Shown here piece after piece: positions 1 through 64,000 of a stretch of 64,000 nucleotides of DNA. The position numbers and the translations under genes were made by a program. How positions within the stretch are numbered: the stretch's first letter is position 1; the number at the start of each line of letters is the position of its first letter. The DNA is from Chitinophagaceae bacterium (GTDB lineage: Bacteria; Bacteroidota; Bacteroidia; Chitinophagales; Chitinophagaceae). Under the pieces are notes generated by a model. The model saw only the letters and a program-made list of their open reading frames with translations, was not told the DNA's origin and ran no database searches. The stretch lies in NCBI GenBank assembly GCA_947488765.1, contig CANLAE010000007.1, positions 1-64,000 on the forward strand, read 5' to 3'.

Positions 1-1540
1 ACAAACTCCACTACCTGTGGCTCTGCAACTGGTACTACAATTTTAAACGGATTAGTTGCTAGTACAAGTTATACTGTTAATTATACTGTAGCTGCAACCA
101 ATCAAACCGCTACAATTATTTCAGGTGCTACTGGATCTTTGGTTATTCCTAATTTAATAGCTGGTACTTATTCAAATATTTCAGTAACATTAAATAATTG
201 TACATCAAATATTGTAGGACCTTTCACTATTGCTGATCCTATACCACCTACACCACCTACCATTGTAAGCAATAATTCTCCGGTTTGTTCGGGTAGTGCG
301 CTTGTTTTAACAGCAGGTTCAACTGCTACTGGAGCAACCTTTACATGGACTACTCCAAGTGGTTCAAATGCAACAGGGGCAACGCTTACAGTCTCATCAG
401 CTACTATATCTGATGCAGGTATTTATAGTGTAATAGTTACTTTGAATAGTTGTAATTCATTACCAAAAACTACAACAGTTATCATTAAACCTACACCAAC
501 TATAACAAGCAGTAGTAGCACAAATCCTACTACTTGTGCTACTGCTACAGGAAGTATAATTTTAAATGGCTTGACTGCTGCAACTTCTTATGCAATTGCA
601 TATACTAAAAATGGAGTTGCACAAACTGCAAATTTGAGTGCGAATGCTTCGGGAGTTGTAACTATAGCAAATTTGCCTGCTGCTACTTATGCAAATGTTA
701 CGCTTACATTGAATGGCTGTACTTCAACTGCGGTAGGTCCGTTTGTATTGTCTGATCCCAATCCTCCTGCAACGCCAACAATTGTAAGCGTTCCATCGGC
801 TACAATTTGCTCAGGAAATAATCTTACTTTGACTGCAAGCACAACTACTGCAGGTACGATTGTTTATAATTGGAGTGCAAATAATAGTTTCATACCAACT
901 ACTACTAATCCAATTGTATTTAATAATGCTTCAACTTCTGTTTCCGGAACATATTCTGTAACTGCCACATTGAATAGCTGTACTTCAGCTGCAGGTCAGA
1001 TTGTTGTGGTTGTAAATCCTACACCAGTAATTATAAATGGAGTAGTTTCTAATCCTACGGACTGTGCTTCATCTACAGGTAGTATTGCATTAAATGGGTT
1101 AAACAATAATACCACTTATACAGTAAGCTATACTATCAATACAACTGTTCAAACCCTTACATTAACCACTAATGCCTCCGGAGTATTAACAATTCCATCA
1201 TTAAATACTGGAACTTACAGTGATATTTCAGTTTCATTAAATGGTTGTCCTTCAAATTCGGTTGGACCATTTATATTGACTGATCCTGCGGCACCCGGTG
1301 TTTTAATTGTTACCAATAATTCCCCTTTGTGTGAAGGAGCAACTTTAAACATTGTTGCAAGTTCAGCTGTAACTGGTGTTTCATTTGCATGGACAAGTAC
1401 CAACGGTTATACCAATGTAGGTAATTCAGTTACAATTAATCCTGTTACAACTTTATCAAGTGGAACGTATACTGTTACCGCAATTAAAAATAATTGTGCT
1501 TCAACAGCTACTGCAATAGTTTCTGTAAAACCATATCCTA
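1..1540 (+). repeat. Tandem coding repeat of paired Cys/Ig modules
   Basis: Within the adhesin, the unit [Cys module + Ig-like module] occurs three times, beginning at about bases 1, 520 and 1048, a period of about 519-528 bases. Copies are diverged in DNA but keep the same residues (CAxxTGSIxLNGL, TYxxxxxxLNGC, GPFxLxDP). The array probably continues to the left of the window. Confidence 0.8.
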
Positions 1541-2550
1541 TTACAGCATTCACAACGTCACCTTTTGTATGTATGCCTAATGGTGCGGTAAGTTTTACCA
1601 ATTTAACTACAGTTCCTGATGGCAGTACACCAACTTATGTTTGGAGTTTTGGTGATGGCTCTCCTGTTGATAATACTACCAATCCAACACATATCTACAC
1701 AACTTCAAATACCTACAGCATTAGCCTTACAGCTACTGCAGGTAATGGATGTAGTAAAACAATTAGCAAACCATTTGATAAGTTCTATGACAAACCTTTA
1801 GCTTCATTTAAAGTCGACAAGGACACATTGTGTTTAGGTCCTACAAGCTTATTTAAAGATTTAAGTACTGCTCCTAATAGTAATATAAAATCATGGTTGT
1901 GGGATTTTGGAGATGGTGCAATTTCAACATCACAAGACCCTGCTAAAAAATTCAATTTGCCTGGAAATTACATTGTAAGATTAATTGTAAGAAGTCAGGA
2001 AAATTGTGTATCAGATACCAGTAAAAAGCAAATTAAAGTATATCAGCAGCCAATTATTGATGCAGGCCCTTCTTTTGCTGTTGCAGTAGGTACAACTATT
2101 GTATTCAATCCAACTGCTAATGACTCATCAGTTGTAAGCTTTTTATGGACACCATCATCTCATTTTGTAAAAGCAGATACCTTGCGTCCTACATTAATTG
2201 TAAAAGGGAATCAAACATATTTTCTTACAGCAAAAGGGGAGTGGAAATGTACAGCAACTGATTCTTTAAAAGTTATTGCATTGAAGGTATTGAAAATTCC
2301 AAATGCGTTTTCACCTAATGGAGATAATATTCATGACAAATGGGAAATTGATGATTTAAAAGATTTCCCTTTTGCAGAAGTTGAAGTATTCAACAGAAAC
2401 GGCCATTTGGTTTATCACTCTAACGGATATTCTAGTCCTTGGGATGGAACATTAAATGGGAAACCATTACCAGTTGCGACTTATTATTACATTATTGACC
2501 TTAAAAATAATTTTCCAAAACAAGCCGGATCTGTTACTATTTTGAAATAA
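1..2550 (+). CDS. Giant secreted adhesin with Ig-like and PKD domains and T9SS type B sorting domain (5' partial)
   Basis: The frame is open from base 1, so the true start is upstream; 849 residues are visible. Three Cys-containing modules of about 80 residues (TNPTTC...GSI.LNGL...LNGC...GPF) alternate with Ig-like modules (SPVCSG...YSVIVTLNSC). Two PKD domains follow (WSFGDG near base 1642, WDFGDG near 1900). The last 85 residues, from IPNAFSPNGDNIHDKW (about base 2296), have the features of the type B C-terminal sorting domain (CHU_C/gliding family), which targets proteins to the type IX secretion system. Role as a surface adhesin or motility protein is inferred. It lies 22 bases before a PorP/SprF gene, the usual partner of type B cargo such as SprB. 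Confidence 0.93.
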   Translation, partial: TNSTTCGSATGTTILNGLVASTSYTVNYTVAATNQTATIISGATGSLVIPNLIAGTYSNISVTLNNCTSNIVGPFTIADPIPPTPPTIVSNNSPVCSGSALVLTAGSTATGATFTWTTPSGSNATGATLTVSSATISDAGIYSVIVTLNSCNSLPKTTTVIIKPTPTITSSSSTNPTTCATATGSIILNGLTAATSYAIAYTKNGVAQTANLSANASGVVTIANLPAATYANVTLTLNGCTSTAVGPFVLSDPNPPATPTIVSVPSATICSGNNLTLTASTTTAGTIVYNWSANNSFIPTTTNPIVFNNASTSVSGTYSVTATLNSCTSAAGQIVVVVNPTPVIINGVVSNPTDCASSTGSIALNGLNNNTTYTVSYTINTTVQTLTLTTNASGVLTIPSLNTGTYSDISVSLNGCPSNSVGPFILTDPAAPGVLIVTNNSPLCEGATLNIVASSAVTGVSFAWTSTNGYTNVGNSVTINPVTTLSSGTYTVTAIKNNCASTATAIVSVKPYPITAFTTSPFVCMPNGAVSFTNLTTVPDGSTPTYVWSFGDGSPVDNTTNPTHIYTTSNTYSISLTATAGNGCSKTISKPFDKFYDKPLASFKVDKDTLCLGPTSLFKDLSTAPNSNIKSWLWDFGDGAISTSQDPAKKFNLPGNYIVRLIVRSQENCVSDTSKKQIKVYQQPIIDAGPSFAVAVGTTIVFNPTANDSSVVSFLWTPSSHFVKADTLRPTLIVKGNQTYFLTAKGEWKCTATDSLKVIALKVLKIPNAFSPNGDNIHDKWEIDDLKDFPFAEVEVFNRNGHLVYHSNGYSSPWDGTLNGKPLPVATYYYIIDLKNNFPKQAGSVTILK

Positions 2551-2572
2551 AAAATTGTTTAAAGATTTTGAT

Positions 2573-3580
2573 ATGAAATTGATGAAAAAAATTGTACTGA
2601 CATTTATTTGCGCAACTATTGGCACTGTGGCAATCAATGCCCAGGTAGATCCACATTTCTCGCAATACTACATGTATCCTTCTTATTTAAATCCTGCTTT
2701 AACAGGGGTTTTTGATGGAGATTACAGAGTAACTGGAATTTACAGATCACAGTGGGGAAATATAACTTCTCCATTTTCTACGCCTGGAGTTGCTGCGGAC
2801 TTTAGTGGAAATAAAAGTCTGAATTATGGTGTTAGTCTTTTACAACAATCTGCTGGCGATGGCGGTTACAATTATTTAACTGCTTATGGTAATGTAGCTT
2901 ATACCGGAATCAGACTTGGCGCTTTAGGAAACCAAAGAATTGTTTTTGGGTTACAAGCCGGCATGATCCAAAGAAGGTTCAATCCTTCAAAATTATCCTG
3001 GGGTGATCAATGGAATCCAATCACAGGTTACAACCCATCTAATCCAACTGCAGAATTTTTAAGTCGAACCTCTGCTACAGCTTTTGATGCCGGTGCCGGT
3101 GTTTTGTATTATGATGCACAAAGTGGAAAAAAAGTAAATTTTTATGGCGGATTTTCAGCAGCACATTTAAATATGCCTGATGATAAGTTTAGTGAAAATG
3201 GATCGGAAAAGTTACCCATGCGTTTTACCATTCATGCGGGTGCAAGAATAGTTATCAGCGAAACTTTTTCACTAACACCAAACGCACTTTATATGAAACA
3301 AGGGAGTGCAACAGAAACCATGATTGGCGCATACGGACAATTGAAGGCCCCAATGAAAACAGATTTTTTATTTGGTGTGAATTATAGAATCAACGATGCA
3401 ATTGCTCCTTATGTAGGCTTTAGTTACAAAGAATTTACACTTGGAGCAAGTTATGATATCAACTCTTCTGATTTAAGTAAAATGCAAAAAGGAGCAAGCA
3501 GTTTTGAAATATCATTATCATTCATAGGTCGCAAAAAAACTCAGACCCCTGAAGTAGAGTTTATTTGTCCAAGATTGTAA
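2573..3580 (+). CDS. PorP/SprF family type IX secretion outer-membrane protein
   Basis: 335 residues from ATG 2573; an upstream in-frame TTG at 2555 and an ATG at 2582 are alternatives. A Sec signal peptide ends near INAQ, followed by the family start VDPHFSQYYMYPSYLNPALTG and a beta-rich barrel ending in SFEISLSFIG and a terminal Cys-Pro-Arg-Leu. PorP/SprF proteins are outer-membrane components that help export or anchor type B sorting-domain proteins. Position directly after the adhesin and before the PorE-like gene suggests one operon and a dedicated partner for that adhesin. Family assignment is secure; the partner role is inferred. Confidence 0.92.
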   Translation: MKLMKKIVLTFICATIGTVAINAQVDPHFSQYYMYPSYLNPALTGVFDGDYRVTGIYRSQWGNITSPFSTPGVAADFSGNKSLNYGVSLLQQSAGDGGYNYLTAYGNVAYTGIRLGALGNQRIVFGLQAGMIQRRFNPSKLSWGDQWNPITGYNPSNPTAEFLSRTSATAFDAGAGVLYYDAQSGKKVNFYGGFSAAHLNMPDDKFSENGSEKLPMRFTIHAGARIVISETFSLTPNALYMKQGSATETMIGAYGQLKAPMKTDFLFGVNYRINDAIAPYVGFSYKEFTLGASYDINSSDLSKMQKGASSFEISLSFIGRKKTQTPEVEFICPRL

Positions 3581-3608
3581 CAAGACACAAAAAAAATATA
3601 TTATAAAA

Positions 3609-5654
3609 ATGGCAACAAGGAATTACATGAAAAAGCTAACCATCTTATTTACACTCTTCTGCTTTACAATATTTGCATATTCACAGCCTGTTTATGATTT
3701 TTTAAAAGCAGCTGATGATTATTATAAAAATGGAGATTATTTTTCTGCAGCACAGTATTATGAAAAATATCTGGGTATCGGAAAAAATAAAATAAAAGGA
3801 AATGATTTTGATCCTTATGCAGCTGCATCACTTACCAAACAACAAAAAACTGCAGTAAGTAATAAGCAACAAGCAATGTATAATTTAGCAGAAAGCTATC
3901 GCTTATTAAATTTTCATACTAAGGCTGAACCATGTTATTTAAAAGCATCTGCTTTTTCAAAAACTGAATTTCCAGTTGCTTCCTATTGGTATGGGAAAAC
4001 CCTCAAGGCTTTAGGCAAGTATGATGCTGCAGATTCTGTATTGGCTTCGTTTTTAGCTACCTATTCATCTGCTGACAGTTACAAATTAGATGCAGAAAGA
4101 GAATCTAAAAATCTTAAATTTATTCAATCACAATTACTTAAAAAAGATTTGTATTTATACACTGTAGAAAAAGCTGCTAACAATTTAAATACAAAAGGTG
4201 CAAATTATGCTCCAATGTTGATGGATACAGATAAATTAATGTTTACATCTACCAGATTAGATTCATCTCAACCTAAAAACAAACAATACATCAATCATAT
4301 TTTTGTTGCAAATCTTACTGATGGAAAAGTTACTTCAATCACTAAAACAAATGTGCCACAACCAGTAGACATTCACCAAGGTGTTACATCAACTACACCC
4401 GATAAACAAACATTGTTTCTGAGCAGATGGTCTTTGGTAAAAGGAAATAAGATTGCACAATTATATGTAAGTAAAAAGATTTCAAATGATGCTTGGGAAG
4501 AGCCTAAATTGTTAGATACTTTATATAATTATCCTGGGTTTAGCTCACAACAACCATTTGTAATGCCTGATGGAAAACATTTGTTGTTTTCAAGTAATCG
4601 TCCAGGTGGAATTGGAGGATTTGATTTATGGTATGTTACTATAGACAATGCAGGCAAACCGCTTGATCTTCCGGTTAATATGGGAAGTACCATCAATTCT
4701 GTATATGATGAACAAGCACCTTATTACCATGCTGCTTCAAATACTTTAATCTTCTCATCCAATGGAAATATCGGAATGGGTGGTTTTGATTTCTTTAAAA
4801 GCAAAGGAAATATTGACTCATGGAGTGTTCCTGAAAATTTTGGTTATCCGGTTAATTCTATCAAAGATGATATTTATATTGTTGCTAGCGGAGGTCCGAA
4901 AAATATCTTGGAGCATGTAGTATTCAGTTCAGACCGTTCAAGTGAATGTTGTTTGGATTTATTTTATTTGGCGAAGAAAAGACTCTTAAAGCAAATTTCT
5001 GGAATTGTAGTTGAATGTGATAACAAAACTCCAATTGTTGGCGCTAAAGTTGAAATAACCAATAGTAACAACAATCTTGTTCATACTCAGGTTACAGGTA
5101 ATGATGGATCTTACGCTTTCACTATGACTGATTTTGAAAATCTATCAATAAGCGGTTCTGTTAAAGGGTTTAAGCCAGCAACTATTGCCTCAGAAGCAAT
5201 TGCTGATGATGAAGTTGAAACACAAGTATTGCCGGAATTATGTTTACAAAAAATTATTGATACAATTCCTCCTCCACCAAAAGTGGATACTATTGTTGTA
5301 ATGAATAATATTTACTTCAATTTTAATGAAGCTACTATTTTGCCAGAATCATTTACTTATATAGACGCTGAAATTGTTACCATGATGAATAGATACCCAA
5401 CAATGGTAATTGAAATTAGTGGTCATACCGATAATATTGGTAAAGATGATTACAATTTAAAATTATCTGAGCGCAGGGCCAATGCAGTTAAAGATTACTT
5501 AGCTTCAAAAGGAATTGCAATTGCAAGAATGGAAACAAAAGGATTTGGTAAAACAAAACCAATTGCCCCTAACAAATTACCAAACGGCAAAGACAATCCT
5601 GAAGGAAGAGCCAAAAATAGAAGGATTGAATTTAAAGTATTACGGTACTTGTAA
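3609..5654 (+). CDS. PorE-like protein: TPR, PD40 propeller, carboxypeptidase-regulatory and OmpA domains
   Basis: 681 residues. Signal peptide (cleavage near AYSQ, residue 26), TPR-like helices at 28-175 (YYKNGDYFSAAQYYEKYL), PD40/WD40-like propeller at about 195-455 (PDGKHLLFSSNRPGGIGGFD), a carboxypeptidase-regulatory-like domain at about 460-545, and an OmpA peptidoglycan-binding domain at about 560-681 (ISGHTDNIG, LSERRANAVKDYL, NRRIEFKV). This domain order and length match PorE, the T9SS protein that links PorP to peptidoglycan in Porphyromonas. Two starts are possible (ATG 3609 or 3627, MKKLTILF); the second gives a cleaner signal peptide. It follows the PorP/SprF gene by 28 bases and is closed by a strong terminator. 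Confidence 0.88.
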   Translation: MATRNYMKKLTILFTLFCFTIFAYSQPVYDFLKAADDYYKNGDYFSAAQYYEKYLGIGKNKIKGNDFDPYAAASLTKQQKTAVSNKQQAMYNLAESYRLLNFHTKAEPCYLKASAFSKTEFPVASYWYGKTLKALGKYDAADSVLASFLATYSSADSYKLDAERESKNLKFIQSQLLKKDLYLYTVEKAANNLNTKGANYAPMLMDTDKLMFTSTRLDSSQPKNKQYINHIFVANLTDGKVTSITKTNVPQPVDIHQGVTSTTPDKQTLFLSRWSLVKGNKIAQLYVSKKISNDAWEEPKLLDTLYNYPGFSSQQPFVMPDGKHLLFSSNRPGGIGGFDLWYVTIDNAGKPLDLPVNMGSTINSVYDEQAPYYHAASNTLIFSSNGNIGMGGFDFFKSKGNIDSWSVPENFGYPVNSIKDDIYIVASGGPKNILEHVVFSSDRSSECCLDLFYLAKKRLLKQISGIVVECDNKTPIVGAKVEITNSNNNLVHTQVTGNDGSYAFTMTDFENLSISGSVKGFKPATIASEAIADDEVETQVLPELCLQKIIDTIPPPPKVDTIVVMNNIYFNFNEATILPESFTYIDAEIVTMMNRYPTMVIEISGHTDNIGKDDYNLKLSERRANAVKDYLASKGIAIARMETKGFGKTKPIAPNKLPNGKDNPEGRAKNRRIEFKVLRYL

Positions 5655-5673
5655 TTTTATAATTACTTATAAT

Positions 5674-5710
5674 AAAAAAGTGTTGTTGATTATTTCAGCA
5701 ACACTTTTTT
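5674..5710 (+). terminator. Rho-independent terminator after the adhesin-PorP-PorE cassette
   Basis: A 16-base stem (AAAAAAGTGTTGTTGA paired with TCAGCAACACTTTTTT, one G-T pair) with a short loop and a T run begins 20 bases after the stop codon. Confidence 0.85.
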
Positions 5711-5773
5711 TATAGTATTACTCAAACTAAATTCCAATAAATATTTCAATTGAGTCATCAAAAGAAATCAATA

Positions 5774-5806
5774 AAAAAGCCACAAGTAATTCAACTTGCA
5801 GCTTTT
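5774..5806 (-). terminator. Terminator hairpin downstream of the cupin lipoprotein gene
   Basis: Interrupted inverted repeat AAAAAGC..CAAGT / ACTTG..GCTTTTT, with T runs on both strands. It lies 23 bases past the minus-strand stop and probably serves that gene, while also working as a second stop for plus-strand transcription. Confidence 0.65.
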
Positions 5807-5828
5807 TGTTTTAGGGCTTTGGGGGTGA

Positions 5829-6389
5829 TTATTCTGATATTTTTCCATCAAATTCGGCAGCATTTTCTTCTGCTTCTTTTTTGGTGGCATGTATTATTTT
5901 GTCTTTGTGTTTTGGTGGACAATAAACTGTGTAAAATTTCAAATCTTTTGCCTTGTCTATATTTCGGATAGTGTGCTTTGAACCAGCGGGAACAATTACC
6001 AAATCTCCATTGGTAACATGATAGGTATTTCCATCAATTACAACCTGCCCAACACCACTTTCAAAACGAAATAATTGATCGATATTAGAATGGGTCTCTT
6101 CATCAAATGTTTCACTTGGCTTTAAAGACATAACGACAAGTTGCATGTTTTTTGTGGTGTACAATACTTTTCTGAAATTGGTATTTTCTAATACATCTTT
6201 TCCAATATTCGTTCTTAATCCTTTACCAATAATATCGCTCAAAGTTGCAACTTTAGATGTATCAGCTTTCTTTGTTTCAACTTCTGTTATTTCTGTTCGG
6301 CTAACCTCTGAAGTTTTTTTAGTTTCGTTTTTGCAGCCAATCAACATTGTAATCACAATGCAGGTACCCAACATTAATTTTTGTACCAT
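5829..6389 (-). CDS. Cupin-domain lipoprotein
   Basis: 186 residues. The N-terminus MVQKLMLGTCIVITMLIGC has a lipobox (MLIGC), so it is probably a membrane-anchored lipoprotein. Residues about 70-160 form a cupin_2 barrel (ETHSNIDQLFRFESGVGQV, GDLVIVPAGSKHTIRN). Conserved His/Glu positions of the cupin metal site are partly present (ETHSN, KHTI). The substrate cannot be read from the sequence. It is transcribed alone toward a terminator. Confidence 0.82.
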   Translation of the reverse strand: MVQKLMLGTCIVITMLIGCKNETKKTSEVSRTEITEVETKKADTSKVATLSDIIGKGLRTNIGKDVLENTNFRKVLYTTKNMQLVVMSLKPSETFDEETHSNIDQLFRFESGVGQVVIDGNTYHVTNGDLVIVPAGSKHTIRNIDKAKDLKFYTVYCPPKHKDKIIHATKKEAEENAAEFDGKISE

Positions 6390-6500
6390 TTGTTATTCAT
6401 TTTTTAGAGTTTAAAAATATTGAACAACAAAATTGATATAGAACTATTTTAGTGGAAATGATATTGATACTTTACTTCGATGATTGTAGTAAGATTTCTT

Positions 6501-6983
6501 TTATCGATATTGTATATACTTGATGTAATTTTTTTGAGTGCTTTCTTGCGAAATAGTATCTTTTACAAACCCATGCTTTTCTAAAATGTAAATTGATTTA
6601 ATATTTGCTGCATCAACATTTGCTTCAATATTGTTTAGCTGTAAAGCTTCAAATCCAAAATCAATCACTTTAATAATAGATTCTTGTATGAAACCTTTGT
6701 TTTGAAAAGTTGGTAATAATTCATACCCAATTTCTGCAGTTAATGTTTCAAAACAATAATTTGCAAGACAAATTGTACCAATTAGTTTATCGGTTTCTTT
6801 TAAAGTTATTGCCCAATAATATACTTCTATTTTTTTAGCAGACTCCAATACTTTGTTTATAAAAATACGTGCATCATCAATCGTTTTGCATGGCTCTCTT
6901 TTTACAAAAGTGTTTACTTCTTTATTGGATCTAAGGGAAAATATGTCTTCATCGTCATCAATTGACAACGCTCTCAAATGCAA
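6501..6983 (-). CDS. GNAT family N-acetyltransferase, RimJ/RimL type, with unusual 5' end
   Basis: 160 residues from a TTG codon at 6983. The sequence has the RimJ/RimL pattern LHLRALSIDDDEDIFSLRS, GYELLPTFQNKGFIQESI (acetyl-CoA loop) and VDAANIKSIYILEKHGF. Relatives normally begin TxRLxLR; here the in-frame codons before the TTG encode ITTLITTR, back to a TGA at 7032-7034, with no ATG, GTG or TTG among them. The real start may therefore be a rare ATT (7005-7007), or the gene has lost its start. Substrate unknown (protein N-termini or small amines in the family). Confidence 0.78.
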   Translation of the reverse strand: MHLRALSIDDDEDIFSLRSNKEVNTFVKREPCKTIDDARIFINKVLESAKKIEVYYWAITLKETDKLIGTICLANYCFETLTAEIGYELLPTFQNKGFIQESIIKVIDFGFEALQLNNIEANVDAANIKSIYILEKHGFVKDTISQESTQKNYIKYIQYR

Positions 6984-7207
6984 TCGGGTGGTGATTAATG
7001 TAGTAATGTTATTTTTTTCAAATTTAAGTATTCAAGTTTATTTAAAGGGCTTAATTTTTATTCGCATGAAATTAAAAAACGCTTAAAAATTCTATTCCTA
7101 TTATGATAGATATTATGCTCGTTCTTGAACTAAATCACCTTTTTTACATCAATAGATTTTTAGTTTCGTAATAGTATAAATCATTCTTTTTTATAAAACT
7201 CTCTACA

Positions 7208-8782
7208 ATGGAAAAAGAAATTGGCGCTTCAATAGTCAACGAAAAAGCTGGTACAAACAGCTTTAAATTTTTAAAATCTCCCACTGGGATTAAAGGATTT
7301 GATGAGATTACACTTGGAGGCCTCCCTTTAAATCGTCCTACGCTTTTAGTAGGTGCTATTGGTTGTGGCAAAACATTTATGTCAATGGAGTATCTTATTA
7401 ATGGGGTGGAAATTTATAATGAACCTGGCGTTTTTATGACCTTTGAAGAAAAGGCAGATGAACTCCTTACAAATGTTTCTTCGCTTGGCTATGATTTGAA
7501 TAAATTAATTAAAGACAATAAAATTTATCTAGAACATTTAGAGATTGGTCATAACGTTATTAAAGAAGCAGGCACCTATAAAATTGATGGATTATTTGTA
7601 AGATTAGAACAAGCAATAGATAAAGTGAAAGCGAAAAGAGTTGTACTTGATTCTTTGGATACCCTTTTTGGAAGTTTGGATACCCATATTCTTCGTTCAG
7701 AATTTAACAGACTTGTTACGTGGTTAAAAGACAAAAAGGTGACTGCAATTGTTACTGCTGAATTAGGCAATGTTTTTGTAACACGAATGGGTTTAGAAGA
7801 ACTCATTGCAGATTGTGTAATTGAATTAAGTAATAGAGTTAACAACCAAATTAGTACAAGAAGATTAAGAGTGTTGAAATATAGAGGTTCAATGCATGCA
7901 TTAAATGAATATCCTTTTGTGATTGATGAAAATAGAATGTCTGTTTATCCAATTATTAGTCAAGGGTTAGTACAACAATCAAGTTCAGAATTCATTTCTT
8001 CAGGTATTCAGAAACTAGATGTTATGCTTGCCAATAAAGGCTTTTATATAGGAAGCAGTATTCTTATTTCGGGTACAGCAGGTACAGGGAAATCAAGTGT
8101 ATTGGCATCCTTTGCAAATGATGTTTGTAAAAAAAACCAAACTTGCCTTTTTTGTGCTTTTGAAGAAGCGCCAAATCAGATATTAAGAAATATGTTATCT
8201 ATCGGATTGGATCTTAAACCTCATGTTACATCGGGTAAATTACAATTTTATTTTGCAAGACCAAGTTTGCAAAATCTTGAATTACATTTCTTGGCTATAA
8301 AAGAATTGATTAATACTTGGAAACCCCAAGTTATTTTACTTGATCCAGTTACAAATTTAATGACTGAAGGCCCTAATAGTGACGTAAGAAGTATGTTAAC
8401 CCGATTTGTTGATTATCTGAAAACAAAACAAATCACTGTAATGTTTGCCGCTGCTATTACAATTGGATCAATTGCACGAAACCCAAGTGATGAAGGCATT
8501 TCATCTATGGTTGATACATGGATTATGGTTGAAGATATAGAGCTTGATGGTGAACGCAATAGAAGCATGTATGTAATGAAATCGAGAGGAATGGACCATT
8601 CAAAAGAAGTAAGAGAGTTTGTGATTTCTTCTTCTGGAATTAATCTTCTTCCAATTGCAAGAAATAGTCAAGGATTAATAATTGGTTCTAAAAGAATTGC
8701 AGCCGAAAAAGCAAAGGTGGAAATGGCTGAAAAAAAAGTTTTACAAAATGAAAGCATAAATGATGGCACAATTAATAGATAA
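7208..8782 (+). CDS. kaiC: KaiC-like double-domain ATPase
   Basis: 524 residues with two RecA/KaiC domains. The first has Walker A GAIGCGKT (49-56), catalytic Glu-Glu (80-81) and Walker B VVLDSLD (146-151). The second has Walker A GTAGTGKS (289-296), Glu-Glu (319-320) and Walker B VILLD (375-379). The segment SDEGISSMVDT aligns with the cyanobacterial KaiC phosphorylation segment TDSHISTITDT, so Ser432-Ser433 sit where KaiC has Ser431-Thr432; autophosphorylation is thus possible. The Lys/Glu-rich C-terminal tail (495-524) is not the cyanobacterial KaiA-binding tail. The kaiB-like gene follows 54 bases downstream. Non-cyanobacterial KaiC proteins are linked to stress and signalling; the role here is unknown. 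Confidence 0.93.
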   Translation: MEKEIGASIVNEKAGTNSFKFLKSPTGIKGFDEITLGGLPLNRPTLLVGAIGCGKTFMSMEYLINGVEIYNEPGVFMTFEEKADELLTNVSSLGYDLNKLIKDNKIYLEHLEIGHNVIKEAGTYKIDGLFVRLEQAIDKVKAKRVVLDSLDTLFGSLDTHILRSEFNRLVTWLKDKKVTAIVTAELGNVFVTRMGLEELIADCVIELSNRVNNQISTRRLRVLKYRGSMHALNEYPFVIDENRMSVYPIISQGLVQQSSSEFISSGIQKLDVMLANKGFYIGSSILISGTAGTGKSSVLASFANDVCKKNQTCLFCAFEEAPNQILRNMLSIGLDLKPHVTSGKLQFYFARPSLQNLELHFLAIKELINTWKPQVILLDPVTNLMTEGPNSDVRSMLTRFVDYLKTKQITVMFAAAITIGSIARNPSDEGISSMVDTWIMVEDIELDGERNRSMYVMKSRGMDHSKEVREFVISSSGINLLPIARNSQGLIIGSKRIAAEKAKVEMAEKKVLQNESINDGTINR

Positions 8783-8836
8783 ACCAATTGAGAATTGTTG
8801 ATAGGAAATTTTTTGTAGTAATAAAATAATATTAAA

Positions 8837-9169
8837 ATGAACTCTGAACAAAATCCTACATCCGTAAATGAAAAAAAAGAAGAAAATGCTAAGTTTATTT
8901 TTCAATTATTTGTTAGTAATAATTCAGCAGTCTCATCAAGGGCAATTTTAAACGTTAAATCAATTCTTGAAAAAAAATATAAGGATCATTATATTTTGGA
9001 TATAATTGATATTTATGAAAATCCAGGTTTAGCTATTACCGAGGAAGTGCTTGCAATTCCATTATTAATCAAAAAATTCCCTTTGCCAGAAATTAGAATG
9101 ATAGGTGACTTCTCGGATACTAAAAAAGTTTTACATGAATTCTTATTCGATATTTATTTAAAGCCCTAG
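8837..9169 (+). CDS. kaiB: KaiB-like protein
   Basis: 110 residues: an acidic/polar N-terminal extension of about 17 residues, then a KaiB thioredoxin-like domain (FIFQLFVSNNSAVSSRAILN, DIIDIYENPGLA, EEVLAIPLLIKKFPLPEIR, MIGDFSD). The prolines of the KaiB fold-switch half (NP, IP, FPLP) are kept. KaiB binds KaiC in cyanobacteria; adjacency and shared strand make KaiC-KaiB interaction here likely but inferred. The stop is two bases before the next ATG (9172). Confidence 0.92.
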   Translation: MNSEQNPTSVNEKKEENAKFIFQLFVSNNSAVSSRAILNVKSILEKKYKDHYILDIIDIYENPGLAITEEVLAIPLLIKKFPLPEIRMIGDFSDTKKVLHEFLFDIYLKP

Positions 9170-9171
9170 TT

Positions 9172-9612
9172 ATGGCAAAAAATTATACTGAAGAATTAGA
9201 TTTTATTCTCGATTCGTTAATAAATGAGTATGAAAATATCAACGAAGGAGTAAAGTTTTATGAAGGGGAAGCCCCAAAAACAAAAAAGGAAAAAGTAACT
9301 GAAATGGTTGTAGGAGAATATAATTTAAAGTAATGGGAAATTAATGTGCTTTTTCATCGTTTATTAATTGATAAACAAATTATTAGTATAGAACCCTTAA
9401 CTATTTCACTGGATGGCATTGTTTTTAAAGGAAAGGGAGGTTATACTGAAAAAAGTAAACTTGATGATTTAGAAAACATTCGCATTAAAATGATTGAAAG
9501 TGACCTAAAAAAATATTCATACGGATTAATGATTTTTACTGGAGTAGTTGCAATTGGTACTATCATCTCCGCAATATATTTTGCCTTAGAGATTTGGAGA
9601 CATTTTTTTTGA
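9172..9612 (+). pseudogene. Small membrane-anchored protein gene interrupted by one in-frame TAA
   Basis: An ATG at 9172 opens a 53-codon acidic, helical reading frame (MAKNYTEELDFILDSLI...EYNLK) ending at TAA 9331-9333. The same frame continues at once (WEIN-VLFHRLLIDKQIISIEPL) to 9612, with the motif ISLDGIVFKGKGGY and a C-terminal membrane helix. Read through, the product is about 146 residues. From memory, this shape resembles small Bacteroidota proteins with a helical or winged-helix-like head, an F.GGY motif and one membrane segment. A single nonsense codon in one gene is thus the simplest reading; two separate short proteins remain possible. It is the third member of the kaiC-kaiB group. 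Confidence 0.6.
9346..9612 (+). CDS. Small single-pass membrane protein (3' part of the interrupted frame)
   Basis: 88 residues if started at GTG 9346, the first usual start codon after the TAA. Residues 58-83 form a membrane helix (YGLMIFTGVVAIGTIISAIY) followed by a short aromatic tail. If the upstream TAA is a real stop, this part could be made by reinitiation, since only 12 bases separate stop and GTG. No known function. Confidence 0.5.
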   Translation: MLFHRLLIDKQIISIEPLTISLDGIVFKGKGGYTEKSKLDDLENIRIKMIESDLKKYSYGLMIFTGVVAIGTIISAIYFALEIWRHFF

Positions 9613-9623
9613 AAAATTAATAT

Positions 9624-10103
9624 CTAACTCTTTCTTTTATGCAAAGGCAAAGAAGTTATTTCTGCTAAAGCTTTTGCACCTAAATCACCTTCCTTACTAA
9701 AAGACCAAACAAACAATGATTTTATTGGGTTGGTTTTTCGAATTGCTTCAACTGCTTTTAAGGTTAATTTTTTTGCAATTCCTTTTCGTCTGTATTCTTC
9801 TAGTACCATTGCCGAACACAAATACAAAGTATCGTAGGATATATTCAATGGAGTTTTTTCATAGAGTTCTTTCTCTGAAATTTTTTGTTCAAGAAATTGA
9901 TGCATTAATTCGGTTGTTGTTGGTAATAAAAGTATCCATGCAACAGGTCCATTTCCATCATCATACTCAGGTACAGTTGCCGGATGAATTTGTTGAAGAT
10001 GTTGAATTACTTCCTCATTAACATCCAATTGATCAGGGTCATTTTTTGTGGCAAATACTTCGTCTGCCAATTGCAACATTCTTTCAAAATTACTTAATGC
10101 CAT
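9624..10103 (-). CDS. GNAT family N-acetyltransferase
   Basis: 159 residues from ATG. The C-terminal half carries the acetyl-CoA binding segment VLEEYRRKGIAKKLTLKAVEAI, preceded by a strand DTLYLCSAM; the N-terminal half is acidic and less typical (YDDGNGPVAWILLLPTT). Substrate unknown. It converges on the kai-associated membrane protein gene with an 11-base gap and has no obvious terminator between them. Confidence 0.75.
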   Translation of the reverse strand: MALSNFERMLQLADEVFATKNDPDQLDVNEEVIQHLQQIHPATVPEYDDGNGPVAWILLLPTTTELMHQFLEQKISEKELYEKTPLNISYDTLYLCSAMVLEEYRRKGIAKKLTLKAVEAIRKTNPIKSLFVWSFSKEGDLGAKALAEITSLPLHKRKS

Positions 10104-10285
10104 GTACCAAAAATACTGAATCTAATGTCAGCCTATTTCATTTGATGATAATTTTTGGCAGAAACAGTAAACGCTCATTTATATTGCAAATTTCAAAGTC
10201 AATTTTTTAAATTATATGGTATATTAACTGACCTTTTCTTTATTGGTTTTTTCTAACTAACATTGCAGTAATAAAATTGTTTATT

Positions 10286-11584
10286 ATGTATCCCAATCTA
10301 TATTATTTTTTCAAAGATATTTTTGGCGTAGAATGGCAAGGGTTGAAAATTATTAATTCTTTCGGATTTTTTGTTGCACTGGCATTTATTGCAGCTGCAT
10401 GGGCATTAACAGCCGAGTTGAAACGCAAACAGGGATTGGGTTTGTTTACTTTTACAGAACAAAAAATTAAAGTTGGGGCACCTGCGCCAATTTCAGAATT
10501 AATCATCAATTTTATATTGGGCTTTTTTCTAGGATATAAAATTTTAGGCAGTTTTTTTATGCCTAATGTTTTTAATGATCCTCAACAATATATTTTCTCA
10601 TCACAAGGAAACTGGCTTATTGGGATTTTATTAGGTTTGTTTTTTGCTGGGTTAAAATGGTATGAAGCGAATAAACAAAAGTTGGCTACTCCAGAAGAAA
10701 GGACCATCCGTATTTGGCCACATGACAGGGTAGGCGATATGGTTGTGTATGCAGCAATATTTGGGTTTAGCGGAGCAAAATTATTTGACATATTGGAAGC
10801 ACCTGCTAGTTTTATTGAATCAATTCAAGCTGTAAAAGCAGGCAGGCAAGATGCTGTTTCGTTATTATTCAGCGGACTTACTTTTTATGGTGGATTAATC
10901 GTAGCAACAATTGCAATTATTTTTTATGCAAGAAAACATAAAATTGGAATTATACATTTAGCCGATGCAATTGCACCCGCAATGATGTTGGCTTATGCTG
11001 TGGGTCGTATTGGATGTCAGGTTAGCGGAGATGGTGATTGGGGCATTGTAAACAGTGCTTTTATCAGCGATACAAATGGACAAAGTATTGTTGCTACAAC
11101 CGAACAGTACGCTGCTACCTTACAAACACATCATGGCTATTTAGTTAGCAAATTTGGAAGTTTAGCGCAAGTGCCTCATTATGCAGTACAACCATTTTTA
11201 GGATTGCCTAATTGGTTTTTCGCATATACTTATCCTCATAATGTAGTGGGTGATGGTGTTCAGTTTGCAGGTTGTAGCGGACAATATTGTGCTTATTTGC
11301 CAATGCCTGTTTTCCCTACACCTTTTTATGAAATGATGACTTGTGGTGTTTTGTTTTTAGTATTATGGATGTACAGAAGCAAACTGAAATTTCCGGGACA
11401 AATGGCAGGATTGTATTTAATATTCAATGGAACTGAAAGATTTTTAATTGAAAAAATACGGGTAAATGCAAAATATAATTTTGGATCTTTTGGCATTACC
11501 CAAGCTGAGATTATTTCGTTTATTTTAATTATTTGTGGAGTCATATTGTTTACCCAAGCAAAGAAGTTTAAGAAAGTTATTTAG
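10286..11584 (+). CDS. lgt: Prolipoprotein diacylglyceryl transferase
   Basis: 432 residues from ATG 10286 (an in-frame TTG at 10277 is less likely). Lgt moves diacylglycerol from phosphatidylglycerol to the lipobox cysteine of prelipoproteins at the inner membrane. Several membrane helices and the Lgt signature region AYAVGRIGCQVSGDGDWG are present, plus PTPFYEMMTCGVLFLVLW and FNGTERFLIEKIRVN near the end. It is longer than the enterobacterial protein (about 290), as in many Bacteroidota, because of extra segments before and after the signature. It appears to be transcribed alone. Confidence 0.93.
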   Translation: MYPNLYYFFKDIFGVEWQGLKIINSFGFFVALAFIAAAWALTAELKRKQGLGLFTFTEQKIKVGAPAPISELIINFILGFFLGYKILGSFFMPNVFNDPQQYIFSSQGNWLIGILLGLFFAGLKWYEANKQKLATPEERTIRIWPHDRVGDMVVYAAIFGFSGAKLFDILEAPASFIESIQAVKAGRQDAVSLLFSGLTFYGGLIVATIAIIFYARKHKIGIIHLADAIAPAMMLAYAVGRIGCQVSGDGDWGIVNSAFISDTNGQSIVATTEQYAATLQTHHGYLVSKFGSLAQVPHYAVQPFLGLPNWFFAYTYPHNVVGDGVQFAGCSGQYCAYLPMPVFPTPFYEMMTCGVLFLVLWMYRSKLKFPGQMAGLYLIFNGTERFLIEKIRVNAKYNFGSFGITQAEIISFILIICGVILFTQAKKFKKVI

Positions 11585-11672
11585 TTTTTAGTTATATAGT
11601 TATTTAGTTTGGGATTTAATAGTTTATATGATTTATGTAGTTTGTTTTTTACTAAAAATTCAAACTAATTCT

Positions 11673-11707
11673 CTTTCCTGACTTTCCCGACTTTCGGACT
11701 TTGCCGT
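11673..11707. repeat. Short degenerate tandem repeat (GACTTTC-like)
   Basis: Four imperfect copies of a unit close to CTTTCCCGA lie between the convergent lgt and NUDIX genes. The preceding stretch 11585-11640 is a looser run of TAGTT-like words. GC is higher than in the surrounding spacer. No gene or clear hairpin is seen. Confidence 0.5.
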
Positions 11708-11709
11708 CT

Positions 11710-12117
11710 TCACAACTTCCCAATAATATCCATCACATTCGCATAACTGTTTGTCATACATTCTTTAATTTGATTTTTATCTGCCCAAATTATTTGTTCA
11801 ATATCTTCTTCAGTTTGCGGTATCAATTTTTCCGATGATGAAGCCTGCATCACATACCACCAACTTTCTTTTATAATTTCTTCTTGTAGCCATTTATCAA
11901 AATATTCGTGGTAAGTTTTTCCCAATAAATTTAATAATGTAATTTGCTGAATACCCGTTTCCTCCCGAACCTCACGAACGGCGCAGCTTACAATGCTTTC
12001 ATCTGCATCTAATTTGCCTTTTGGTAAATCCCATTTTCCTCTTCTGAAGATGAGTAGCAATTCATTTTTTTCATTTAAAACTAAGCCGCCTGCAGCAATG
12101 ATTATTTTTTTAGCCAT
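11710..12117 (-). CDS. NUDIX hydrolase
   Basis: 135 residues from ATG 12117 (MAKKIIIAAGG); an in-frame TTG five codons upstream is less likely. The Nudix box is complete: GKLDADE, then REVREETGI, fitting GX5EX7REUXEEXGU. Nudix enzymes cleave nucleoside diphosphates linked to another group; the WDLPKGK start is typical of small diadenosine- or nucleotide-sanitising members. Divergent from pyrE, with about 100 bases between. Confidence 0.9.
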   Translation of the reverse strand: MAKKIIIAAGGLVLNEKNELLLIFRRGKWDLPKGKLDADESIVSCAVREVREETGIQQITLLNLLGKTYHEYFDKWLQEEIIKESWWYVMQASSSEKLIPQTEEDIEQIIWADKNQIKECMTNSYANVMDIIGKL

Positions 12118-12220
12118 ACACAATATTAACAATATTTATGTTGAATAATTTTGATAGTTGTAAATTAATTTATTGATTAATCTACAAAATTTCGTCATCA
12201 AAATATATCTTAGCAGCATT

Positions 12221-12853
12221 ATGACAAATGAAAAAGCAGTTGCTGAAAAATTATTGCAAGTACAAGCAGTAAAATTAAGTCCAGAACAACCATTCACATG
12301 GGCAAGCGGTTGGAAAAGTCCTATCTATTGTGACAATAGAAAAGTATTGTCATTTCCTTATATCAGAGATTTTATTAAGAGTGAAATGTGTAATGTAATA
12401 TTTGAAAATTTTGGAGAAGCTACGATGCTCGCAGGCGTTGCTACAGCCGGAATTGCCTGGGGTGCCATGGCTGCCGACCAATTGAAGTTGCCTTACATTT
12501 ATGTGCGCCCAAAACCTAAAGAACATGGTTTGGGAAATCAAATTGAAGGATACTACGAAGCCGGTCAAAAAGTATTGGTGATTGAAGATTTAATTTCAAC
12601 CGGAAAAAGTAGTTTGCAAGTTGTTGATGTATTAAAAAATGCTGGTGTAGAAGTGGTTGGTATGGTTTCAATATTTACTTATGGTTTTGATATCGCAGAT
12701 GAAGCTTTTGCAAAGGCTGGTGTAAAATACCAGTCACTTACTAATTACAGTAATCTTATTAGTTTAGCTGTTGAAAAAAATATCGTTAGTGCTGCAACGG
12801 AATCTTTGTTGATGGATTGGAGAAAAGATCCTGCGAATTGGCAAGGAGTTTAA
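12221..12853 (+). CDS. pyrE: Orotate phosphoribosyltransferase
   Basis: 210 residues from ATG 12221 (MTNEKAVAEKLL); an upstream in-frame start at 12173 would add an atypical 16-residue tail. The enzyme joins orotate to PRPP to make OMP in pyrimidine synthesis. The PRPP motif VLVIEDLISTGKSS and the N-terminal FTWASGWKSPIYCDNR are clear. Length is usual for the family. No other pyr gene is next to it. Confidence 0.95.
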   Translation: MTNEKAVAEKLLQVQAVKLSPEQPFTWASGWKSPIYCDNRKVLSFPYIRDFIKSEMCNVIFENFGEATMLAGVATAGIAWGAMAADQLKLPYIYVRPKPKEHGLGNQIEGYYEAGQKVLVIEDLISTGKSSLQVVDVLKNAGVEVVGMVSIFTYGFDIADEAFAKAGVKYQSLTNYSNLISLAVEKNIVSAATESLLMDWRKDPANWQGV

Positions 12854-12899
12854 CAAGTTTGTTTGAGTTTTTGATAATAATTTCAATAAAAATAATCCA

Positions 12900-13307
12900 A
12901 TGAAAAAAATATTTGTTGCTGCTTTTATGTTGTTTTTATTTCATGTTGCAAACAGTCAGGTGATGAGCAACAAGCCTCAAATGATTGTAATAAAATCAGC
13001 AAATCTCCGTTGTTGGGAGTGCAAAGAAAGATTAGATAAATATTTATTGATTCAAAATAAATCATATTTAGAGAGCGGTATTATTGAATGGAAAATTGAT
13101 TTATTGAAAGGTGAACTTAAAATAAAATTCCTGCCAGATCGTGTAACTATTGATGACATCAAAGCTGCTATTAACAATGGAGGTTTTGATGCTGATGAAG
13201 AAAAAGCAGAACCTGATGCTTATAAAAAATTACCAACTGCATGTAAGCGTGCCGAAGATGGTGGCGGTCCTAAAAAAGGAATGCCTTGTCACAATCAACC
13301 CTATTAA
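12900..13307 (+). CDS. Secreted heavy-metal-associated-like protein
   Basis: 135 residues with a signal peptide ending near ANSQ. The mature part begins with a strand and a CxxC pair (LRCWECKERLD), followed by the HMA-like pattern IIEWKIDLLKGELKIKF and TIDDIKAAINNGGFDADE. Two further cysteines lie in the tail (PTACKRAEDG, GMPCHNQPY). This suggests a periplasmic copper- or metal-binding protein; the metal is not known. It is 46 bases after pyrE on the same strand and converges with the next gene (9-base gap). Confidence 0.72.
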   Translation: MKKIFVAAFMLFLFHVANSQVMSNKPQMIVIKSANLRCWECKERLDKYLLIQNKSYLESGIIEWKIDLLKGELKIKFLPDRVTIDDIKAAINNGGFDADEEKAEPDAYKKLPTACKRAEDGGGPKKGMPCHNQPY

Positions 13308-13316
13308 TTTATTTGA

Positions 13317-14201
13317 TTATTTATTATCTAACCCAATTTCTCTACGCATTTGTTGGGTTGTTTTGCTACTGCCATCATTGCTCCAGCCGGGTGCATTGAA
13401 TAAATAATTCCATGCATCTTTTAGGTTACGTACTTTCTTAAAATCCTTTGCAATATTGATCCATTCATGAAAAGCAATTTTAATAGGATTGAAGGTGTTT
13501 ACATTTTTTGTCAATCCATATTTTGGTAGATGAATTTCTGGCTGAAAACTTCCAAACATTCTATCCCAAATAATTAAAATACCTGCATGGTTTTTATCCA
13601 AATATAAAATATCACTTCCATGGTGTACACGATGGTGTGATGGGGTATTGAAAATAAATTCAAACCAGCGTGGACATTTGTAAACACTTTCTGTATGTAT
13701 CCAAAACTGATAAATCAAACTAACTGATTGCATGAGCATTACCATTGCAGGATGAAAACCAACCAATGGCATCCAAGTCCAAAAAATAAAACTGCCCGTT
13801 AAATTGCCAGTCCATGTTTGGCGTAATGCTGCTGCTAAATTGTATTTTTCGGAAGTATGATGTACCACATGACTAGCCCAAAACCACCGAATACTATGTG
13901 CCGAACGATGTGCCCAATAATAACTGAAATCGTCTGCCAAAAAGCATAAAATAAAAGCCCACCAAGCGTTGTAGGGGATATTGAATAATCTGTATTTGTA
14001 TAATCCTATAAAAATTACGAGGATAAAACTTTTAGTCAATAATCCAATAAATAAATTTCCTAAGCCTAATGAAATGCTTGTTGCTGCATCTTTTACTTCA
14101 TACAATTTGCGTTGTGTTTGTATGGCATATATTATCTCTAGTATTATTAGAATGATAAATGCGGGGATAGCATCCAACAATATATTTCTAAAGATGGGCA
14201 T
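13317..14201 (-). CDS. Sterol desaturase/fatty acid hydroxylase family membrane protein
   Basis: 294 residues with several membrane helices and the histidine clusters of the family: HRSAH, HVVHH, and HRVHH. These bind a di-iron centre that hydroxylates or desaturates lipids. The substrate (fatty acid, carotenoid or ether lipid) cannot be told from the sequence. Upstream lies a short conserved 14-base motif at 14250. Confidence 0.88.
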   Translation of the reverse strand: MPIFRNILLDAIPAFIILIILEIIYAIQTQRKLYEVKDAATSISLGLGNLFIGLLTKSFILVIFIGLYKYRLFNIPYNAWWAFILCFLADDFSYYWAHRSAHSIRWFWASHVVHHTSEKYNLAAALRQTWTGNLTGSFIFWTWMPLVGFHPAMVMLMQSVSLIYQFWIHTESVYKCPRWFEFIFNTPSHHRVHHGSDILYLDKNHAGILIIWDRMFGSFQPEIHLPKYGLTKNVNTFNPIKIAFHEWINIAKDFKKVRNLKDAWNYLFNAPGWSNDGSSKTTQQMRREIGLDNK

Positions 14202-14249
14202 TCGTAGTGGGTTTATCGTTATTGTTTAATAAATATACAAAGTACAAGT

Positions 14250-14263
14250 GTGCGACGCAACAA
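14250..14263. repeat. Intergenic 14-mer GTGCGACGCAACAA, copy 1
   Basis: Identical to 19941-19954. GC-rich against an AT-rich background, so unlikely by chance. Here it lies about 50 bases upstream of the fatty acid hydroxylase gene. Function unknown. Confidence 0.6.
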
Positions 14264-14311
14264 ATGCTTCATAGATATTCTTTAGCTCACTTAAAAAAAA
14301 TGGAACAAAAA

Positions 14312-15502
14312 TTATTTCAACTTATTTAAAGCTGCAATAATTCTTACCCAAGCTCTTTCAATATTTTCAATATTATTTGCAAATGAAAATCTTACACAAG
14401 AAGGCTCACCAAATGCATCTCCCATAACACTTGTAACGTGGGCTGTATTTAATAGGTACATGCAAAATTCAGAGGCATTGTTTACAGTTGTTTCTCCGTC
14501 AGTTTTTCCATAATAATAACTTACATCAGGAAAAATATAAAATGCTCCTTCGGGTTCAAAACATTTAAAGCCAGGTATATCTTTAATGATTTCCATAACA
14601 CGTTTTCTTCTGCGTGCAAACTCTTCGGTCATTGCATAGGTTGGTTTCAAATCGGTTGTAAGTGCTGTTACTGCTGCTTTTTGTGTAATTGAACTTGCTC
14701 CGCTTGTAAACTGTCCTTGTATTTTATCACAAGCTTTTACAATATCTACATGTGCTGCAATGTATCCCAAACGCCAACCGGTCATTGCAAAACCTTTACT
14801 TAATCCATTTACAATTATAACACGTTCTTTGATTGCTTCAAACTGCGCAATACTTTCATGTTTGCCAACAAAGTTGATATACTCATAAATTTCATCCGAT
14901 AAAATATATACATCGGGATATTTTTTGAATACTTCAACCAAAGCTTGTAATTCTTCTAAACTATAAACACTGCCACTTGGATTACATGGAGATGAAAACA
15001 TGAATAATCTTGTGCGTTCCGTTATAGCAGCTTCTAATTGCTGTGGAGTTAGCTTAAAACTGTTCTCGAGGCTTGTTTGTATTTGTACAACTTTTCCTCT
15101 TGCAATTTTTACCAATTCGCTATAGGTTACCCAAAAAGGAGTTGGTATAATTACTTCATCACCTTCATCTATCATTGATAAAATAATATTTGCCAAACTT
15201 TGTTTTGCGCCAGTGCTTGTAATGATATTTTCAGGTTTGTAATCTAAATTATTGTCACGTTTTAATTTGGTACAAACAGCTTCACGTAAATCTAGGAAAC
15301 CAGCAACTGGTGTATAATGACTGAAATTATCGTTGATTGCTTTTATAGCGGCGTCTTTAATATGTTGAGGTGTATCAAAATCAGGCTCTCCAAGGCTTAG
15401 GTCAATTACATCAAAACCTTGGGCTCTTAATTCTCTGCCAAGTTTTGCCATCTTTAATGTTTCTGGTTCTGCAAATCTTTCTAATAGTGAAGATAATTTC
15501 AT
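14312..15502 (-). CDS. aspC: Pyridoxal phosphate aminotransferase, aspartate aminotransferase type
   Basis: 396 residues, class I/II fold type I. LSLGEPDFDTPQHIK, the FSSPCNPSGSVY loop, SDEIYEYI, and the PLP lysine at 236 (GLSKGFAMTGWRLGY) match the aspartate aminotransferase Ib subgroup, which interconverts aspartate and 2-oxoglutarate with oxaloacetate and glutamate. Substrate range could also include aromatic amino acids. Stands alone between two spacers. Confidence 0.9.
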   Translation of the reverse strand: MKLSSLLERFAEPETLKMAKLGRELRAQGFDVIDLSLGEPDFDTPQHIKDAAIKAINDNFSHYTPVAGFLDLREAVCTKLKRDNNLDYKPENIITSTGAKQSLANIILSMIDEGDEVIIPTPFWVTYSELVKIARGKVVQIQTSLENSFKLTPQQLEAAITERTRLFMFSSPCNPSGSVYSLEELQALVEVFKKYPDVYILSDEIYEYINFVGKHESIAQFEAIKERVIIVNGLSKGFAMTGWRLGYIAAHVDIVKACDKIQGQFTSGASSITQKAAVTALTTDLKPTYAMTEEFARRRKRVMEIIKDIPGFKCFEPEGAFYIFPDVSYYYGKTDGETTVNNASEFCMYLLNTAHVTSVMGDAFGEPSCVRFSFANNIENIERAWVRIIAALNKLK

Positions 15503-15666
15503 CTCAAAAATGTATTTAAATGTGTCAATTAATTAGGTGGACGTAAAGATATGCGTTCACAAAAAAAAATTAGAAACAATCATTGAAAAGTGAAATAAAA
15601 TTGATGAAAACGATATCGTAATCAAATAATATTTTCAAGTTAATACAAAACAAACGCTTGTTATTA

Positions 15667-16929
15667 TTATTTCAAATAATCAAATTTAAATTTACTTAAA
15701 TCAGGTGTGAAAGGCTTTGTTCTCTTTAATTCATATTCATAAATGGTTTTGCCTACATTTTTCATGAAAGGAAATCCAATGCCATCATAATCATATTTAT
15801 CATCATTAAAAATACCATCATTATTGCATAAGATAGTTGCACTGAGCATGAATTCAACATTATTTTTAAAATCAACGATATAGGAAATGTCAGTTAAAAA
15901 TCCATAGGCATCACCAACCTTATTAAATATTCTGATATTGCTGTCTGGCTTTGTTTTCTCACTGCCTAGTAACATGAATTTGCAATAGGCATCCCAATAA
16001 TTTGTGTTGTCGTAATTGGGGTATTTACTTTCTTTTGGATAAGCACTCATCCAGTGTAATAAAAACTGTTCATCTTCTTTATTGATTTTGAATCTATGCT
16101 TTGAAGAAACAGTTTCAGGGAAAAGTATGGTGCGTAAAATTTGATGTAAATCTTCTAAATAAATTCTGTTCTTAGTAGTGAAATCAAATGGTTCATTAAT
16201 TAACTCATTTCCTTTATAATAACCTTTGCCAAATTGCGCATTAAATGTTGGATAAACTGCATTGCTGTATTGCGGATCCTGGGTATAAATAATTTTTCCT
16301 GTTGTGTCATAAAACTCAATAGGATTAGTAGTTTTGTTTTGTTCTGCTGTTAATGCAACTTGCAATCGGTGTCTGATAACTGCATCTTCAAAACCTTTCT
16401 TTTTTAATTTTTTTTGTATTTCTTCCTGCCCCAAAAATTCATACAAGCGATTGTAGGCATCATTGTCGCTTACTAGAAAAATTTGTTTGATGTAATGTGC
16501 AATATTGGGTACTCCATTTTCACTAGAAGGATGGTTGTAAACCAATGTTTGTTTGGCTGAATTGCTATCCGTAATCATTGCGGTAGTTTTATCCACCCCA
16601 TATTTTTTCAGCTCTTGCATTTTTTCTAAAGCTAAAAAAGCAACGGGCATTTTTACAGTACTTGCAGGATAGAAATAATTGTTTTTATTGACGTTGAAAG
16701 CGTAGTCGGTAAAATGCGGAAAATTATTTTTATCTCTGTCAATTTTTGTGTAAATAATCTGAACATTGTATTGATCTTTGAAGTTCAAAATTGGCTTCAA
16801 TTCAGGATTTGATTTTAGAATATTTTCAAGAAAATTCTGATTGTCATTTCGCTGTTGCATTGTAATTTTTTTCTGAGCATTTACCTGTAAGCAACTAAAA
16901 AAAAATATGGTATAAAGTATAAATTTCAT
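15667..16929 (-). CDS. Secreted class A beta-lactamase-fold serine hydrolase
   Basis: 420 residues with signal peptide (cleavage near VNAQ). The SxxK motif is STVK (Ser90-Lys93, YPASTVKMPVAFLAL) and the SDN motif is at 154-156 (VSDNDAYNRLYEFLG). The expected KTG is replaced by KVG (IFNKVGDAYGFLTD). It is much longer than true class A beta-lactamases (about 290), so a cell-wall or other hydrolase role is at least as likely as drug resistance. Ends a minus-strand run with kdsA 37 bases upstream of its start. Confidence 0.8.
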   Translation of the reverse strand: MKFILYTIFFFSCLQVNAQKKITMQQRNDNQNFLENILKSNPELKPILNFKDQYNVQIIYTKIDRDKNNFPHFTDYAFNVNKNNYFYPASTVKMPVAFLALEKMQELKKYGVDKTTAMITDSNSAKQTLVYNHPSSENGVPNIAHYIKQIFLVSDNDAYNRLYEFLGQEEIQKKLKKKGFEDAVIRHRLQVALTAEQNKTTNPIEFYDTTGKIIYTQDPQYSNAVYPTFNAQFGKGYYKGNELINEPFDFTTKNRIYLEDLHQILRTILFPETVSSKHRFKINKEDEQFLLHWMSAYPKESKYPNYDNTNYWDAYCKFMLLGSEKTKPDSNIRIFNKVGDAYGFLTDISYIVDFKNNVEFMLSATILCNNDGIFNDDKYDYDGIGFPFMKNVGKTIYEYELKRTKPFTPDLSKFKFDYLK

Positions 16930-16966
16930 AAAGCAAATTGGTTGTGTAAAATCTTTATTAAAGTTA

Positions 16967-17791
16967 CTACAAAACAGCTTTTCTTAATCGTACCAGTTGT
17001 TCTAATAAATTTTCCAATAAATCCAATTGTAACATATTTGCTCCGTCACTTAATGCTTTAGAAGGGTTGGGGTGTGTTTCAATAAACAAACCATCTGCTC
17101 CCGCAGCAATTGCTGCTTTGGCTATAGTACCAATTAATTGGGGGTTTCCGCCGGTAACACCTGAAGTTTGATTGGGTTGTTGCAAGCTGTGTGTAACATC
17201 CATAATTACAGGTGTTCCATGTGCTTGCATCCAAGGAATATTTCTATAATCAACTACTAAATCTTGGTAACCAAATGTAGTACCACGTTCGGTTAGCATG
17301 ATTTTTTCATTACCAGCTTTTTTAATTTTCTCTACTGCAAATTGCATGCTTTGTCCGCTTAAAAATTGTCCTTTTTTTACATTCACAATTTTATTGGTTG
17401 CAGCAGCAGCTACTAACAAATCTGTTTGTCTGCATAAAAAAGCAGGGATTTGTAAAATGTCAATATAATCAGCTGCAATAGCACATTCATCTGCTGCATG
17501 CACATCTGAAGTAGTTGGTAATTGAAAAGTTGTACCTACTTTTTTTATTAAGTCCAATCCAATATCATCACCCAAACCGGTAAATGAATTTGCACTCGTT
17601 CTGTTTGCTTTTCTATAGCTCGCTTTAAAAACATAAGGGATTTCCAAACGCTTACAAATGCCCGAAACTTTGTCTGCAATACCCATTACCAAATCTTCAT
17701 TTTCTACAATGCAAGGACCTGCAACTAAAAAAAAATTATCAGGGTTATAGTTCTGATTTTTGAATAAATCAGTTAAGAAAGTTGGTGTCAT
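16967..17791 (-). CDS. kdsA: 3-deoxy-8-phosphooctulonate synthase
   Basis: 274 residues. KdsA condenses PEP with arabinose 5-phosphate to make Kdo 8-phosphate for lipopolysaccharide. FFLVAGPCIVENEDLVMGIA, FKASYRKANRTS, KKGQFLSGQSMQFAVEK, LTERGTTFGYQDLVVD and DVTHSLQQPN are all family motifs. Length is normal. No other kds gene is adjacent. Confidence 0.95.
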   Translation of the reverse strand: MTPTFLTDLFKNQNYNPDNFFLVAGPCIVENEDLVMGIADKVSGICKRLEIPYVFKASYRKANRTSANSFTGLGDDIGLDLIKKVGTTFQLPTTSDVHAADECAIAADYIDILQIPAFLCRQTDLLVAAAATNKIVNVKKGQFLSGQSMQFAVEKIKKAGNEKIMLTERGTTFGYQDLVVDYRNIPWMQAHGTPVIMDVTHSLQQPNQTSGVTGGNPQLIGTIAKAAIAAGADGLFIETHPNPSKALSDGANMLQLDLLENLLEQLVRLRKAVL

Positions 17792-17947
17792 AATTAAGGT
17801 TTGTATAATTCTGTTGCGAACTTACGGTAAGTTTCTTTTCTTTGTCGCTTCTAATGATTGAACTTTTATTTTTTTATATAAAGTTGTGCTTGAAATTGAA
17901 TAAATTAGAATTTGTATTCTTGTCTGATTTAAAATAAAAATTGTTGT

Positions 17948-18889
17948 ATGGCAAAAGAAAAAATTCTTGTAATTGGAGCTAGCGGACAAATAGGTGTTGA
18001 ACTGACAATGGCTCTGAGAAAAATATATGGCAACCAAAATGTAATTGCTTCCGATTTAAGAGAGCAAAATTCGTTGTTGGAAGGTACAGGACCCTATGTG
18101 AGTTTGGATGTAATGAATAAAGAAATGCTGCATGTACAAGTGATTCGTCAAAATATTACACAGATTTACTTATTAGCTGCAATACTCAGTGCAACAGGAG
18201 AAAAAAATCCGAATTTGGCTTGGCATTTAAATATGCAAGGATTACTGAACGTTTTGGATATTGCACGTGAAGAGAAATTGAGTAAAGTATATTGGCCCAG
18301 TTCTATAGCTGTTTTTGGACCTACAAGTCCCAAATTAAATTGTCCTCAACAAACAATTATTGAACCAAGTACCGTGTATGGTATCAGTAAATATGCAGGA
18401 GAATTTTGGTGCAATTATTACCATCAGCGTTATGGGGTTGATGTCAGAAGTCTTCGTTACCCCGGGTTAATTAGTTACAAATCTGCACCCGGTGGTGGAA
18501 CGACAGATTATGCTATTGAAATTTTTCATGCTGCTTTGGAAGAAAAAAAATACAAATGTTTTTTAGAAGCCGATACTTATTTGCCAATGATGTATATGCC
18601 TGATGCAATTAGAGCTACGTTGGAATTAATGGAAGCTCCTTCCAATAAAATTTCAATCAGAACATCCTACAACATAGCAGGCATGAGCTTTTCGCCAGAA
18701 GAAATTGCCGCAAGCATTCAACAGGAAATACCAGATTTTGAAATAAGTTACAAACCAGATTCCAGACAAAATATTGCCAACAGTTGGCCTCAAAGTATTG
18801 ATGATACTGTTGCTTATAATGACTGGGGGTGGAAACCGGAATTTGATTTGGATAAAATGACGAAAGATATGTTGGTGAACTTGAAATAA
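17948..18889 (+). CDS. tdh: NAD-dependent epimerase/dehydratase, L-threonine dehydrogenase type
   Basis: 313 residues of the extended SDR family. Rossmann motif GASGQIG, substrate segment WPSSIAVFGP, catalytic Tyr-Lys in VYGISKYAGE, and SLRYPGLISY, PGGGTTDYAIE resemble the SDR-type L-threonine 3-dehydrogenase (threonine to 2-amino-3-ketobutyrate) found in Bacteroidota. No kbl partner is near. Converges with ribF with a 7-base gap. Confidence 0.85.
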   Translation: MAKEKILVIGASGQIGVELTMALRKIYGNQNVIASDLREQNSLLEGTGPYVSLDVMNKEMLHVQVIRQNITQIYLLAAILSATGEKNPNLAWHLNMQGLLNVLDIAREEKLSKVYWPSSIAVFGPTSPKLNCPQQTIIEPSTVYGISKYAGEFWCNYYHQRYGVDVRSLRYPGLISYKSAPGGGTTDYAIEIFHAALEEKKYKCFLEADTYLPMMYMPDAIRATLELMEAPSNKISIRTSYNIAGMSFSPEEIAASIQQEIPDFEISYKPDSRQNIANSWPQSIDDTVAYNDWGWKPEFDLDKMTKDMLVNLK

Positions 18890-18896
18890 AACATTG

Positions 18897-19847
18897 TTAT
18901 CCAACAATTGAAAGTGCTTCTAAAGAATGAATTTGGTCAATGGCCAATTGATTTTTCAGAGCCTCCAATCCATTGAAATGCACATCACCACGAATCCATT
19001 GATGTAATGTTATTTCAATTTCTGAGTCATAAATATCCTGATTGAAATCAAAAATATTTACTTCAATTACCCTGCGCTTTCCATTTACAACAGGGCGGCT
19101 ACCAATGTACATCATGCCTTTTAGAATTTTTTTAGAATTATTTTTATTGCTTTTATTAATTAATGAAACAGCATAAACACCATCACCGGGAACTAGTTTT
19201 TCGTTTGTAAGTAATTGTAAATTGGCTGTTGGATAGCCAATTGTTCTTCCAATTTGATCTCCCCGAATTACAATTCCTGAAAAGAAATAGGAGTAGCCTA
19301 ATAATGCAGTAGCTGTTGTTAAATCGGCTTGCAACAAGGCTTTGCGAATTTGTGTAGAACTGATTGTTGCATTATTCAATAATTGTTGCGGAATTTCTTT
19401 TACAATAAAACCAAGTTGTTCGCCCAATTTTTCAAGCAATTGGTAATCACCAGATCTTTTGTTGCCAAAGCGATGATCGTAGCCGATAATGAAAGTATGT
19501 GGTTTGAATTTTTGGTATAAAAAATTGACTACATATTCTTCTGCAGATTGGTTGGCAAAGACATCATCAAAAGGAACAACAACTAAATGATTGATGTTTG
19601 CAGCTTCTAACAATGCAATTTTTTCTTCGAGTGTAGTGAGTAATTGAACACCGCTTGTATCGCCAACAATATTTCTTGGATGCGGATGAAAAGTAATGAC
19701 AACAGTTTCTCCATGAATTGCTAGGGCTTCATTTTTTAAATGGGAGAGTATTTGTTGGTGTCCAAGATGTACTCCATCGAAAGTGCCGATTGTAACCACC
19801 GGATTCACAAATGAAGGGAGTAAATCTAAATTTCTGTATACTTTCAT
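18897..19847 (-). CDS. ribF: Bifunctional riboflavin kinase/FAD synthetase
   Basis: 316 residues from ATG 19847 (MKVYRNLDLLP); a TTG three codons upstream is less likely. The N-terminal FAD synthetase domain has GTFDGVHLGHQQIL and STQIRKALL; the C-terminal flavokinase domain has RTIGYPTANLQL and GDGVYAV. It makes FMN and FAD from riboflavin and ATP. Divergent from purM. Confidence 0.94.
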   Translation of the reverse strand: MKVYRNLDLLPSFVNPVVTIGTFDGVHLGHQQILSHLKNEALAIHGETVVITFHPHPRNIVGDTSGVQLLTTLEEKIALLEAANINHLVVVPFDDVFANQSAEEYVVNFLYQKFKPHTFIIGYDHRFGNKRSGDYQLLEKLGEQLGFIVKEIPQQLLNNATISSTQIRKALLQADLTTATALLGYSYFFSGIVIRGDQIGRTIGYPTANLQLLTNEKLVPGDGVYAVSLINKSNKNNSKKILKGMMYIGSRPVVNGKRRVIEVNIFDFNQDIYDSEIEITLHQWIRGDVHFNGLEALKNQLAIDQIHSLEALSIVG

Positions 19848-19888
19848 AAGCAGCAAAAGTAGTGAATGGAGAATAGTGAAATGTCAAT

Positions 19889-19896
19889 TACATTTG
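19889..19896 (+). promoter_or_regulatory. Bacteroidota -7 element (TACATTTG) upstream of purM
   Basis: Exact match to TAnnTTTG. No TTG is found at the usual 19-base spacing. It would give a leader of about 110 bases carrying the 14-mer at 19941. Confidence 0.4.
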
Positions 19897-19940
19897 CACA
19901 ACAAAATTTGTCTGCTGAATATTGATACAAACGTTGAAAC

Positions 19941-19954
19941 GTGCGACGCAACAA
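19941..19954. repeat. Intergenic 14-mer GTGCGACGCAACAA, copy 2
   Basis: Identical to 14250-14263. Lies in the divergent ribF-purM spacer, 62 bases before purM. Function unknown. Confidence 0.6.
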
Positions 19955-20015
19955 CAGTTAAATTGAAAATATACAGTCGACTAAATTATTATTTATTATT
20001 TAAAGGCTAGGGAAG

Positions 20016-21185
20016 ATGAGTTTATATGCAAAACGTGGCGTTTCGGCTCAGAAAGAAGAAGTGCATGCTGCAATTAAAAAATTGGATGCAGGTTTGTATG
20101 CCAATGCATTTTGTAAAATGTATCCGGATTATTTGGGTGGTGATGAAAATTATGTAAATATTTCGCATGCTGATGGTGCGGGCACTAAAAGTATTTTGGC
20201 ATATTTATATTGGAAAGAAACAGGTGATACAAGCGTTTGGAAAGGAATTGCCCAAGATGCTGTTGCAATGAATCTGGATGATTTGTTGTGTGTGGGGATT
20301 TATGATGATTTTTTATTTTCTTCCACAATTGACAGAAATAAATCAAGAATTACCGGTGAAGTTTTGGAGGCTGTAATTAATGGCACACAAGATTTTTTTA
20401 ATACGCTAAAATTCTACGGGATTAACATCCACTTTTTAGGAGGCGAAACTGCTGATGTGGGTGATGTTGTGAGAACAATTGCTGTGAATGGAACAATGAC
20501 TTCTCGTTGGGAAAAAAGCAAATTAATTACCAATGATTTAATTGCTGAAGGAGATGTGATTGTTGGGTTTGCATCTTCGGGGAAAGCTACTTATGAAACG
20601 GAATACAATAGTGGCTTGGGTAGTAACGGACTAACAAGTGCAAGGCATGATGTATTGAGTAAATATTATGCAACAAAATATCCTGAAACATTTGAATCAT
20701 GTTTGAACGATAAAGTAGTATACATAGGTAAAAATAAATTAACTGATACCATAGATATTGATGGAACAAATATGGAAGTTGGGAAGCTGTTATTAAGCCC
20801 AACAAGAACATATGCACCATTGATGAAAGTGTTGCTGGAGCAGTGTTTTGAAGCAATACATGGCGTAATTCATTGCAGTGGGGGAGGACAAACAAAGTGC
20901 ATGAAATATTTGCCAAAGCCTTTAAAAATAGTAAAGGATAATTTGTTTGATGTGCCACCAATTTTTAAATTGATACAAGAAAATTCGGGCGCTGATGCAA
21001 GAGAAATGTATCAGGTATTTAATATGGGACATCGGCTGGAAATCTTTACCAATGCAAGTGCTGCTGCTGAAATGATTGAAATTGCTACTGCATTTAATAT
21101 TGAAGCAAAAATTGTTGGAAGGGTAGAATCAGCTGCAAAAAGTGAATTAATATTAAAAGGTAGTTTTGGGGAGATTGTGTATTAA
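20016..21185 (+). CDS. purM: Phosphoribosylformylglycinamidine cyclo-ligase
   Basis: 389 residues, the longer Bacteroidota form. AIR synthetase makes aminoimidazole ribotide from FGAM and ATP in purine synthesis. SHADGAGTKSILAYLYW, AQDAVAMNLDDLLCVG, GGETADVGDVVRT and HCSGGGQTKCMKYL are recognisable; the N-terminus (MSLYAKRGVSAQKEEV) fits. Single gene, no pur neighbours. Confidence 0.92.
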   Translation: MSLYAKRGVSAQKEEVHAAIKKLDAGLYANAFCKMYPDYLGGDENYVNISHADGAGTKSILAYLYWKETGDTSVWKGIAQDAVAMNLDDLLCVGIYDDFLFSSTIDRNKSRITGEVLEAVINGTQDFFNTLKFYGINIHFLGGETADVGDVVRTIAVNGTMTSRWEKSKLITNDLIAEGDVIVGFASSGKATYETEYNSGLGSNGLTSARHDVLSKYYATKYPETFESCLNDKVVYIGKNKLTDTIDIDGTNMEVGKLLLSPTRTYAPLMKVLLEQCFEAIHGVIHCSGGGQTKCMKYLPKPLKIVKDNLFDVPPIFKLIQENSGADAREMYQVFNMGHRLEIFTNASAAAEMIEIATAFNIEAKIVGRVESAAKSELILKGSFGEIVY

Positions 21186-21194
21186 ATTTATAGA

Positions 21195-21202
21195 TACATT
21201 TG
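21195..21202 (+). promoter_or_regulatory. Bacteroidota -7 element (TACATTTG) upstream of ftsE
   Basis: TAnnTTTG match 45 bases before the ftsE ATG, with TTG at 21175-21177 (17-base spacer). Confidence 0.45.
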
Positions 21203-21247
21203 ATGTTGTATAAATTGATAATTGAATTATTTTAGTAAACAAATACT

Positions 21248-21940
21248 ATGGCAGAAAAAATTGTAACACTCAGTGGCGTTAATATTTACCAAGGATCGAG
21301 CCTTATTTTACAAAATGTAAATTTTGAAATTGAGAAAGGTGAGTTTGTATACTTAGTTGGAAAAACCGGAACGGGAAAAAGTAGTTTATTGAAAACATTA
21401 TATGGAGAACTTACTTTAAAAGAAGGAACAGCAAATGTTGTTGGATTTGATTTGAGAGAAATGACCTGGGAAAAAGTTCCTTTTTTAAGAAGAAATTTAG
21501 GTGTTGTTTTTCAGGATTTTCAATTGTTGACGGATAGAAATGTGCATGAAAATTTACGCTTTGTTTTGAAAGCTATTGGTTGGAAAGACGAACGTTTAAT
21601 TGAAGAAAAAATTAATGACGTACTAGATAAAGTAGGATTGAAAAGCAAAGGATTTAAAATGCCTTTTGAAATGAGTGGCGGGGAACAACAAAGGGTTGAT
21701 ATTGCCCGTGCTTTATTAAATTCTCCGAAGTTAATTTTAGCGGATGAACCTACCGGAAATTTAGATCCTGAAACCAGTGATGAAATTATGCAATTGTTGT
21801 TTCAAATTGCCAAGGATTATGGTACTACAGTAATAATGGCAACACATGATTACATTGTGATCAACCGTTATCCAAGCAGAATGTTAAAGACAGAAAAAGG
21901 TGCTGTTTTAGATAGTGCTACTCTGGAAAGTGAGTACTAA
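21248..21940 (+). CDS. ftsE: Cell-division ABC ATPase FtsE
   Basis: 230 residues. Walker A GKTGTGKS (38-45), Q-loop VVFQDFQLL, signature MSGGEQQRVDIARAL (142-156), Walker B LILADEPTG, H-loop ATHD. FtsE pairs with FtsX to activate wall hydrolases at the septum. No ftsX is adjacent, which is common in this phylum; LolD is the main alternative, but GREF-type FtsE features (VYLVGKTGTGKSSLLK, LTDRNVHENL) favour FtsE. Confidence 0.88.
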   Translation: MAEKIVTLSGVNIYQGSSLILQNVNFEIEKGEFVYLVGKTGTGKSSLLKTLYGELTLKEGTANVVGFDLREMTWEKVPFLRRNLGVVFQDFQLLTDRNVHENLRFVLKAIGWKDERLIEEKINDVLDKVGLKSKGFKMPFEMSGGEQQRVDIARALLNSPKLILADEPTGNLDPETSDEIMQLLFQIAKDYGTTVIMATHDYIVINRYPSRMLKTEKGAVLDSATLESEY

Positions 21941-21968
21941 AATGGATTGTAATAATTTCTGTAAACAA

Positions 21969-23099
21969 TTAACCCCAAATCCATTGTACTTGTTGTTTGG
22001 CGTTTTTTTCGTTGTTGAAAGTCTCTTGCAATAGTTGCATCCTCATGCCAATTTCACTGATTGAGTAGGGCTGTTCAAATAATTGTTCAATAGTTTTTTG
22101 CATGCTTTCAATATCATCTGCAACATGGCACAATTTCTCTAATCCGCTGCCAGTAACAGTTGCAGCGTTTACAACACAATGTTTGCCTTTGAATAATGCG
22201 TTGATTAATTTTAATTTTATGCCACTGTTACTAAAACTTGGTAAAATATTTACATGGGCTTTTGTAATCATATCCTGCATTTCTTTTTCTTCAGGATTGG
22301 CTACAATGCAGGTGTGTTGCAATCTATGAGCGGCTTCTTGTAAATGTTTACTTGGATTTTTACCTGCAATTACAAATGGGATTTCCAGTATGCTGAAAAT
22401 ATTTTCGAGTAACCAGATAGCAGCATTTTCATTAGCATCAACACTTAAATCTGCCTGGTACAAACAGTAATTGCCAAAACCTTCATGAGTATTTACAGTC
22501 CAGTTTTCAGGCAAATACAAAGGCAAATAATCGATGGTAGTGCAACCCAATTCATTTCTGTATACATCAACATCTTTGGTAGTTACGCCCCAAAAAGCGG
22601 TAGCCTTGTTTACAATATTGTATTCGTATTTTCTAAGTAATGAACTTTCTCTTAGGTAGTACATTTTATTAAAAAAGGAAGTAGCATTTTTTGATAAATC
22701 TTTGTAGTACTCAAATTCAACATTGTGTAAGCGAACGAACTTTTTTCTGTTTGTAAATCTATCGTCGTTTAATAATGCAGAACTATGAATGCCCTCCATT
22801 AAAATGGGATAATCATCTTTCAATAAATTATTAAATAGTGTTTCATTTTTTCTGCTCGAAACAATGTAGGGCAAGTTTAAATTAAATCCTTTCAAGCCTG
22901 TTGATCTTTCGTAGTATTCTACGGAAGTACAATATTTATTCAGTTCAGATTGTTTTCCTCTGCCATAATCAAAACAATGTAAATGTATTTTTACGCCTTG
23001 CGCCTGTAAGGCAGGTAGTTTCCAAAATAAATCAATCACACCACCATAATCAGCAGGGTAAGGAACTGTAAAATTGATGATGTGTAAGTGTTTATCCAT
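21969..23099 (-). CDS. Glycosyltransferase (GT4-like), second of a pair
   Basis: 376 residues from ATG 23099 (MDKHLHIINFTVPYPADYGG); in-frame starts further upstream would overlap the previous gene more. The N-terminal PYPADYGGVIDLFWKL segment and C-terminal NILPSFSNSGIKLKLINAL fit GT-B enzymes that use nucleotide sugars. Its start overlaps the stop of the upstream glycosyltransferase by 8 bases (ATGGATAA), so the two are surely co-transcribed and probably act in one polysaccharide or glycolipid path. Acceptor unknown. Confidence 0.85.
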   Translation of the reverse strand: MDKHLHIINFTVPYPADYGGVIDLFWKLPALQAQGVKIHLHCFDYGRGKQSELNKYCTSVEYYERSTGLKGFNLNLPYIVSSRKNETLFNNLLKDDYPILMEGIHSSALLNDDRFTNRKKFVRLHNVEFEYYKDLSKNATSFFNKMYYLRESSLLRKYEYNIVNKATAFWGVTTKDVDVYRNELGCTTIDYLPLYLPENWTVNTHEGFGNYCLYQADLSVDANENAAIWLLENIFSILEIPFVIAGKNPSKHLQEAAHRLQHTCIVANPEEKEMQDMITKAHVNILPSFSNSGIKLKLINALFKGKHCVVNAATVTGSGLEKLCHVADDIESMQKTIEQLFEQPYSISEIGMRMQLLQETFNNEKNAKQQVQWIWG

Positions 23100-24207
23100 G
23101 TTGTTTAAAAATGTCCTTCCAATATTCAATTAATCTTTTTTCTTCATTTTCCCAATTAAATATTGCACTTGCCTGATAACAATTTTCTTGTAGTATTTTA
23201 TATAGAACATTATCTTGGCGTAATTTGTTCATTGCATCTGCAATTGTTTGTTCACCCACGTCATCAATAAGTAATGCAGTTGGATAAATATCATTAATTG
23301 CTTTGTATTCGGGGTATCCCACACAAACTTGGGGAATGTTTGCCATTGTATAATCAAAAAATCTATTAGATAAAGAATAGTATTGATTTAATCCAATTTT
23401 TTCAAACAGAGTCAATCCAAATAAAGCTTTTGGGGTAATTAATTTTAATTCATCCGGTGCAACGTAACCAAGCATAATCACTTTTTCCTCAACTTGATGA
23501 AGTTGTATAAGTGCTTTTGTTTGTTCGTAAAAGTTCCCTTCGCCGCAAATTAATAAAGGAATATCGAATTGTTTCATTGCAGGAATCAAGGTTTCAAAAC
23601 TTCTGCCTTCATTTACTGCTCCCTGATAAATAATAAATTTATTCGGTAGTTCTATAGTTGTTTGTTGATGGGATTTTTTATCAATGTTGCTTTTTGGTAA
23701 GTTTCTGATAATGTGGTATTGTACTTTGTATCTTTTGTACAATTCCGTTTTAATAAATTCATTCACAGTATAACCATGGGCAAACTTTGGTACTGCAAAA
23801 GCTTCAACAGCAAGCCAAATCTTGTGTATCAAAGGCCTTACAACAATTTCTTTTTGTTCGGTAAATAATTCATGAGCATCATACATTCTTTTTTTTCTTC
23901 TGATTGCAGCAGCAAAATAATTTGGAATAATGGTATCTAAATCAACAGCACAAAATGCATCTGTTTGGATGAATAAAAGAAGAAAGAAAAGCCTAATGTT
24001 GTATTCTGCATAAAATCCAATGCCTTTATTCAACCAACAAGCAATTCTTTTATATTTGAAATTGGAAGGATGAAATGTAGTAGAGCTTGGTAGTTTTCTG
24101 CCAACCAAAAGAACATCATAACCAGCGGCAGCCATAGAGCCGCATATGCGTTGCATCCGTTGGTCAAATGTTAAATCATTGGTTACTGTAAAAACTATTT
24201 TTTGCAA
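23092..24207 (-). CDS. Glycosyltransferase (GT4-like), first of a pair
   Basis: 371 residues from a TTG start (MQKIVFTVTNDLTFDQRMQRI); no ATG exists in frame before the upstream stop. The N-terminal Rossmann half has AGYDVLLVGR and MYDAHELFTEQ; the C-terminal half has IYQGAVNEGRSFETL, LICGEGNF and MLGYVAPDEL, typical of GT4. Substrates are not known. Confidence 0.86.
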   Translation of the reverse strand: MQKIVFTVTNDLTFDQRMQRICGSMAAAGYDVLLVGRKLPSSTTFHPSNFKYKRIACWLNKGIGFYAEYNIRLFFLLLFIQTDAFCAVDLDTIIPNYFAAAIRRKKRMYDAHELFTEQKEIVVRPLIHKIWLAVEAFAVPKFAHGYTVNEFIKTELYKRYKVQYHIIRNLPKSNIDKKSHQQTTIELPNKFIIYQGAVNEGRSFETLIPAMKQFDIPLLICGEGNFYEQTKALIQLHQVEEKVIMLGYVAPDELKLITPKALFGLTLFEKIGLNQYYSLSNRFFDYTMANIPQVCVGYPEYKAINDIYPTALLIDDVGEQTIADAMNKLRQDNVLYKILQENCYQASAIFNWENEEKRLIEYWKDIFKQHG

Positions 24208-24303
24208 GGCTTTGTGGTTGTTGTAGTTAACAAATATAAATGTAGATTAAAGGCAATTTCTCACTTTCATTCCCTTTGATAAAAAAATATTCTAATTGCA
24301 CGG

Positions 24304-24332
24304 TTGAATATTAACGGAAATCCCTATTTTTG
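24304..24332 (+). promoter_or_regulatory. rpsO promoter (TTG, 18 bases, TATTTTTG)
   Basis: TTG at 24304-24306 and TATTTTTG at 24325-24332 fit the Bacteroidota primary sigma consensus. Predicted leader is about 55 bases. Confidence 0.75.
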
Positions 24333-24394
24333 CTGCCAAATTAAAAACTAAGACCCGAAAATTCTGTACGAATTTTCAATTAAAGAATTCAAAA

Positions 24395-24664
24395 ATGTCA
24401 ATTACAAAAGAAAAAAAAGTAGCCATTTTTACTGAGTTTGGCGGAAAAGCTGCAAACACAGGCTCTATCGAAGCGCAAGTTGCGTTATTAACTGAAAGAA
24501 TCTTGGATATCAGTAAGCATTTACAACAAAACAAAAAAGATTTCTCTACCCAAAGAGGTTTGATGAAAATGGTAGGTCAACGTAAGCGTTTACTTAGCTA
24601 TTTACAAAAACATAACCTTACAGGTTACCGAGCATTGATTGAAAGATTAGGATTAAGAAAATAA
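24395..24664 (+). CDS. rpsO: 30S ribosomal protein S15
   Basis: 89 residues, normal length. [30 protein letters not shown] and [19 protein letters not shown] are S15 hallmarks. S15 binds 16S rRNA in the central domain. Followed by pnp, as in many bacteria. Confidence 0.97.
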
Positions 24665-24733
24665 ATGTTTTCATCCCCAATCGGGGAAGAAAGGTGTTTT
24701 GTTTTTGTTGTTTCCAAATCAACTTATACAGCA

Positions 24734-24763
24734 ATTCCCAACTTCTCCATAGATGTTGGGAAT
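24734..24763 (+). promoter_or_regulatory. Hairpin between rpsO and pnp
   Basis: Perfect 9-base stem ATTCCCAAC / GTTGGGAAT with a 12-base loop, then ATTTTATTTATA. May be an attenuating terminator or an RNA-processing site, as in the E. coli rpsO-pnp spacer where RNase III and PNPase act; the parallel is inferred. Confidence 0.55.
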
Positions 24764-24826
24764 ATTTTATTTATACCTAAGTGGTTTTCTTTCAAAAGTT
24801 TATCTATATCAAATTAAAATTAAAGT

Positions 24827-26986
24827 ATGTTATCACAACCAATAAAATCAAGTTTTCAGTTACCAAGTGGTGCTGAAGTAATAATAGAATCGGGCAAACT
24901 AGCTCGTCAAGCAGATGGATCAGTTACGGTTCGTCAGGGTAATTGTATCATATTGGCGACAGTAGTTGCCAATCAAGTACCTAAAGAAGGTCAATCGTTT
25001 TTTCCATTGTCTGTTGACTATCAAGAAAAATTTGCAAGCGCAGGTCGTATACCTGGTTCATTTTTTAAACGTGAAGGAAGATTAAGTGATTATGAAGTTT
25101 TAATCAGCAGATTGGTTGACAGGGCTTTGCGTCCGTTGTTTCCGGAAGATTATTTGTGCGATGTTCAAGTATTAATTACTTTGATTTCTTCTGATAAAGA
25201 AGTAATGCCTGATGCATTGGCTTGTTTGGCTGCATCTGCTGCATTAGCTGTTTCTGATGTGCCAATCAAAGAAATTATCAGTGAAGTGCGTGTAGCAAGA
25301 ATTGATGGAGTATTTGTTGTGAATCCAACACGCAGTCAATTAGAAACTGCTGATATGGATTTTATCATAGCCGCTACAGAAAAGAATTTGATGATGGTTG
25401 AAGGCGAAAGCAAAGAATGTAGTGAAGAAGATTTAATCAAAGTTTTAGAAATTGCTCATGATGCAATTCGTGTTCAAATTGAAGCACAAAAACAATTGAG
25501 AACTCTTAAAGGAATTACTTCAAAAAGAGATTATCCTAAGCCTTATACCAATGATGAATTGGAACAAAAAATAAATGAATTTGCTAAAGATAAAATGTAT
25601 GCTATTGCAAAAAGTGCAAGCAGCAAACATGAGCGTAGTGATGCTTTCACCAAATTGTTTGATGAAGTAAAAGAAGCGTTTACAGAATTAGAAGATGCAG
25701 ATAAAAAATTATTAAGCAAATATTTTGGTGACTTACAATATTATGTTGTAAGAGATATGATGTTGGATGATAGAACCCGTTTGGATGGTAGGGCTTTAAA
25801 TGTTGTCCGTCCATTAACAATGGAAACAGATATTTTACCTTCTCCACATGGTTCGGCATTATTTACCCGTGGCGAAACACAATCTTTAACTACCGTTACA
25901 TTAGGTACGCCTTTAGATGAATTATTGATTGAAAGTGCTGCAAGCAGTGATTATAGCAATTTTATTTTACATTATAACTTCCCGCCTTTCAGTACCGGCG
26001 AAGTAAAAATGATGAGAGGTCCGGGTAGAAGAGAAGTAGGACATGGTAATTTGGCAATGAGGAGTTTAAAGCAAATGATGCCTACCAATGATTACGCATA
26101 CACAACACGTATTGTGAGTGATGTATTGGAAAGTAATGGATCATCAAGCATGGCTACAGTTTGTGCAGGAAGTTTGGCTTTGATGGATGCGGGTGTGCCT
26201 TTTCCTAAACACGTAAGCGGTGTTGCAATGGGATTAATTACAAGAACAACAGATGGTAAATATGCAATCTTAACGGATATTTTAGGCGATGAAGATCATT
26301 TGGGTGACATGGACTTTAAAGTTACAGGTACAAGAGACGGCATTTGTGGTGTACAAATGGATATCAAGATTGATGGTTTAAGTATGGATGTAATGAGAGC
26401 TGCATTAGAACAGGCTAAAGATGGTCGTATGCAAATCTTAGATGCAATGTACGCTTGTATTCCTGCTGCTCGTGCCGAAGTGAAACCTCATACTCCAAGA
26501 ATGGAGAAATTAATTATTGACAAAGAATTTATTGGTGCAGTAATTGGTCAGGGTGGTAAAGTAATTCAGGAAATTCAACGTGAAACAGGCACTACAATTA
26601 ATATTGAAGAGGTTGGTAATACAGGAGAAGTAAGTATCTTCTCTCCGGTAAAAGAAGGATTGGATAAAGCAGTTGCTTGGGTTAAAGGATTAATCGCTGT
26701 ACCGGAAGTTGGAACAGTATATGAGGCAACTGTAAAAAGCATTAAAGAATTTGGTGCTTTTGTAGAATTCTTACCGAAGAAAGAAGGATTATTACACATC
26801 AGTGAAATCAGCTGGAAACGTATCGATACAATGGAAGGTATTTTCAAGGAAGGTGATAAAGTAAAAGTGAAATTGTTAGAAGTTGATCCTCGCACAGGTA
26901 AATTTAAATTAAGCAGAAAAGCTTTAATGCCAAAGCCTGAACGTCAGGAAGAATCTCCAAGACCTTCAAAACCTACTGAAGAATAA
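24827..26986 (+). CDS. pnp: Polyribonucleotide nucleotidyltransferase (PNPase)
   Basis: 719 residues. Two RNase PH domains (SVDYQEKFASAGRIPGSFFKREGR; GPGRREVGHGNLAMRSL with the catalytic region), a KH domain (FIGAVIGQGGKVIQEI) and an S1 domain (GTVYEATVKSIKEFGAFVEF, GLLHISEISW). Degrades RNA 3' to 5' by phosphorolysis. Low-complexity Pro/Glu tail. Full length, no oddities. Confidence 0.97.
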   Translation: MLSQPIKSSFQLPSGAEVIIESGKLARQADGSVTVRQGNCIILATVVANQVPKEGQSFFPLSVDYQEKFASAGRIPGSFFKREGRLSDYEVLISRLVDRALRPLFPEDYLCDVQVLITLISSDKEVMPDALACLAASAALAVSDVPIKEIISEVRVARIDGVFVVNPTRSQLETADMDFIIAATEKNLMMVEGESKECSEEDLIKVLEIAHDAIRVQIEAQKQLRTLKGITSKRDYPKPYTNDELEQKINEFAKDKMYAIAKSASSKHERSDAFTKLFDEVKEAFTELEDADKKLLSKYFGDLQYYVVRDMMLDDRTRLDGRALNVVRPLTMETDILPSPHGSALFTRGETQSLTTVTLGTPLDELLIESAASSDYSNFILHYNFPPFSTGEVKMMRGPGRREVGHGNLAMRSLKQMMPTNDYAYTTRIVSDVLESNGSSSMATVCAGSLALMDAGVPFPKHVSGVAMGLITRTTDGKYAILTDILGDEDHLGDMDFKVTGTRDGICGVQMDIKIDGLSMDVMRAALEQAKDGRMQILDAMYACIPAARAEVKPHTPRMEKLIIDKEFIGAVIGQGGKVIQEIQRETGTTINIEEVGNTGEVSIFSPVKEGLDKAVAWVKGLIAVPEVGTVYEATVKSIKEFGAFVEFLPKKEGLLHISEISWKRIDTMEGIFKEGDKVKVKLLEVDPRTGKFKLSRKALMPKPERQEESPRPSKPTEE

Positions 26987-27035
26987 TTATTAAAATCAGT
27001 TTATTAGAAATACAAATAAAAGAAAATGCTTGTGA

Positions 27036-27350
27036 TCATTGAATTATAAAGATTAATATTAAAAAAATATAGAGCCAATTATTTTTTATATAATCAAGTT
27101 GATTGCTTAATAATTTACCAATTTCCATATCAATAATTCTTTTTGTTTTTGATGCAAATTCCTAGTCGTTGGTTACAATAAATAAAGTTTGGTTGAATGA
27201 GTTTGTGATTTTTTGGAATATATAAAATATAATTTCCCTGTTTCTTTTATCTGAAATTTCGGTGGGTTTATTACCCATAATTATAATTGGATTGTTGACT
27301 AATACTCTTGTAATAACAACCCTTTGCTTTTCACTGGATTCAAATTTTAT
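27036..27350 (-). pseudogene. Decayed LolD/FtsE-type ABC ATPase fragment
   Basis: On the minus strand the frame reads FESSEKQRVVITRVLVNNP (signature, normally LSGGEQQRVAIARALxNxP), then IIIMGNKPTEISDK (Walker B, normally ILADEPTGNLD), FNQTLFIVTND (H-loop, normally VTHD), a TAG stop, then EFASKTKRIIDMEIGKLL, ending at TGA 27036-27038. Walker B acid residues and the H-loop His are lost, one stop is inside, another (TAG) lies just 5' of the fragment, and the Walker A half is not recognisable. This is a clear fossil of the C-terminal half of a lipoprotein-release-type ATPase. Further upstream (to about 27520) only faint similarity can be guessed. Confidence 0.8.
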
Positions 27351-27660
27351 AATCAGGTTCTTCTACTTGTTTTGAAAATACCTGACATTAATTTTTTTAC
27401 GATCGAGATTTGTTTTCTATTGTTTTTTTGTGCCTATCTTTCTTTCTTTTTTTGATGAGTTTTAATCAATTATATAGAAGTTGAGTGATAGGGATCATAT
27501 AATTTGAAATTTGATAATATTTTTTTTCGAAACTATCAGGATTAAATTGCCATTAAAATGATTTATTGAAAAAATTAAACGATAGAAAGAAATAGCGATT
27601 AATAAATATTTTGAGGTTGCGTATTTTAGTTGAATATTTGTAGTTGTTTAAACTAATTGT

Positions 27661-28086
27661 ATGAGAAAGTATTTTTTAATAGGTATAGTTGCAATAAATA
27701 TTGTATTAAATTTTAGTTGTAAAAAAGTAGTAGAGGCTGCAAAAGAAGAAGTGGTTGTAGCAGCTATTACTGATGGGGTATGGACTGTAACAAGTTTTAA
27801 GCAGTCGAGCGTTGATATAACAAGTAGTTTTTCAGGGTGGGAGTTTCAATATTTGACAAATGGAATATCATTGGCAAATAAAATAGGTATAACAACAGTA
27901 AATGGTACTTGGGCGGGAAACACAGCGAATTTTACTTTTACTGCCAACTTTAATTCAACCCCTCCAGCACCTTTAGAAAAATTAGCAGGAACTTGGACAG
28001 TAACAAGAGCAGTATCTTCAAATAAAGGAAGTTATGCAAAAACTGAAGGAGGAGTTTTTTATGAAATGGATTTGACCAAGAAGTAA
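27661..28086 (+). CDS. Small hypothetical lipoprotein
   Basis: 141 residues. Signal peptide with lipobox-like LNFSC at the end of the hydrophobic segment, then a Val/Ala/Lys-rich linker and a beta-rich domain (DGVWTVTSFKQSSVDITSSF, NGTWAGNTANFTFTANF, LAGTWTVTRAVSS). The pattern of paired W-T-V strands recalls lipocalin-like lipoproteins of Bacteroidota, but no family can be named firmly. It is flanked by two AT-rich spacers. Confidence 0.7.
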   Translation: MRKYFLIGIVAINIVLNFSCKKVVEAAKEEVVVAAITDGVWTVTSFKQSSVDITSSFSGWEFQYLTNGISLANKIGITTVNGTWAGNTANFTFTANFNSTPPAPLEKLAGTWTVTRAVSSNKGSYAKTEGGVFYEMDLTKK

Positions 28087-28389
28087 TTTTTTTAGAATTT
28101 TTGTTTGAATTAGTAATCAAAAAAGTTAGTTAAATTTTTTAGCTTAATTTATTAAACATGCTTTTATTTTTCTTTAATATCTTCTTTGTGTTAATATGTT
28201 TATGATATTAAAAACTTTTTTTTTAATATTTAAATTTTCATTTTCTTTTTATACTTAATTTTTATAAACTAATGTTTTTAATTCTCAATTTTTTTCTATA
28301 ATTTCATATAGTACTCATTCAACAAAATATATTTATTTCCAATATGTTGTATGATATAGTCTGATTTTTTCGCCTCCAATCGGTTACAC
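28087..28389. other. AT-rich spacer without a visible gene
   Basis: Very T-rich, with long homopolymer runs. No open frame, tRNA, hairpin with stem above 8 bases or known motif is seen. Confidence 0.6.
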
Positions 28390-29157
28390 ATGATGATGAA
28401 AAAGCAAATGATTTTTTACTTTTTATTTTGCTTCTTTCTTTTAAGCAATATTCAAAAGGTATGTGCGCAATTGGTCGCAAATTTTTCATCAAATACAACA
28501 TCAGGTTGTGCTCCGCTTATTGTAAGTTTTACAGATATATCAACAGGTAATCCTACTCAATGGAAGTGGACTCTGGGAAACGGAACAACAGCAACTCAGC
28601 AAAATCCTACTACATCATATTTCTTCCCTGGTAGCTACACGGTAAAACTTATTATACAAAATGCAAGCGGAAAAGATTCAATAGAAAAGATAAATAATTA
28701 TTTTGTGGGACTTGCTTACCACCATTTTAATCGTCCTAAAAATTCATTCTATAAAAATCCGGAAGTTGAACTTCAGCCCAAAATTGTTTTCAGCTCCGGA
28801 GTGAAATTTTCACTCAATGAAACTTTGTATTTTACAATACATGCCGATTATAGCCAACAAGGAACGTACCAAGAATTAATTGGCGGAGCACTATACTCTT
28901 ATAAAATTGGCGATGATTTTGATAATCCACTTTATACTTTACATCTGGGTGCTTTTTTAAGAGCATCAGATGCAATTATACCAATTGTGAAACTTGATTT
29001 GCACCCAATTTCATTTGCATTCAGTTATGATGCAAATATTTCTAATCTTAAAACTATAAGTCAGGGTAGAGGAGGTGTTGAAATTTCTTTGAGTTACATT
29101 GGATATTTTGATAAATACCAAAGTTCAAAGTTTATTCCATTATGCCCTAAGTTTTAA
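28390..29157 (+). CDS. PKD domain fused to the C-terminal half of a PorP/SprF-type barrel
   Basis: 255 residues. Signal peptide (to about residue 26, VCAQ), one PKD domain at 28-103 (FSSNTTSGCAPLIVSFTDIS, WKWTLGNG, FPGSYTVKLIIQN), then from about 105 a stretch matching only the second half of PorP/SprF proteins: LAYHHFNRP (compare FSAAHLNMP in the protein at 2573), FSYDANISNL, GGVEISLSYIG and a terminal LCPKF (compare ICPRL). The N-terminal half of the barrel is missing. This looks like a fusion from a deletion between an adhesin gene and the PorP gene behind it. The frame is intact; whether it works is unknown. Confidence 0.78.
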   Translation: MMMKKQMIFYFLFCFFLLSNIQKVCAQLVANFSSNTTSGCAPLIVSFTDISTGNPTQWKWTLGNGTTATQQNPTTSYFFPGSYTVKLIIQNASGKDSIEKINNYFVGLAYHHFNRPKNSFYKNPEVELQPKIVFSSGVKFSLNETLYFTIHADYSQQGTYQELIGGALYSYKIGDDFDNPLYTLHLGAFLRASDAIIPIVKLDLHPISFAFSYDANISNLKTISQGRGGVEISLSYIGYFDKYQSSKFIPLCPKF

Positions 29158-29174
29158 TAATCAGTTATCTATCA

Positions 29175-30779
29175 TTAAATTTTAGGCGCAGCTGATTTTA
29201 TCTCTTCACTTACATGCGCAGCATATTTTTCAAAGTTATTTATAAATTCTGCTGCTAATTTTTTTGCTGCAATATCATAAGCTTCTCTGTCTGCCCATGT
29301 ATATCTTGGATTTAAAATTGTAACAGGAACTGTAGGACAATGTTTCGGCATCAATACGCCAAATATTGGGTGTACTTCGTATTCAACATTTTCTAAACTG
29401 CCATTTAATGCGGCGGTAATCATACTTCTGGTGTAATTCAATTTCATTCTTTTTCCTATACCATAAGGACCGCCACTCCAACCGGTATTGATCATCCAAA
29501 CATTTACTTTATTTTCTTTCATTTTGTTACCCAGCATTTCGGCATATTTTCCCGGGTGTAATGGTAAGAAAGGTGCTCCAAAACAAGCACTGAAAGTACT
29601 TTTAGGTTCTGTAATTCCTGCTTCCGTTCCTGCAACTTTTGCAGTATACCCGCTGATGAATTGATACATTGCCTGTCCTGGTGTTAACTTACTGATTGGG
29701 GGTAAAACTCCAGATGCATCGCAAGTTAAAAAGAAAATATTTTTTGGCAATCCTGCAATACTTGGCTCTAATGCATTGCTGATATAGTGTAACGGATAAC
29801 TCACCCTAGTATTTTCAGTAATTGCTTTACTCGAAAAATCAATGATATTGGTGCCTTTAACAAAGGAAACATTTTCTACCAATGCACCATGGCGAATTGC
29901 ATTAAAAATTTCAGGTTCGTTTTCAGCACTTAAATCAATCACTTTGGCATAACAACCACCTTCAAAATTAAAGATGGATTCTGCGTTCCATCCATGCTCA
30001 TCATCACCGATTAACTTTCTGTTCGGGTCGGCACTTAGGGTTGTTTTACCCGTTCCGCTTAAACCAAAAAATATTGCTACATCTCCTTCAGAACCCATAT
30101 TGGCACTGCAATGCATACTCAAAACGTCTTTTTCTAATGGCAAAATGTAATTGAGTATTGTAAAAATTCCTTTTTTGATTTCACCTGTGTAACCGGTACC
30201 GCCAATAATGATTGTTTTTTCAGTAAAAGAAACAATAGCAAAATTTTGCTGACGCGTTCCGTCTGTTAAAGGATTGGCTTGAAAACCTGGTGCCTGAATA
30301 ATATGCCAGTCTGCTACAAAATTGTCCAACGTATTTTCATTTGGACGAAGAAACATATTGTAAGCAAATAAATTACTCCATGGATTTTCATTGACAACTC
30401 GAATGTTTAAATGATATTTTTCATTGGCGCATGCAAAAGCATCTCTTACCCAAACTTCCTTTTTGGTATTCAAATAATCTAAAACCTGCTTTTTTAAATT
30501 TTGATAATATTTTGTTTCAATAGGAATATTAAAGTTATTCCAAAAAACGGTGTTTTCAGTTAGACTATCCTTTACTATAAATTTATCCTGTGGGCTTCTT
30601 CCGGTGTATTTTCCAGTATTGATACACAATGCACCGGTATCATTTATTGTTCCTTCCTTTCTTTCAAGTGTTTGCAAAACCAATTCATCAGGAGTTAATT
30701 GATAATTTACTTTACAATTTTCGGATATACCGATTTCTTGAAGTGCACTCAATGGAATTGCTAATGTTGTTAATGGCAT
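29175..30779 (-). CDS. pckA: Phosphoenolpyruvate carboxykinase (ATP)
   Basis: 534 residues. Converts oxaloacetate and ATP to PEP and CO2 for gluconeogenesis. TGKYTGRSPQDKF, the kinase motif GLSGTGKTTLSADP (from 239), MHCSANMG and GDDEHGW are diagnostic of the ATP-type enzyme. Normal length. A -7 element lies at 30804-30811. Confidence 0.97.
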   Translation of the reverse strand: MPLTTLAIPLSALQEIGISENCKVNYQLTPDELVLQTLERKEGTINDTGALCINTGKYTGRSPQDKFIVKDSLTENTVFWNNFNIPIETKYYQNLKKQVLDYLNTKKEVWVRDAFACANEKYHLNIRVVNENPWSNLFAYNMFLRPNENTLDNFVADWHIIQAPGFQANPLTDGTRQQNFAIVSFTEKTIIIGGTGYTGEIKKGIFTILNYILPLEKDVLSMHCSANMGSEGDVAIFFGLSGTGKTTLSADPNRKLIGDDEHGWNAESIFNFEGGCYAKVIDLSAENEPEIFNAIRHGALVENVSFVKGTNIIDFSSKAITENTRVSYPLHYISNALEPSIAGLPKNIFFLTCDASGVLPPISKLTPGQAMYQFISGYTAKVAGTEAGITEPKSTFSACFGAPFLPLHPGKYAEMLGNKMKENKVNVWMINTGWSGGPYGIGKRMKLNYTRSMITAALNGSLENVEYEVHPIFGVLMPKHCPTVPVTILNPRYTWADREAYDIAAKKLAAEFINNFEKYAAHVSEEIKSAAPKI

Positions 30780-30803
30780 AAAAACAAGCGTTTGTTAGTT
30801 TTG

Positions 30804-30811
30804 CAAAATTA
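30804..30811 (-). promoter_or_regulatory. Bacteroidota -7 element (TAATTTTG) upstream of pckA
   Basis: Minus-strand match to TAnnTTTG, 24 bases before the ATG. No clear TTG at the expected spacing. Confidence 0.45.
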
Positions 30812-30960
30812 AGGAGTTAGTTTTAAAGAAAATGTATTTTAAATTAAGTATAAATACAATTTAATTGAAATTAAATCCGGTACATAGGTACAAATAAGTG
30901 TAGCCTTAGTAGATAATGTAATAGGGAATTTGAGAAAAAATAAAATTTTATTGATAGTAT

Positions 30961-32145
30961 TTATCGCACATTTTTAACAACCCCATCCTGCTTTTTTATA
31001 AAATATAACTTTTTGTTTTCCAAATAGTTAATTGAAGGTACATCTTTTTTTAACTGAATTGATTGTATATCAAAATCATTAAAAATTTTGGCATTTTTAT
31101 CCGATAAATATTTTAAAAAAGCGGTATCATATTTTAGAAGTAAACTTGTAAAATGATACATACACTCATAACCTTTAAAAACCCAATCGCTTGGTCTTGC
31201 CCCATAATTTTCTTTGTATTTATTCGCCAATGCCAATCCTATTTTTTCCGTTCTTAAAAAATTATAAGGTGATGAATAAATTATTTCAATTCCTTTTGAT
31301 GTTGCATCTAGGGCTGCAGGTTTATTAAATTCCTTTATGCCATCCCAAGTTGGCATGCCAACTGCAACGGCATTGTACCTTTTATTTGTTTGCAAAGTAT
31401 TCACCAACCTGATACCAAAATCTTCCTGTATGCTTCCACAGAAAACGATATTGTTTTTATTACTGTCCAAGGCAACAAGCAATTGCTTTGCAGTAAATGA
31501 ATCCGTTAATTCTACCGTTTTATATTTAAGCGGAGTCAACAATGGATTCTTGCCCATCTCTGTAAAAATATTCTGGATGACATTCTCCAAATTCCCTTTT
31601 CTTTTTACATACACAATATTGTAGGTTGAATAATTTTTTTGTAAAAATTTATACAATTCATGCGTATGTGTTTGAAGCGTTGGATTCAATAATATGAAAT
31701 AAGGGTTGTCAGCAATTCCTCCGTCATTTGGAAGTGTAGCAGAAATTAAAGGGATTTTTTTCAGCAATGCAAAATCAGCCATTGGCTTTATTTCACTTCT
31801 TTCTTTAAATGAAGCGATAATCAATGAAACGCTATCCCACATTGGTTTTTCCAATACCGTTGCAATGGGTTCTTTACTATTCTTACTGTCAATAATGGTA
31901 ACTTCTATGTTTGCATGATCTACCTGTAAACTGTCTATCGCAAGCATTACACCATGATAAAAATCAAGCCCTGGTAACATGTTTTTGGGCAAAGTATAAT
32001 TGGTGATTTTGAAATTATTATCATTGAATGCTGAATCTAAAAAAATAGGCGTGAAGACAACGATTTTCTTTGCAGGATGGTTGTTTTGTGCAATGATAGA
32101 TTTGCAAATTAAAAATAGCAATATCAACAAAAAGGCTTTCTTCAT
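30961..32145 (-). CDS. Periplasmic ligand-binding protein (LivK/Peripla_BP_6-like)
   Basis: 394 residues with signal peptide (ends IIAQ). Two-lobed type I binding-protein pattern: GLDFYHGVMLAIDSL, EVTIIDSKNS, IPLISATLPNDGG, NIVYVKRKG, NIVFCGSIQED and ANKYKENYGARPSDWVFKGYE, as in branched-chain amino acid binding proteins. No transporter genes are adjacent. It lies 90 bases downstream of guaA on the same strand and may be co-transcribed with it. Ligand unknown. Confidence 0.75.
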   Translation of the reverse strand: MKKAFLLILLFLICKSIIAQNNHPAKKIVVFTPIFLDSAFNDNNFKITNYTLPKNMLPGLDFYHGVMLAIDSLQVDHANIEVTIIDSKNSKEPIATVLEKPMWDSVSLIIASFKERSEIKPMADFALLKKIPLISATLPNDGGIADNPYFILLNPTLQTHTHELYKFLQKNYSTYNIVYVKRKGNLENVIQNIFTEMGKNPLLTPLKYKTVELTDSFTAKQLLVALDSNKNNIVFCGSIQEDFGIRLVNTLQTNKRYNAVAVGMPTWDGIKEFNKPAALDATSKGIEIIYSSPYNFLRTEKIGLALANKYKENYGARPSDWVFKGYECMYHFTSLLLKYDTAFLKYLSDKNAKIFNDFDIQSIQLKKDVPSINYLENKKLYFIKKQDGVVKNVR

Positions 32146-32235
32146 TTGGCATTATTTACAAACAAATTACAACAAAATATTTATTCAAATGAATCAGCAA
32201 AGAATTACAATTCAACATTCAAAAATAAATGATGT

Positions 32236-33771
32236 TTATTCCCACTCAATGGTAGCAGGCGGTTTACTGCTGATATCATATACAACTCTGTTAATTCCTT
32301 TTACATTATTGATGATTTCATTCGAAATATTTGCCAGAAATTCATATGGTAAATGTGCCCAATCTGCTGTCATGCCATCTACACTCGTTACAGCCCTTAA
32401 AGCCACCGTAAATTCATAAGTTCTTTCATCTCCCATTACACCAACACTTTTCACCGGTAATAAAATTGTTCCCGCTTGCCACACTTCTTTGTATAATCCC
32501 GTTGATTTCAAACCTTTGATATAAATATCATCTGCAGCTTGTAATAACGCTACTTTCTCTTCGGTAATATCGCCTAAAATTCTGATTGCCAAACCTGGTC
32601 CTGGAAATGGATGTCTGTTTATCATATCCTCCGGAATACCCAATTCCAAACCTACTTTTCTTACTTCATCTTTAAACAAATATCGCAATGGTTCTACCAA
32701 ACTCAATTTCATCGTATCGGGCAATCCGCCAACATTGTGGTGCGATTTTATGGTTGCACTTGGACCATGAACACTCACACTTTCAATCACATCAGGATAA
32801 ATAGTTCCTTGTCCCAAAAACTTTGCTTCACTTATTTTTTTTGCCTCAACATCAAATACATCAATAAACAATTTTCCAATTACTTTTCTTTTCTCTTCAG
32901 GATCCGTTTTGCCCGCCAGTTCTTTATAAAATAATGCTTTCGCATCAATGCCGGTAACATTCAAATCCAGTTGTTTGTATGTATCGAGTACTTGTTCAAA
33001 TTCATTTTTTCTCAGTACGCCATTATCTACAAAAATGCCGTGTAATCTTTTCCCAATCGCTTTGCTGATAAGGGTTGCAGCCACTGTACTATCTACACCA
33101 CCACTCAATGCCATAATCACATGTGCATCGCCAATTTGTTGTTTCAACGCTTCTACCGTTTCAGTAACAAAAGATGCAGGAGTCCAGTTTTGTGCACAAC
33201 CACAAACACTCACTAAAAAGTTTTTTATAATGATTTTACCTTCTTTTGAATGGTATACTTCCGGATGAAATTGTAATCCATATAAAGGAAACGAATCGTT
33301 ACTTGTCTTTTTAAATGCAGCTACCGGAATACTTTCCGTAGTTGCCAAAACTTCAAAATTTACAGGTAAGGTTACAATACTGTCGCTATGGCTCATCCAT
33401 ACTTGAGAATGATTGGAAACATTGTCAAGCAACACATCTTCTTTTTGTTTTTCCATAATGGCACGGCCATATTCTCGGTTGTTGCTTTTATCAACTTTTC
33501 CGCCATACAATTTTGCAGTTAATTGTGCACCATAACAAACACCCAAAACAGGTACTTGTGTATTAAATGCTGCCACATCTACCAAAGGGTTATTTGCATC
33601 ATTTACACTGAAAGGACTGCCACTTAAAATGATTCCTTTCAACGTACTATCAATACTAAAAGGTTTATTATACGGAATGATTTCGCAGTAAACATTGGCT
33701 TCACGCACCGATCGTGCAATTAGTTGTGTAAACTGGCTTCCGAAATCGAGAATAAGTATTTTATCAGTCAT
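32236..33771 (-). CDS. guaA: GMP synthase (glutamine-hydrolysing)
   Basis: 511 residues. Class I glutamine amidotransferase domain ([11 protein letters not shown] with nucleophile Cys; [10 protein letters not shown]), ATP pyrophosphatase P-loop [12 protein letters not shown], and C-terminal dimerisation domain ending KPPATIEWE. Makes GMP from XMP. Full length. Confidence 0.97.
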
Positions 33772-33891
33772 GCGGCGAAGTTAATGCAGCAAACGTTGAA
33801 TACAGAATGAAGTGAATTGTTTTTTTACTGCTTTATTTCCGCTGCTTCATTGTATTTTGCAGCACCATCAAAAAAATAAAAGATCATTGCT

Positions 33892-35010
33892 ATGAAATAT
33901 TACATGGTTGCAGGTGAAGCAAGTGGCGATTTGCATGGTAGCAATTTAATTAAAGAACTGAAACAATTAGATGCCGCAGCAGACATACAATGCTGGGGCG
34001 GTGATATGATGGAAAGGGCAGGAGCCAAGCTGGTAAAGCATTACAGAGAATTAGCATTTATGGGTTTTGCCGAAGTTGTAAAAAATCTACCCACTATTTT
34101 CAAAAATTTATCCTTTTGTAAAAACGATATTCTCCAGTTCAAACCCGATGTTTTGGTATTAATCGATTATCCGGGTTTTAATTTAAGAATTGCCAAATGG
34201 GCAAAGCAACAAGGTTTTAAAGTGGTGTACTATATTTCTCCGCAAGTTTGGGCTTGGAAAGAAAACAGGGTAAATCAAATGAAACAATGTATCGATCAAA
34301 TGTTGGTCATTCTTCCTTTTGAAAAAGATTATTACCAAAATAAATGGAATTGGTCAGTGCAATATGTTGGTCATCCATTGGTTCAGGAAATGGAACAACG
34401 CAAAACCGAATTGTTGTCTCAACATCCCGATGCCGCAACCAAACAAAATAAAATTGCTTTATTACCCGGAAGTCGCAAACAAGAAATCAATATCAAACTG
34501 CCCATTATGTTGAGCGTTGCAGCAGCTTTTCCTGAGTATGAATTTGTAGTGGCAAAAGCACCCGGACAAGAAGATAGTTTTTACGAACCATTTTTAAAGC
34601 AATACCACAATGTTTCTGCGGTAAGAAACGAAACGTATTTGTTGTTGTTACAAAGTAAAGCTGCATTGGTTACTAGCGGAACAGCAACTTTAGAAACCGC
34701 ATTGTTACAAGTGCCCGAAGTAGTTTGTTACAAAGGCAGCAGCATCAGTTATCAAATTGCCAAACGACTTATTAAAATAAAATATATTGCTTTGGTAAAC
34801 CTGATTATGGATAAACTTGTGGTAAAAGAATTGATTCAAAATGAATTAACTACAAAAAATTTAATTGCAGAACTAGACCTGTTGTTGAACAACCAAGAAA
34901 AGAAAATACAACTCCAAAACGATTACACAGCCCTCAAAAACATACTTTCTGTTGGCGGTAATGCTTCTCAAAATGCAGCACAAACTGTGTATCAAACGGC
35001 TACTTCTTAA
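33892..35010 (+). CDS. lpxB: Lipid-A-disaccharide synthase
   Basis: 372 residues. MVAGEASGDLHGSNLIKEL, WGGDMMERAG, DYPGFNLRIAKWAKQ, YYISPQVWAWKENR, ALLPGSRKQEI and VTSGTATLETAL are GT19 motifs. Joins UDP-diacylglucosamine and lipid X in lipid A synthesis. Its last 11 bases overlap, on the opposite strand, the 3' end of the small gene 35000-35179. Confidence 0.96.
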   Translation: MKYYMVAGEASGDLHGSNLIKELKQLDAAADIQCWGGDMMERAGAKLVKHYRELAFMGFAEVVKNLPTIFKNLSFCKNDILQFKPDVLVLIDYPGFNLRIAKWAKQQGFKVVYYISPQVWAWKENRVNQMKQCIDQMLVILPFEKDYYQNKWNWSVQYVGHPLVQEMEQRKTELLSQHPDAATKQNKIALLPGSRKQEINIKLPIMLSVAAAFPEYEFVVAKAPGQEDSFYEPFLKQYHNVSAVRNETYLLLLQSKAALVTSGTATLETALLQVPEVVCYKGSSISYQIAKRLIKIKYIALVNLIMDKLVVKELIQNELTTKNLIAELDLLLNNQEKKIQLQNDYTALKNILSVGGNASQNAAQTVYQTATS

Positions 35011-35179
35011 TCATTGGCAAAATAAAAAGCTTCACCAAAATAACAATCAGCCCTACCAAAAACATCATCAAAGAAATTCTGTTCATGCCATGCATGTATT
35101 TCATCCATTGCGTTTTAGGCTCGTTCGGGTCTTTCTTTTTAATGTATAAATATTCTCCAAATTGTTTTAAAATACCCAT
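35000..35179 (-). CDS. Small membrane protein, DUF6728-like
   Basis: 59 residues from ATG 35177-35179 to TAG 35000-35002. It begins MGILKQFGEYLYIKKKDPNE, continues with a Met-rich KYMHGMNRISL, and has one membrane helix (MMFLVGLIVILVKLFILP) with a basic end. This fits the short DUF6728-type proteins that I recall from Bacteroidota; function unknown. It is antiparallel to lpxB with an 11-base tail overlap. Confidence 0.75.
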   Translation of the reverse strand: MGILKQFGEYLYIKKKDPNEPKTQWMKYMHGMNRISLMMFLVGLIVILVKLFILPMIKK

Positions 35180-35235
35180 GATGTTTTTTTTATTACAACA
35201 AAATAAGCAAAGAATAGTTTTAATTAAAATAATTT

Positions 35236-35265
35236 TTGCTTGGCAACCTGCAACGAATACATTTG
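35236..35265 (+). promoter_or_regulatory. tRNA-Ala promoter (TTG, 19 bases, TACATTTG)
   Basis: TTG at 35236-35238 and TACATTTG at 35258-35265 with exactly 19 bases between; the tRNA starts 9 bases later. Confidence 0.8.
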
Positions 35266-35273
35266 CAACGCAC

Positions 35274-35346
<73 letters not shown>

Positions 35347-35351
35347 CAAAC

Positions 35352-35381
35352 AAAAAGGCGTTTAAAATTAAACGCCTTTTT
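35352..35381. terminator. Two-way terminator between tRNA-Ala and the DUF4139 gene
   Basis: Perfect 13-base inverted repeat AAAAAGGCGTTTA / TAAACGCCTTTTT with a 4-base loop. The A and T runs on both sides allow termination on both strands. Confidence 0.9.
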
Positions 35382-35403
35382 AACTTCAACACTCCAATAA
35401 TCC

Positions 35404-37110
35404 CTATAGGTTGCTTATTTTTTTATCTCCCGGATATTTTACAGTATAGCTAAACCTTACTTTTCTGCTTTCACCAGGTTTTAAATTAATTTGCCAGTTC
35501 AAAACACCTAACTCTTCGTTTATTGTTGCATCATCATTGTTACCTAAAATAGTTTCAATTTCTTTTACCTGACTTAGTGGGTATTGGTCTTTGAGCAACA
35601 GCTGAACATCTGTGGTTTTATTATTCTTCAAAACAATTTCATACGTAAAAATTTGCTTGGTAGTACTACCGCTTGTTTTGGTTGTAGTAAGTTCTTTTAC
35701 CAATGTTCTTTTTACTGCAATTCGCTTGTCTTTTCCTAATGAAAGATTCAATGTATCAGAAGTGATATTAGGGTCAATCATTGTCTTTCCTAAATAGGTG
35801 TCATCCATAATAATATTAGCAGTTCCTGGTAATAAATTTAAGTTCTGCCAGTTGGTTAATTCAGCCAATAAATAAGGATCTTTATCTAGTTTTGGTACAG
35901 CATAGTTTTTAAGGATTGCAGTCAGTTTTTCTTCTTTGATTACGACAGATTGCAATTCACCATCACTGTTGATATCATACGGTAAATCAATTTCAAAATT
36001 AGTGTTCAATTGACTTTCATTTAATGTTGTATAACTTGAAAGATTGGATGGATTAATGGTTTGATAACTACCAGTTAAACTTTTACTTTTTTTATATACA
36101 TTATCAGATTCAATAATTACTTCTTTAAGCATTTCTTCATCCTTGGCAATGCTTACTCCCGGAATGGTGTTGTATGCAAGATTACTTCTTGAGTTATTTT
36201 GCATTGCATTAAAAAGTTTTGGTACAAAAAATTGTAAGTACCACGGATTTAAGATAGGTGCTGTTCCGCTCCAGTTTGGATTGGCAGTACTAAGTGTGAG
36301 TTTTGTTTGCTTCCAGTCAATACCTGTATGCTGCGATACAGAAGCTTTGTACACTAATTTTATTTCATTCGTTTTTGAATTTACTCTTACATCATACAAT
36401 GGCGTAAATCCTGCATTATTTGTAAAATAACTCAGCGTAATTGGGATTTCACCTGCATAATTACTAACTATTTGCAAGCACAATTGACCATAAGGTTTTT
36501 CTTTTGTTGGGGTAGGTGTAGATGCTTCATTGATTTCTTGTTGTAGTAAATTAATTTTTTGTGAAAGGTTTGCCTTGCTTTCACCCAATGTAAAAATATT
36601 GGTTTTTGCTTTTTCAATTTTTGTGGTGTATGCATTCACTAGTTTCAATGCTTCATCACTCGTTATGGTTTTGTTTCCATTTCCTGTAATGGTTAATTCT
36701 ATTAGCTTTCCGGTTTTATCCATTGTTTGTTGTTCAATATCAATTTGGTTATTTATCCTGCTTATTTCATTTCTTAAAATCAAAATTGAATCATTCCATT
36801 TTTTAATCATTGGATTGACAATAACCGCTTGTGTAGGATAATATACATTGAATTTTTGGGAAAGTAATGCAACGTTTTCGGGTACATTAATTTGCAAACT
36901 ATTAATATCTAACGCAGTGGCTAAATTATTAATTATAATTTGTTTCGTTTTTTTAGAGATAGTTGTATTTGTTTGATGGGTTAACTCAGCACCATAGCCA
37001 AAATAAACCGTTGCAGATTTTAGTACAGCATTTGTTTTTGCTGTGTCTTGTGCGTTCATTGTGCCATAGATACAAGAGGTCAACAAAATTGAAAAGAAGA
37101 TTTTTTTCAT
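35404..37110 (-). CDS. DUF4139 domain protein (mucoidy inhibitor MuiA family)
   Basis: 568 residues with signal peptide (ends MNAQ). N-terminal DUF4140-like strand region (SATVYFGYGAELTHQTNTTI), a central coiled-coil segment (about 100-200), then the long beta-rich DUF4139 domain (YKASVSQHTGIDWKQTKLTLST, LNWQINLKPGESRKVRFSYTVKYPG). Family function is not known. Transcribed alone toward the shared terminator. Confidence 0.88.
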   Translation of the reverse strand: MKKIFFSILLTSCIYGTMNAQDTAKTNAVLKSATVYFGYGAELTHQTNTTISKKTKQIIINNLATALDINSLQINVPENVALLSQKFNVYYPTQAVIVNPMIKKWNDSILILRNEISRINNQIDIEQQTMDKTGKLIELTITGNGNKTITSDEALKLVNAYTTKIEKAKTNIFTLGESKANLSQKINLLQQEINEASTPTPTKEKPYGQLCLQIVSNYAGEIPITLSYFTNNAGFTPLYDVRVNSKTNEIKLVYKASVSQHTGIDWKQTKLTLSTANPNWSGTAPILNPWYLQFFVPKLFNAMQNNSRSNLAYNTIPGVSIAKDEEMLKEVIIESDNVYKKSKSLTGSYQTINPSNLSSYTTLNESQLNTNFEIDLPYDINSDGELQSVVIKEEKLTAILKNYAVPKLDKDPYLLAELTNWQNLNLLPGTANIIMDDTYLGKTMIDPNITSDTLNLSLGKDKRIAVKRTLVKELTTTKTSGSTTKQIFTYEIVLKNNKTTDVQLLLKDQYPLSQVKEIETILGNNDDATINEELGVLNWQINLKPGESRKVRFSYTVKYPGDKKISNL

Positions 37111-37402
37111 TGTTTCGCTTTAATGTGTTAAAAAATATTGAATTTCATTTTGACAATTGATTTGCTTTCATCAATGTGTAATGAAGATGCATCGTGCAAT
37201 GAAATTCACACGTTCAGGAATAGAAGCTTGTTAATGGTTTATTAATTAACAAAATGAATGCAATTCTTAACGCTGTTTTTAGGGGAGAAAATATAGTGGT
37301 TGGGTACAATTAATTTAATCTGTTAATCGGCTGAAATATTTGTCCTGTCTTGTTTTCAACCTATAATTACATTCAGTACATATCCAATAATGCAGAACCA
37401 CA
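37111..37402. other. Spacer between the DUF4139 and nitroreductase genes
   Basis: No open frame or RNA gene is seen. It should hold the DUF4139 gene promoter near its left end, but no clear TAnnTTTG match is present there. Confidence 0.5.
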
Positions 37403-37438
37403 AAAAAAAGAGTGAAGCATAAACTTCACTCTTTTTTT
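37403..37438 (-). terminator. Terminator of the nitroreductase gene
   Basis: Perfect 15-base stem AAAAAAAGAGTGAAG / CTTCACTCTTTTTTT with a 6-base loop, 20 bases past the stop. Confidence 0.88.
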
Positions 37439-37458
37439 ATTGAAATATTTTTAAAGTA

Positions 37459-38088
37459 CTAGTACTTAATAAATAATTTCTCTTTGTCTCTTCTTACTTT
37501 TTTTGCACTGCTCAAGTAATCATTTGCAGCATCTCTGTAACCAAGGGTGAGCATACAAGCAGCATTCAATCCTTTTGCATCTAAGCCCAAAACTTCATTT
37601 ATACCTGCAGGGTTAAAACCTTCCATCGGAGTAGAATCAACTTCTTCAATAGCAGCAGCAGCAAGACCAAAACCTAAAGCAATGTAAGCTTGTTTTGCAG
37701 CCCAGTTGTAAAGGTCTTCAGCAGAAGAATTAGTTACTTTTCCTTTAATCATGTTCCCAAATTCTGTAAGTGCTTCAACTGGAATTCCTCTTGTAGCAGC
37801 AATTTCATTCATGTATTCATCAACATTAGCTGCTGTGATAGATTTCCATGGAGCAAAAATTAATATTGCTGCTGATTCTTTAATTTGAGGTTGGTTGTAA
37901 CAATGAGGGGCAAGTTGTTCTTTAATTGCAGGATCTTCAACTAAGATAACATTGTATGGAGTAAGTCCGTAAGAACTTGGTGTAAGCAGAATAGCATCTA
38001 AAATATTGTTTAATTTTTCTGTCGGAATGGGTTGTCCATTCATTCTTTTTGTAGCATAACGCCATTCTAAAGATTCAATAAAATTCAT
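37459..38088 (-). CDS. Nitroreductase family NAD(P)H-dependent oxidoreductase
   Basis: 209 residues. The FMN-binding pattern RYATKRMNGQPI, LTPSSYGLTPYNVILVED and QAYIALGFGLAAAAIEEVDSTPMEGF matches the NfsB/NfnB group, which reduces nitro compounds or quinones. True substrate unknown. Single-gene unit with a -7 element at 38117 and a strong terminator. Confidence 0.92.
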   Translation of the reverse strand: MNFIESLEWRYATKRMNGQPIPTEKLNNILDAILLTPSSYGLTPYNVILVEDPAIKEQLAPHCYNQPQIKESAAILIFAPWKSITAANVDEYMNEIAATRGIPVEALTEFGNMIKGKVTNSSAEDLYNWAAKQAYIALGFGLAAAAIEEVDSTPMEGFNPAGINEVLGLDAKGLNAACMLTLGYRDAANDYLSSAKKVRRDKEKLFIKY

Positions 38089-38116
38089 AGTAAATTTTGA
38101 TTTATAATTTGAAATG

Positions 38117-38124
38117 CAAACTTA
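38117..38124 (-). promoter_or_regulatory. Bacteroidota -7 element (TAAGTTTG) upstream of the nitroreductase gene
   Basis: Minus-strand match to TAnnTTTG 28 bases before the ATG; no TTG at 19 bases. Confidence 0.45.
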
Positions 38125-38212
38125 TTATTAATTATATATAAACTATCGATTTTAAAAGAAGTTAAATTACTAAATTGGAAATCTTTTCTGTTTCATTGGT
38201 TTGTAAAAACAT

Positions 38213-38244
38213 AAAAAAAGTGCCTTTGGAAAAAGGCACTTTTT
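38213..38244 (-). terminator. queA terminator
   Basis: Stem AAAAAGTGCCTTT / AAAGGCACTTTTT with a 4-base loop, just past the queA stop; a T run follows on the minus strand. Confidence 0.88.
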
Positions 38245-38259
38245 ATGAGTTATTATTCG

Positions 38260-39309
38260 TTAGATGATTAATAAAGCATCACCATAACTGAAGAAACGAT
38301 ATTTATCTTTAATTGCTTTTTGATATGCAGCCATTGCCAAATCATATCCTGCAAAAGCACAAGTCATAATTAATAAACTTGTTTTTGGCAAATGAAAGTT
38401 GGTAACTAAGCTATCTGCAATATTAAAGTTGTAAGGAGGATGAATAAAATTATTCGTCCAGCCTTCGCTTGGTTTTAATAATTTTTGAGCAGTGAAACTT
38501 GTTTCCATAGCACGCATTGTTGTTGTACCAATTGCACAAATTCTATGGTCGTTTTCTTTTGCTTTGTTTACAATTCTTGCAGCTTCTTCAGGAATGTTGT
38601 AGTATTCAGCATCCATTTTATGTTTGCTCAAATCTTCCACTTCAATTGGTCTGAATGTGCCCAAGCCTGTATGTAATGTAACTTCTGCAAAACGAATACC
38701 TTTTATTTCGCAACGTTTGATTAATTCCTGGCTAAAATGTAAACCTGCAGTTGGTGCAGCAACAGCGCCTTCATTTTTTGCATATACTGTTTGGTATCTT
38801 TCTTTATCTTCTTCGTCTGGCTTGCGTTTGATATATTTTGGCAAAGGAGTTTCACCAAGTGTTTCAAGCATTTTTTTAAAACTTTCATCATCATCATTCC
38901 ATAAAAATTTTATGGTACGACCACGACTAGTCGTGTTATCAATTACTTCTGCAACCAATTCTTCAGATTCACCAAAATAAAGTTTGTTACCAACCCTTAT
39001 TTTACGTGCAGGATCTACAATTACATCCCACAAACGATTTGGCTTATTTAATTCACGTAATAAAAAAACTTCAATTTTTGCTCCGGTCTTTTCTTTACGG
39101 CCGTACATTCTTGCAGAAAATACTTTTGTGTTATTTACTACAAACACATCTTTATCATCAAAGTATTCTAAGATGTCTTTAAAGTGTTTGTTTTCCATGT
39201 TGCCAGTTTTTCTGTTAACTACCAACATTCTGCTGTCTTCCCTTCTTTTTGTAGGGTTTTGTGCTATAAGATTAAGGGGCAGGTCGTACCTGAACTGAGA
39301 TATTTTCAT
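38260..39309 (-). CDS. queA: S-adenosylmethionine:tRNA ribosyltransferase-isomerase
   Basis: 349 residues. [62 protein letters not shown] and [18 protein letters not shown] are QueA signatures. Transfers a ribosyl group from SAM to 7-aminomethyl-7-deazaguanine in tRNA during queuosine synthesis. Not clustered with other que genes here. Confidence 0.97.
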
Positions 39310-39462
39310 GTTACGGCATGAGTTTAAAAAGGTTAAAAAAGTTTGTAAAGGTAAGGGAATTGAAAAGAATTGAATTAAAATGATGTGTATAAGGATTTCA
39401 AAAAGTAAGATTTATAATATGATAAAATTTAATTTTCAAGAACAATTTTACAAGCCTTACCC

Positions 39463-39470
39463 TACATTTG
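39463..39470 (+). promoter_or_regulatory. Bacteroidota -7 element (TACATTTG) upstream of ccmC
   Basis: Exact TAnnTTTG match 56 bases before the ccmC ATG; the -33 region is not clear. Confidence 0.45.
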
Positions 39471-39526
39471 CAATCCAATCGATTTTGCTTGTCGCTTAAT
39501 ACCACAGAATTAAATTGAACTTTATC

Positions 39527-40207
39527 ATGCGAAAAATTTGGTGGAAAATTGCAGCTGTTTGTTTGTTATTGTACACTAGTGTCATGGCTTTTCTTATTAC
39601 TGTACCCAAACCTGCAGGGGTTCCAATGGGAGAAAGCATTAGAAACTATTTCTTTCATGTTCCGATGTGGTTTGGCATGATGGTTTTATTGACAACTTCA
39701 TTCGTCTATTCCATCAAATATTTACGCAACCCTACTGCTGTCAATGATTACAATGCAGAAGAATTTGCAAAAACAGGAACTGTATTTGGTTTTTTAGGCA
39801 TTGTAACCGGAGCAATTTGGGCAAATTATCAATGGGGTGCACCTTGGAGCAGTGATCCAAAACAAAATGGTGCTGCAATTGCTTTACTTACATACTTAGC
39901 ATATTTCATTTTGCGTGGTAGTATGGTAGATGAAGAAAAGAAAGCAAGAATTGGTGCAGTGTACAATATTTTTGCCTATTTCATGTTATTCCCTGCAATA
40001 TGGATTTTACCAAGATTAGTTGAAAGTTTACATCCAGGAGGAATGGGAAGTCAGGGTAATCCCGCTGTAAATCCTAAGGATTCTTCTATTGAAATGAAGC
40101 TTGTATTTTGGCCTGCAGTTTTAGGTTGGTCATTATTAGGTGTTTGGATTAGCACCTTAAGAATTCGTGTTCAATTATTAAAAGAAAAACAACTTAACCA
40201 TGAATAA
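39527..40207 (+). CDS. ccmC: Cytochrome c biogenesis heme exporter-type membrane protein CcmC
   Basis: 226 residues from ATG 39527 (MRKIWWKIAAVCLLLY); a TTG four codons upstream is less likely. Six membrane helices are expected. The tryptophan-rich heme-handling segment is WANYQWGAPWSSDPKQNG, with flanking histidines (FFHVPMWFGMM; LVESLHPGG). CcmC presents heme outside the membrane for cytochrome c maturation. No ccmB is adjacent. Overlaps the next gene by 8 bases. Confidence 0.9.
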   Translation: MRKIWWKIAAVCLLLYTSVMAFLITVPKPAGVPMGESIRNYFFHVPMWFGMMVLLTTSFVYSIKYLRNPTAVNDYNAEEFAKTGTVFGFLGIVTGAIWANYQWGAPWSSDPKQNGAAIALLTYLAYFILRGSMVDEEKKARIGAVYNIFAYFMLFPAIWILPRLVESLHPGGMGSQGNPAVNPKDSSIEMKLVFWPAVLGWSLLGVWISTLRIRVQLLKEKQLNHE

Positions 40208-40412
40208 AATAAAAGCTGTTTTTATCATGTTGTTTACACTATTAACAACAATTTTAAATGCTCAAACATCAACAATGCAAAATTCAGATATTATGAGAAG
40301 TAATGGAAAAATATATGTAGTAATGGCTGTTGTAATTACTATTGTTACAGGCTTATTAGTATATCTTTTTCAATTGGATAAAAAAATAAAAAACTTAGAA
40401 AAAGATAAATAA
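40200..40412 (+). CDS. CcmD-like small membrane protein
   Basis: 70 residues. An N-terminal hydrophobic segment ends in NAQTS (signal-like), followed by a second helix (KIYVVMAVVITIVTGLLVYLFQL) and a Lys-rich cytosolic tail (DKKIKNLEKDK). Size, layout and overlap with ccmC fit the CcmD role of holding heme-loaded CcmE to CcmC; sequence alone is too short for certainty. Confidence 0.75.
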   Translation: MNKIKAVFIMLFTLLTTILNAQTSTMQNSDIMRSNGKIYVVMAVVITIVTGLLVYLFQLDKKIKNLEKDK

Positions 40413-40509
40413 TATAATTATTTTTCAGTATTTAAAATTGCCATAAAATTGATGTGTTAAAACATCTCGAATTAAAATTTAACGATTGCTCATTTAAAAA
40501 AATCAAATT

Positions 40510-41928
40510 ATGTCAAACTCAGTGTACAGTTTTTTTCACAGTGTAGAACAAAGCTTTGATAAGGCAGCAAAATTTACCAAATGGGATAAAGGTTTGCTTG
40601 AACAAATCAAAGCCTGTAACAGCGTTTATAGCATGCGTTTCCCCGTAAAAATGGATGATGGAAGAATTGAAGTAATCGAAGCATATCGTGTACAACATAG
40701 TCAACATAAAAGTCCTTGTAAAGGAGGTATTCGTTTCAGTGATGAAGTGAACCAAGATGAAGTAATGGCTTTGGCAAGTTTAATGACCTACAAATGTGCT
40801 ATTGTGAATGTTCCTTTTGGCGGTGGTAAAGGAGGAATTAAAATTAATCCCAAAAAGTATAGTGCATACGAGTTAGAAAAAATTACCCGCAGATATACAA
40901 GTGAATTGGTAAAGAAAAATTTCATTGGACCTGGTATTGATGTTCCTGCTCCAGATTATGGAACTGGTGAGCGTGAAATGGCTTGGATTGTTGATACTTA
41001 TTCTTCACTAAAACCGGGAGATATCGATGCAGCAGGCTGTGTAACGGGTAAGCCCATTTCTCAAGGAGGGGTTCGTGGTCGTAAAGAAGCAACAGGATTA
41101 GGGGTGTTTTTTGGCATCAGGGAAGTTTGTAATATGCCAGAAATTATGGCTAAAGTTGGTTTAACAACAGGAGTTGAAAATAAGACCGTAGTTGTACAAG
41201 GTTTAGGAAATGTAGGTTATCACTCTGCTAAATTTTTCAGAGAAGCAGGCGCTAAAGTTGTTGCTATTGCTGAGTTTGAAGGAGCGGTATACAACAAAGA
41301 TGGCATCAATGAAGAAGAATTGTTTGCTCACAGAAAAGCAACTGGAAGTATATTGAACTTTCCCGGTTGTACTAATCTTGCTAAAAATACTGATGCCTTA
41401 GAATTAGCTTGTGATATATTAATTCCTGCAGCTTTAGAAAATGTAATCAATCATGAGAATGCAGGTCGTGTTCAGGCAAAAATTATTGGGGAAGCTGCAA
41501 ACGGACCCCTTACACCGGAAGCAGATGAAATCCTTGCTGCAAAAGGGATTGTAGTTGTGCCGGATATGTATTTGAATGCCGGTGGTGTAACAGTTAGCTA
41601 TTTTGAGTGGTTGAAAAATTTAAGCCATGTGCGTTATGGTAGAATGGAAAAACGTTTTACTGAAAACATGAATACGCATATTGTAAGTCAAATTGAAGAA
41701 GTGAGTGGTAAAAAGATAAGTGATGCTGAACGCAAAATTATTTTACACGGACCCGAAGAAGTAGATTTGGTGCATAGTGGTTTAGAAGAAACAATGATTG
41801 CAGCCACACGTGAAATTATGGACATTTGGAAAAATAATGCGGATATTCCTGACATGAGAACAGCAGCTTATGTAAATGCCATTAATAAGGTAGCAACCAG
41901 TTATAATGAACTTGGTATTTTCCCTTAA
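40510..41928 (+). CDS. gdhA: Glutamate dehydrogenase (Glu/Leu/Phe/Val family)
   Basis: 472 residues. YRVQHSQHKSPCKGGIRF, VPFGGGKGGI, the catalytic-region APDYGTGEREMAWI, and NAD-domain VVVQGLGNVGYHSAKFF are present. Links 2-oxoglutarate and ammonia to glutamate. The coenzyme (NAD or NADP) cannot be set from this. 97 bases after the ccmD-like gene. Confidence 0.93.
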   Translation: MSNSVYSFFHSVEQSFDKAAKFTKWDKGLLEQIKACNSVYSMRFPVKMDDGRIEVIEAYRVQHSQHKSPCKGGIRFSDEVNQDEVMALASLMTYKCAIVNVPFGGGKGGIKINPKKYSAYELEKITRRYTSELVKKNFIGPGIDVPAPDYGTGEREMAWIVDTYSSLKPGDIDAAGCVTGKPISQGGVRGRKEATGLGVFFGIREVCNMPEIMAKVGLTTGVENKTVVVQGLGNVGYHSAKFFREAGAKVVAIAEFEGAVYNKDGINEEELFAHRKATGSILNFPGCTNLAKNTDALELACDILIPAALENVINHENAGRVQAKIIGEAANGPLTPEADEILAAKGIVVVPDMYLNAGGVTVSYFEWLKNLSHVRYGRMEKRFTENMNTHIVSQIEEVSGKKISDAERKIILHGPEEVDLVHSGLEETMIAATREIMDIWKNNADIPDMRTAAYVNAINKVATSYNELGIFP

Positions 41929-41948
41929 TTGGACACTTTCAAATATTC

Positions 41949-41978
41949 AAAAGCCGATAATTTTTATCGGCTTTTTTT
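41949..41978 (+). terminator. gdhA terminator
   Basis: Stem AAAAGCCGATAA / TTATCGGCTTTT with 3-base loop and a T run, 20 bases past the stop. Confidence 0.9.
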
Positions 41979-42145
41979 GTATAAATAGTTAATAATATGC
42001 TTTGTTGAGAATACTATTGATAAAATTTAATGCTTTTCCTTTTTCTAATAAATTTCTTTTATAATAATTATATACTTAATTACAACGATGTGAAAAGTTG
42101 AAGCACAAATCAAATTATTGCTACTTATAAATATCTCTTAATCGT

Positions 42146-42153
42146 TACATTTG
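42146..42153 (+). promoter_or_regulatory. Bacteroidota -7 element (TACATTTG) upstream of icd
   Basis: Exact TAnnTTTG match 36 bases before the ATG. The nearest TTG (42118-42120) is 25 bases away, longer than usual. Confidence 0.45.
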
Positions 42154-42189
42154 CATATCTTTTTAAACTTCTCAAAAAAATAAAATACA

Positions 42190-43419
42190 ATGGCAGCAAA
42201 AATTAAAGTGGCGAATCCTGTGGTAGAATTGGATGGCGATGAGATGACAAGAATTATCTGGAAATTCATTAAGGACAAATTAATTCTTCCTTATTTGGAA
42301 GTAGATATCAAGTACTACGATTTGGGGATGGAATACCGTGATGAAACCAATGATCAGGTTACTATTGATGCCGCAAATGCAATTAAACAATATGGGGTTG
42401 GTATAAAGTGTGCAACTATTACGCCAGATGAGCAACGTGTAGAAGAATTTAAGTTGAAACAAATGTGGAAGAGCCCAAATGGGACAATTAGAAATATTTT
42501 AGATGGTACAGTTTTCAGAGAACCAATTGTATGTAAAAATGTACCTCGTTTGGTTCCTAACTGGACCGCTCCAATTTGTATTGGTCGTCATGCTTTTGGT
42601 GATCAATATCGTGCAACAGATTTTGTTACAAAAGGAAAAGGAAAATTGACTATCAAATTTGAAGGAGAAGATGGTCAAATAATACAACACGAAGTATTTA
42701 ATTTTAAAGGAGATGGCGTTGCATTGGCTATGTACAATACCGATGAAAGTATTTTTGGTTTTGCTAGAAGTTGCTTCAATACTGCATTACAGAAGAAATG
42801 GCCTTTATATTTATCAACAAAAAATACCATTCTTAAAAAATATGATGGTCGTTTTAAAGATATTTTTGAGGAAGTGTATCAAAATGAATTTAAGGCAAAA
42901 TATGCAGAAGCAGGAATTACATATGAACATCGTTTAATAGATGACATGGTTGCAAGTGCTTTAAAATGGAATGGTAATTTTGTTTGGGCTTGTAAAAATT
43001 ATGACGGTGATGTACAAAGTGATACCGTTGCACAAGGCTTTGGTAGCTTAGGTTTGATGACTTCTGTATTGGTTACTCCTGACGGGAATGTAATGGAAGC
43101 TGAAGCCGCACATGGAACTGTAACACGGCATTATCGTGAACACCAAAAAGGCAAACCAACAAGCACTAATCCAATTGCAAGCATTTTTGCATGGACTCGC
43201 GGTTTGGAATTCAGAGGTAAACTAGATAATAATCAAGCATTAATTAACTTTTGTCAGGCATTGGAACAAGTGTGTATCGAAACTGTAGAAAGTGGTAAGA
43301 TGACGAAAGATTTAGCAGTTTGTATCCATGGTAATAAAGTAAATCATGGCGAACATTATTTATATACTGAAGAATTCTTAGATGCGTTGGATAAAAATTT
43401 GCAAGTGAAATTGGGATAA
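42190..43419 (+). CDS. icd: Isocitrate dehydrogenase (NADP), eukaryote-like type
   Basis: 409 residues. [58 protein letters not shown], and [17 protein letters not shown] are those of the IDH subfamily shared with eukaryotic IDH1/2, not the E. coli type. Decarboxylates isocitrate to 2-oxoglutarate with NADP. Between gdhA and a shared terminator. Confidence 0.96.
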
Positions 43420-43510
43420 ATATTATCTGTATGAATTTATTTATCTGAAAACATAACAAAATAAATTATCCACGGAAAACATAGATAATTCAGATATTGA
43501 AAATAAAATA

Positions 43511-43545
43511 AAAAAGCCACATCATTTAATTGATGTGGCTTTCTC
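43511..43545. terminator. Two-way terminator between icd and the DUF2911 gene
   Basis: Perfect 12-base stem AAAGCCACATCA / TGATGTGGCTTT with a 6-base loop and A/T runs on both sides, placed between convergent genes. Confidence 0.88.
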
Positions 43546-43572
43546 TTTGAACTGAAATTTATTAAAATAGAT

Positions 43573-44415
43573 TTATAATTTTTTAATCAATTCTTTTGCC
43601 ATTCTTACATAGTCTGTATTTTTTTGTTCAGTAGCAACGGAAATACATTTTTCAGCACTTGCTTTTGCTGCTACTTTATCACCTAAATCTCTTTCAATTT
43701 TTGCTTTCAATAAATACATCCAAAAAGAAGTTGGACTTGCTTCTAAAGCTTTAGAAATGCTGCTTAATGCTTTGTTCAAATCTTTGTCCAGTTCAAAATA
43801 AAAATTTGCCGCTGCATAGTAAGTATTTGCAGTAACCTTATCTGCTGCTAATGCTTGTTCAGCCTGCATTCTGATTCTGTCTTTAACGTTGGTAGCAATT
43901 GGTAAATTAATGCCCAAATTGCCCCACATTAACTGCAGTTCACAACTTTCAAATTTGATATTTGCAAATTGCATGGTAAACATTTCTACATTCTCTTTCA
44001 ACTTTACAGGTTCAATTGTTACACGAACTACATCATTTTCAATTTTATACGAAGAGGCCTGATTAACGGTTGTATCCTTTGAAATGATTACAATCCATTC
44101 TTTTTTACCAGGAATAGTTAATAATCCATATTTCCCGGATTTTAAAGTTGTACCCCCAATCATTACTTCATCTGTAAATTTTAAAGTAGTAGCTGAATTA
44201 GCACCTGTCCGCCAAACGTTATTTAAAGGAGCTAATTCGCTGCCATCTTTAAATAATTCTCTTCCTTTTATAGAAGGACGCGAATAACTTAGTTCAATTT
44301 TTCCCAATCCAAATTCCTGGGTAATGGTTTGTGTAGGACTAGGAGCAGGCATCTTTATTTGAGCCATAGATGTTGAAGCTGTTGCAATGGCAATAAGCAA
44401 GAAAATTTTTTTCAT
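43573..44415 (-). CDS. DUF2911 domain protein
   Basis: 280 residues with signal peptide (ends SMAQ). DUF2911 fills about 25-170 (ELSYSRPSIKGRELF, VWRTGANSATTLKF, LKSGKYGLLTIPGKKEW). The last third is TPR-like (AAANFYFELDKDLNKALSSI, EASPTSFWMYLLKAKIERDL). Periplasmic; function unknown. It has its own consensus promoter, so it is separate from xerD. Confidence 0.9.
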   Translation of the reverse strand: MKKIFLLIAIATASTSMAQIKMPAPSPTQTITQEFGLGKIELSYSRPSIKGRELFKDGSELAPLNNVWRTGANSATTLKFTDEVMIGGTTLKSGKYGLLTIPGKKEWIVIISKDTTVNQASSYKIENDVVRVTIEPVKLKENVEMFTMQFANIKFESCELQLMWGNLGINLPIATNVKDRIRMQAEQALAADKVTANTYYAAANFYFELDKDLNKALSSISKALEASPTSFWMYLLKAKIERDLGDKVAAKASAEKCISVATEQKNTDYVRMAKELIKKL

Positions 44416-44434
44416 AATTATTTTTTATTTACTG

Positions 44435-44464
44435 CAAACCTACAACTTAGCATTGTTGTACCAA
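44435..44464 (-). promoter_or_regulatory. DUF2911 gene promoter (TTG, 19 bases, TAGGTTTG)
   Basis: On the minus strand TTG (44462-44464) and TAGGTTTG (44435-44442) are separated by exactly 19 bases; the ATG is 19 bases further. Confidence 0.8.
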
Positions 44465-44486
44465 ATGATTTTGGTAAAAGGGATGA

Positions 44487-45389
44487 TTATTTTTTAAATG
44501 CTGGATGAAATTGGTGTAAGGTGCTGCGTAAATAATCTCTATCGAGATGTGTGTAAATTTCGGTAGTTGTAATACTTTCATGACCTAACATTTGTTGCAC
44601 AGCTCTTAAATCTGCACCGCCTTCTACCAAATGAGTAGCAAATGAATGTCTGAATGTATGGGGTGAAATATTTTTTTTGATTTCGGCTTTTGCTGCCAAA
44701 TCTTTGATGATATAAAATATCATAATTCTGGATAATCCTTTACCAAAGCGATTGATAAATAACACATCCTCAAATTGATTTTGAACCTTAGTATGAACCC
44801 TAATTTCATTTTTATAAATGTTGATGTATTTGATTGCATCAGACCCAATTGGTACTAATCTTTCTTTATCGCCTTTCCCAATAACTCTGATAAAACCAAT
44901 ATCTAAATACAGACAACTGATTTTCAAATTGATTACCTCACTCACACGTAACCCACAGCTGTACATGGTTTCAAGGATTGCTTTGTTTCGGGCACCATCA
45001 GATTTGCTAACATCGAGTTTGCCAATCATGGATTCAATTTCTTCAAAACTTAAGAAGTCGGGCAGCTTTCTTTTTGTTTTAGGAGCATCTAATAAAAGAG
45101 AAGGATCAATAGTTGTAATTTGTTCGGTAATACAATATTTGTAAAAACTTCGAATGCCCGATATGATTCTCGCTTGTGAAGTTGCATTCAGTCCAATTTC
45201 ATGAATGAATTTAATAAAGGCCTGCAAATCGTTTAATGATATGTTAGCAGGCGACTTTGTATTTTGATGGATTATTAGGTAATCCGTAAGTTTTTCTACA
45301 TCTCTTAAGTAAGCTTCAACAGAATGATTGCTCAATGATTTCTCTAATTGAAGCCAAGCTTTAAAACCTTTCTTATAAGCATCCCACAT
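44487..45389 (-). CDS. xerD: Tyrosine recombinase XerD
   Basis: 300 residues. N-terminal SAM-like domain, then the catalytic set Arg148 (SCGLRVSE), Lys172 (GKGDKERLV), His244-Arg247 (SPHTFRHSFATHL), His270 (LGHESITTT) and Tyr279. Length and the lack of neighbouring mobile genes favour the housekeeping dimer-resolution enzyme over a phage or transposon integrase. Confidence 0.93.
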   Translation of the reverse strand: MWDAYKKGFKAWLQLEKSLSNHSVEAYLRDVEKLTDYLIIHQNTKSPANISLNDLQAFIKFIHEIGLNATSQARIISGIRSFYKYCITEQITTIDPSLLLDAPKTKRKLPDFLSFEEIESMIGKLDVSKSDGARNKAILETMYSCGLRVSEVINLKISCLYLDIGFIRVIGKGDKERLVPIGSDAIKYINIYKNEIRVHTKVQNQFEDVLFINRFGKGLSRIMIFYIIKDLAAKAEIKKNISPHTFRHSFATHLVEGGADLRAVQQMLGHESITTTEIYTHLDRDYLRSTLHQFHPAFKK

Positions 45390-45476
45390 AATAGGTTCCG
45401 TTTTGTAGATTGTATTTATATTCGTTGCAAGTTTATCAAATATATTTTAATAGAATAATAATTTTTAGTAAAAAAT

Positions 45477-45980
45477 ATGCAGCCCATTAATCTTCGTTCG
45501 TTTAATCAGAAAGTAAGACATCATAAAAAAGCTTTCAAAAAATATTTATCAAAAGTAGAAAAGAATCCACCAAAAAATATTAATGCAATTGTTGATAAAG
45601 TTAATACTGAAGTTTGGCAGGAAATTGATTGCATAACCTGCGCAAATTGTTGCAAAAAAATGACGCCAACTTTTACAACGAAAGATATAAAAAGTATTGC
45701 CATACATTTTGACATGACTCCAAAAGAGGTTAAAGAAAAGTGGTTGCATCAGGATAAAAAAAATGGCGACTGGATAAATGTCAATCAGCCTTGTCAGTTT
45801 TTAAATCTAGAATCTAATATGTGCAGTATTTATGAAGTAAGACCGGCAGATTGTTCCGGTTTTCCCCATCTCAAAAAGAAAAAAGTTACTGATTATATTC
45901 ATGTACATCAACAAAATATTGAGTATTGCCCCGCTACTTTTAAAATGGTAGAAAAATGGATGACGGCGATGCCTAAATAA
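45477..45980 (+). CDS. YkgJ family cysteine cluster protein
   Basis: 167 residues. Two cysteine groups (ITCANCCKKMTPTF; QPCQFLNLESNMCSIYEVRPADCSGFP) plus a late Cys (IEYCPATFK) form the zinc/iron-chelating cluster of the family. Function unclear. Divergent from xerD by 87 bases and closed by a strong two-way terminator. Confidence 0.88.
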   Translation: MQPINLRSFNQKVRHHKKAFKKYLSKVEKNPPKNINAIVDKVNTEVWQEIDCITCANCCKKMTPTFTTKDIKSIAIHFDMTPKEVKEKWLHQDKKNGDWINVNQPCQFLNLESNMCSIYEVRPADCSGFPHLKKKKVTDYIHVHQQNIEYCPATFKMVEKWMTAMPK

Positions 45981-45992
45981 TATAGAAAGTCC

Positions 45993-46027
45993 AAAAAAAA
46001 GGAGCTGATATTTCAGCTCCTTTTTTT
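45993..46027. terminator. Two-way terminator between convergent genes
   Basis: Stem of at least 14 bases, AAAAAAAGGAGCTGA / TCAGCTCCTTTTTTT, with a short loop; T runs on both strands. Confidence 0.9.
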
Positions 46028-46032
46028 ATTTT

Positions 46033-47025
46033 TTATAGTCCTAAAAAACTAGATTTTTTTAATAATTTCCTGGCTTCACCAATTTTAAAGCCGTTATTGT
46101 ATACTTCAATTCTATATTCCCCCTGGTCAAATTTATTACCTGGTTTCCAGTTAAAACTTACTGGAATTACTTTGCCTGTTTCGTAATTCACATCTACTTT
46201 ATTGGTGTATTGTTTGTTGTTGCCTTCTCTGTCTGTAAAGCTTCCAGAAGATTGTGAAATTGATCCATCAGGGTAGAAAATACAAACCATTATTGGCTTT
46301 GTGCCGGTTGGTGTAATTCTATTTTCATCAATATTAAAACTAACTCTGAAATAGTCTGCTTTTTTTGCAGTAGAAGTTTCTTTCTCTTTAGTGCCTCTTA
46401 AATTAATGGCAGCAATATTGATTCCCGAAGCATGTAATGTACTTGCAATGTCTTCAACTTTAGCTTTCTCTTCTTTGGTTTTATTAAGATTATTTTCAAG
46501 TGCACCTTTTTCTTCTGTCAACTGTTTTTTATCATTCGTCAACTGATCATTACTTACAGTTAATTGTTTATTTTCAGCTTTTAAAGCTTCTACTTGTGCA
46601 TATAATGCTTCAATTTTTGATTGTAGTTCTCCAAGTTGTTTTTTTGCTTCTTTTAATTCAGCATCGCTTACTTTTTTCTTACTTAGTATAGATGATATAC
46701 TTGATTTTAATTTTTGAATATCATTGTTCTTTTCTACTAATGCACCTTGCAGTTGTTGATTATTGGTAGTGATGGAATCTGCTTTAATAGTAAGCAAATC
46801 AAATTGAGATTTTAAAACAGCTTGATCTAAAGAGTCTTTTGATATTCTTTCTATGAAAACTGTACGTTCTTCTTTTACTTTATTTTTATCAATGATAAAA
46901 TATACCCATGAACCAATTAATGCAAACAATAATAGGTAGATAATTTTTTTATTATCATTTTTTGAGGCTTTGCTACTACTTTCATTTTTTCCTGAAGAAG
47001 CATTAGGATACTGATTATTATTCAT
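46033..47025 (-). CDS. Membrane-anchored coiled-coil protein of unknown function
   Basis: 330 residues. Polar N-terminus, one membrane helix at about 28-45 (IIYLLLFALIGSWVYFI), a long coiled coil at about 55-200 (Lys/Glu/Leu heptads such as AKKQLGELQSKIEALYAQVE), and a beta-rich C-terminal domain at 210-320 (ADYFRVSFNIDENRIT, FNWKPGNKFDQGEYRIEVY). The C-terminal part is likely outside the cytoplasm. I do not recognise the family. Confidence 0.75.
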   Translation of the reverse strand: MNNNQYPNASSGKNESSSKASKNDNKKIIYLLLFALIGSWVYFIIDKNKVKEERTVFIERISKDSLDQAVLKSQFDLLTIKADSITTNNQQLQGALVEKNNDIQKLKSSISSILSKKKVSDAELKEAKKQLGELQSKIEALYAQVEALKAENKQLTVSNDQLTNDKKQLTEEKGALENNLNKTKEEKAKVEDIASTLHASGINIAAINLRGTKEKETSTAKKADYFRVSFNIDENRITPTGTKPIMVCIFYPDGSISQSSGSFTDREGNNKQYTNKVDVNYETGKVIPVSFNWKPGNKFDQGEYRIEVYNNGFKIGEARKLLKKSSFLGL

Positions 47026-47252
47026 TTTCTTTAATTTTTATTATTCAAAGATAGCTTTTGTTTTTATTAAACTATTTTACATAAAGATGATTGTTGTTAT
47101 AATTTTTAAAAAATTTGTACACTAGCTTAAACCACTGTTGGTTCAATTTATCTTCTTTATAATTATATATATTAAAATTTGTAATAGTAATACAATTTAT
47201 TATATTTACTTTTCAAGTTTTACTTAATTAATTTATAAATAAAACCATTTTC

Positions 47253-47978
47253 ATGCTTAAAGATTTATTGATTATTGATATTGAAACGGTTCCAATGGTA
47301 GCAGATTATGCAATGTTGGATGATAACTGGAAAACTTTGTGGTGGGATAAAATTTCTAAAACTGTTTCTGAAGATTCAACGCCGGAAGAAAGTTGGAAAC
47401 GAAGAGCGGGGATATTGGCAGAGTTCGGAAAAATTGTTTGTATCAGTACTGCTTATTTTTATGAGAACGAAGACAGACAACTTTCCTTACGCGTTAAAAG
47501 TATTTTTGGAGATGATGAAAAACAATTATTACTTGATTTTCTAGAACTCTGCAATAAAGTGTTGAAACACAATAAAAATTTTCAATTTGCTGGACATAAT
47601 ATAAAAGAGTTTGATATTCCATATATCTGCAGAAGATTGATGATTAATAAAATTGAAATGCCCGAATATTTTTGGTTGCACGATAAAAAACCATGGGAGG
47701 TGAAGTTTTTTGATACATTAAATTGGTGGAAATTTGGTGATAATAAAAATTATATCAGTTTACATTTATTAGCCAATGTGTTACAAATACCAACAAGTAA
47801 GGGGGATATAGATGGAAGTATGGTGCAGGATGTTTATTACAAAGATCGTAATCTCCAACGCATTGTAGCTTATTGTCAGCGTGATGTAATTGTAACTTCA
47901 AATATTATTTTATGCTTCAAAGGATTGCCAATACTTACAGATAACCAGGTTCTTTTTGTAGATGAAGGAAGTAAGTAA
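47253..47978 (+). CDS. 3'-5' exonuclease, DNA polymerase B exonuclease-like (DEDDy)
   Basis: 241 residues. Acidic residues of the DEDD fold are in LLIIDIETVP (Asp9, Glu11), FAGHNIKEFDIPYICRRL (Asp) and YCQRDVIVTS (Tyr, Asp). This matches the stand-alone DNA_pol_B_exo2 / predicted 3'-5' exonuclease family common in Bacteroidota. Precedes holA by 33 bases, so a DNA-repair or replication role is plausible but inferred. Confidence 0.85.
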   Translation: MLKDLLIIDIETVPMVADYAMLDDNWKTLWWDKISKTVSEDSTPEESWKRRAGILAEFGKIVCISTAYFYENEDRQLSLRVKSIFGDDEKQLLLDFLELCNKVLKHNKNFQFAGHNIKEFDIPYICRRLMINKIEMPEYFWLHDKKPWEVKFFDTLNWWKFGDNKNYISLHLLANVLQIPTSKGDIDGSMVQDVYYKDRNLQRIVAYCQRDVIVTSNIILCFKGLPILTDNQVLFVDEGSK

Positions 47979-48011
47979 AAAGTAATAGGTGGTAAGTTGT
48001 AAATTTGTATC

Positions 48012-49010
48012 ATGTCTGCAGAAAAGATAATTGGTGATTTTAAGAAAGGAAATTTCAAACCTGTTTATTGGTTAGAAGGTGAGGAATCATATTTTATTGA
48101 TTCAATTGTAAATTATGCTGAGCATCAAATATTGTCAGAAAGTGATTCCTCATTTAACCTTACCATATTTTATGGAAAAGATACGCTTTGGCCTGATGTT
48201 ATAAATGCTTGCCGCAGATATCCCATGTTCTCAGAAAGACAAGTTGTGATTGTTAAAGAAGCGCAACACATGCGAGATATTGAAAAGTTGGAAGGTTATG
48301 TTGAATACCCTTTGAACAGTACTATTTTAGTTATTTCTTTCAAAGAAAAAAAAGTTGATTCTAGAACAAAGTTTGGTAAGTTATTAAAATCAAAAACTGA
48401 GTTTTTTTCTACCAAAAAAATGTATGATAACCAGCTTCCCGATTGGACAAGGAATATGATTATTGAACATGGTTTGAGTATTAATCCTAAAGCATTGATG
48501 TTATTGGTTGATCACGTTGGGAATGATTTAAGCAGATTGGAAAATGAAATTGAAAAATTAGCCATTAATTTAGGTACAAGGAAAAGTATTACAGAAGATG
48601 ATATAGAAAAATATATTGGTGTAAGTAAGGAATTCAATGTTTTTGAATTACAAGATGCTTTGGCTAAAAAAGATGTATCAAAAGCAATCAGAATAATTCA
48701 ATACTTTGAGAAGAATCCAAAAGTAGGTCCTATCCAATTAATTCTCCCCTCACTCTATGCTTTTTTCAGTAAATTATATTGTATATACAGAGAAGGAACT
48801 ACAGATGAAAGAACACTTGCAAGCAACTTGGGTATCAATCCATTTGCCATTAAAAGTTATATGGTTGCTTATAAAAACTATAGCTACAATTCCACAGAAA
48901 AAATTTTATTATTATTACAGCACTATAATCTGAGAAGTATTGGTATTCAGGATGCCGGCACTACAGATGCGGGTTTAATGAAAGAGTTGGTAATGAAAAT
49001 GGTGAGTTAG
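48012..49010 (+). CDS. holA: DNA polymerase III subunit delta
   Basis: 332 residues. FKPVYWLEGEESYFIDSIVN, MFSERQVVIVKEAQHM, VDHVGNDLSRLENEIEKLA and the C-terminal AGTTDAGLMKELVMKM match HolA, which opens the beta clamp in the clamp loader. Divergent in sequence as usual for delta. Probably co-transcribed with the exonuclease gene. Confidence 0.9.
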   Translation: MSAEKIIGDFKKGNFKPVYWLEGEESYFIDSIVNYAEHQILSESDSSFNLTIFYGKDTLWPDVINACRRYPMFSERQVVIVKEAQHMRDIEKLEGYVEYPLNSTILVISFKEKKVDSRTKFGKLLKSKTEFFSTKKMYDNQLPDWTRNMIIEHGLSINPKALMLLVDHVGNDLSRLENEIEKLAINLGTRKSITEDDIEKYIGVSKEFNVFELQDALAKKDVSKAIRIIQYFEKNPKVGPIQLILPSLYAFFSKLYCIYREGTTDERTLASNLGINPFAIKSYMVAYKNYSYNSTEKILLLLQHYNLRSIGIQDAGTTDAGLMKELVMKMVS

Positions 49011-49014
49011 TATC

Positions 49015-49056
49015 AAAAAAAATCCCCTGAACAAATGAAATGTATCGTTCAAGGGA
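49015..49056 (-). terminator. topA terminator
   Basis: Hairpin TCCC(C)TGAAC / GTTCAAGGGA with 14-base loop, followed on the minus strand by eight T. Lies 39 bases past the topA stop, and also between the convergent holA and topA. Confidence 0.7.
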
Positions 49057-49094
49057 ATAGAGATATTATTATCTAAAAAGGTAAATAGAAATAT

Positions 49095-51647
49095 TTATTT
49101 TTTCTTCTTTGCTGCTTTTGTTGCAGTCTTTTTAACTGTCTTTGCTTTCTTCGAAAATGCTGATGGGATCTGGATTTCAATCATTTTTTTAACTGCTTCC
49201 AAATCTACTATTGCCAAATCTTCTGGTGTAAATATAGTGCCATCCGATTTTTTGCCCAACTTCAACATTTTCTTTTGAAAGCGAATGAAAGGACCCCATC
49301 TTCCATTTTCAAGACTAACTTTTTCAGCGGGCCATTGTTGAATGAAACGATTGGATTCTTTTTCCATTTTCTTTTCAATCAATTCTTGAATATCATTTTG
49401 AGAAAGAGCATCAAAGTTATAGGCTCTTGGAATATTGATATACATGTCATTCCATTTAATGAAAGGACCAAATCTTCCTTTGCCTTTCGTTACAGGTAAT
49501 TCTTCAAAGAAACTTATTGGGGCATCAGCGATTTGTTTGTCATTGATTAATTGAATTGCTCTGTCAATTTCAATGGTAAACAAATCTTCTCCCTTTGGAA
49601 TAGAAATAAATTGATCTCCTAATTTAATATAAGGTCCAAATTTTCCAACACTTACGCTCAGTTCCTGTCCTTCATATTCACCAATTGTTCTAGGCAATGC
49701 AAATAGTTCCATTGCCTCTGGTAATGTAATGGTTTCAATACTTTGGTTGGTTTTTAACTTAGCAAACCTTGGCTTTTCTTCGTCCTCTGCATTGCCAATT
49801 TGAACCATTGGTCCATATCTTCCCATTCTTGCAATAACCTTCTTGCCACTTGCCTCATCAGTACCCAATTCACGCTCCCCTTTTGCTCGTTCTGCAGTTT
49901 CTAAAGTATGTTCAATGTTTTCATGAAATGGTTTATAAAAACCATCAATCATAGTACTCCACAATTTTTTACCTTCTGCAATCTCATCAAATTCATGTTC
50001 AATTTTAGCAGTAAAGCCAAAATCCATCACCTTGGTGAAATGTTGTTTCAGAAAATCAGTTACAACCATTCCCAAATCTGTAGGAAATAATTTTGATTTT
50101 TCTGCACCGGTATTTTCTTGTAAAATTTCTTTTTCTATATGGTTGGCAGGAGTGAGCGTTAAAATATTTACAGTTCTTTTAATTGCTTCCTTATCTCTCT
50201 TTTCAACATAATTTCTTTTGATGATAGTAGAAATTGTGGGAGCATAGGTACTTGGTCTGCCAATACCTAATTCCTCTAGTTTTTTTACCAATGATGCTTC
50301 TGTATATCTTGGAGCAGGTCTTGTAAATTTTTCTGATGCAGTCATCATTTTAAAATCTAACACTTGTCCTGCTGTTAATGGTGGTAATATGCCTTCTTCT
50401 TTGTCATCTTCTTCATCATCTTTGCCCTCTAAATATACTTTTAAAAATCCGTCAAATTTCATCACTTCACCTGTAGCTGCAAGTTGTTCGGAATGGGTGC
50501 TGATATTTATTTTGGCAATTGTTTTTTCAAATTCTGCATCACTCATTTGGCTGGCAATAGTACGCTTCCAAATCAATTCATATAACCTTCTTGTTTCTTC
50601 ATCAGTAACCGTATGATTGTTCATGTAAGTTGGTCTGATGGCTTCATGTGCCTCTTGAGCAGATTCGTTTTTGTTCTTAAATTTTCTTGGCTGAAAATAA
50701 TTTTTGCCGTAGGCATTTGTAACTTCATTTTGTATGTCTGCCATAGCGGTATCACTCAAGCTGATACTGTCGGTTCGCATATAAGTGATGTTACCACTTT
50801 CGTATAATTTTTGTGCAAGCAACATTGTTTTTGTTACACCATAACCTAATTTTCTGGAAGCCTCTTGTTGCAAGGTACTTGTAGTAAATGGTGCAGCAGG
50901 AGTGCGTTTAGCAGGTTTTATCTGTACATCTGCAACAGTGTAATTTGCGTTTTTGCAACGTTCTAAAAAACTTTGTGCATCTTTTTGTTCTGAAATTTTA
51001 TTGGAACATTCTGCTTTAAAAAGCACCGTTTTTTGTGTGATGTCTTTGGCTGCAAATTGTGCTTCAATTTTGTAGCTGCTTTCACTTACAAAATGATTGA
51101 TTTCTCTTTCTCTTTCTACAATTAATCTTACTGCAACACTTTGTACACGACCGGCACTTAAGCTGCGTTGCATACCAATTTTTCTCCATAATACCGGACT
51201 TAATTCAAAACCAACCAAACGGTCTAATACACGTCTTGCTTGCTGTGCATTAACCAAATTCATATTGATTTTTCTGGGATTGGCAACTGCTTTTTTTATT
51301 GCTGGGGCTGTAATTTCATGAAATACAATTCGCTTTGTTTCTTTTGGATCTAGTCCCAATACTTCTGCCAAATGCCAGCTGATACTTTCTCCTTCACGGT
51401 CCTCATCACTTGCTAGCCAAACCTCTTTATTTTTTGAAAGCTTTTTCAGATCATTGACAACTTTTTGTTTGTCTTCGGGTACTTTGTATCTTGGTAAATA
51501 ATTATTATTTACATCAATGCCCATATCGTCTTTTTCCAAATCACGGATGTGTCCAAAGCAACTTTTTACTTCGAAATCACTACCCAAAATTTTTTCTATG
51601 GTTTTGGCTTTTGCCGGACTCTCTACAATCAATAAATTTTTTGCCAT
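49095..51647 (-). CDS. topA: DNA topoisomerase I
   Basis: 850 residues. TOPRIM start LLIVESPAKAKTIEKILG with DEDREGE, active-site Tyr in ITYMRTDSISLSD, RPSTYAPTISTI, then several C-terminal repeat units (GRWGPFIRF, GKFGPYIKLGD, GRFGPFIKWND) instead of zinc fingers, and a Lys-rich tail (KTATKAAKKKK). Relaxes negative supercoils. Repeat-type C-terminus is usual in Bacteroidota. Confidence 0.96.
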   Translation of the reverse strand: MAKNLLIVESPAKAKTIEKILGSDFEVKSCFGHIRDLEKDDMGIDVNNNYLPRYKVPEDKQKVVNDLKKLSKNKEVWLASDEDREGESISWHLAEVLGLDPKETKRIVFHEITAPAIKKAVANPRKINMNLVNAQQARRVLDRLVGFELSPVLWRKIGMQRSLSAGRVQSVAVRLIVEREREINHFVSESSYKIEAQFAAKDITQKTVLFKAECSNKISEQKDAQSFLERCKNANYTVADVQIKPAKRTPAAPFTTSTLQQEASRKLGYGVTKTMLLAQKLYESGNITYMRTDSISLSDTAMADIQNEVTNAYGKNYFQPRKFKNKNESAQEAHEAIRPTYMNNHTVTDEETRRLYELIWKRTIASQMSDAEFEKTIAKINISTHSEQLAATGEVMKFDGFLKVYLEGKDDEEDDKEEGILPPLTAGQVLDFKMMTASEKFTRPAPRYTEASLVKKLEELGIGRPSTYAPTISTIIKRNYVEKRDKEAIKRTVNILTLTPANHIEKEILQENTGAEKSKLFPTDLGMVVTDFLKQHFTKVMDFGFTAKIEHEFDEIAEGKKLWSTMIDGFYKPFHENIEHTLETAERAKGERELGTDEASGKKVIARMGRYGPMVQIGNAEDEEKPRFAKLKTNQSIETITLPEAMELFALPRTIGEYEGQELSVSVGKFGPYIKLGDQFISIPKGEDLFTIEIDRAIQLINDKQIADAPISFFEELPVTKGKGRFGPFIKWNDMYINIPRAYNFDALSQNDIQELIEKKMEKESNRFIQQWPAEKVSLENGRWGPFIRFQKKMLKLGKKSDGTIFTPEDLAIVDLEAVKKMIEIQIPSAFSKKAKTVKKTATKAAKKKK

Positions 51648-51854
51648 GATGCGAAATAATAATTTTAACGAGCTTTTGAACTAAATTTTTTCTATTAAAT
51701 CAATCAATATCTTTCGGTTGTTCTATACTTTAATAAGCAACTATTTTTTACACAGATTTATTGCATTTAATTGTGCAATATTAGTTTAATCAATCAAATT
51801 TTTAAAAATGTTGTATTTGGGGGATTAAAAATGAATACTATAATTTACCAAAGT

Positions 51855-52712
51855 TTAATGATTTAAAAAATTAAAAATCTTTTCTTTTACGATTGAATCA
51901 CGGTATATTTTGCTATGTCCCAAACCTTTGGTTATATAAAACTCAACATGATTCAATTGCTTTTCCTGTATTTTTTTTACATCTTCATAAGGACAAATCC
52001 AATCTTCCTCGTCATGCAGCCACAGGGTATTGATTTTGTTTTCTGCAATAGCTCTGCTTGTTGAGTAATAAATTATTTTTTGATCAGATAAAGTTTGAAT
52101 GTATTCAATCATTTCATTTTTAATTGAATTACCCAAGGGTACAAATGAAAAGAAATTGTCAATTGCCCTTAATGTCTCTACAGCAGGTGCAATCAAAACC
52201 AGTTTTTGAATATTGATTAAAGATTCAGAAGCAAGTGCTGCTGCTAAACCACCAAAAGAATGACCAATAATTCCATACAACTCACCATGTAATTGGTTAA
52301 TTGATAAAATGGTTTTCTTTAATTGTAATGCATTGACTGTTTTGCCTTCACTAATTCCATGTGCAGGTGCATCGAATGCTATAACTGTAAAACCAAGTTT
52401 TGTAAGTGGTGAAATGTATTTATCAAACTTGTAGCTGCAACTATCAAAGCCATGCAGAATAAGAATTTTTTTCTCATTGCTTATTTCAGGATTCCATTGC
52501 CAACCCTTAATATTTAGTGAATCCTGAATGATAGCTAATTCCGTTGCCTGTGCAAATATTGGTGGGGCTTTACGTTTTTGTTTGCCACTGTAGGGTGTAC
52601 AAAAAAGTTCAAATGCTTGTTTAGCGGCAGTTCGTTTAGATATTACAAAGATTGTTTTAATCTTTGTAATATAATACATGATTGCTATTCTTTGTGCTAT
52701 TTTTAATTTCAT
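51855..52712 (-). CDS. Alpha/beta hydrolase
   Basis: 285 residues from ATG 52712; a second ATG at 52679 (MYYITKIKTIF) may be the real start, since the divergent gene begins only 15 bases from 52712. LHGFDSCSYKFDKYI, GIIGHSFGGLAAAL (nucleophile Ser), LWLHDEEDWICPYED (Asp) and GLGHSKIYRD (His) make the catalytic set. Substrate unknown. A perfect inverted repeat (52642-52670) lies in its 5' coding part. Confidence 0.86.
   Translation of the reverse strand: MKLKIAQRIAIMYYITKIKTIFVISKRTAAKQAFELFCTPYSGKQKRKAPPIFAQATELAIIQDSLNIKGWQWNPEISNEKKILILHGFDSCSYKFDKYISPLTKLGFTVIAFDAPAHGISEGKTVNALQLKKTILSINQLHGELYGIIGHSFGGLAAALASESLINIQKLVLIAPAVETLRAIDNFFSFVPLGNSIKNEMIEYIQTLSDQKIIYYSTSRAIAENKINTLWLHDEEDWICPYEDVKKIQEKQLNHVEFYITKGLGHSKIYRDSIVKEKIFNFLNH
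52642..52670. repeat. Perfect 12-base inverted repeat at the 5' end of the hydrolase gene
   Basis: ATTACAAAGATT and AATCTTTGTAAT flank a 5-base spacer. In the mRNA this forms a hairpin just after the possible ATG at 52679; as DNA it could be an operator. It is not followed by a T run. Confidence 0.65.
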
Positions 52713-52727
52713 AATCAATTCAAATAT

Positions 52728-53504
52728 ATGATGAAGGTCTCTTTTATCGGTTCGGGAAATGTTGCAACCGTTTTAGCAAAGCAGATGTTTCGTCGTGGTT
52801 TTACTATTGTAGATGTTTTTAGTAAGCAAATTTATCATGCACAACAACTAGCGGAAACTATTTCTGCGAGGGCGATTGACGATTTGAAAAATCTTGCGTT
52901 AACTGCTGATATTTTTATAATTGCAGTTAATGACAAATCCATTTCCCAAATAGTAAATCAACTTTCGTTAAATGATAAATTGGTATTACATACTGCCGGA
53001 GCAGTATCAATTGAAGTGCTTAAGAACGTAAGCATAAGTTATGGAGTATTGTATCCTATACAATCACTTCGTAAAGAGATGAATAGTGAATTAGAAATTC
53101 CATTTATGATTGATGGTAATAATTCGGATACGATGAATTCAATAGAAGATATAGTGAATCAGTTGGAACAATCCTTTGTTTATGGCACTGATGAAAAGCG
53201 TTTGAAAATACATATAGCTGCAGTATTTGCCAGTAATTTTGTGAATTATCTATATTACTTGAGTGCTGATTATTGTGCTAAAGAGCAAATTGATTTTAGT
53301 TTGCTTCAACCAATAATAGAACAAACTGCTTTGCGGTTAAAATCAAATCTTCCCGGTGAGGTATTTACAGGACCTGCGTTTCGTGGAGACAAAACTACTA
53401 TTGAAATGCATTTAAATTTATTGGCACAATATCCTGATTTGCAAAAATGGTATGCTTTGATTACGGATGATATTCAACAGTTACATTTTTCATCAAAGAT
53501 TTAA
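52728..53504 (+). CDS. DUF2520/Rossmann-like NADP-binding protein
   Basis: 258 residues. Rossmann start MKVSFIGSGNVATVLAKQMFRRGF, then LTADIFIIAVNDKSI, VLHTAGAVSIEVL, LYPIQSLRK and a helical C-terminal domain (AAVFASNFVNYLYYLSADYC, GPAFRGDKTTIEMHL). This is the Rossmann-like plus DUF2520 family related to F420/NADP and proline-type reductases. Substrate not known. Possibly followed by a weak hairpin at 53529-53556. Confidence 0.87.
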   Translation: MMKVSFIGSGNVATVLAKQMFRRGFTIVDVFSKQIYHAQQLAETISARAIDDLKNLALTADIFIIAVNDKSISQIVNQLSLNDKLVLHTAGAVSIEVLKNVSISYGVLYPIQSLRKEMNSELEIPFMIDGNNSDTMNSIEDIVNQLEQSFVYGTDEKRLKIHIAAVFASNFVNYLYYLSADYCAKEQIDFSLLQPIIEQTALRLKSNLPGEVFTGPAFRGDKTTIEMHLNLLAQYPDLQKWYALITDDIQQLHFSSKI

Positions 53505-53735
53505 TTGAGACTCGGTTTAAAATAAACAATCCCCGCAAAGTAAACTTTACGAGGATGTTATTTGCAAGCAATCGTTCGTTTATTTCAACAATTATGAAGG
53601 TTTAATTTTTAAAAGAGTTTGCAATTTAGAAGATTTAGTATTAAAACTAACTTTTGTTAGTATTTATTTTTCAACAAAAAATTGCTAAAATATTCATCAG
53701 ATTTTAATTCTAGATTTTTATAGTGTGTAATCAAA

Positions 53736-53743
53736 TACTTTTG
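53736..53743 (+). promoter_or_regulatory. Bacteroidota -7 element (TACTTTTG) upstream of the ferredoxin gene
   Basis: TAnnTTTG match 20 bases before the ATG; TTTTTA lies at about the right distance for a weak -33 element. Confidence 0.45.
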
Positions 53744-53763
53744 CAAATAATCAATGATGAAAT

Positions 53764-54102
53764 ATGTACACGATTAAAGTAAATTTTGAACAGAAAGGAT
53801 TAGCCTCACAGGTAATTGAAACAAATGCGGTTGGTGATAGCTTATTGGAAGTAATATTAGATAATGGGTATGAATTGCATCATAATTGTGGGGCTGTTTG
53901 TGCATGTAGTACTTGTCATTTGTATGTAGAAAAAGGAGAAGAGTTTTTGGCTGAATTAAGCGATAAAGAAGAAGATTTTATTGATAGGGCAGTTAGTCCA
54001 AAAATCAATTCCCGTTTGGGTTGTCAATGTATTTTACAAAAAGGAGCGGGTGGGGTAATAGAAGTTACATTGCCCGATCAAACACAGTTTAATGGAGAGT
54101 AA
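53764..54102 (+). CDS. 2Fe-2S ferredoxin (adrenodoxin type)
   Basis: 112 residues. Cluster cysteines in HHNCGAVCACSTCHLYV (C-x5-C-x2-C spacing around the loop) and a fourth in RLGCQCIL. Acidic. Electron carrier, likely for Fe-S assembly or another redox path; no isc genes are adjacent. 27 bases before the TlpA-like gene. Confidence 0.92.
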   Translation: MYTIKVNFEQKGLASQVIETNAVGDSLLEVILDNGYELHHNCGAVCACSTCHLYVEKGEEFLAELSDKEEDFIDRAVSPKINSRLGCQCILQKGAGGVIEVTLPDQTQFNGE

Positions 54103-54129
54103 TTTAAAAATTATAAATATCGCCTTGTT

Positions 54130-55236
54130 ATGAAAAAAGTATTAATAGCGTTGGTTTTTCCGATTTATGCTATCGCTCAAAATTCAGATGGATTCAGTAT
54201 TTCAGGGAATATTAAAGGATTGAAAGACAGCACACTTGTGTTTCTAGTTGCTAGCAGTAACGGAACCACCATTGCACAGGATTACGCTTTTGATGGTAGT
54301 TTCAAATTGAAAGGAAAAGTGTCTGAAGTTGATTTATACCAAGTAAACTTTATCGGAAAGAAGGAAGTCGTAGATGTATTTATGGGTAATGATGTAGTAA
54401 CAATTGCTGCAGAACAAAGCCAATTAAAAAATGCAATTGTAAAAGGCTCAAAACTGCAAGAAGAATTCAGTTTATATACCAAAGGCTTTAATCCACTGAA
54501 AGACAGATTGGAATTTTTGGCAGGAAAAATCAATAAAAGTCCGGAGGGAAAGAAAAGAGATTCATTAATCAATGAATTTCAAAATACTAAAAGTAAAGTA
54601 GTAGATGAAGTGTCTAAATTCACTGCATTGAAGCCGGCATCGCCAGTGAGTAGTTTTGTATTGTGTGTTGTTAATCCTTTGTTTAATGGTGTTGAAGATT
54701 TAGAAAAAAGATACAATCGTTTGCAGCCAACCGCCAAAGTTGGTACTTATGCAAAGTATATTGAAAACATGATTCAAAGTTATTATTCCAAGAAAGAAGC
54801 AACTTCAAAATCAGATGTTGGTTCGATGGCTCCCGACTTTACGCAAAATGATGTAGATGGTAAACCTGTATCATTGTCTTCTTTCAGAGGAAAGTATGTA
54901 TTACTTGATTTTTGGGCGAGTTGGTGTGGGCCGTGCAGACAAGAAAATCCCAATGTTGTAGCAGCTTTTAATAAGTTCAAAGATAAAAATTTTACAGTAT
55001 TAGGTGTTTCTTTTGATAAACAGGATGGAAGAGAAAAGTGGCTGAAAGCAATTAAAGATGATAACCTAACTTGGACACAATTAAGCGATTTGCAATTTTG
55101 GAGTAATGCAGCAGGAAGGTTATACGGCATTGAAAGTATTCCGGCTAACTTTTTAATTGATCCAAGTGGGAAAATTATTGGCAAAAATTTAAGAGGCGAA
55201 GCCTTAAATGAAAAGTTGGCAAGCATTTTAAAATAA
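54130..55236 (+). CDS. TlpA-like thiol:disulfide oxidoreductase with DUF4369 domain
   Basis: 368 residues with signal peptide (ends AIAQ). N-terminal DUF4369 region at about 22-130 (FSISGNIKGLKDSTLVFL), then an AhpC/TlpA thioredoxin domain at 230-368 (GSMAPDFTQNDVDGKPVSLSS, active site FWASWCGPCRQENP, and the cis-Pro loop GIESIPANFLIDPSG). A periplasmic reductant, often for cytochrome c or other thiols. Confidence 0.92.
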   Translation: MKKVLIALVFPIYAIAQNSDGFSISGNIKGLKDSTLVFLVASSNGTTIAQDYAFDGSFKLKGKVSEVDLYQVNFIGKKEVVDVFMGNDVVTIAAEQSQLKNAIVKGSKLQEEFSLYTKGFNPLKDRLEFLAGKINKSPEGKKRDSLINEFQNTKSKVVDEVSKFTALKPASPVSSFVLCVVNPLFNGVEDLEKRYNRLQPTAKVGTYAKYIENMIQSYYSKKEATSKSDVGSMAPDFTQNDVDGKPVSLSSFRGKYVLLDFWASWCGPCRQENPNVVAAFNKFKDKNFTVLGVSFDKQDGREKWLKAIKDDNLTWTQLSDLQFWSNAAGRLYGIESIPANFLIDPSGKIIGKNLRGEALNEKLASILK

Positions 55237-55269
55237 GTAAGTCATCATTTTTTACTTCCAATTGATATC

Positions 55270-55827
55270 ATGGTTTTTAATTTTTTAAAAAAAGACTCTC
55301 TATTTTTATTGTTATTACAATTTGCGTTTAAAGCTATTGGACTATATTGCTTTTCGTTTTTTTTAATTGGAGCAACTGCACCTGGTGGCAGCGTTTATTT
55401 ACCATGGTTACATTATATAAATTATGTGGATGGGTTGCAGTATAGTATCATAAAAACCTGTTCTTTTCTGTTGAATCTTTTTGGTTACAATGTAACAGCT
55501 AGTTCTAAAAGTATTTTACAACTTAACTATAGTACATCAATTCTTATGGCTTATGGTTGTGCAGGATTTGGTATTATGGGAATTTGGATAGCATTTATAA
55601 TTACCTTAAAGCAACCGTTCAAAATAATGATAAAAGGGTTATTGGCAGGTCTTTTCATTTTATGGACAATCAATGTTGTTCGAATTTTGTTATTGATTCT
55701 TTCCAATTACCACCACTGGAAACATATCTTACCATTCGATCACCATACCAATTTTAATATAGTATCTTATGCTGCAATTTTATTGATGTTGCGGTTTTAC
55801 ATGAATAAAACAGAATCTATTAATTAG
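55270..55827 (+). CDS. Exosortase/archaeosortase family membrane protein
   Basis: 185 residues, about six membrane helices. The catalytic pattern of the family is present: Cys97 (MAYGCAGFGIMG), Arg138 (TINVVRILLLI) and His158/His159 (FDHHTNFNIVSYA). These enzymes cleave PEP-CTERM-like tails and pass the protein on to the cell surface. Its size is near that of the XrtF type of Bacteroidota, but the subtype cannot be fixed. No protein with a matching C-terminal tail is seen in the window. Confidence 0.8.
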   Translation: MVFNFLKKDSLFLLLLQFAFKAIGLYCFSFFLIGATAPGGSVYLPWLHYINYVDGLQYSIIKTCSFLLNLFGYNVTASSKSILQLNYSTSILMAYGCAGFGIMGIWIAFIITLKQPFKIMIKGLLAGLFILWTINVVRILLLILSNYHHWKHILPFDHHTNFNIVSYAAILLMLRFYMNKTESIN

Positions 55828-55892
55828 TTGCTTTCTGAAAAAGTTCATTAATTAATATTTATGAAGACCCACTGATAATTATCAATACAATT

Positions 55893-58382
55893 ATGCTTTT
55901 CATGATCAGACTCTTTTATCTTATTATTTTATTTTCTTGCTTTTGTAAAATAACAGAAGCACAGGTTGCGGCTAAAAAGTCAAATCAGGATATGGGTGTA
56001 ATTATCGGAAATTTATTAGACGCATCAAACGGAAAACCTGTAGCGTTTGCAACTGTTGAATTGATTAGAATATCTGATACAACTTTAACCATCACACAAA
56101 TATCAGATAAAAATGGTTCTTTTGAATTTGATAAAATTAAGTTTTCTATTTATCGTTTAAGGTCTACTGCTACAGGCTTTCATCGGCTTTTGCTAGATAG
56201 CATTAATGTGCGTTCCGAACGTTTTGATTTTAATCTTGGAGATCTTAAAATGGCTATTGCTACAACCGCACTAATAGAAATTGTTGTTTATGCGGAAAAG
56301 CCTTTAATTGAAATGAAAGATGATAAGTTGACCTACAATGTTGGTGAAAGTGCATTGAGCAATTCCAGTACAACATCAGAACTATTAAAAAGTATGCCCT
56401 TAATCAGCAATGATCCGAATGGAAAAATATTATTGAAAGGCAAAGAACCCAAAATTTTAATTGATGATAAACCAACTGAATTAAATTCTGATCAACTCAA
56501 AGATTTACTCGAAAGTTTGCCCGGTAGCAGCATTGAAAAAATTGAACTGATGACCAATCCGCCTCCACAATATGCTACAGAAAGTGGTGGTGTAATTAAT
56601 ATAGTTACCAAAAAAGGAAAAATAGGGTTTACCGGAAAAGCCACTGTTACAGCAGGTTCAAGAGGTGAGGTAAGTACATCTGCTTACATGAATTACAGAA
56701 ATAATAAATTTTCTTTCAATACTTCTTTGGGTGTTGGGGCAAGTGTAATTCAAGGAAACAGTTACTCTAAACGTCAGAATATTTATACAGATTCTTCCAA
56801 TCGATTTAATACAGAGGGTCAGTTTAAAAATAAAAATTTACGACCAAATTTGAGGTTTCAGGCTGACTATGAAATAGATAAAAAAAATTCGATCAGTATA
56901 ACTTATCAGGGAAATGTAAATTACTTTGATAATAATAATGCTACCATTTTTACTAACATCAACCGGTTTGATTTGATTTATAAACTTAGTAATCGTTCTA
57001 ATTTAAGTGAAGGTAGCGGCTACAACCATGGTGTTAATTTTACTTATACCAAACATGGTAAAACTTTAGCAGAAACTTTTCGGTTTATTATTTCAGAAAA
57101 TTGGGGAAAGAATGATAACGACAGAGATTTTTACCAGCAATACCTCAACTCAACATTTATTACTATCAACGACAGTTCCCAAAATCAATTCTTCAATAAT
57201 TTCAGCAATAGTTTCAGTGCCAGATTGAATTATGATAAACCTTTAAAAATGAAAGGAAGTTCATTCAGTACCGGAGCTACTTTTCAGCGTGCTAATTATC
57301 ACAATGCACTCAACACGAGTTTTTTAAGGAAGGTAGATAGTATTTTTATTCCGAATGATATATTAAGTAGTGATTTTAAATTTAATCAAAATATAAGCAC
57401 AGCAAGGGTTGCGTTCACTTATACACTTTTGAAAACCTGGAGAATTACGGCAGGGATTCAAGCAGAATTTACACAATTTGATTTTCAATTTTTAAAAGGA
57501 AATTCTGCAGATGTTCAAAATAGTTATTTCAATTTATTGCCAACAATTAATATTCGAAAAGAATTTAGCAAACAGTTCAATACTTCTTTTGTTTATAGAT
57601 CAACCGTCAGAAGACCAGGGCTTGGCGAATTGAATCCCAATATTGATTATGGCGATCCATATAATTTGAGATTTGGAAATCCATACTTACAGCCAAGTAC
57701 AGCAGATAATTTTGATTGGAATATTGGTGTAGTAAAAGGCAAATATTATTTCAATACTTCACTAGGTTATAACAAAGTGAAAAATATTTTTAATACTATT
57801 CGTACATTAATTGATGGAGGTAAAACACAAATTACCTGGAAAAACATTGCCGACAGAAGTGAATATGAAGCCAGTATTTTTGGCGGATATACATTCAGTA
57901 AAAAATTCAGAATGAATGCAAGTGCCGGCTATACTTATAATGTTTACGGTGATGCTGAAAAACTTTTGTATTACTATCGTGATGGCGGTTCATTTTACAC
58001 TAGCATCAACTATAGTTATATGCCCAACAATCTGCTTACATTCGAAGGAAATGCCAGATACAGCAGCTATTCTGACCCACAAGGCAGAGGAAGAAGTAAT
58101 TTAAATATGACCTTAGGAGTGCAAAGAAAATTTTTTGATAAACGATTGATATTGGGCTTTAATGTAGTTGATCCAATTGTTATGCAGCAATACACCACAT
58201 TTGTGTATGGCAGTAATTTTAATTTAGAAACATTCAACTCAACACAAACGAGAAATTTCAGAATAACCATCAGTTATCAGCTGAATAAAATTATTCAAAA
58301 AAGTAAAATTTCTGAAAATCAAAAACAACAATCGTTACAAAAAATAAAGAGTCAACCAAAACCACAAAACGGAATACGTTAG
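55893..58382 (+). CDS. TonB-dependent outer-membrane receptor (OMP_b-brl_3 type)
   Basis: 829 residues with signal peptide (ends TEAQ); ATG 55902 is an alternative start. Carboxypeptidase-regulatory-like domain at about 35-115 (GVIIGNLLDASNGKPVAFATVEL), plug at about 130-230 (LLKSMPLISNDPNGKILLKGKEPKILIDDKP, GGVINIVTKKG), then a beta-barrel (YRSTVRRPGLGELNPNIDYGDPYNLRFGNPYLQPS). Uptake or signalling at the outer membrane; ligand unknown. No SusD partner follows, so it is not a SusCD system. Confidence 0.9.
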   Translation: MLFMIRLFYLIILFSCFCKITEAQVAAKKSNQDMGVIIGNLLDASNGKPVAFATVELIRISDTTLTITQISDKNGSFEFDKIKFSIYRLRSTATGFHRLLLDSINVRSERFDFNLGDLKMAIATTALIEIVVYAEKPLIEMKDDKLTYNVGESALSNSSTTSELLKSMPLISNDPNGKILLKGKEPKILIDDKPTELNSDQLKDLLESLPGSSIEKIELMTNPPPQYATESGGVINIVTKKGKIGFTGKATVTAGSRGEVSTSAYMNYRNNKFSFNTSLGVGASVIQGNSYSKRQNIYTDSSNRFNTEGQFKNKNLRPNLRFQADYEIDKKNSISITYQGNVNYFDNNNATIFTNINRFDLIYKLSNRSNLSEGSGYNHGVNFTYTKHGKTLAETFRFIISENWGKNDNDRDFYQQYLNSTFITINDSSQNQFFNNFSNSFSARLNYDKPLKMKGSSFSTGATFQRANYHNALNTSFLRKVDSIFIPNDILSSDFKFNQNISTARVAFTYTLLKTWRITAGIQAEFTQFDFQFLKGNSADVQNSYFNLLPTINIRKEFSKQFNTSFVYRSTVRRPGLGELNPNIDYGDPYNLRFGNPYLQPSTADNFDWNIGVVKGKYYFNTSLGYNKVKNIFNTIRTLIDGGKTQITWKNIADRSEYEASIFGGYTFSKKFRMNASAGYTYNVYGDAEKLLYYYRDGGSFYTSINYSYMPNNLLTFEGNARYSSYSDPQGRGRSNLNMTLGVQRKFFDKRLILGFNVVDPIVMQQYTTFVYGSNFNLETFNSTQTRNFRITISYQLNKIIQKSKISENQKQQSLQKIKSQPKPQNGIR

Positions 58383-58400
58383 CAAAATAATGTAACTTAT

Positions 58401-59354
58401 TTATTCCCAAACCAATGCACTTGCTCCTAAAATCGCTGCATCACTTTCATGTAAATTGCTGAATACTATTTTCACTTTGTTTTTAAAAATCTGAATCAAA
58501 TTAGCCTCCATGGAAGCTTTGGTGGGTTTCATCAACAAATCACCGGCTTTTGTTAAACCACCAAATAATACAATCATTTCAGGCGATGAAAACATGACAA
58601 AATTTGCTAAAGCTTCACCTAATATTTCCCCGGTAAATTCAAATACTTTCTTAGCAATAACATCTCCTTTACTTGCACATTCATAAACAGTTTGACTCGT
58701 TAATTCTTCCGTAGTATAATTCCTTAAAAGGCTTTCCTGCGTTGGGTCTTCGGCTAAAAATTCAAAAGCAGTTTCACGAACTCCTGTTGCACTTGCATAA
58801 GATTCCAAACATCCATGGCTACCAGTTCCTTTGTGAAATCTTCCTCCTTTGCGGATAATAGTATGTCCTAATTCTCCTGCAAAACCATCATGACCAAGTA
58901 CAATTTTTCCATCAATCACAATTCCACTTCCAACACCTGTTCCTAACGTGATACAAATAAAATGTTTGATACCCTTTGCATAACCATATTGCATTTCGCC
59001 TACTGCTGCTGCATTTGCATCGTTAGTTAGTTTGGTAGGTAATCCAATTTTTTTATGAATCAATTCTGCAATTGGTACTATTCCTTTCCAGTTGAGGTTG
59101 GGAGCATATTCAATTGTACCCGAGTAGTAATTTCCATTTGGTGCACCTACTCCAATACCAATGAAATTAGTTACACCTCCATTTCTTTGAATCATTGGTG
59201 TTAACTTACTATCAAGATCATTGATAAACAAATTTACATCTTCATATTTCGTAGTTGAAATTCTGTCTTGTTCTAAAATATTTCCTTCTGCATCAACTAC
59301 TCCAAACTTTGTAGTAGTTCCGCCAATATCAATGCCTATTGCAAGTTTACCCAT
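58401..59354 (-). CDS. ROK family sugar kinase (glucokinase-like)
   Basis: 317 residues. ATP site GIDIGGTTTKFGVVD, sugar-binding NDANAAAVGE, LGTGVGSGIVIDGKIV, and GHTIIRKGG. The usual ROK zinc motif CxCGxxGCxE is reduced to KGTGSHGCLE: only the third Cys remains. It sits 39 bases downstream of the sugar transporter gene and should phosphorylate the imported sugar. Confidence 0.9.
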   Translation of the reverse strand: MGKLAIGIDIGGTTTKFGVVDAEGNILEQDRISTTKYEDVNLFINDLDSKLTPMIQRNGGVTNFIGIGVGAPNGNYYSGTIEYAPNLNWKGIVPIAELIHKKIGLPTKLTNDANAAAVGEMQYGYAKGIKHFICITLGTGVGSGIVIDGKIVLGHDGFAGELGHTIIRKGGRFHKGTGSHGCLESYASATGVRETAFEFLAEDPTQESLLRNYTTEELTSQTVYECASKGDVIAKKVFEFTGEILGEALANFVMFSSPEMIVLFGGLTKAGDLLMKPTKASMEANLIQIFKNKVKIVFSNLHESDAAILGASALVWE

Positions 59355-59393
59355 ACAATAAAATGTTTATTCAAAAAGTTGTGTATAATATTT

Positions 59394-60827
59394 TTAATGA
59401 CCTCCGCTCACTGTTACATCAAAATCCAATCCTTGCTTTTTCAAAATTGCTTTTACTTTCCAAGCATAGAAAGCCAAATAAGCAAAACACAAAACACCTA
59501 TGATATAACTGAAGTGAATTGAAGTAATATCAGCAACATATCCTTGTAACCAGCTGATAATTCCTCCACCCATAATCATCATAATTAAAAAACTGCTTCC
59601 CTGACTTGTGTTTTTACCCAAACCACTTATTGCCAAAGTGAATATACAAGGCCATAAAGTACTGCAAAATAAACCTACTGAAGTAAATGCATAAACACTA
59701 GTCATGCCTGATGTAAACATGCCTATAAACAATGCTACACAACCCAACAAAGAAAATATAAACAACATTTTTGCAGGGTTTCCTTTACTTGCCATATCTG
59801 CAAAAATTAAAACTAAGATTACTAAAGCATAAATATAAAATGGACTTAAATCATGGTTCATGAATTTGTTTACACCAAGGAAAACTAAAAATGCTAAGTA
59901 AGGAGCGATGAAACGTAAAATTTTTTGCAAACTTAAATTTCCTGTAAATGCTTCTACAGCGCCAGTCCAGCGACCAATCATTAAACTTGCCCAGTATAAT
60001 GAAATATATGGAGCAATATCTTTAGTTAAAAAATTTAAGTTCTTTTCCATGTATGCAGGCAAATTACTTGCAGTAGAAACCTCAACGCCTACATATACAA
60101 ATATTGCTATCATACCTAAAACCAACTGAGGATATTTTAATGCAGAACTTCTCGAAGCATTATCAGCATTCTCAGATTCTACAATTGTTTCAGGTCTTTC
60201 TGGTAATGATGAAAACTTCAATAAAATTGCAACCAGTAAAAATGCAGCTCCTAAAACTAAGTAAGGAATTTTTACACTCTCAATACTCATATTGGTATTT
60301 GCAGAAACAGCTGATCCAAAAATTGCAAAGCTTACTACCAATGGACCAATGGTTGTTCCTAAATTATTAATACCGCCTGCCAATGTTAATCTTTGCGAAC
60401 CTGTATTAATAGGACCAAGTGCTATGGCCAAAGGGTTTGCCACTGTTTGTTGCAATGAAAAACCTAATGCTACTGTAAACAATCCTGATAACATTAAAGG
60501 AAATGAACCTGTATTTGCCGCTGGGATAAATAACAATGTTCCCAATGCAGAAATAAACAATCCCAAAGCCAATCCATTTTTATAACCAATTTTATTTACT
60601 AAATCCTGACCTATTAAAAACGAGATACCCATATAAATAATTGAACCTACTGTATATGCAATGTAAAATGCCAAAGAAACCAATTGACTTTGACCTTGTG
60701 TAAGATCAAATGCTTTTTTAAATACAGGGATTAATATGTCATTACTTGCTGCAACAAAGCCCCAAAAAAAGAAGACTGTAACGAGTGGAATGAATTGTGC
60801 CCAGTTAGTTGAATTTTTCTGTGTCAT
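59394..60827 (-). CDS. Sugar MFS transporter, FucP type
   Basis: 477 residues, 12 membrane helices expected. FFFWGFVAASNDILIPVFKKAFDLTQGQSQLV, GSIIYMGISFLIGQ, GGINNLGTTIGPLV and MGGGIISWLQGY fit the FucP/glucose-galactose symporter family. Operon with the ROK kinase; divergent from glgA. Confidence 0.92.
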   Translation of the reverse strand: MTQKNSTNWAQFIPLVTVFFFWGFVAASNDILIPVFKKAFDLTQGQSQLVSLAFYIAYTVGSIIYMGISFLIGQDLVNKIGYKNGLALGLFISALGTLLFIPAANTGSFPLMLSGLFTVALGFSLQQTVANPLAIALGPINTGSQRLTLAGGINNLGTTIGPLVVSFAIFGSAVSANTNMSIESVKIPYLVLGAAFLLVAILLKFSSLPERPETIVESENADNASRSSALKYPQLVLGMIAIFVYVGVEVSTASNLPAYMEKNLNFLTKDIAPYISLYWASLMIGRWTGAVEAFTGNLSLQKILRFIAPYLAFLVFLGVNKFMNHDLSPFYIYALVILVLIFADMASKGNPAKMLFIFSLLGCVALFIGMFTSGMTSVYAFTSVGLFCSTLWPCIFTLAISGLGKNTSQGSSFLIMMIMGGGIISWLQGYVADITSIHFSYIIGVLCFAYLAFYAWKVKAILKKQGLDFDVTVSGGH

Positions 60828-60939
60828 GGTTTCGTTAGATTTTAAGTTGGAAAACTAAAAGATTTTTTTCATAAAAAATCAAAAACAAAAAATGTTTCAA
60901 TTGTTTTTTGCCGTACTTTGAAAAATTAATAATTTTTGA

Positions 60940-62391
60940 ATGGAAATAATACATGTAAGTGCAGAGTGTTATCCGGTTGCAAAAGCAGGTGGATTGGCGG
61001 ATGTGGTGGGTTCTTTATCAAAATACCAATGCAAAGCAGGACATCATGCAAAAGTGATTATGCCCATGTATGAAACAAAGTTTTTACTTCAACACGAATT
61101 CGATGTACATGCTAAAGGAAGTATTTATTTAGGCCCTACAAACCTCGATTACACAATCATTAAAGAAAGAAACAATGCACTCGGTTTTGATTTGTTTTTG
61201 GTTGATATTAAAGGATTACTTGATAGAACAACGATATACAGCCATGCGGATGACACAGAAAGATTTGTTGCTTTTCAAATTGCAGTTTTAGATTGGATGA
61301 ATAGTTGGGAACATATTCCTGATTTGGTTCATTGTCATGATCATCATAGTGCACTCATCCCTTTTATGATGCAACATTGTTATGGATTCAAAAAAAAGCT
61401 CGCTAAAATACCATCTGTACTTACCATTCATAATGCACAATACCAGGGATGGATTGGGTTGGATAAAAGATATTATATTCCTCCTTACGACAATTGGAAA
61501 GCAGGTTTGTTGGATTGGGAAGGAAATATTAATCCATTGGCAAGTGGCATTAAATGTGCCTGGCGAGTAACTACAGTGAGCGAATCTTATATGAATGAAT
61601 TGAAATTGAATAGTAATGGCTTGGAAAAATTATTTGAATACGAGAAGGGGAAATGTATTGGAATTTTAAATGGAATAGACAATGAGGTTTGGAATCCTCA
61701 ATCAGATAGTTTTCTTACACAACATTTTTCTGCACGAACAGTAACGAATGGTAAGAAAAAAAACAAACAATTATTGTGTGATCAATTTGGATTAGATGCA
61801 AGTAAACCATTGATTGTTTTTATAGGAAGATTGGTTGGTGAAAAAGCAGCAGATGTATTACCTGAATCGATATTAAGTTGTTTGTATACTATGAAAGAGG
61901 CATGTTCATTTTTGATTTTAGGAAGCGGTGAAACTCAAATAGAATGGCAGCTCCAGCAGATGAATCATCAATTTGGAAACAAATATCATGCAGTAATTGG
62001 CTACAATGAAGCACTGAGTCATACCATGTATGCAGGTGCAGATTTTTTATTAATGCCAAGTAGGGTAGAACCTTGTGGTTTGAATCAATTATATGCTTTG
62101 CGATATGGTACAATACCAATGGTAAGAAGCACAGGCGGACTGCAGGATACGGTAAAAGACATGGGCGAAGAGGAAGGTTTTGGAATTAGATTCAATAATG
62201 CATCGGTCAGAGATATTTACCATAGTGTTGAAAGAGCCATTGAAGTTTATCAAAATCCAAAACAAATTTTATGGATGAGAAAATACATGATGGCAATTAA
62301 CCATAGTTGGGAATCAGTGATTGATAATTATGAAAATGTTTATCGGCAAATTGTATCAATCCCGAAAAATAGTAAAATTAAGAAAAAATAA
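60940..62391 (+). CDS. glgA: Glycogen synthase (GT5)
   Basis: 483 residues. VSAECYPVAKAGGLADVVGSL (ADP-glucose site), HCHDHHSALIPFMM, TIHNAQYQGW, TVSESYMNEL, FIGRLVGEKAADVL, and PSRVEPCGLNQLYALRYG with STGGLQDTV. Elongates glycogen from ADP-glucose. Full length. Next to glgC, 132 bases apart. Confidence 0.95.
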   Translation: MEIIHVSAECYPVAKAGGLADVVGSLSKYQCKAGHHAKVIMPMYETKFLLQHEFDVHAKGSIYLGPTNLDYTIIKERNNALGFDLFLVDIKGLLDRTTIYSHADDTERFVAFQIAVLDWMNSWEHIPDLVHCHDHHSALIPFMMQHCYGFKKKLAKIPSVLTIHNAQYQGWIGLDKRYYIPPYDNWKAGLLDWEGNINPLASGIKCAWRVTTVSESYMNELKLNSNGLEKLFEYEKGKCIGILNGIDNEVWNPQSDSFLTQHFSARTVTNGKKKNKQLLCDQFGLDASKPLIVFIGRLVGEKAADVLPESILSCLYTMKEACSFLILGSGETQIEWQLQQMNHQFGNKYHAVIGYNEALSHTMYAGADFLLMPSRVEPCGLNQLYALRYGTIPMVRSTGGLQDTVKDMGEEEGFGIRFNNASVRDIYHSVERAIEVYQNPKQILWMRKYMMAINHSWESVIDNYENVYRQIVSIPKNSKIKKK

Positions 62392-62523
62392 AAATCAAAT
62401 TCTTGTATTTATGTATACTATTTTTTATTAAATTGCTGAAGTTGATTCGTGTTATCATTATTTCACTTTTATGAAATCAGGGTTTGTTGGATTTTTTGGA
62501 TCTAATTAATATCAATTTACATT

Positions 62524-63810
62524 ATGCAAAGTATATCAAAGTCAGTTGTTTCTGTGATTTTAGGCGGAGGTGCAGGTTCTCGTTTGTATCCATTAACGGC
62601 ATCAAGAAGTAAACCGGCAGTTCCAATTGCTGGAAAATATCGTTTGGTTGATATTCCTATCAGCAATTGCATTAACAGCTCCATCAACAGAATGTTTGTA
62701 TTAACGCAATTTAACAGTGCTTCATTAAATAAACACATTAAAAATACGTATCATTTTAGTGCATTCAGTACTGGCTTCGTAGATATTTTGGCAGCAGAAC
62801 AAACACCAGATAATCCGGGTTGGTTTCAAGGAACAGCTGATGCTGTGAGGCAATCGCTAAGACATATTGGTAATATGGATTTTGAATATGTGCTAATATT
62901 AAGTGGAGATCAATTGTATCAAATGGATTTTACACAAATGCTTGCAGAACATAAGGCTAAGAATGCAGACATTACTATTGCTACAATTCCCGTTGCTGAA
63001 AGAGAAGCTACAGAGTTTGGAATATTGAAATCTAACGAAGAGAATTTAATTACTTCATTTGTAGAAAAACCGCAAAAAGATATTTTATCAGATTGGAAAA
63101 GTGATACAGGTACATCAATGCAACAACAAGGAAGGCACTATCTGGCTTCAATGGGTATTTATATTTTCAATAGAAAAGTGTTGTTTGATTTATTGCAAAA
63201 TGTTCATCCAAAAGCAACAGATTTTGGCAAAGAAATAATGCCGGATTCTATTTCTAATTATACTGTTGCCAGTTATCAATATGATGGGTATTGGACAGAC
63301 ATTGGAAATATTTATTCTTTCTATGAAGCCAATCTTGCTTTAACGCATGAAGTCCCTGCATTTAATTTATTTGATAACACAAAAACAGTTTATAGTCGCC
63401 CGAGGATGTTGCCACCTGCAAAAATTAGTGGTACAACTCTCGAGAAAACAGTAATTGCAGAAGGATGTATTATTCATGCAAGCCGAATAGAATCGAGTGT
63501 TGTAGGAATAAGATCGAGAATTGGTTACGGCTCAACGATTGCAAACAGTTATATCATGGGTAATGATTACTACGAAACACTTGAAGAAATGGAATTGAAT
63601 TTAAATAAGGGTATTCCTAAAATTGGAATTGGCGAAGGTTGTTATATTAAAAATGCAATCATTGATAAAAACTGCAGAATTGGTAATGATGTGCGTATTA
63701 ATGGTGCAGATCATAATGAAATAATTGACCACGAATTATATACTATCAAAGATGGGATAGTAGTGGTAAAAAAAGGGGCTATTATTCCTGATGGGTTTAA
63801 AATAAATTAA
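62524..63810 (+). CDS. glgC: Glucose-1-phosphate adenylyltransferase
   Basis: 428 residues. GGGAGSRLYPLTASRSKPAVPIAGKYRLVDIPISN, WFQGTADAVRQ, ILSGDQLYQMD, SFVEKPQK, YWTDIGNIYSFYEANLAL, then a left-handed beta-helix. Makes ADP-glucose from glucose 1-phosphate and ATP, the controlled step before GlgA. Full length. Confidence 0.96.
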   Translation: MQSISKSVVSVILGGGAGSRLYPLTASRSKPAVPIAGKYRLVDIPISNCINSSINRMFVLTQFNSASLNKHIKNTYHFSAFSTGFVDILAAEQTPDNPGWFQGTADAVRQSLRHIGNMDFEYVLILSGDQLYQMDFTQMLAEHKAKNADITIATIPVAEREATEFGILKSNEENLITSFVEKPQKDILSDWKSDTGTSMQQQGRHYLASMGIYIFNRKVLFDLLQNVHPKATDFGKEIMPDSISNYTVASYQYDGYWTDIGNIYSFYEANLALTHEVPAFNLFDNTKTVYSRPRMLPPAKISGTTLEKTVIAEGCIIHASRIESSVVGIRSRIGYGSTIANSYIMGNDYYETLEEMELNLNKGIPKIGIGEGCYIKNAIIDKNCRIGNDVRINGADHNEIIDHELYTIKDGIVVVKKGAIIPDGFKIN

Positions 63811-63897
63811 ATCATAATCTAATTATGCAAATTCTTAATTTGGGATATTGTTTGAATTATCCATTTGCTATAATTTAATTTAATTTTGCAAAATATT

Positions 63898-64000
63898 TTA
63901 AAGCATCATTTGCCAAACATTTTTAGCAGCATTTTTACCCCAGCCTTTTGTGCTTTTTGTTACAATCGTTTGTAAATCGGCAAAGTTTGATTTTTTGCCA
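63898..64000 (-). CDS. C-terminal end of an unidentified protein (partial)
   Basis: The minus strand is open for 33 codons from the right edge to TAA at 63898-63900, ending STKGWGKNAAKNVWQMML. Codon use looks normal. Too short to identify; converges on glgC. Confidence 0.5.
   Translation of the reverse strand, partial: GKKSNFADLQTIVTKSTKGWGKNAAKNVWQMML

Follow-up and report, generated by a model that had tools for sequence, protein, structure and literature searches.

Kai genes are already known in the Bacteroidota, where one Bacteroidetes group is described as having only KaiB2- and KaiC2-like proteins (PMC5520375, in the excerpt available). Other Bacteroidota carry kaiC-kaiB-kaiB-histidine kinase loci, whose KaiC and KaiB are homologous to those of the locus described here and whose gene order is the same until the last gene. 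Unlike those loci, the present locus and its relatives have one kaiB or none, and a gene that we call T, for a small protein with a predicted membrane helix, replaces the kinase. The cyanobacterial KaiABC system, with its SasA/CikA/RpaA output, has the KaiC and KaiB families in common with the present set, but here neither kaiA nor a kinase is adjacent and the cyanobacterial equivalog cut-offs are not reached. Archaeal ArlH is a single-domain KaiC. This KaiC homologue operates within a membrane machinery, and the archaeal membrane proteins ArnR and ArnR1, with an N-terminal HTH, are like T by description (PMC13286277, in excerpt). The KaiBC hourglass of Rhodobacter sphaeroides, of the KaiC2 group, resembles the present set in having no KaiA and a Ser-Ser phospho-site, and the excerpts of that account contain no mention of a T-like protein (PMC10076222). 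Searches of the open-licence PMC literature turned up neither the kaiC-(kaiB)-T arrangement nor a T-like partner.

The window, a 64,000-nucleotide stretch of a Chitinophagaceae genome, contains kaiC, kaiB and T as a compact set on the plus strand (Table 1), with the T frame beginning 2 bases past kaiB. The adjacent genes on both sides encode GNAT acetyltransferases on the opposite strand; as an earlier note on this DNA had stated, KaiA, a sensor kinase and a response regulator are not among them. A histidine kinase directly downstream, as in the Bacteroidota KaiC-kinase operons, is also absent at this locus. In the genome of the window, which measures 2.5 Mb and has a completeness rating of 100%, there is a single KaiB and a single double-domain KaiC; the remaining KaiC-family matches are weak, each at most 33.9 bits.

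Table 1. Features of the kaiC-kaiB-T locus, in positions of the window
Feature	Position	Strand	Remarks
GNAT acetyltransferase gene	6501..6983	-	flanks the set
kaiC	7208..8782	+	double-domain ATPase, probably KaiC2-type, 524 aa
Walker A of CI	7352..7375	+	GAIGCGKT, residues 49-56
Walker A of CII	8072..8095	+	GTAGTGKS, residues 289-296
Ser432-Ser433 codons	8501..8506	+	phospho-site position, by alignment with R. sphaeroides KaiC
kaiB	8837..9169	+	110 aa, Pfam KaiB match
gene T	9172..9612	+	one frame, 146 codons and final stop; winged-helix-like domain and C-terminal membrane helix predicted; in-frame stop inside
in-frame TAA within T	9331..9333	+	in 24 relatives: Glu 16, Asp 7, Ala 1
GTG frame past the stop	9346..9612	+	88 codons; membrane frame of the earlier note
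predicted single membrane helix of T	9520..9591	+	register of residues 117-140 of the T of locus L086
GNAT acetyltransferase gene	9624..10103	-	flanks the set

The double-domain KaiC of the earlier note was confirmed with all the motifs it had listed. Pfam KaiC matches at 330 bits over two stretches, both Walker A motifs are present, each KaiC domain has a Glu-Glu pair (80/81 and 319/320), and Ser432-Ser433 align with Ser413/Ser414, the phospho-sites of R. sphaeroides KaiC (PMC10076222, in excerpt). Two serines at this site are described for KaiC2 (PMC5520375, in excerpt). The protein scores 618 bits against NCBIfam NF006799 (cut-off 408) and stays below the cyanobacterial equivalog circ_KaiC TIGR02655 (321 bits, cut-off 546). 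Its closest solved relatives are the R. sphaeroides KaiC entries (496 bits). R. sphaeroides KaiC autophosphorylates independently of KaiA and follows the ATP/ADP state (PMC10076222, in excerpt). The window KaiC is read as KaiC2-type and, by homology, probably likewise autophosphorylates without KaiA, following the ATP/ADP state.

A long coiled-coil C-terminal tail is said to be predominant in KaiC2, though not defining, and R. sphaeroides KaiC has one (PMC10076222, in excerpt). The KaiCs linked to T are short at this end. The window KaiC, with 45 residues from position 480 on, has no such tail. The T groups have a median of about 29 residues in this part, compared with 33 where one kaiB and a kinase follow and 109 where two kaiB genes and a kinase follow. 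Since the tails are also short in the one-kaiB-kinase group, loss of the long tail preceded T. Among the T-clade KaiCs, the first phospho-site residue is Ser in 23/25 and Phe in the other 2, both of which have KaiB (2/17 KaiB-bearing), and the second is Ser in 25/25. Cys replaces a Trp near the phospho-site in 4/17 KaiB-bearing members. KaiCs of loci without kaiB retain Walker A, Glu-Glu and Ser-Ser. This residue comparison omitted cut loci and L093. Arg132, which is kept with KaiB and less so without it, was given no weight because only 7 rows were readable and some 475 positions had been inspected.

KaiB was also as the earlier note had it. The window protein matches Pfam KaiB at 63.9 bits (cut-off 27), falls below the cyanobacterial equivalog circ_KaiB TIGR02654 (64 bits, cut-off 145), and is nearest to the second kaiB of the two-kaiB loci. 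The spacing of its Pro75, Pro82 and Pro84 equals that of the fold-switch prolines Pro58/65/67 of KaiB (PMC11551320, in excerpt). Prolines 75, 82 and 84 are invariant in 17/17 aligned T-clade KaiBs. An AlphaFold2 model of the window KaiB has the element order E-H-E-H-E-E-H, which we take to be thioredoxin-like. The thioredoxin-like form is the one that binds KaiC (PMC11551320, in excerpt).

For the third gene, the earlier note had described a small membrane-protein frame 2 bases past kaiB. A frame does begin there, at 9172, but it runs for only 53 codons before a TAA, and the predicted membrane helix lies beyond the stop in the same frame; this in-frame stop had not appeared in the earlier note. 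In 24 related loci T is a single uninterrupted gene of 145–154 aa, and the ortholog locus L065 (same genome as L090) has it as a continuous 147-aa frame with 53% identity to the window copy. Since T is uninterrupted in the relatives, the membrane protein described before corresponds to the latter half of a gene that is interrupted in the window. The whole window T matches the T profile at 223.9 bits over profile positions 1–146, with the 1 internal TAA. When only the membrane half after the stop was used as query, matches were obtained in 5/148 relatives including its own genome, and outside that genome none was better than E 2e-8. A natural two-gene arrangement was rejected because 24/24 relatives have one gene, and a shared or programmed stop was rejected because it is absent from all 24 other T genes.

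The stop may mean that the window T is a recently disabled copy (null allele), or it may be a consensus error. It is conceivable, if somewhat doubtful, that in this genome alone the set is decaying, with T a pseudogene and KaiC-KaiB left without output, a reading compatible with the others considered here. The TAA at a conserved position of T would fit, as would the patchy occurrence of the set within the genus of the window, where neither KaiB nor T was found in any of the 9 other genomes. Against it, the window kaiC and kaiB are intact and T has neither a frameshift nor a second stop. Compared with its four nearest relatives, window T differs at 14–15/53 positions upstream of the stop and 18–21/91 downstream, and these differences give no sign of long decay.

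The structure was predicted for T of locus L086. The AlphaFold2 model, built on 24 sequences with a mean pLDDT of 88, comprises three helices, a wing of two strands, one short helix and one long helix at residues 90–145. The best VIA-align match is 3elk_B, with Z 9.3 and rmsd 2.1 over 72 aligned residues, where a best Z of 7–8 is typical for models without a clear match; the matches cover mainly residues 2–113. Foldseek found nothing significant with the same model (best E 0.44). The modelled T domain is therefore a moderate match to a winged-helix fold with an H-H-H-strand-strand core. Family searches gave little. Pfam returned nothing convincing for the 24 T members (best E 0.0027, to YrhC), the scores of the first member lying under the cut-off, and the best NCBIfam match among 4/24 members (E 0.062) was also under the cut-off. 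A PDB sequence profile search with T reached E 0.44 at best. PADLOC gave one weak match among 2/24 members (L153 to PDC-M50A, E 0.007), and PHROGs one among 3/24 (E 0.07).

In 24/24 relatives the hydropathy of T, averaged over 19 residues, peaks close to the C-terminus (maximum 1.88–2.29), and 6–19 residues follow the peak. This suggests that T is tail-anchored with the winged helix on the cytoplasmic side. Winged helices mostly bind DNA. T could be a transcription factor anchored in the inner membrane, with KaiC controlling DNA binding by the winged helix, and the best fold matches of residues 2–93 are mostly DNA-binding winged helices of the PadR, MarR and DtxR types. We consider this unlikely, since residues 1–91 carry a net charge of -5 to -9 in 24/24 relatives and the third helix, at the recognition position, one of -1 to -3. 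Charge counts are a weak proxy for a DNA-binding surface, and the combined charge of helices 2 and 3 is close to zero (-3 to +2), which limits the weight of this argument. Because an acidic winged helix and one C-terminal membrane helix are predicted, the evidence leans towards protein docking over DNA binding by T.

The earlier note had proposed a search for a conserved order kaiC-kaiB-small membrane gene. Loci were selected by KaiC in a scan of named genomes, for which the window KaiC was aligned with those of a T locus and a kinase locus. The 73 loci obtained are not a census, since the scan used two KaiC peptides from this alignment, which already included two T loci. By profile searches, 16/73 have the order kaiC-kaiB-T, in favour of what the note had suggested, and another 8 have kaiC-T without kaiB. 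The others comprise 14 loci with kaiC, one kaiB and a histidine kinase, 28 with kaiC, two kaiB and a histidine kinase, and 7 that are cut or broken. L093, one of the 14, has a split KaiC frame and was dropped from part of the profile searches and from the pair and constraint comparisons. Because the arrangement recurs in further genomes, across 24 loci, T as a random neighbour of kaiC was rejected.

T and the kinase exclude each other. Downstream of T a kinase frame was found in 0/24 T loci within the 414 to 5542 bases available past T, and T is present in one copy in each of 24/24 T genomes and in 0/22 kinase-type genomes (from 42 kinase-type loci). In L112 and L122, two of the 24 T loci, there is a kinase-like frame (107–122 bits) on the upstream side of kaiC. 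KaiB is absent (search E up to 0.001) from 8/8 kaiC-T genomes and present as a single copy in 16/16 kaiC-kaiB-T genomes. In the loci without kaiB, kaiC and T are separated by -4 to 70 bases, in L087 and L088 with T overlapping the kaiC stop by 4 bases. This adjacency led us to reject assembly gaps as the source of these loci; the genome of L103, which is of kaiC-T type, is rated 100% complete.

Occurrence in the family of the window was surveyed by kinship in 394 genomes. KaiB matches in 49/394. T exceeds 200 bits in 3/394, namely the window, G205 (the genome of L090) and G344 (that of L103), in each case adjoining kaiC; the T profile derives from genes linked to kaiC, so this survey and the count of T in T and kinase-type genomes are biased towards such genes. 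Thirteen further genomes have weaker T-profile matches of 21.7–56.2 bits. Around these and one more match, KaiC was absent within 1.9–10 kb (21 stretches), while 4 positive controls were found. These results point to a wider Bacteroidota family of winged-helix-like membrane proteins away from kaiC.

A maximum-likelihood tree was built from 43 KaiCs, without L093, L144 and cut loci and with the two-kaiB-kinase rows reduced to 6. The KaiCs linked to T group in a single clade (bootstrap 98, SH-aLRT 94), whose sister is the one-kaiB-kinase clade (98/94). A quick tree of 68 rows, without L093 and the partial KaiCs L142, L144, L146, L155 and L157, gave SH-aLRT 96 for the T clade and 93 for the neighbouring kinase clade, with one cut row inside. 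The tree calls for 1 change between kinase and T and 5 changes in KaiB presence within the T clade, of which at least 3 for the KaiB-less group are forced by the starred branches; such counts cannot separate gain from loss. Because the T-linked KaiCs form one clade, a single kinase/T switch and repeated KaiB loss fit best. Repeated loss is the simpler reading in view of how the genes are ordered and of the sister groups, which carry kaiB. L085 and L086, which have kaiB, are close relatives of L087 and L088, which do not, and all have three flanking genes in common.

T is strongly constrained, KaiB more weakly. The dN/dS of T is 0.02–0.07 in 8/15 computed pairs, those with dS up to 1.2, and 0.07 for L089/L085 at dS 2.5; dS is saturated in 6/15 pairs, 4 of them including the window, and no ratio is claimed for these. 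For KaiB, dS was finite (up to 1.9) in 7 pairs, where dN/dS is 0.11–0.29; the 5/8 T pairs that also have KaiB give the same range. Pairs overlap in their members. The single kinase-clade pair, L099/L114, has KaiB dN 0.005 and dS 0.07. At KaiC identities of 0.6–0.7, the median identity of KaiB is lower in the T clade (0.40, 58 pairs) than in the one-kaiB-kinase clade (0.69, 11 pairs). At 0.7–0.8 the two clades lie closer together, with 0.60 over 6 pairs and 0.72 over 66 pairs. In both ranges the pairs are non-independent. A Mantel test on 24 rows, without L144, showed that KaiC distances correlate with T distances (r 0.862), with 0/5000 permutations as high.

That T is just carried along in the operon, has a membrane function of its own and makes no contact with KaiC, as the wider family of weak matches away from kaiC in 13/394 genomes might suggest, is very improbable, since all T matches above 200 bits belong to kaiC loci, the kaiC-T link persists where the kaiB between them is absent, no other neighbour of at least 90 aa (compared within 6 kb, less at contig ends) is common to more than 5/24 T loci, and KaiC and T distances agree.

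We favour, with some confidence, the reading that the window set is a kaiC-(kaiB)-T module specific to one Bacteroidota clade, with a membrane readout through T and KaiB optional. Weighing against it are the moderate fold match, the usual DNA binding of winged helices, the limited weight of the charge argument, the stop in the window T, the Phe and Cys replacements in KaiB-bearing KaiCs, the kinase-like frames upstream in L112 and L122, the smaller KaiB difference at KaiC identities of 0.7–0.8, the absence of KaiB and T from the 9 other genomes of the genus and the bias of the T profile. By homology, the KaiC2-type double-ring ATPase would be a timer or energy sensor, autophosphorylating without KaiA and tracking ATP/ADP. 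The phosphorylated or nucleotide-loaded ring would dock on T at the inner membrane. T would then be the output in place of the histidine kinase, its cytoplasmic acidic winged helix recruiting KaiC in a phosphorylation- or nucleotide-dependent manner. Where present, KaiB would switch its fold, bind KaiC and modulate the ring; being dispensable, it would have been lost repeatedly, leaving KaiC and T. Nothing in the present data shows a 24-hour rhythm.

The earlier suggestion that the set might act at the membrane through its third gene is strengthened by the single clade, the replacement of the kinase and the strong constraint on T. From these, the recurring arrangement, its conservation, the absences of KaiB and the kept KaiC residues, all read from sequence, we infer a KaiC-T contact, recruitment to the membrane and control of that recruitment. 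The emphasis that had been placed on the KaiC-KaiB pair is reversed, as it is KaiB that gets lost and the membrane gene that stays.

T is a specific output candidate: it is small and strongly constrained, occupies the place that the kinase holds in the sister clade, and stays with KaiC where KaiB is gone. Since L085/L086 and L087/L088 are near relatives with and without kaiB, the part played by KaiB can be tested. The chances seem evenly balanced that KaiC and T form a minimal membrane timer that does not need KaiB, which would be a dispensable modulator that this clade is in the course of losing.

Searches of 9 further genomes from the window's genus (G001–G009) found neither KaiB nor T, the protein of the gene that follows kaiC and kaiB in the window. 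This pattern points to either horizontal gain or many losses. Among the loci in which T follows kaiC or kaiC-kaiB, seven flanking gene groups are common to L110, L111, L113 and L148, and three are common to L085–L088. The flanks of T loci are thus kept only between close relatives.

Additional or broken kai loci were also observed. The genome with canonical kai locus L016 carries a second one, L015, in which kaiB lies ahead of kaiC and the KaiC reading frame is interrupted after 325 codons. KaiC is found in two frames at L066 and L093, which were taken as the same contig from its length, reflecting either a frameshift or a real split; otherwise this is a locus of kaiC, one kaiB and a histidine kinase.

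Elsewhere in the window, the OmpA protein encoded after PorP/SprF has PD40 and carboxypeptidase-regulatory-like matches. This gene pairing often accompanies type IX secretion.

Coordinates of T-like proteins, unusual kai loci and other window genes
Feature	Location	Evidence
Weak T match	L079:4562-5014	
Weak T match	L078:2415-2852	
Weak T match	L084:1325-1798	
Weak T match	L179:2732-3634	
Weak T match	L180:4441-5013	
Second kai locus	L015:6270-7778 (G085:C150)	
KaiC in two frames	L066:1359-2882	
PorP/SprF protein, then OmpA protein	window:2555-5654	Domain matches
Protein with Beta-lactamase2 domain match	window:15667-16929	PF13354, 62.5 bits

The five weakly matching T-like proteins are encoded away from kaiC. 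They belong to a wider Bacteroidota set whose proteins combine a winged-helix-like part with C-terminal membrane helices, in most cases with a GGY motif as well.
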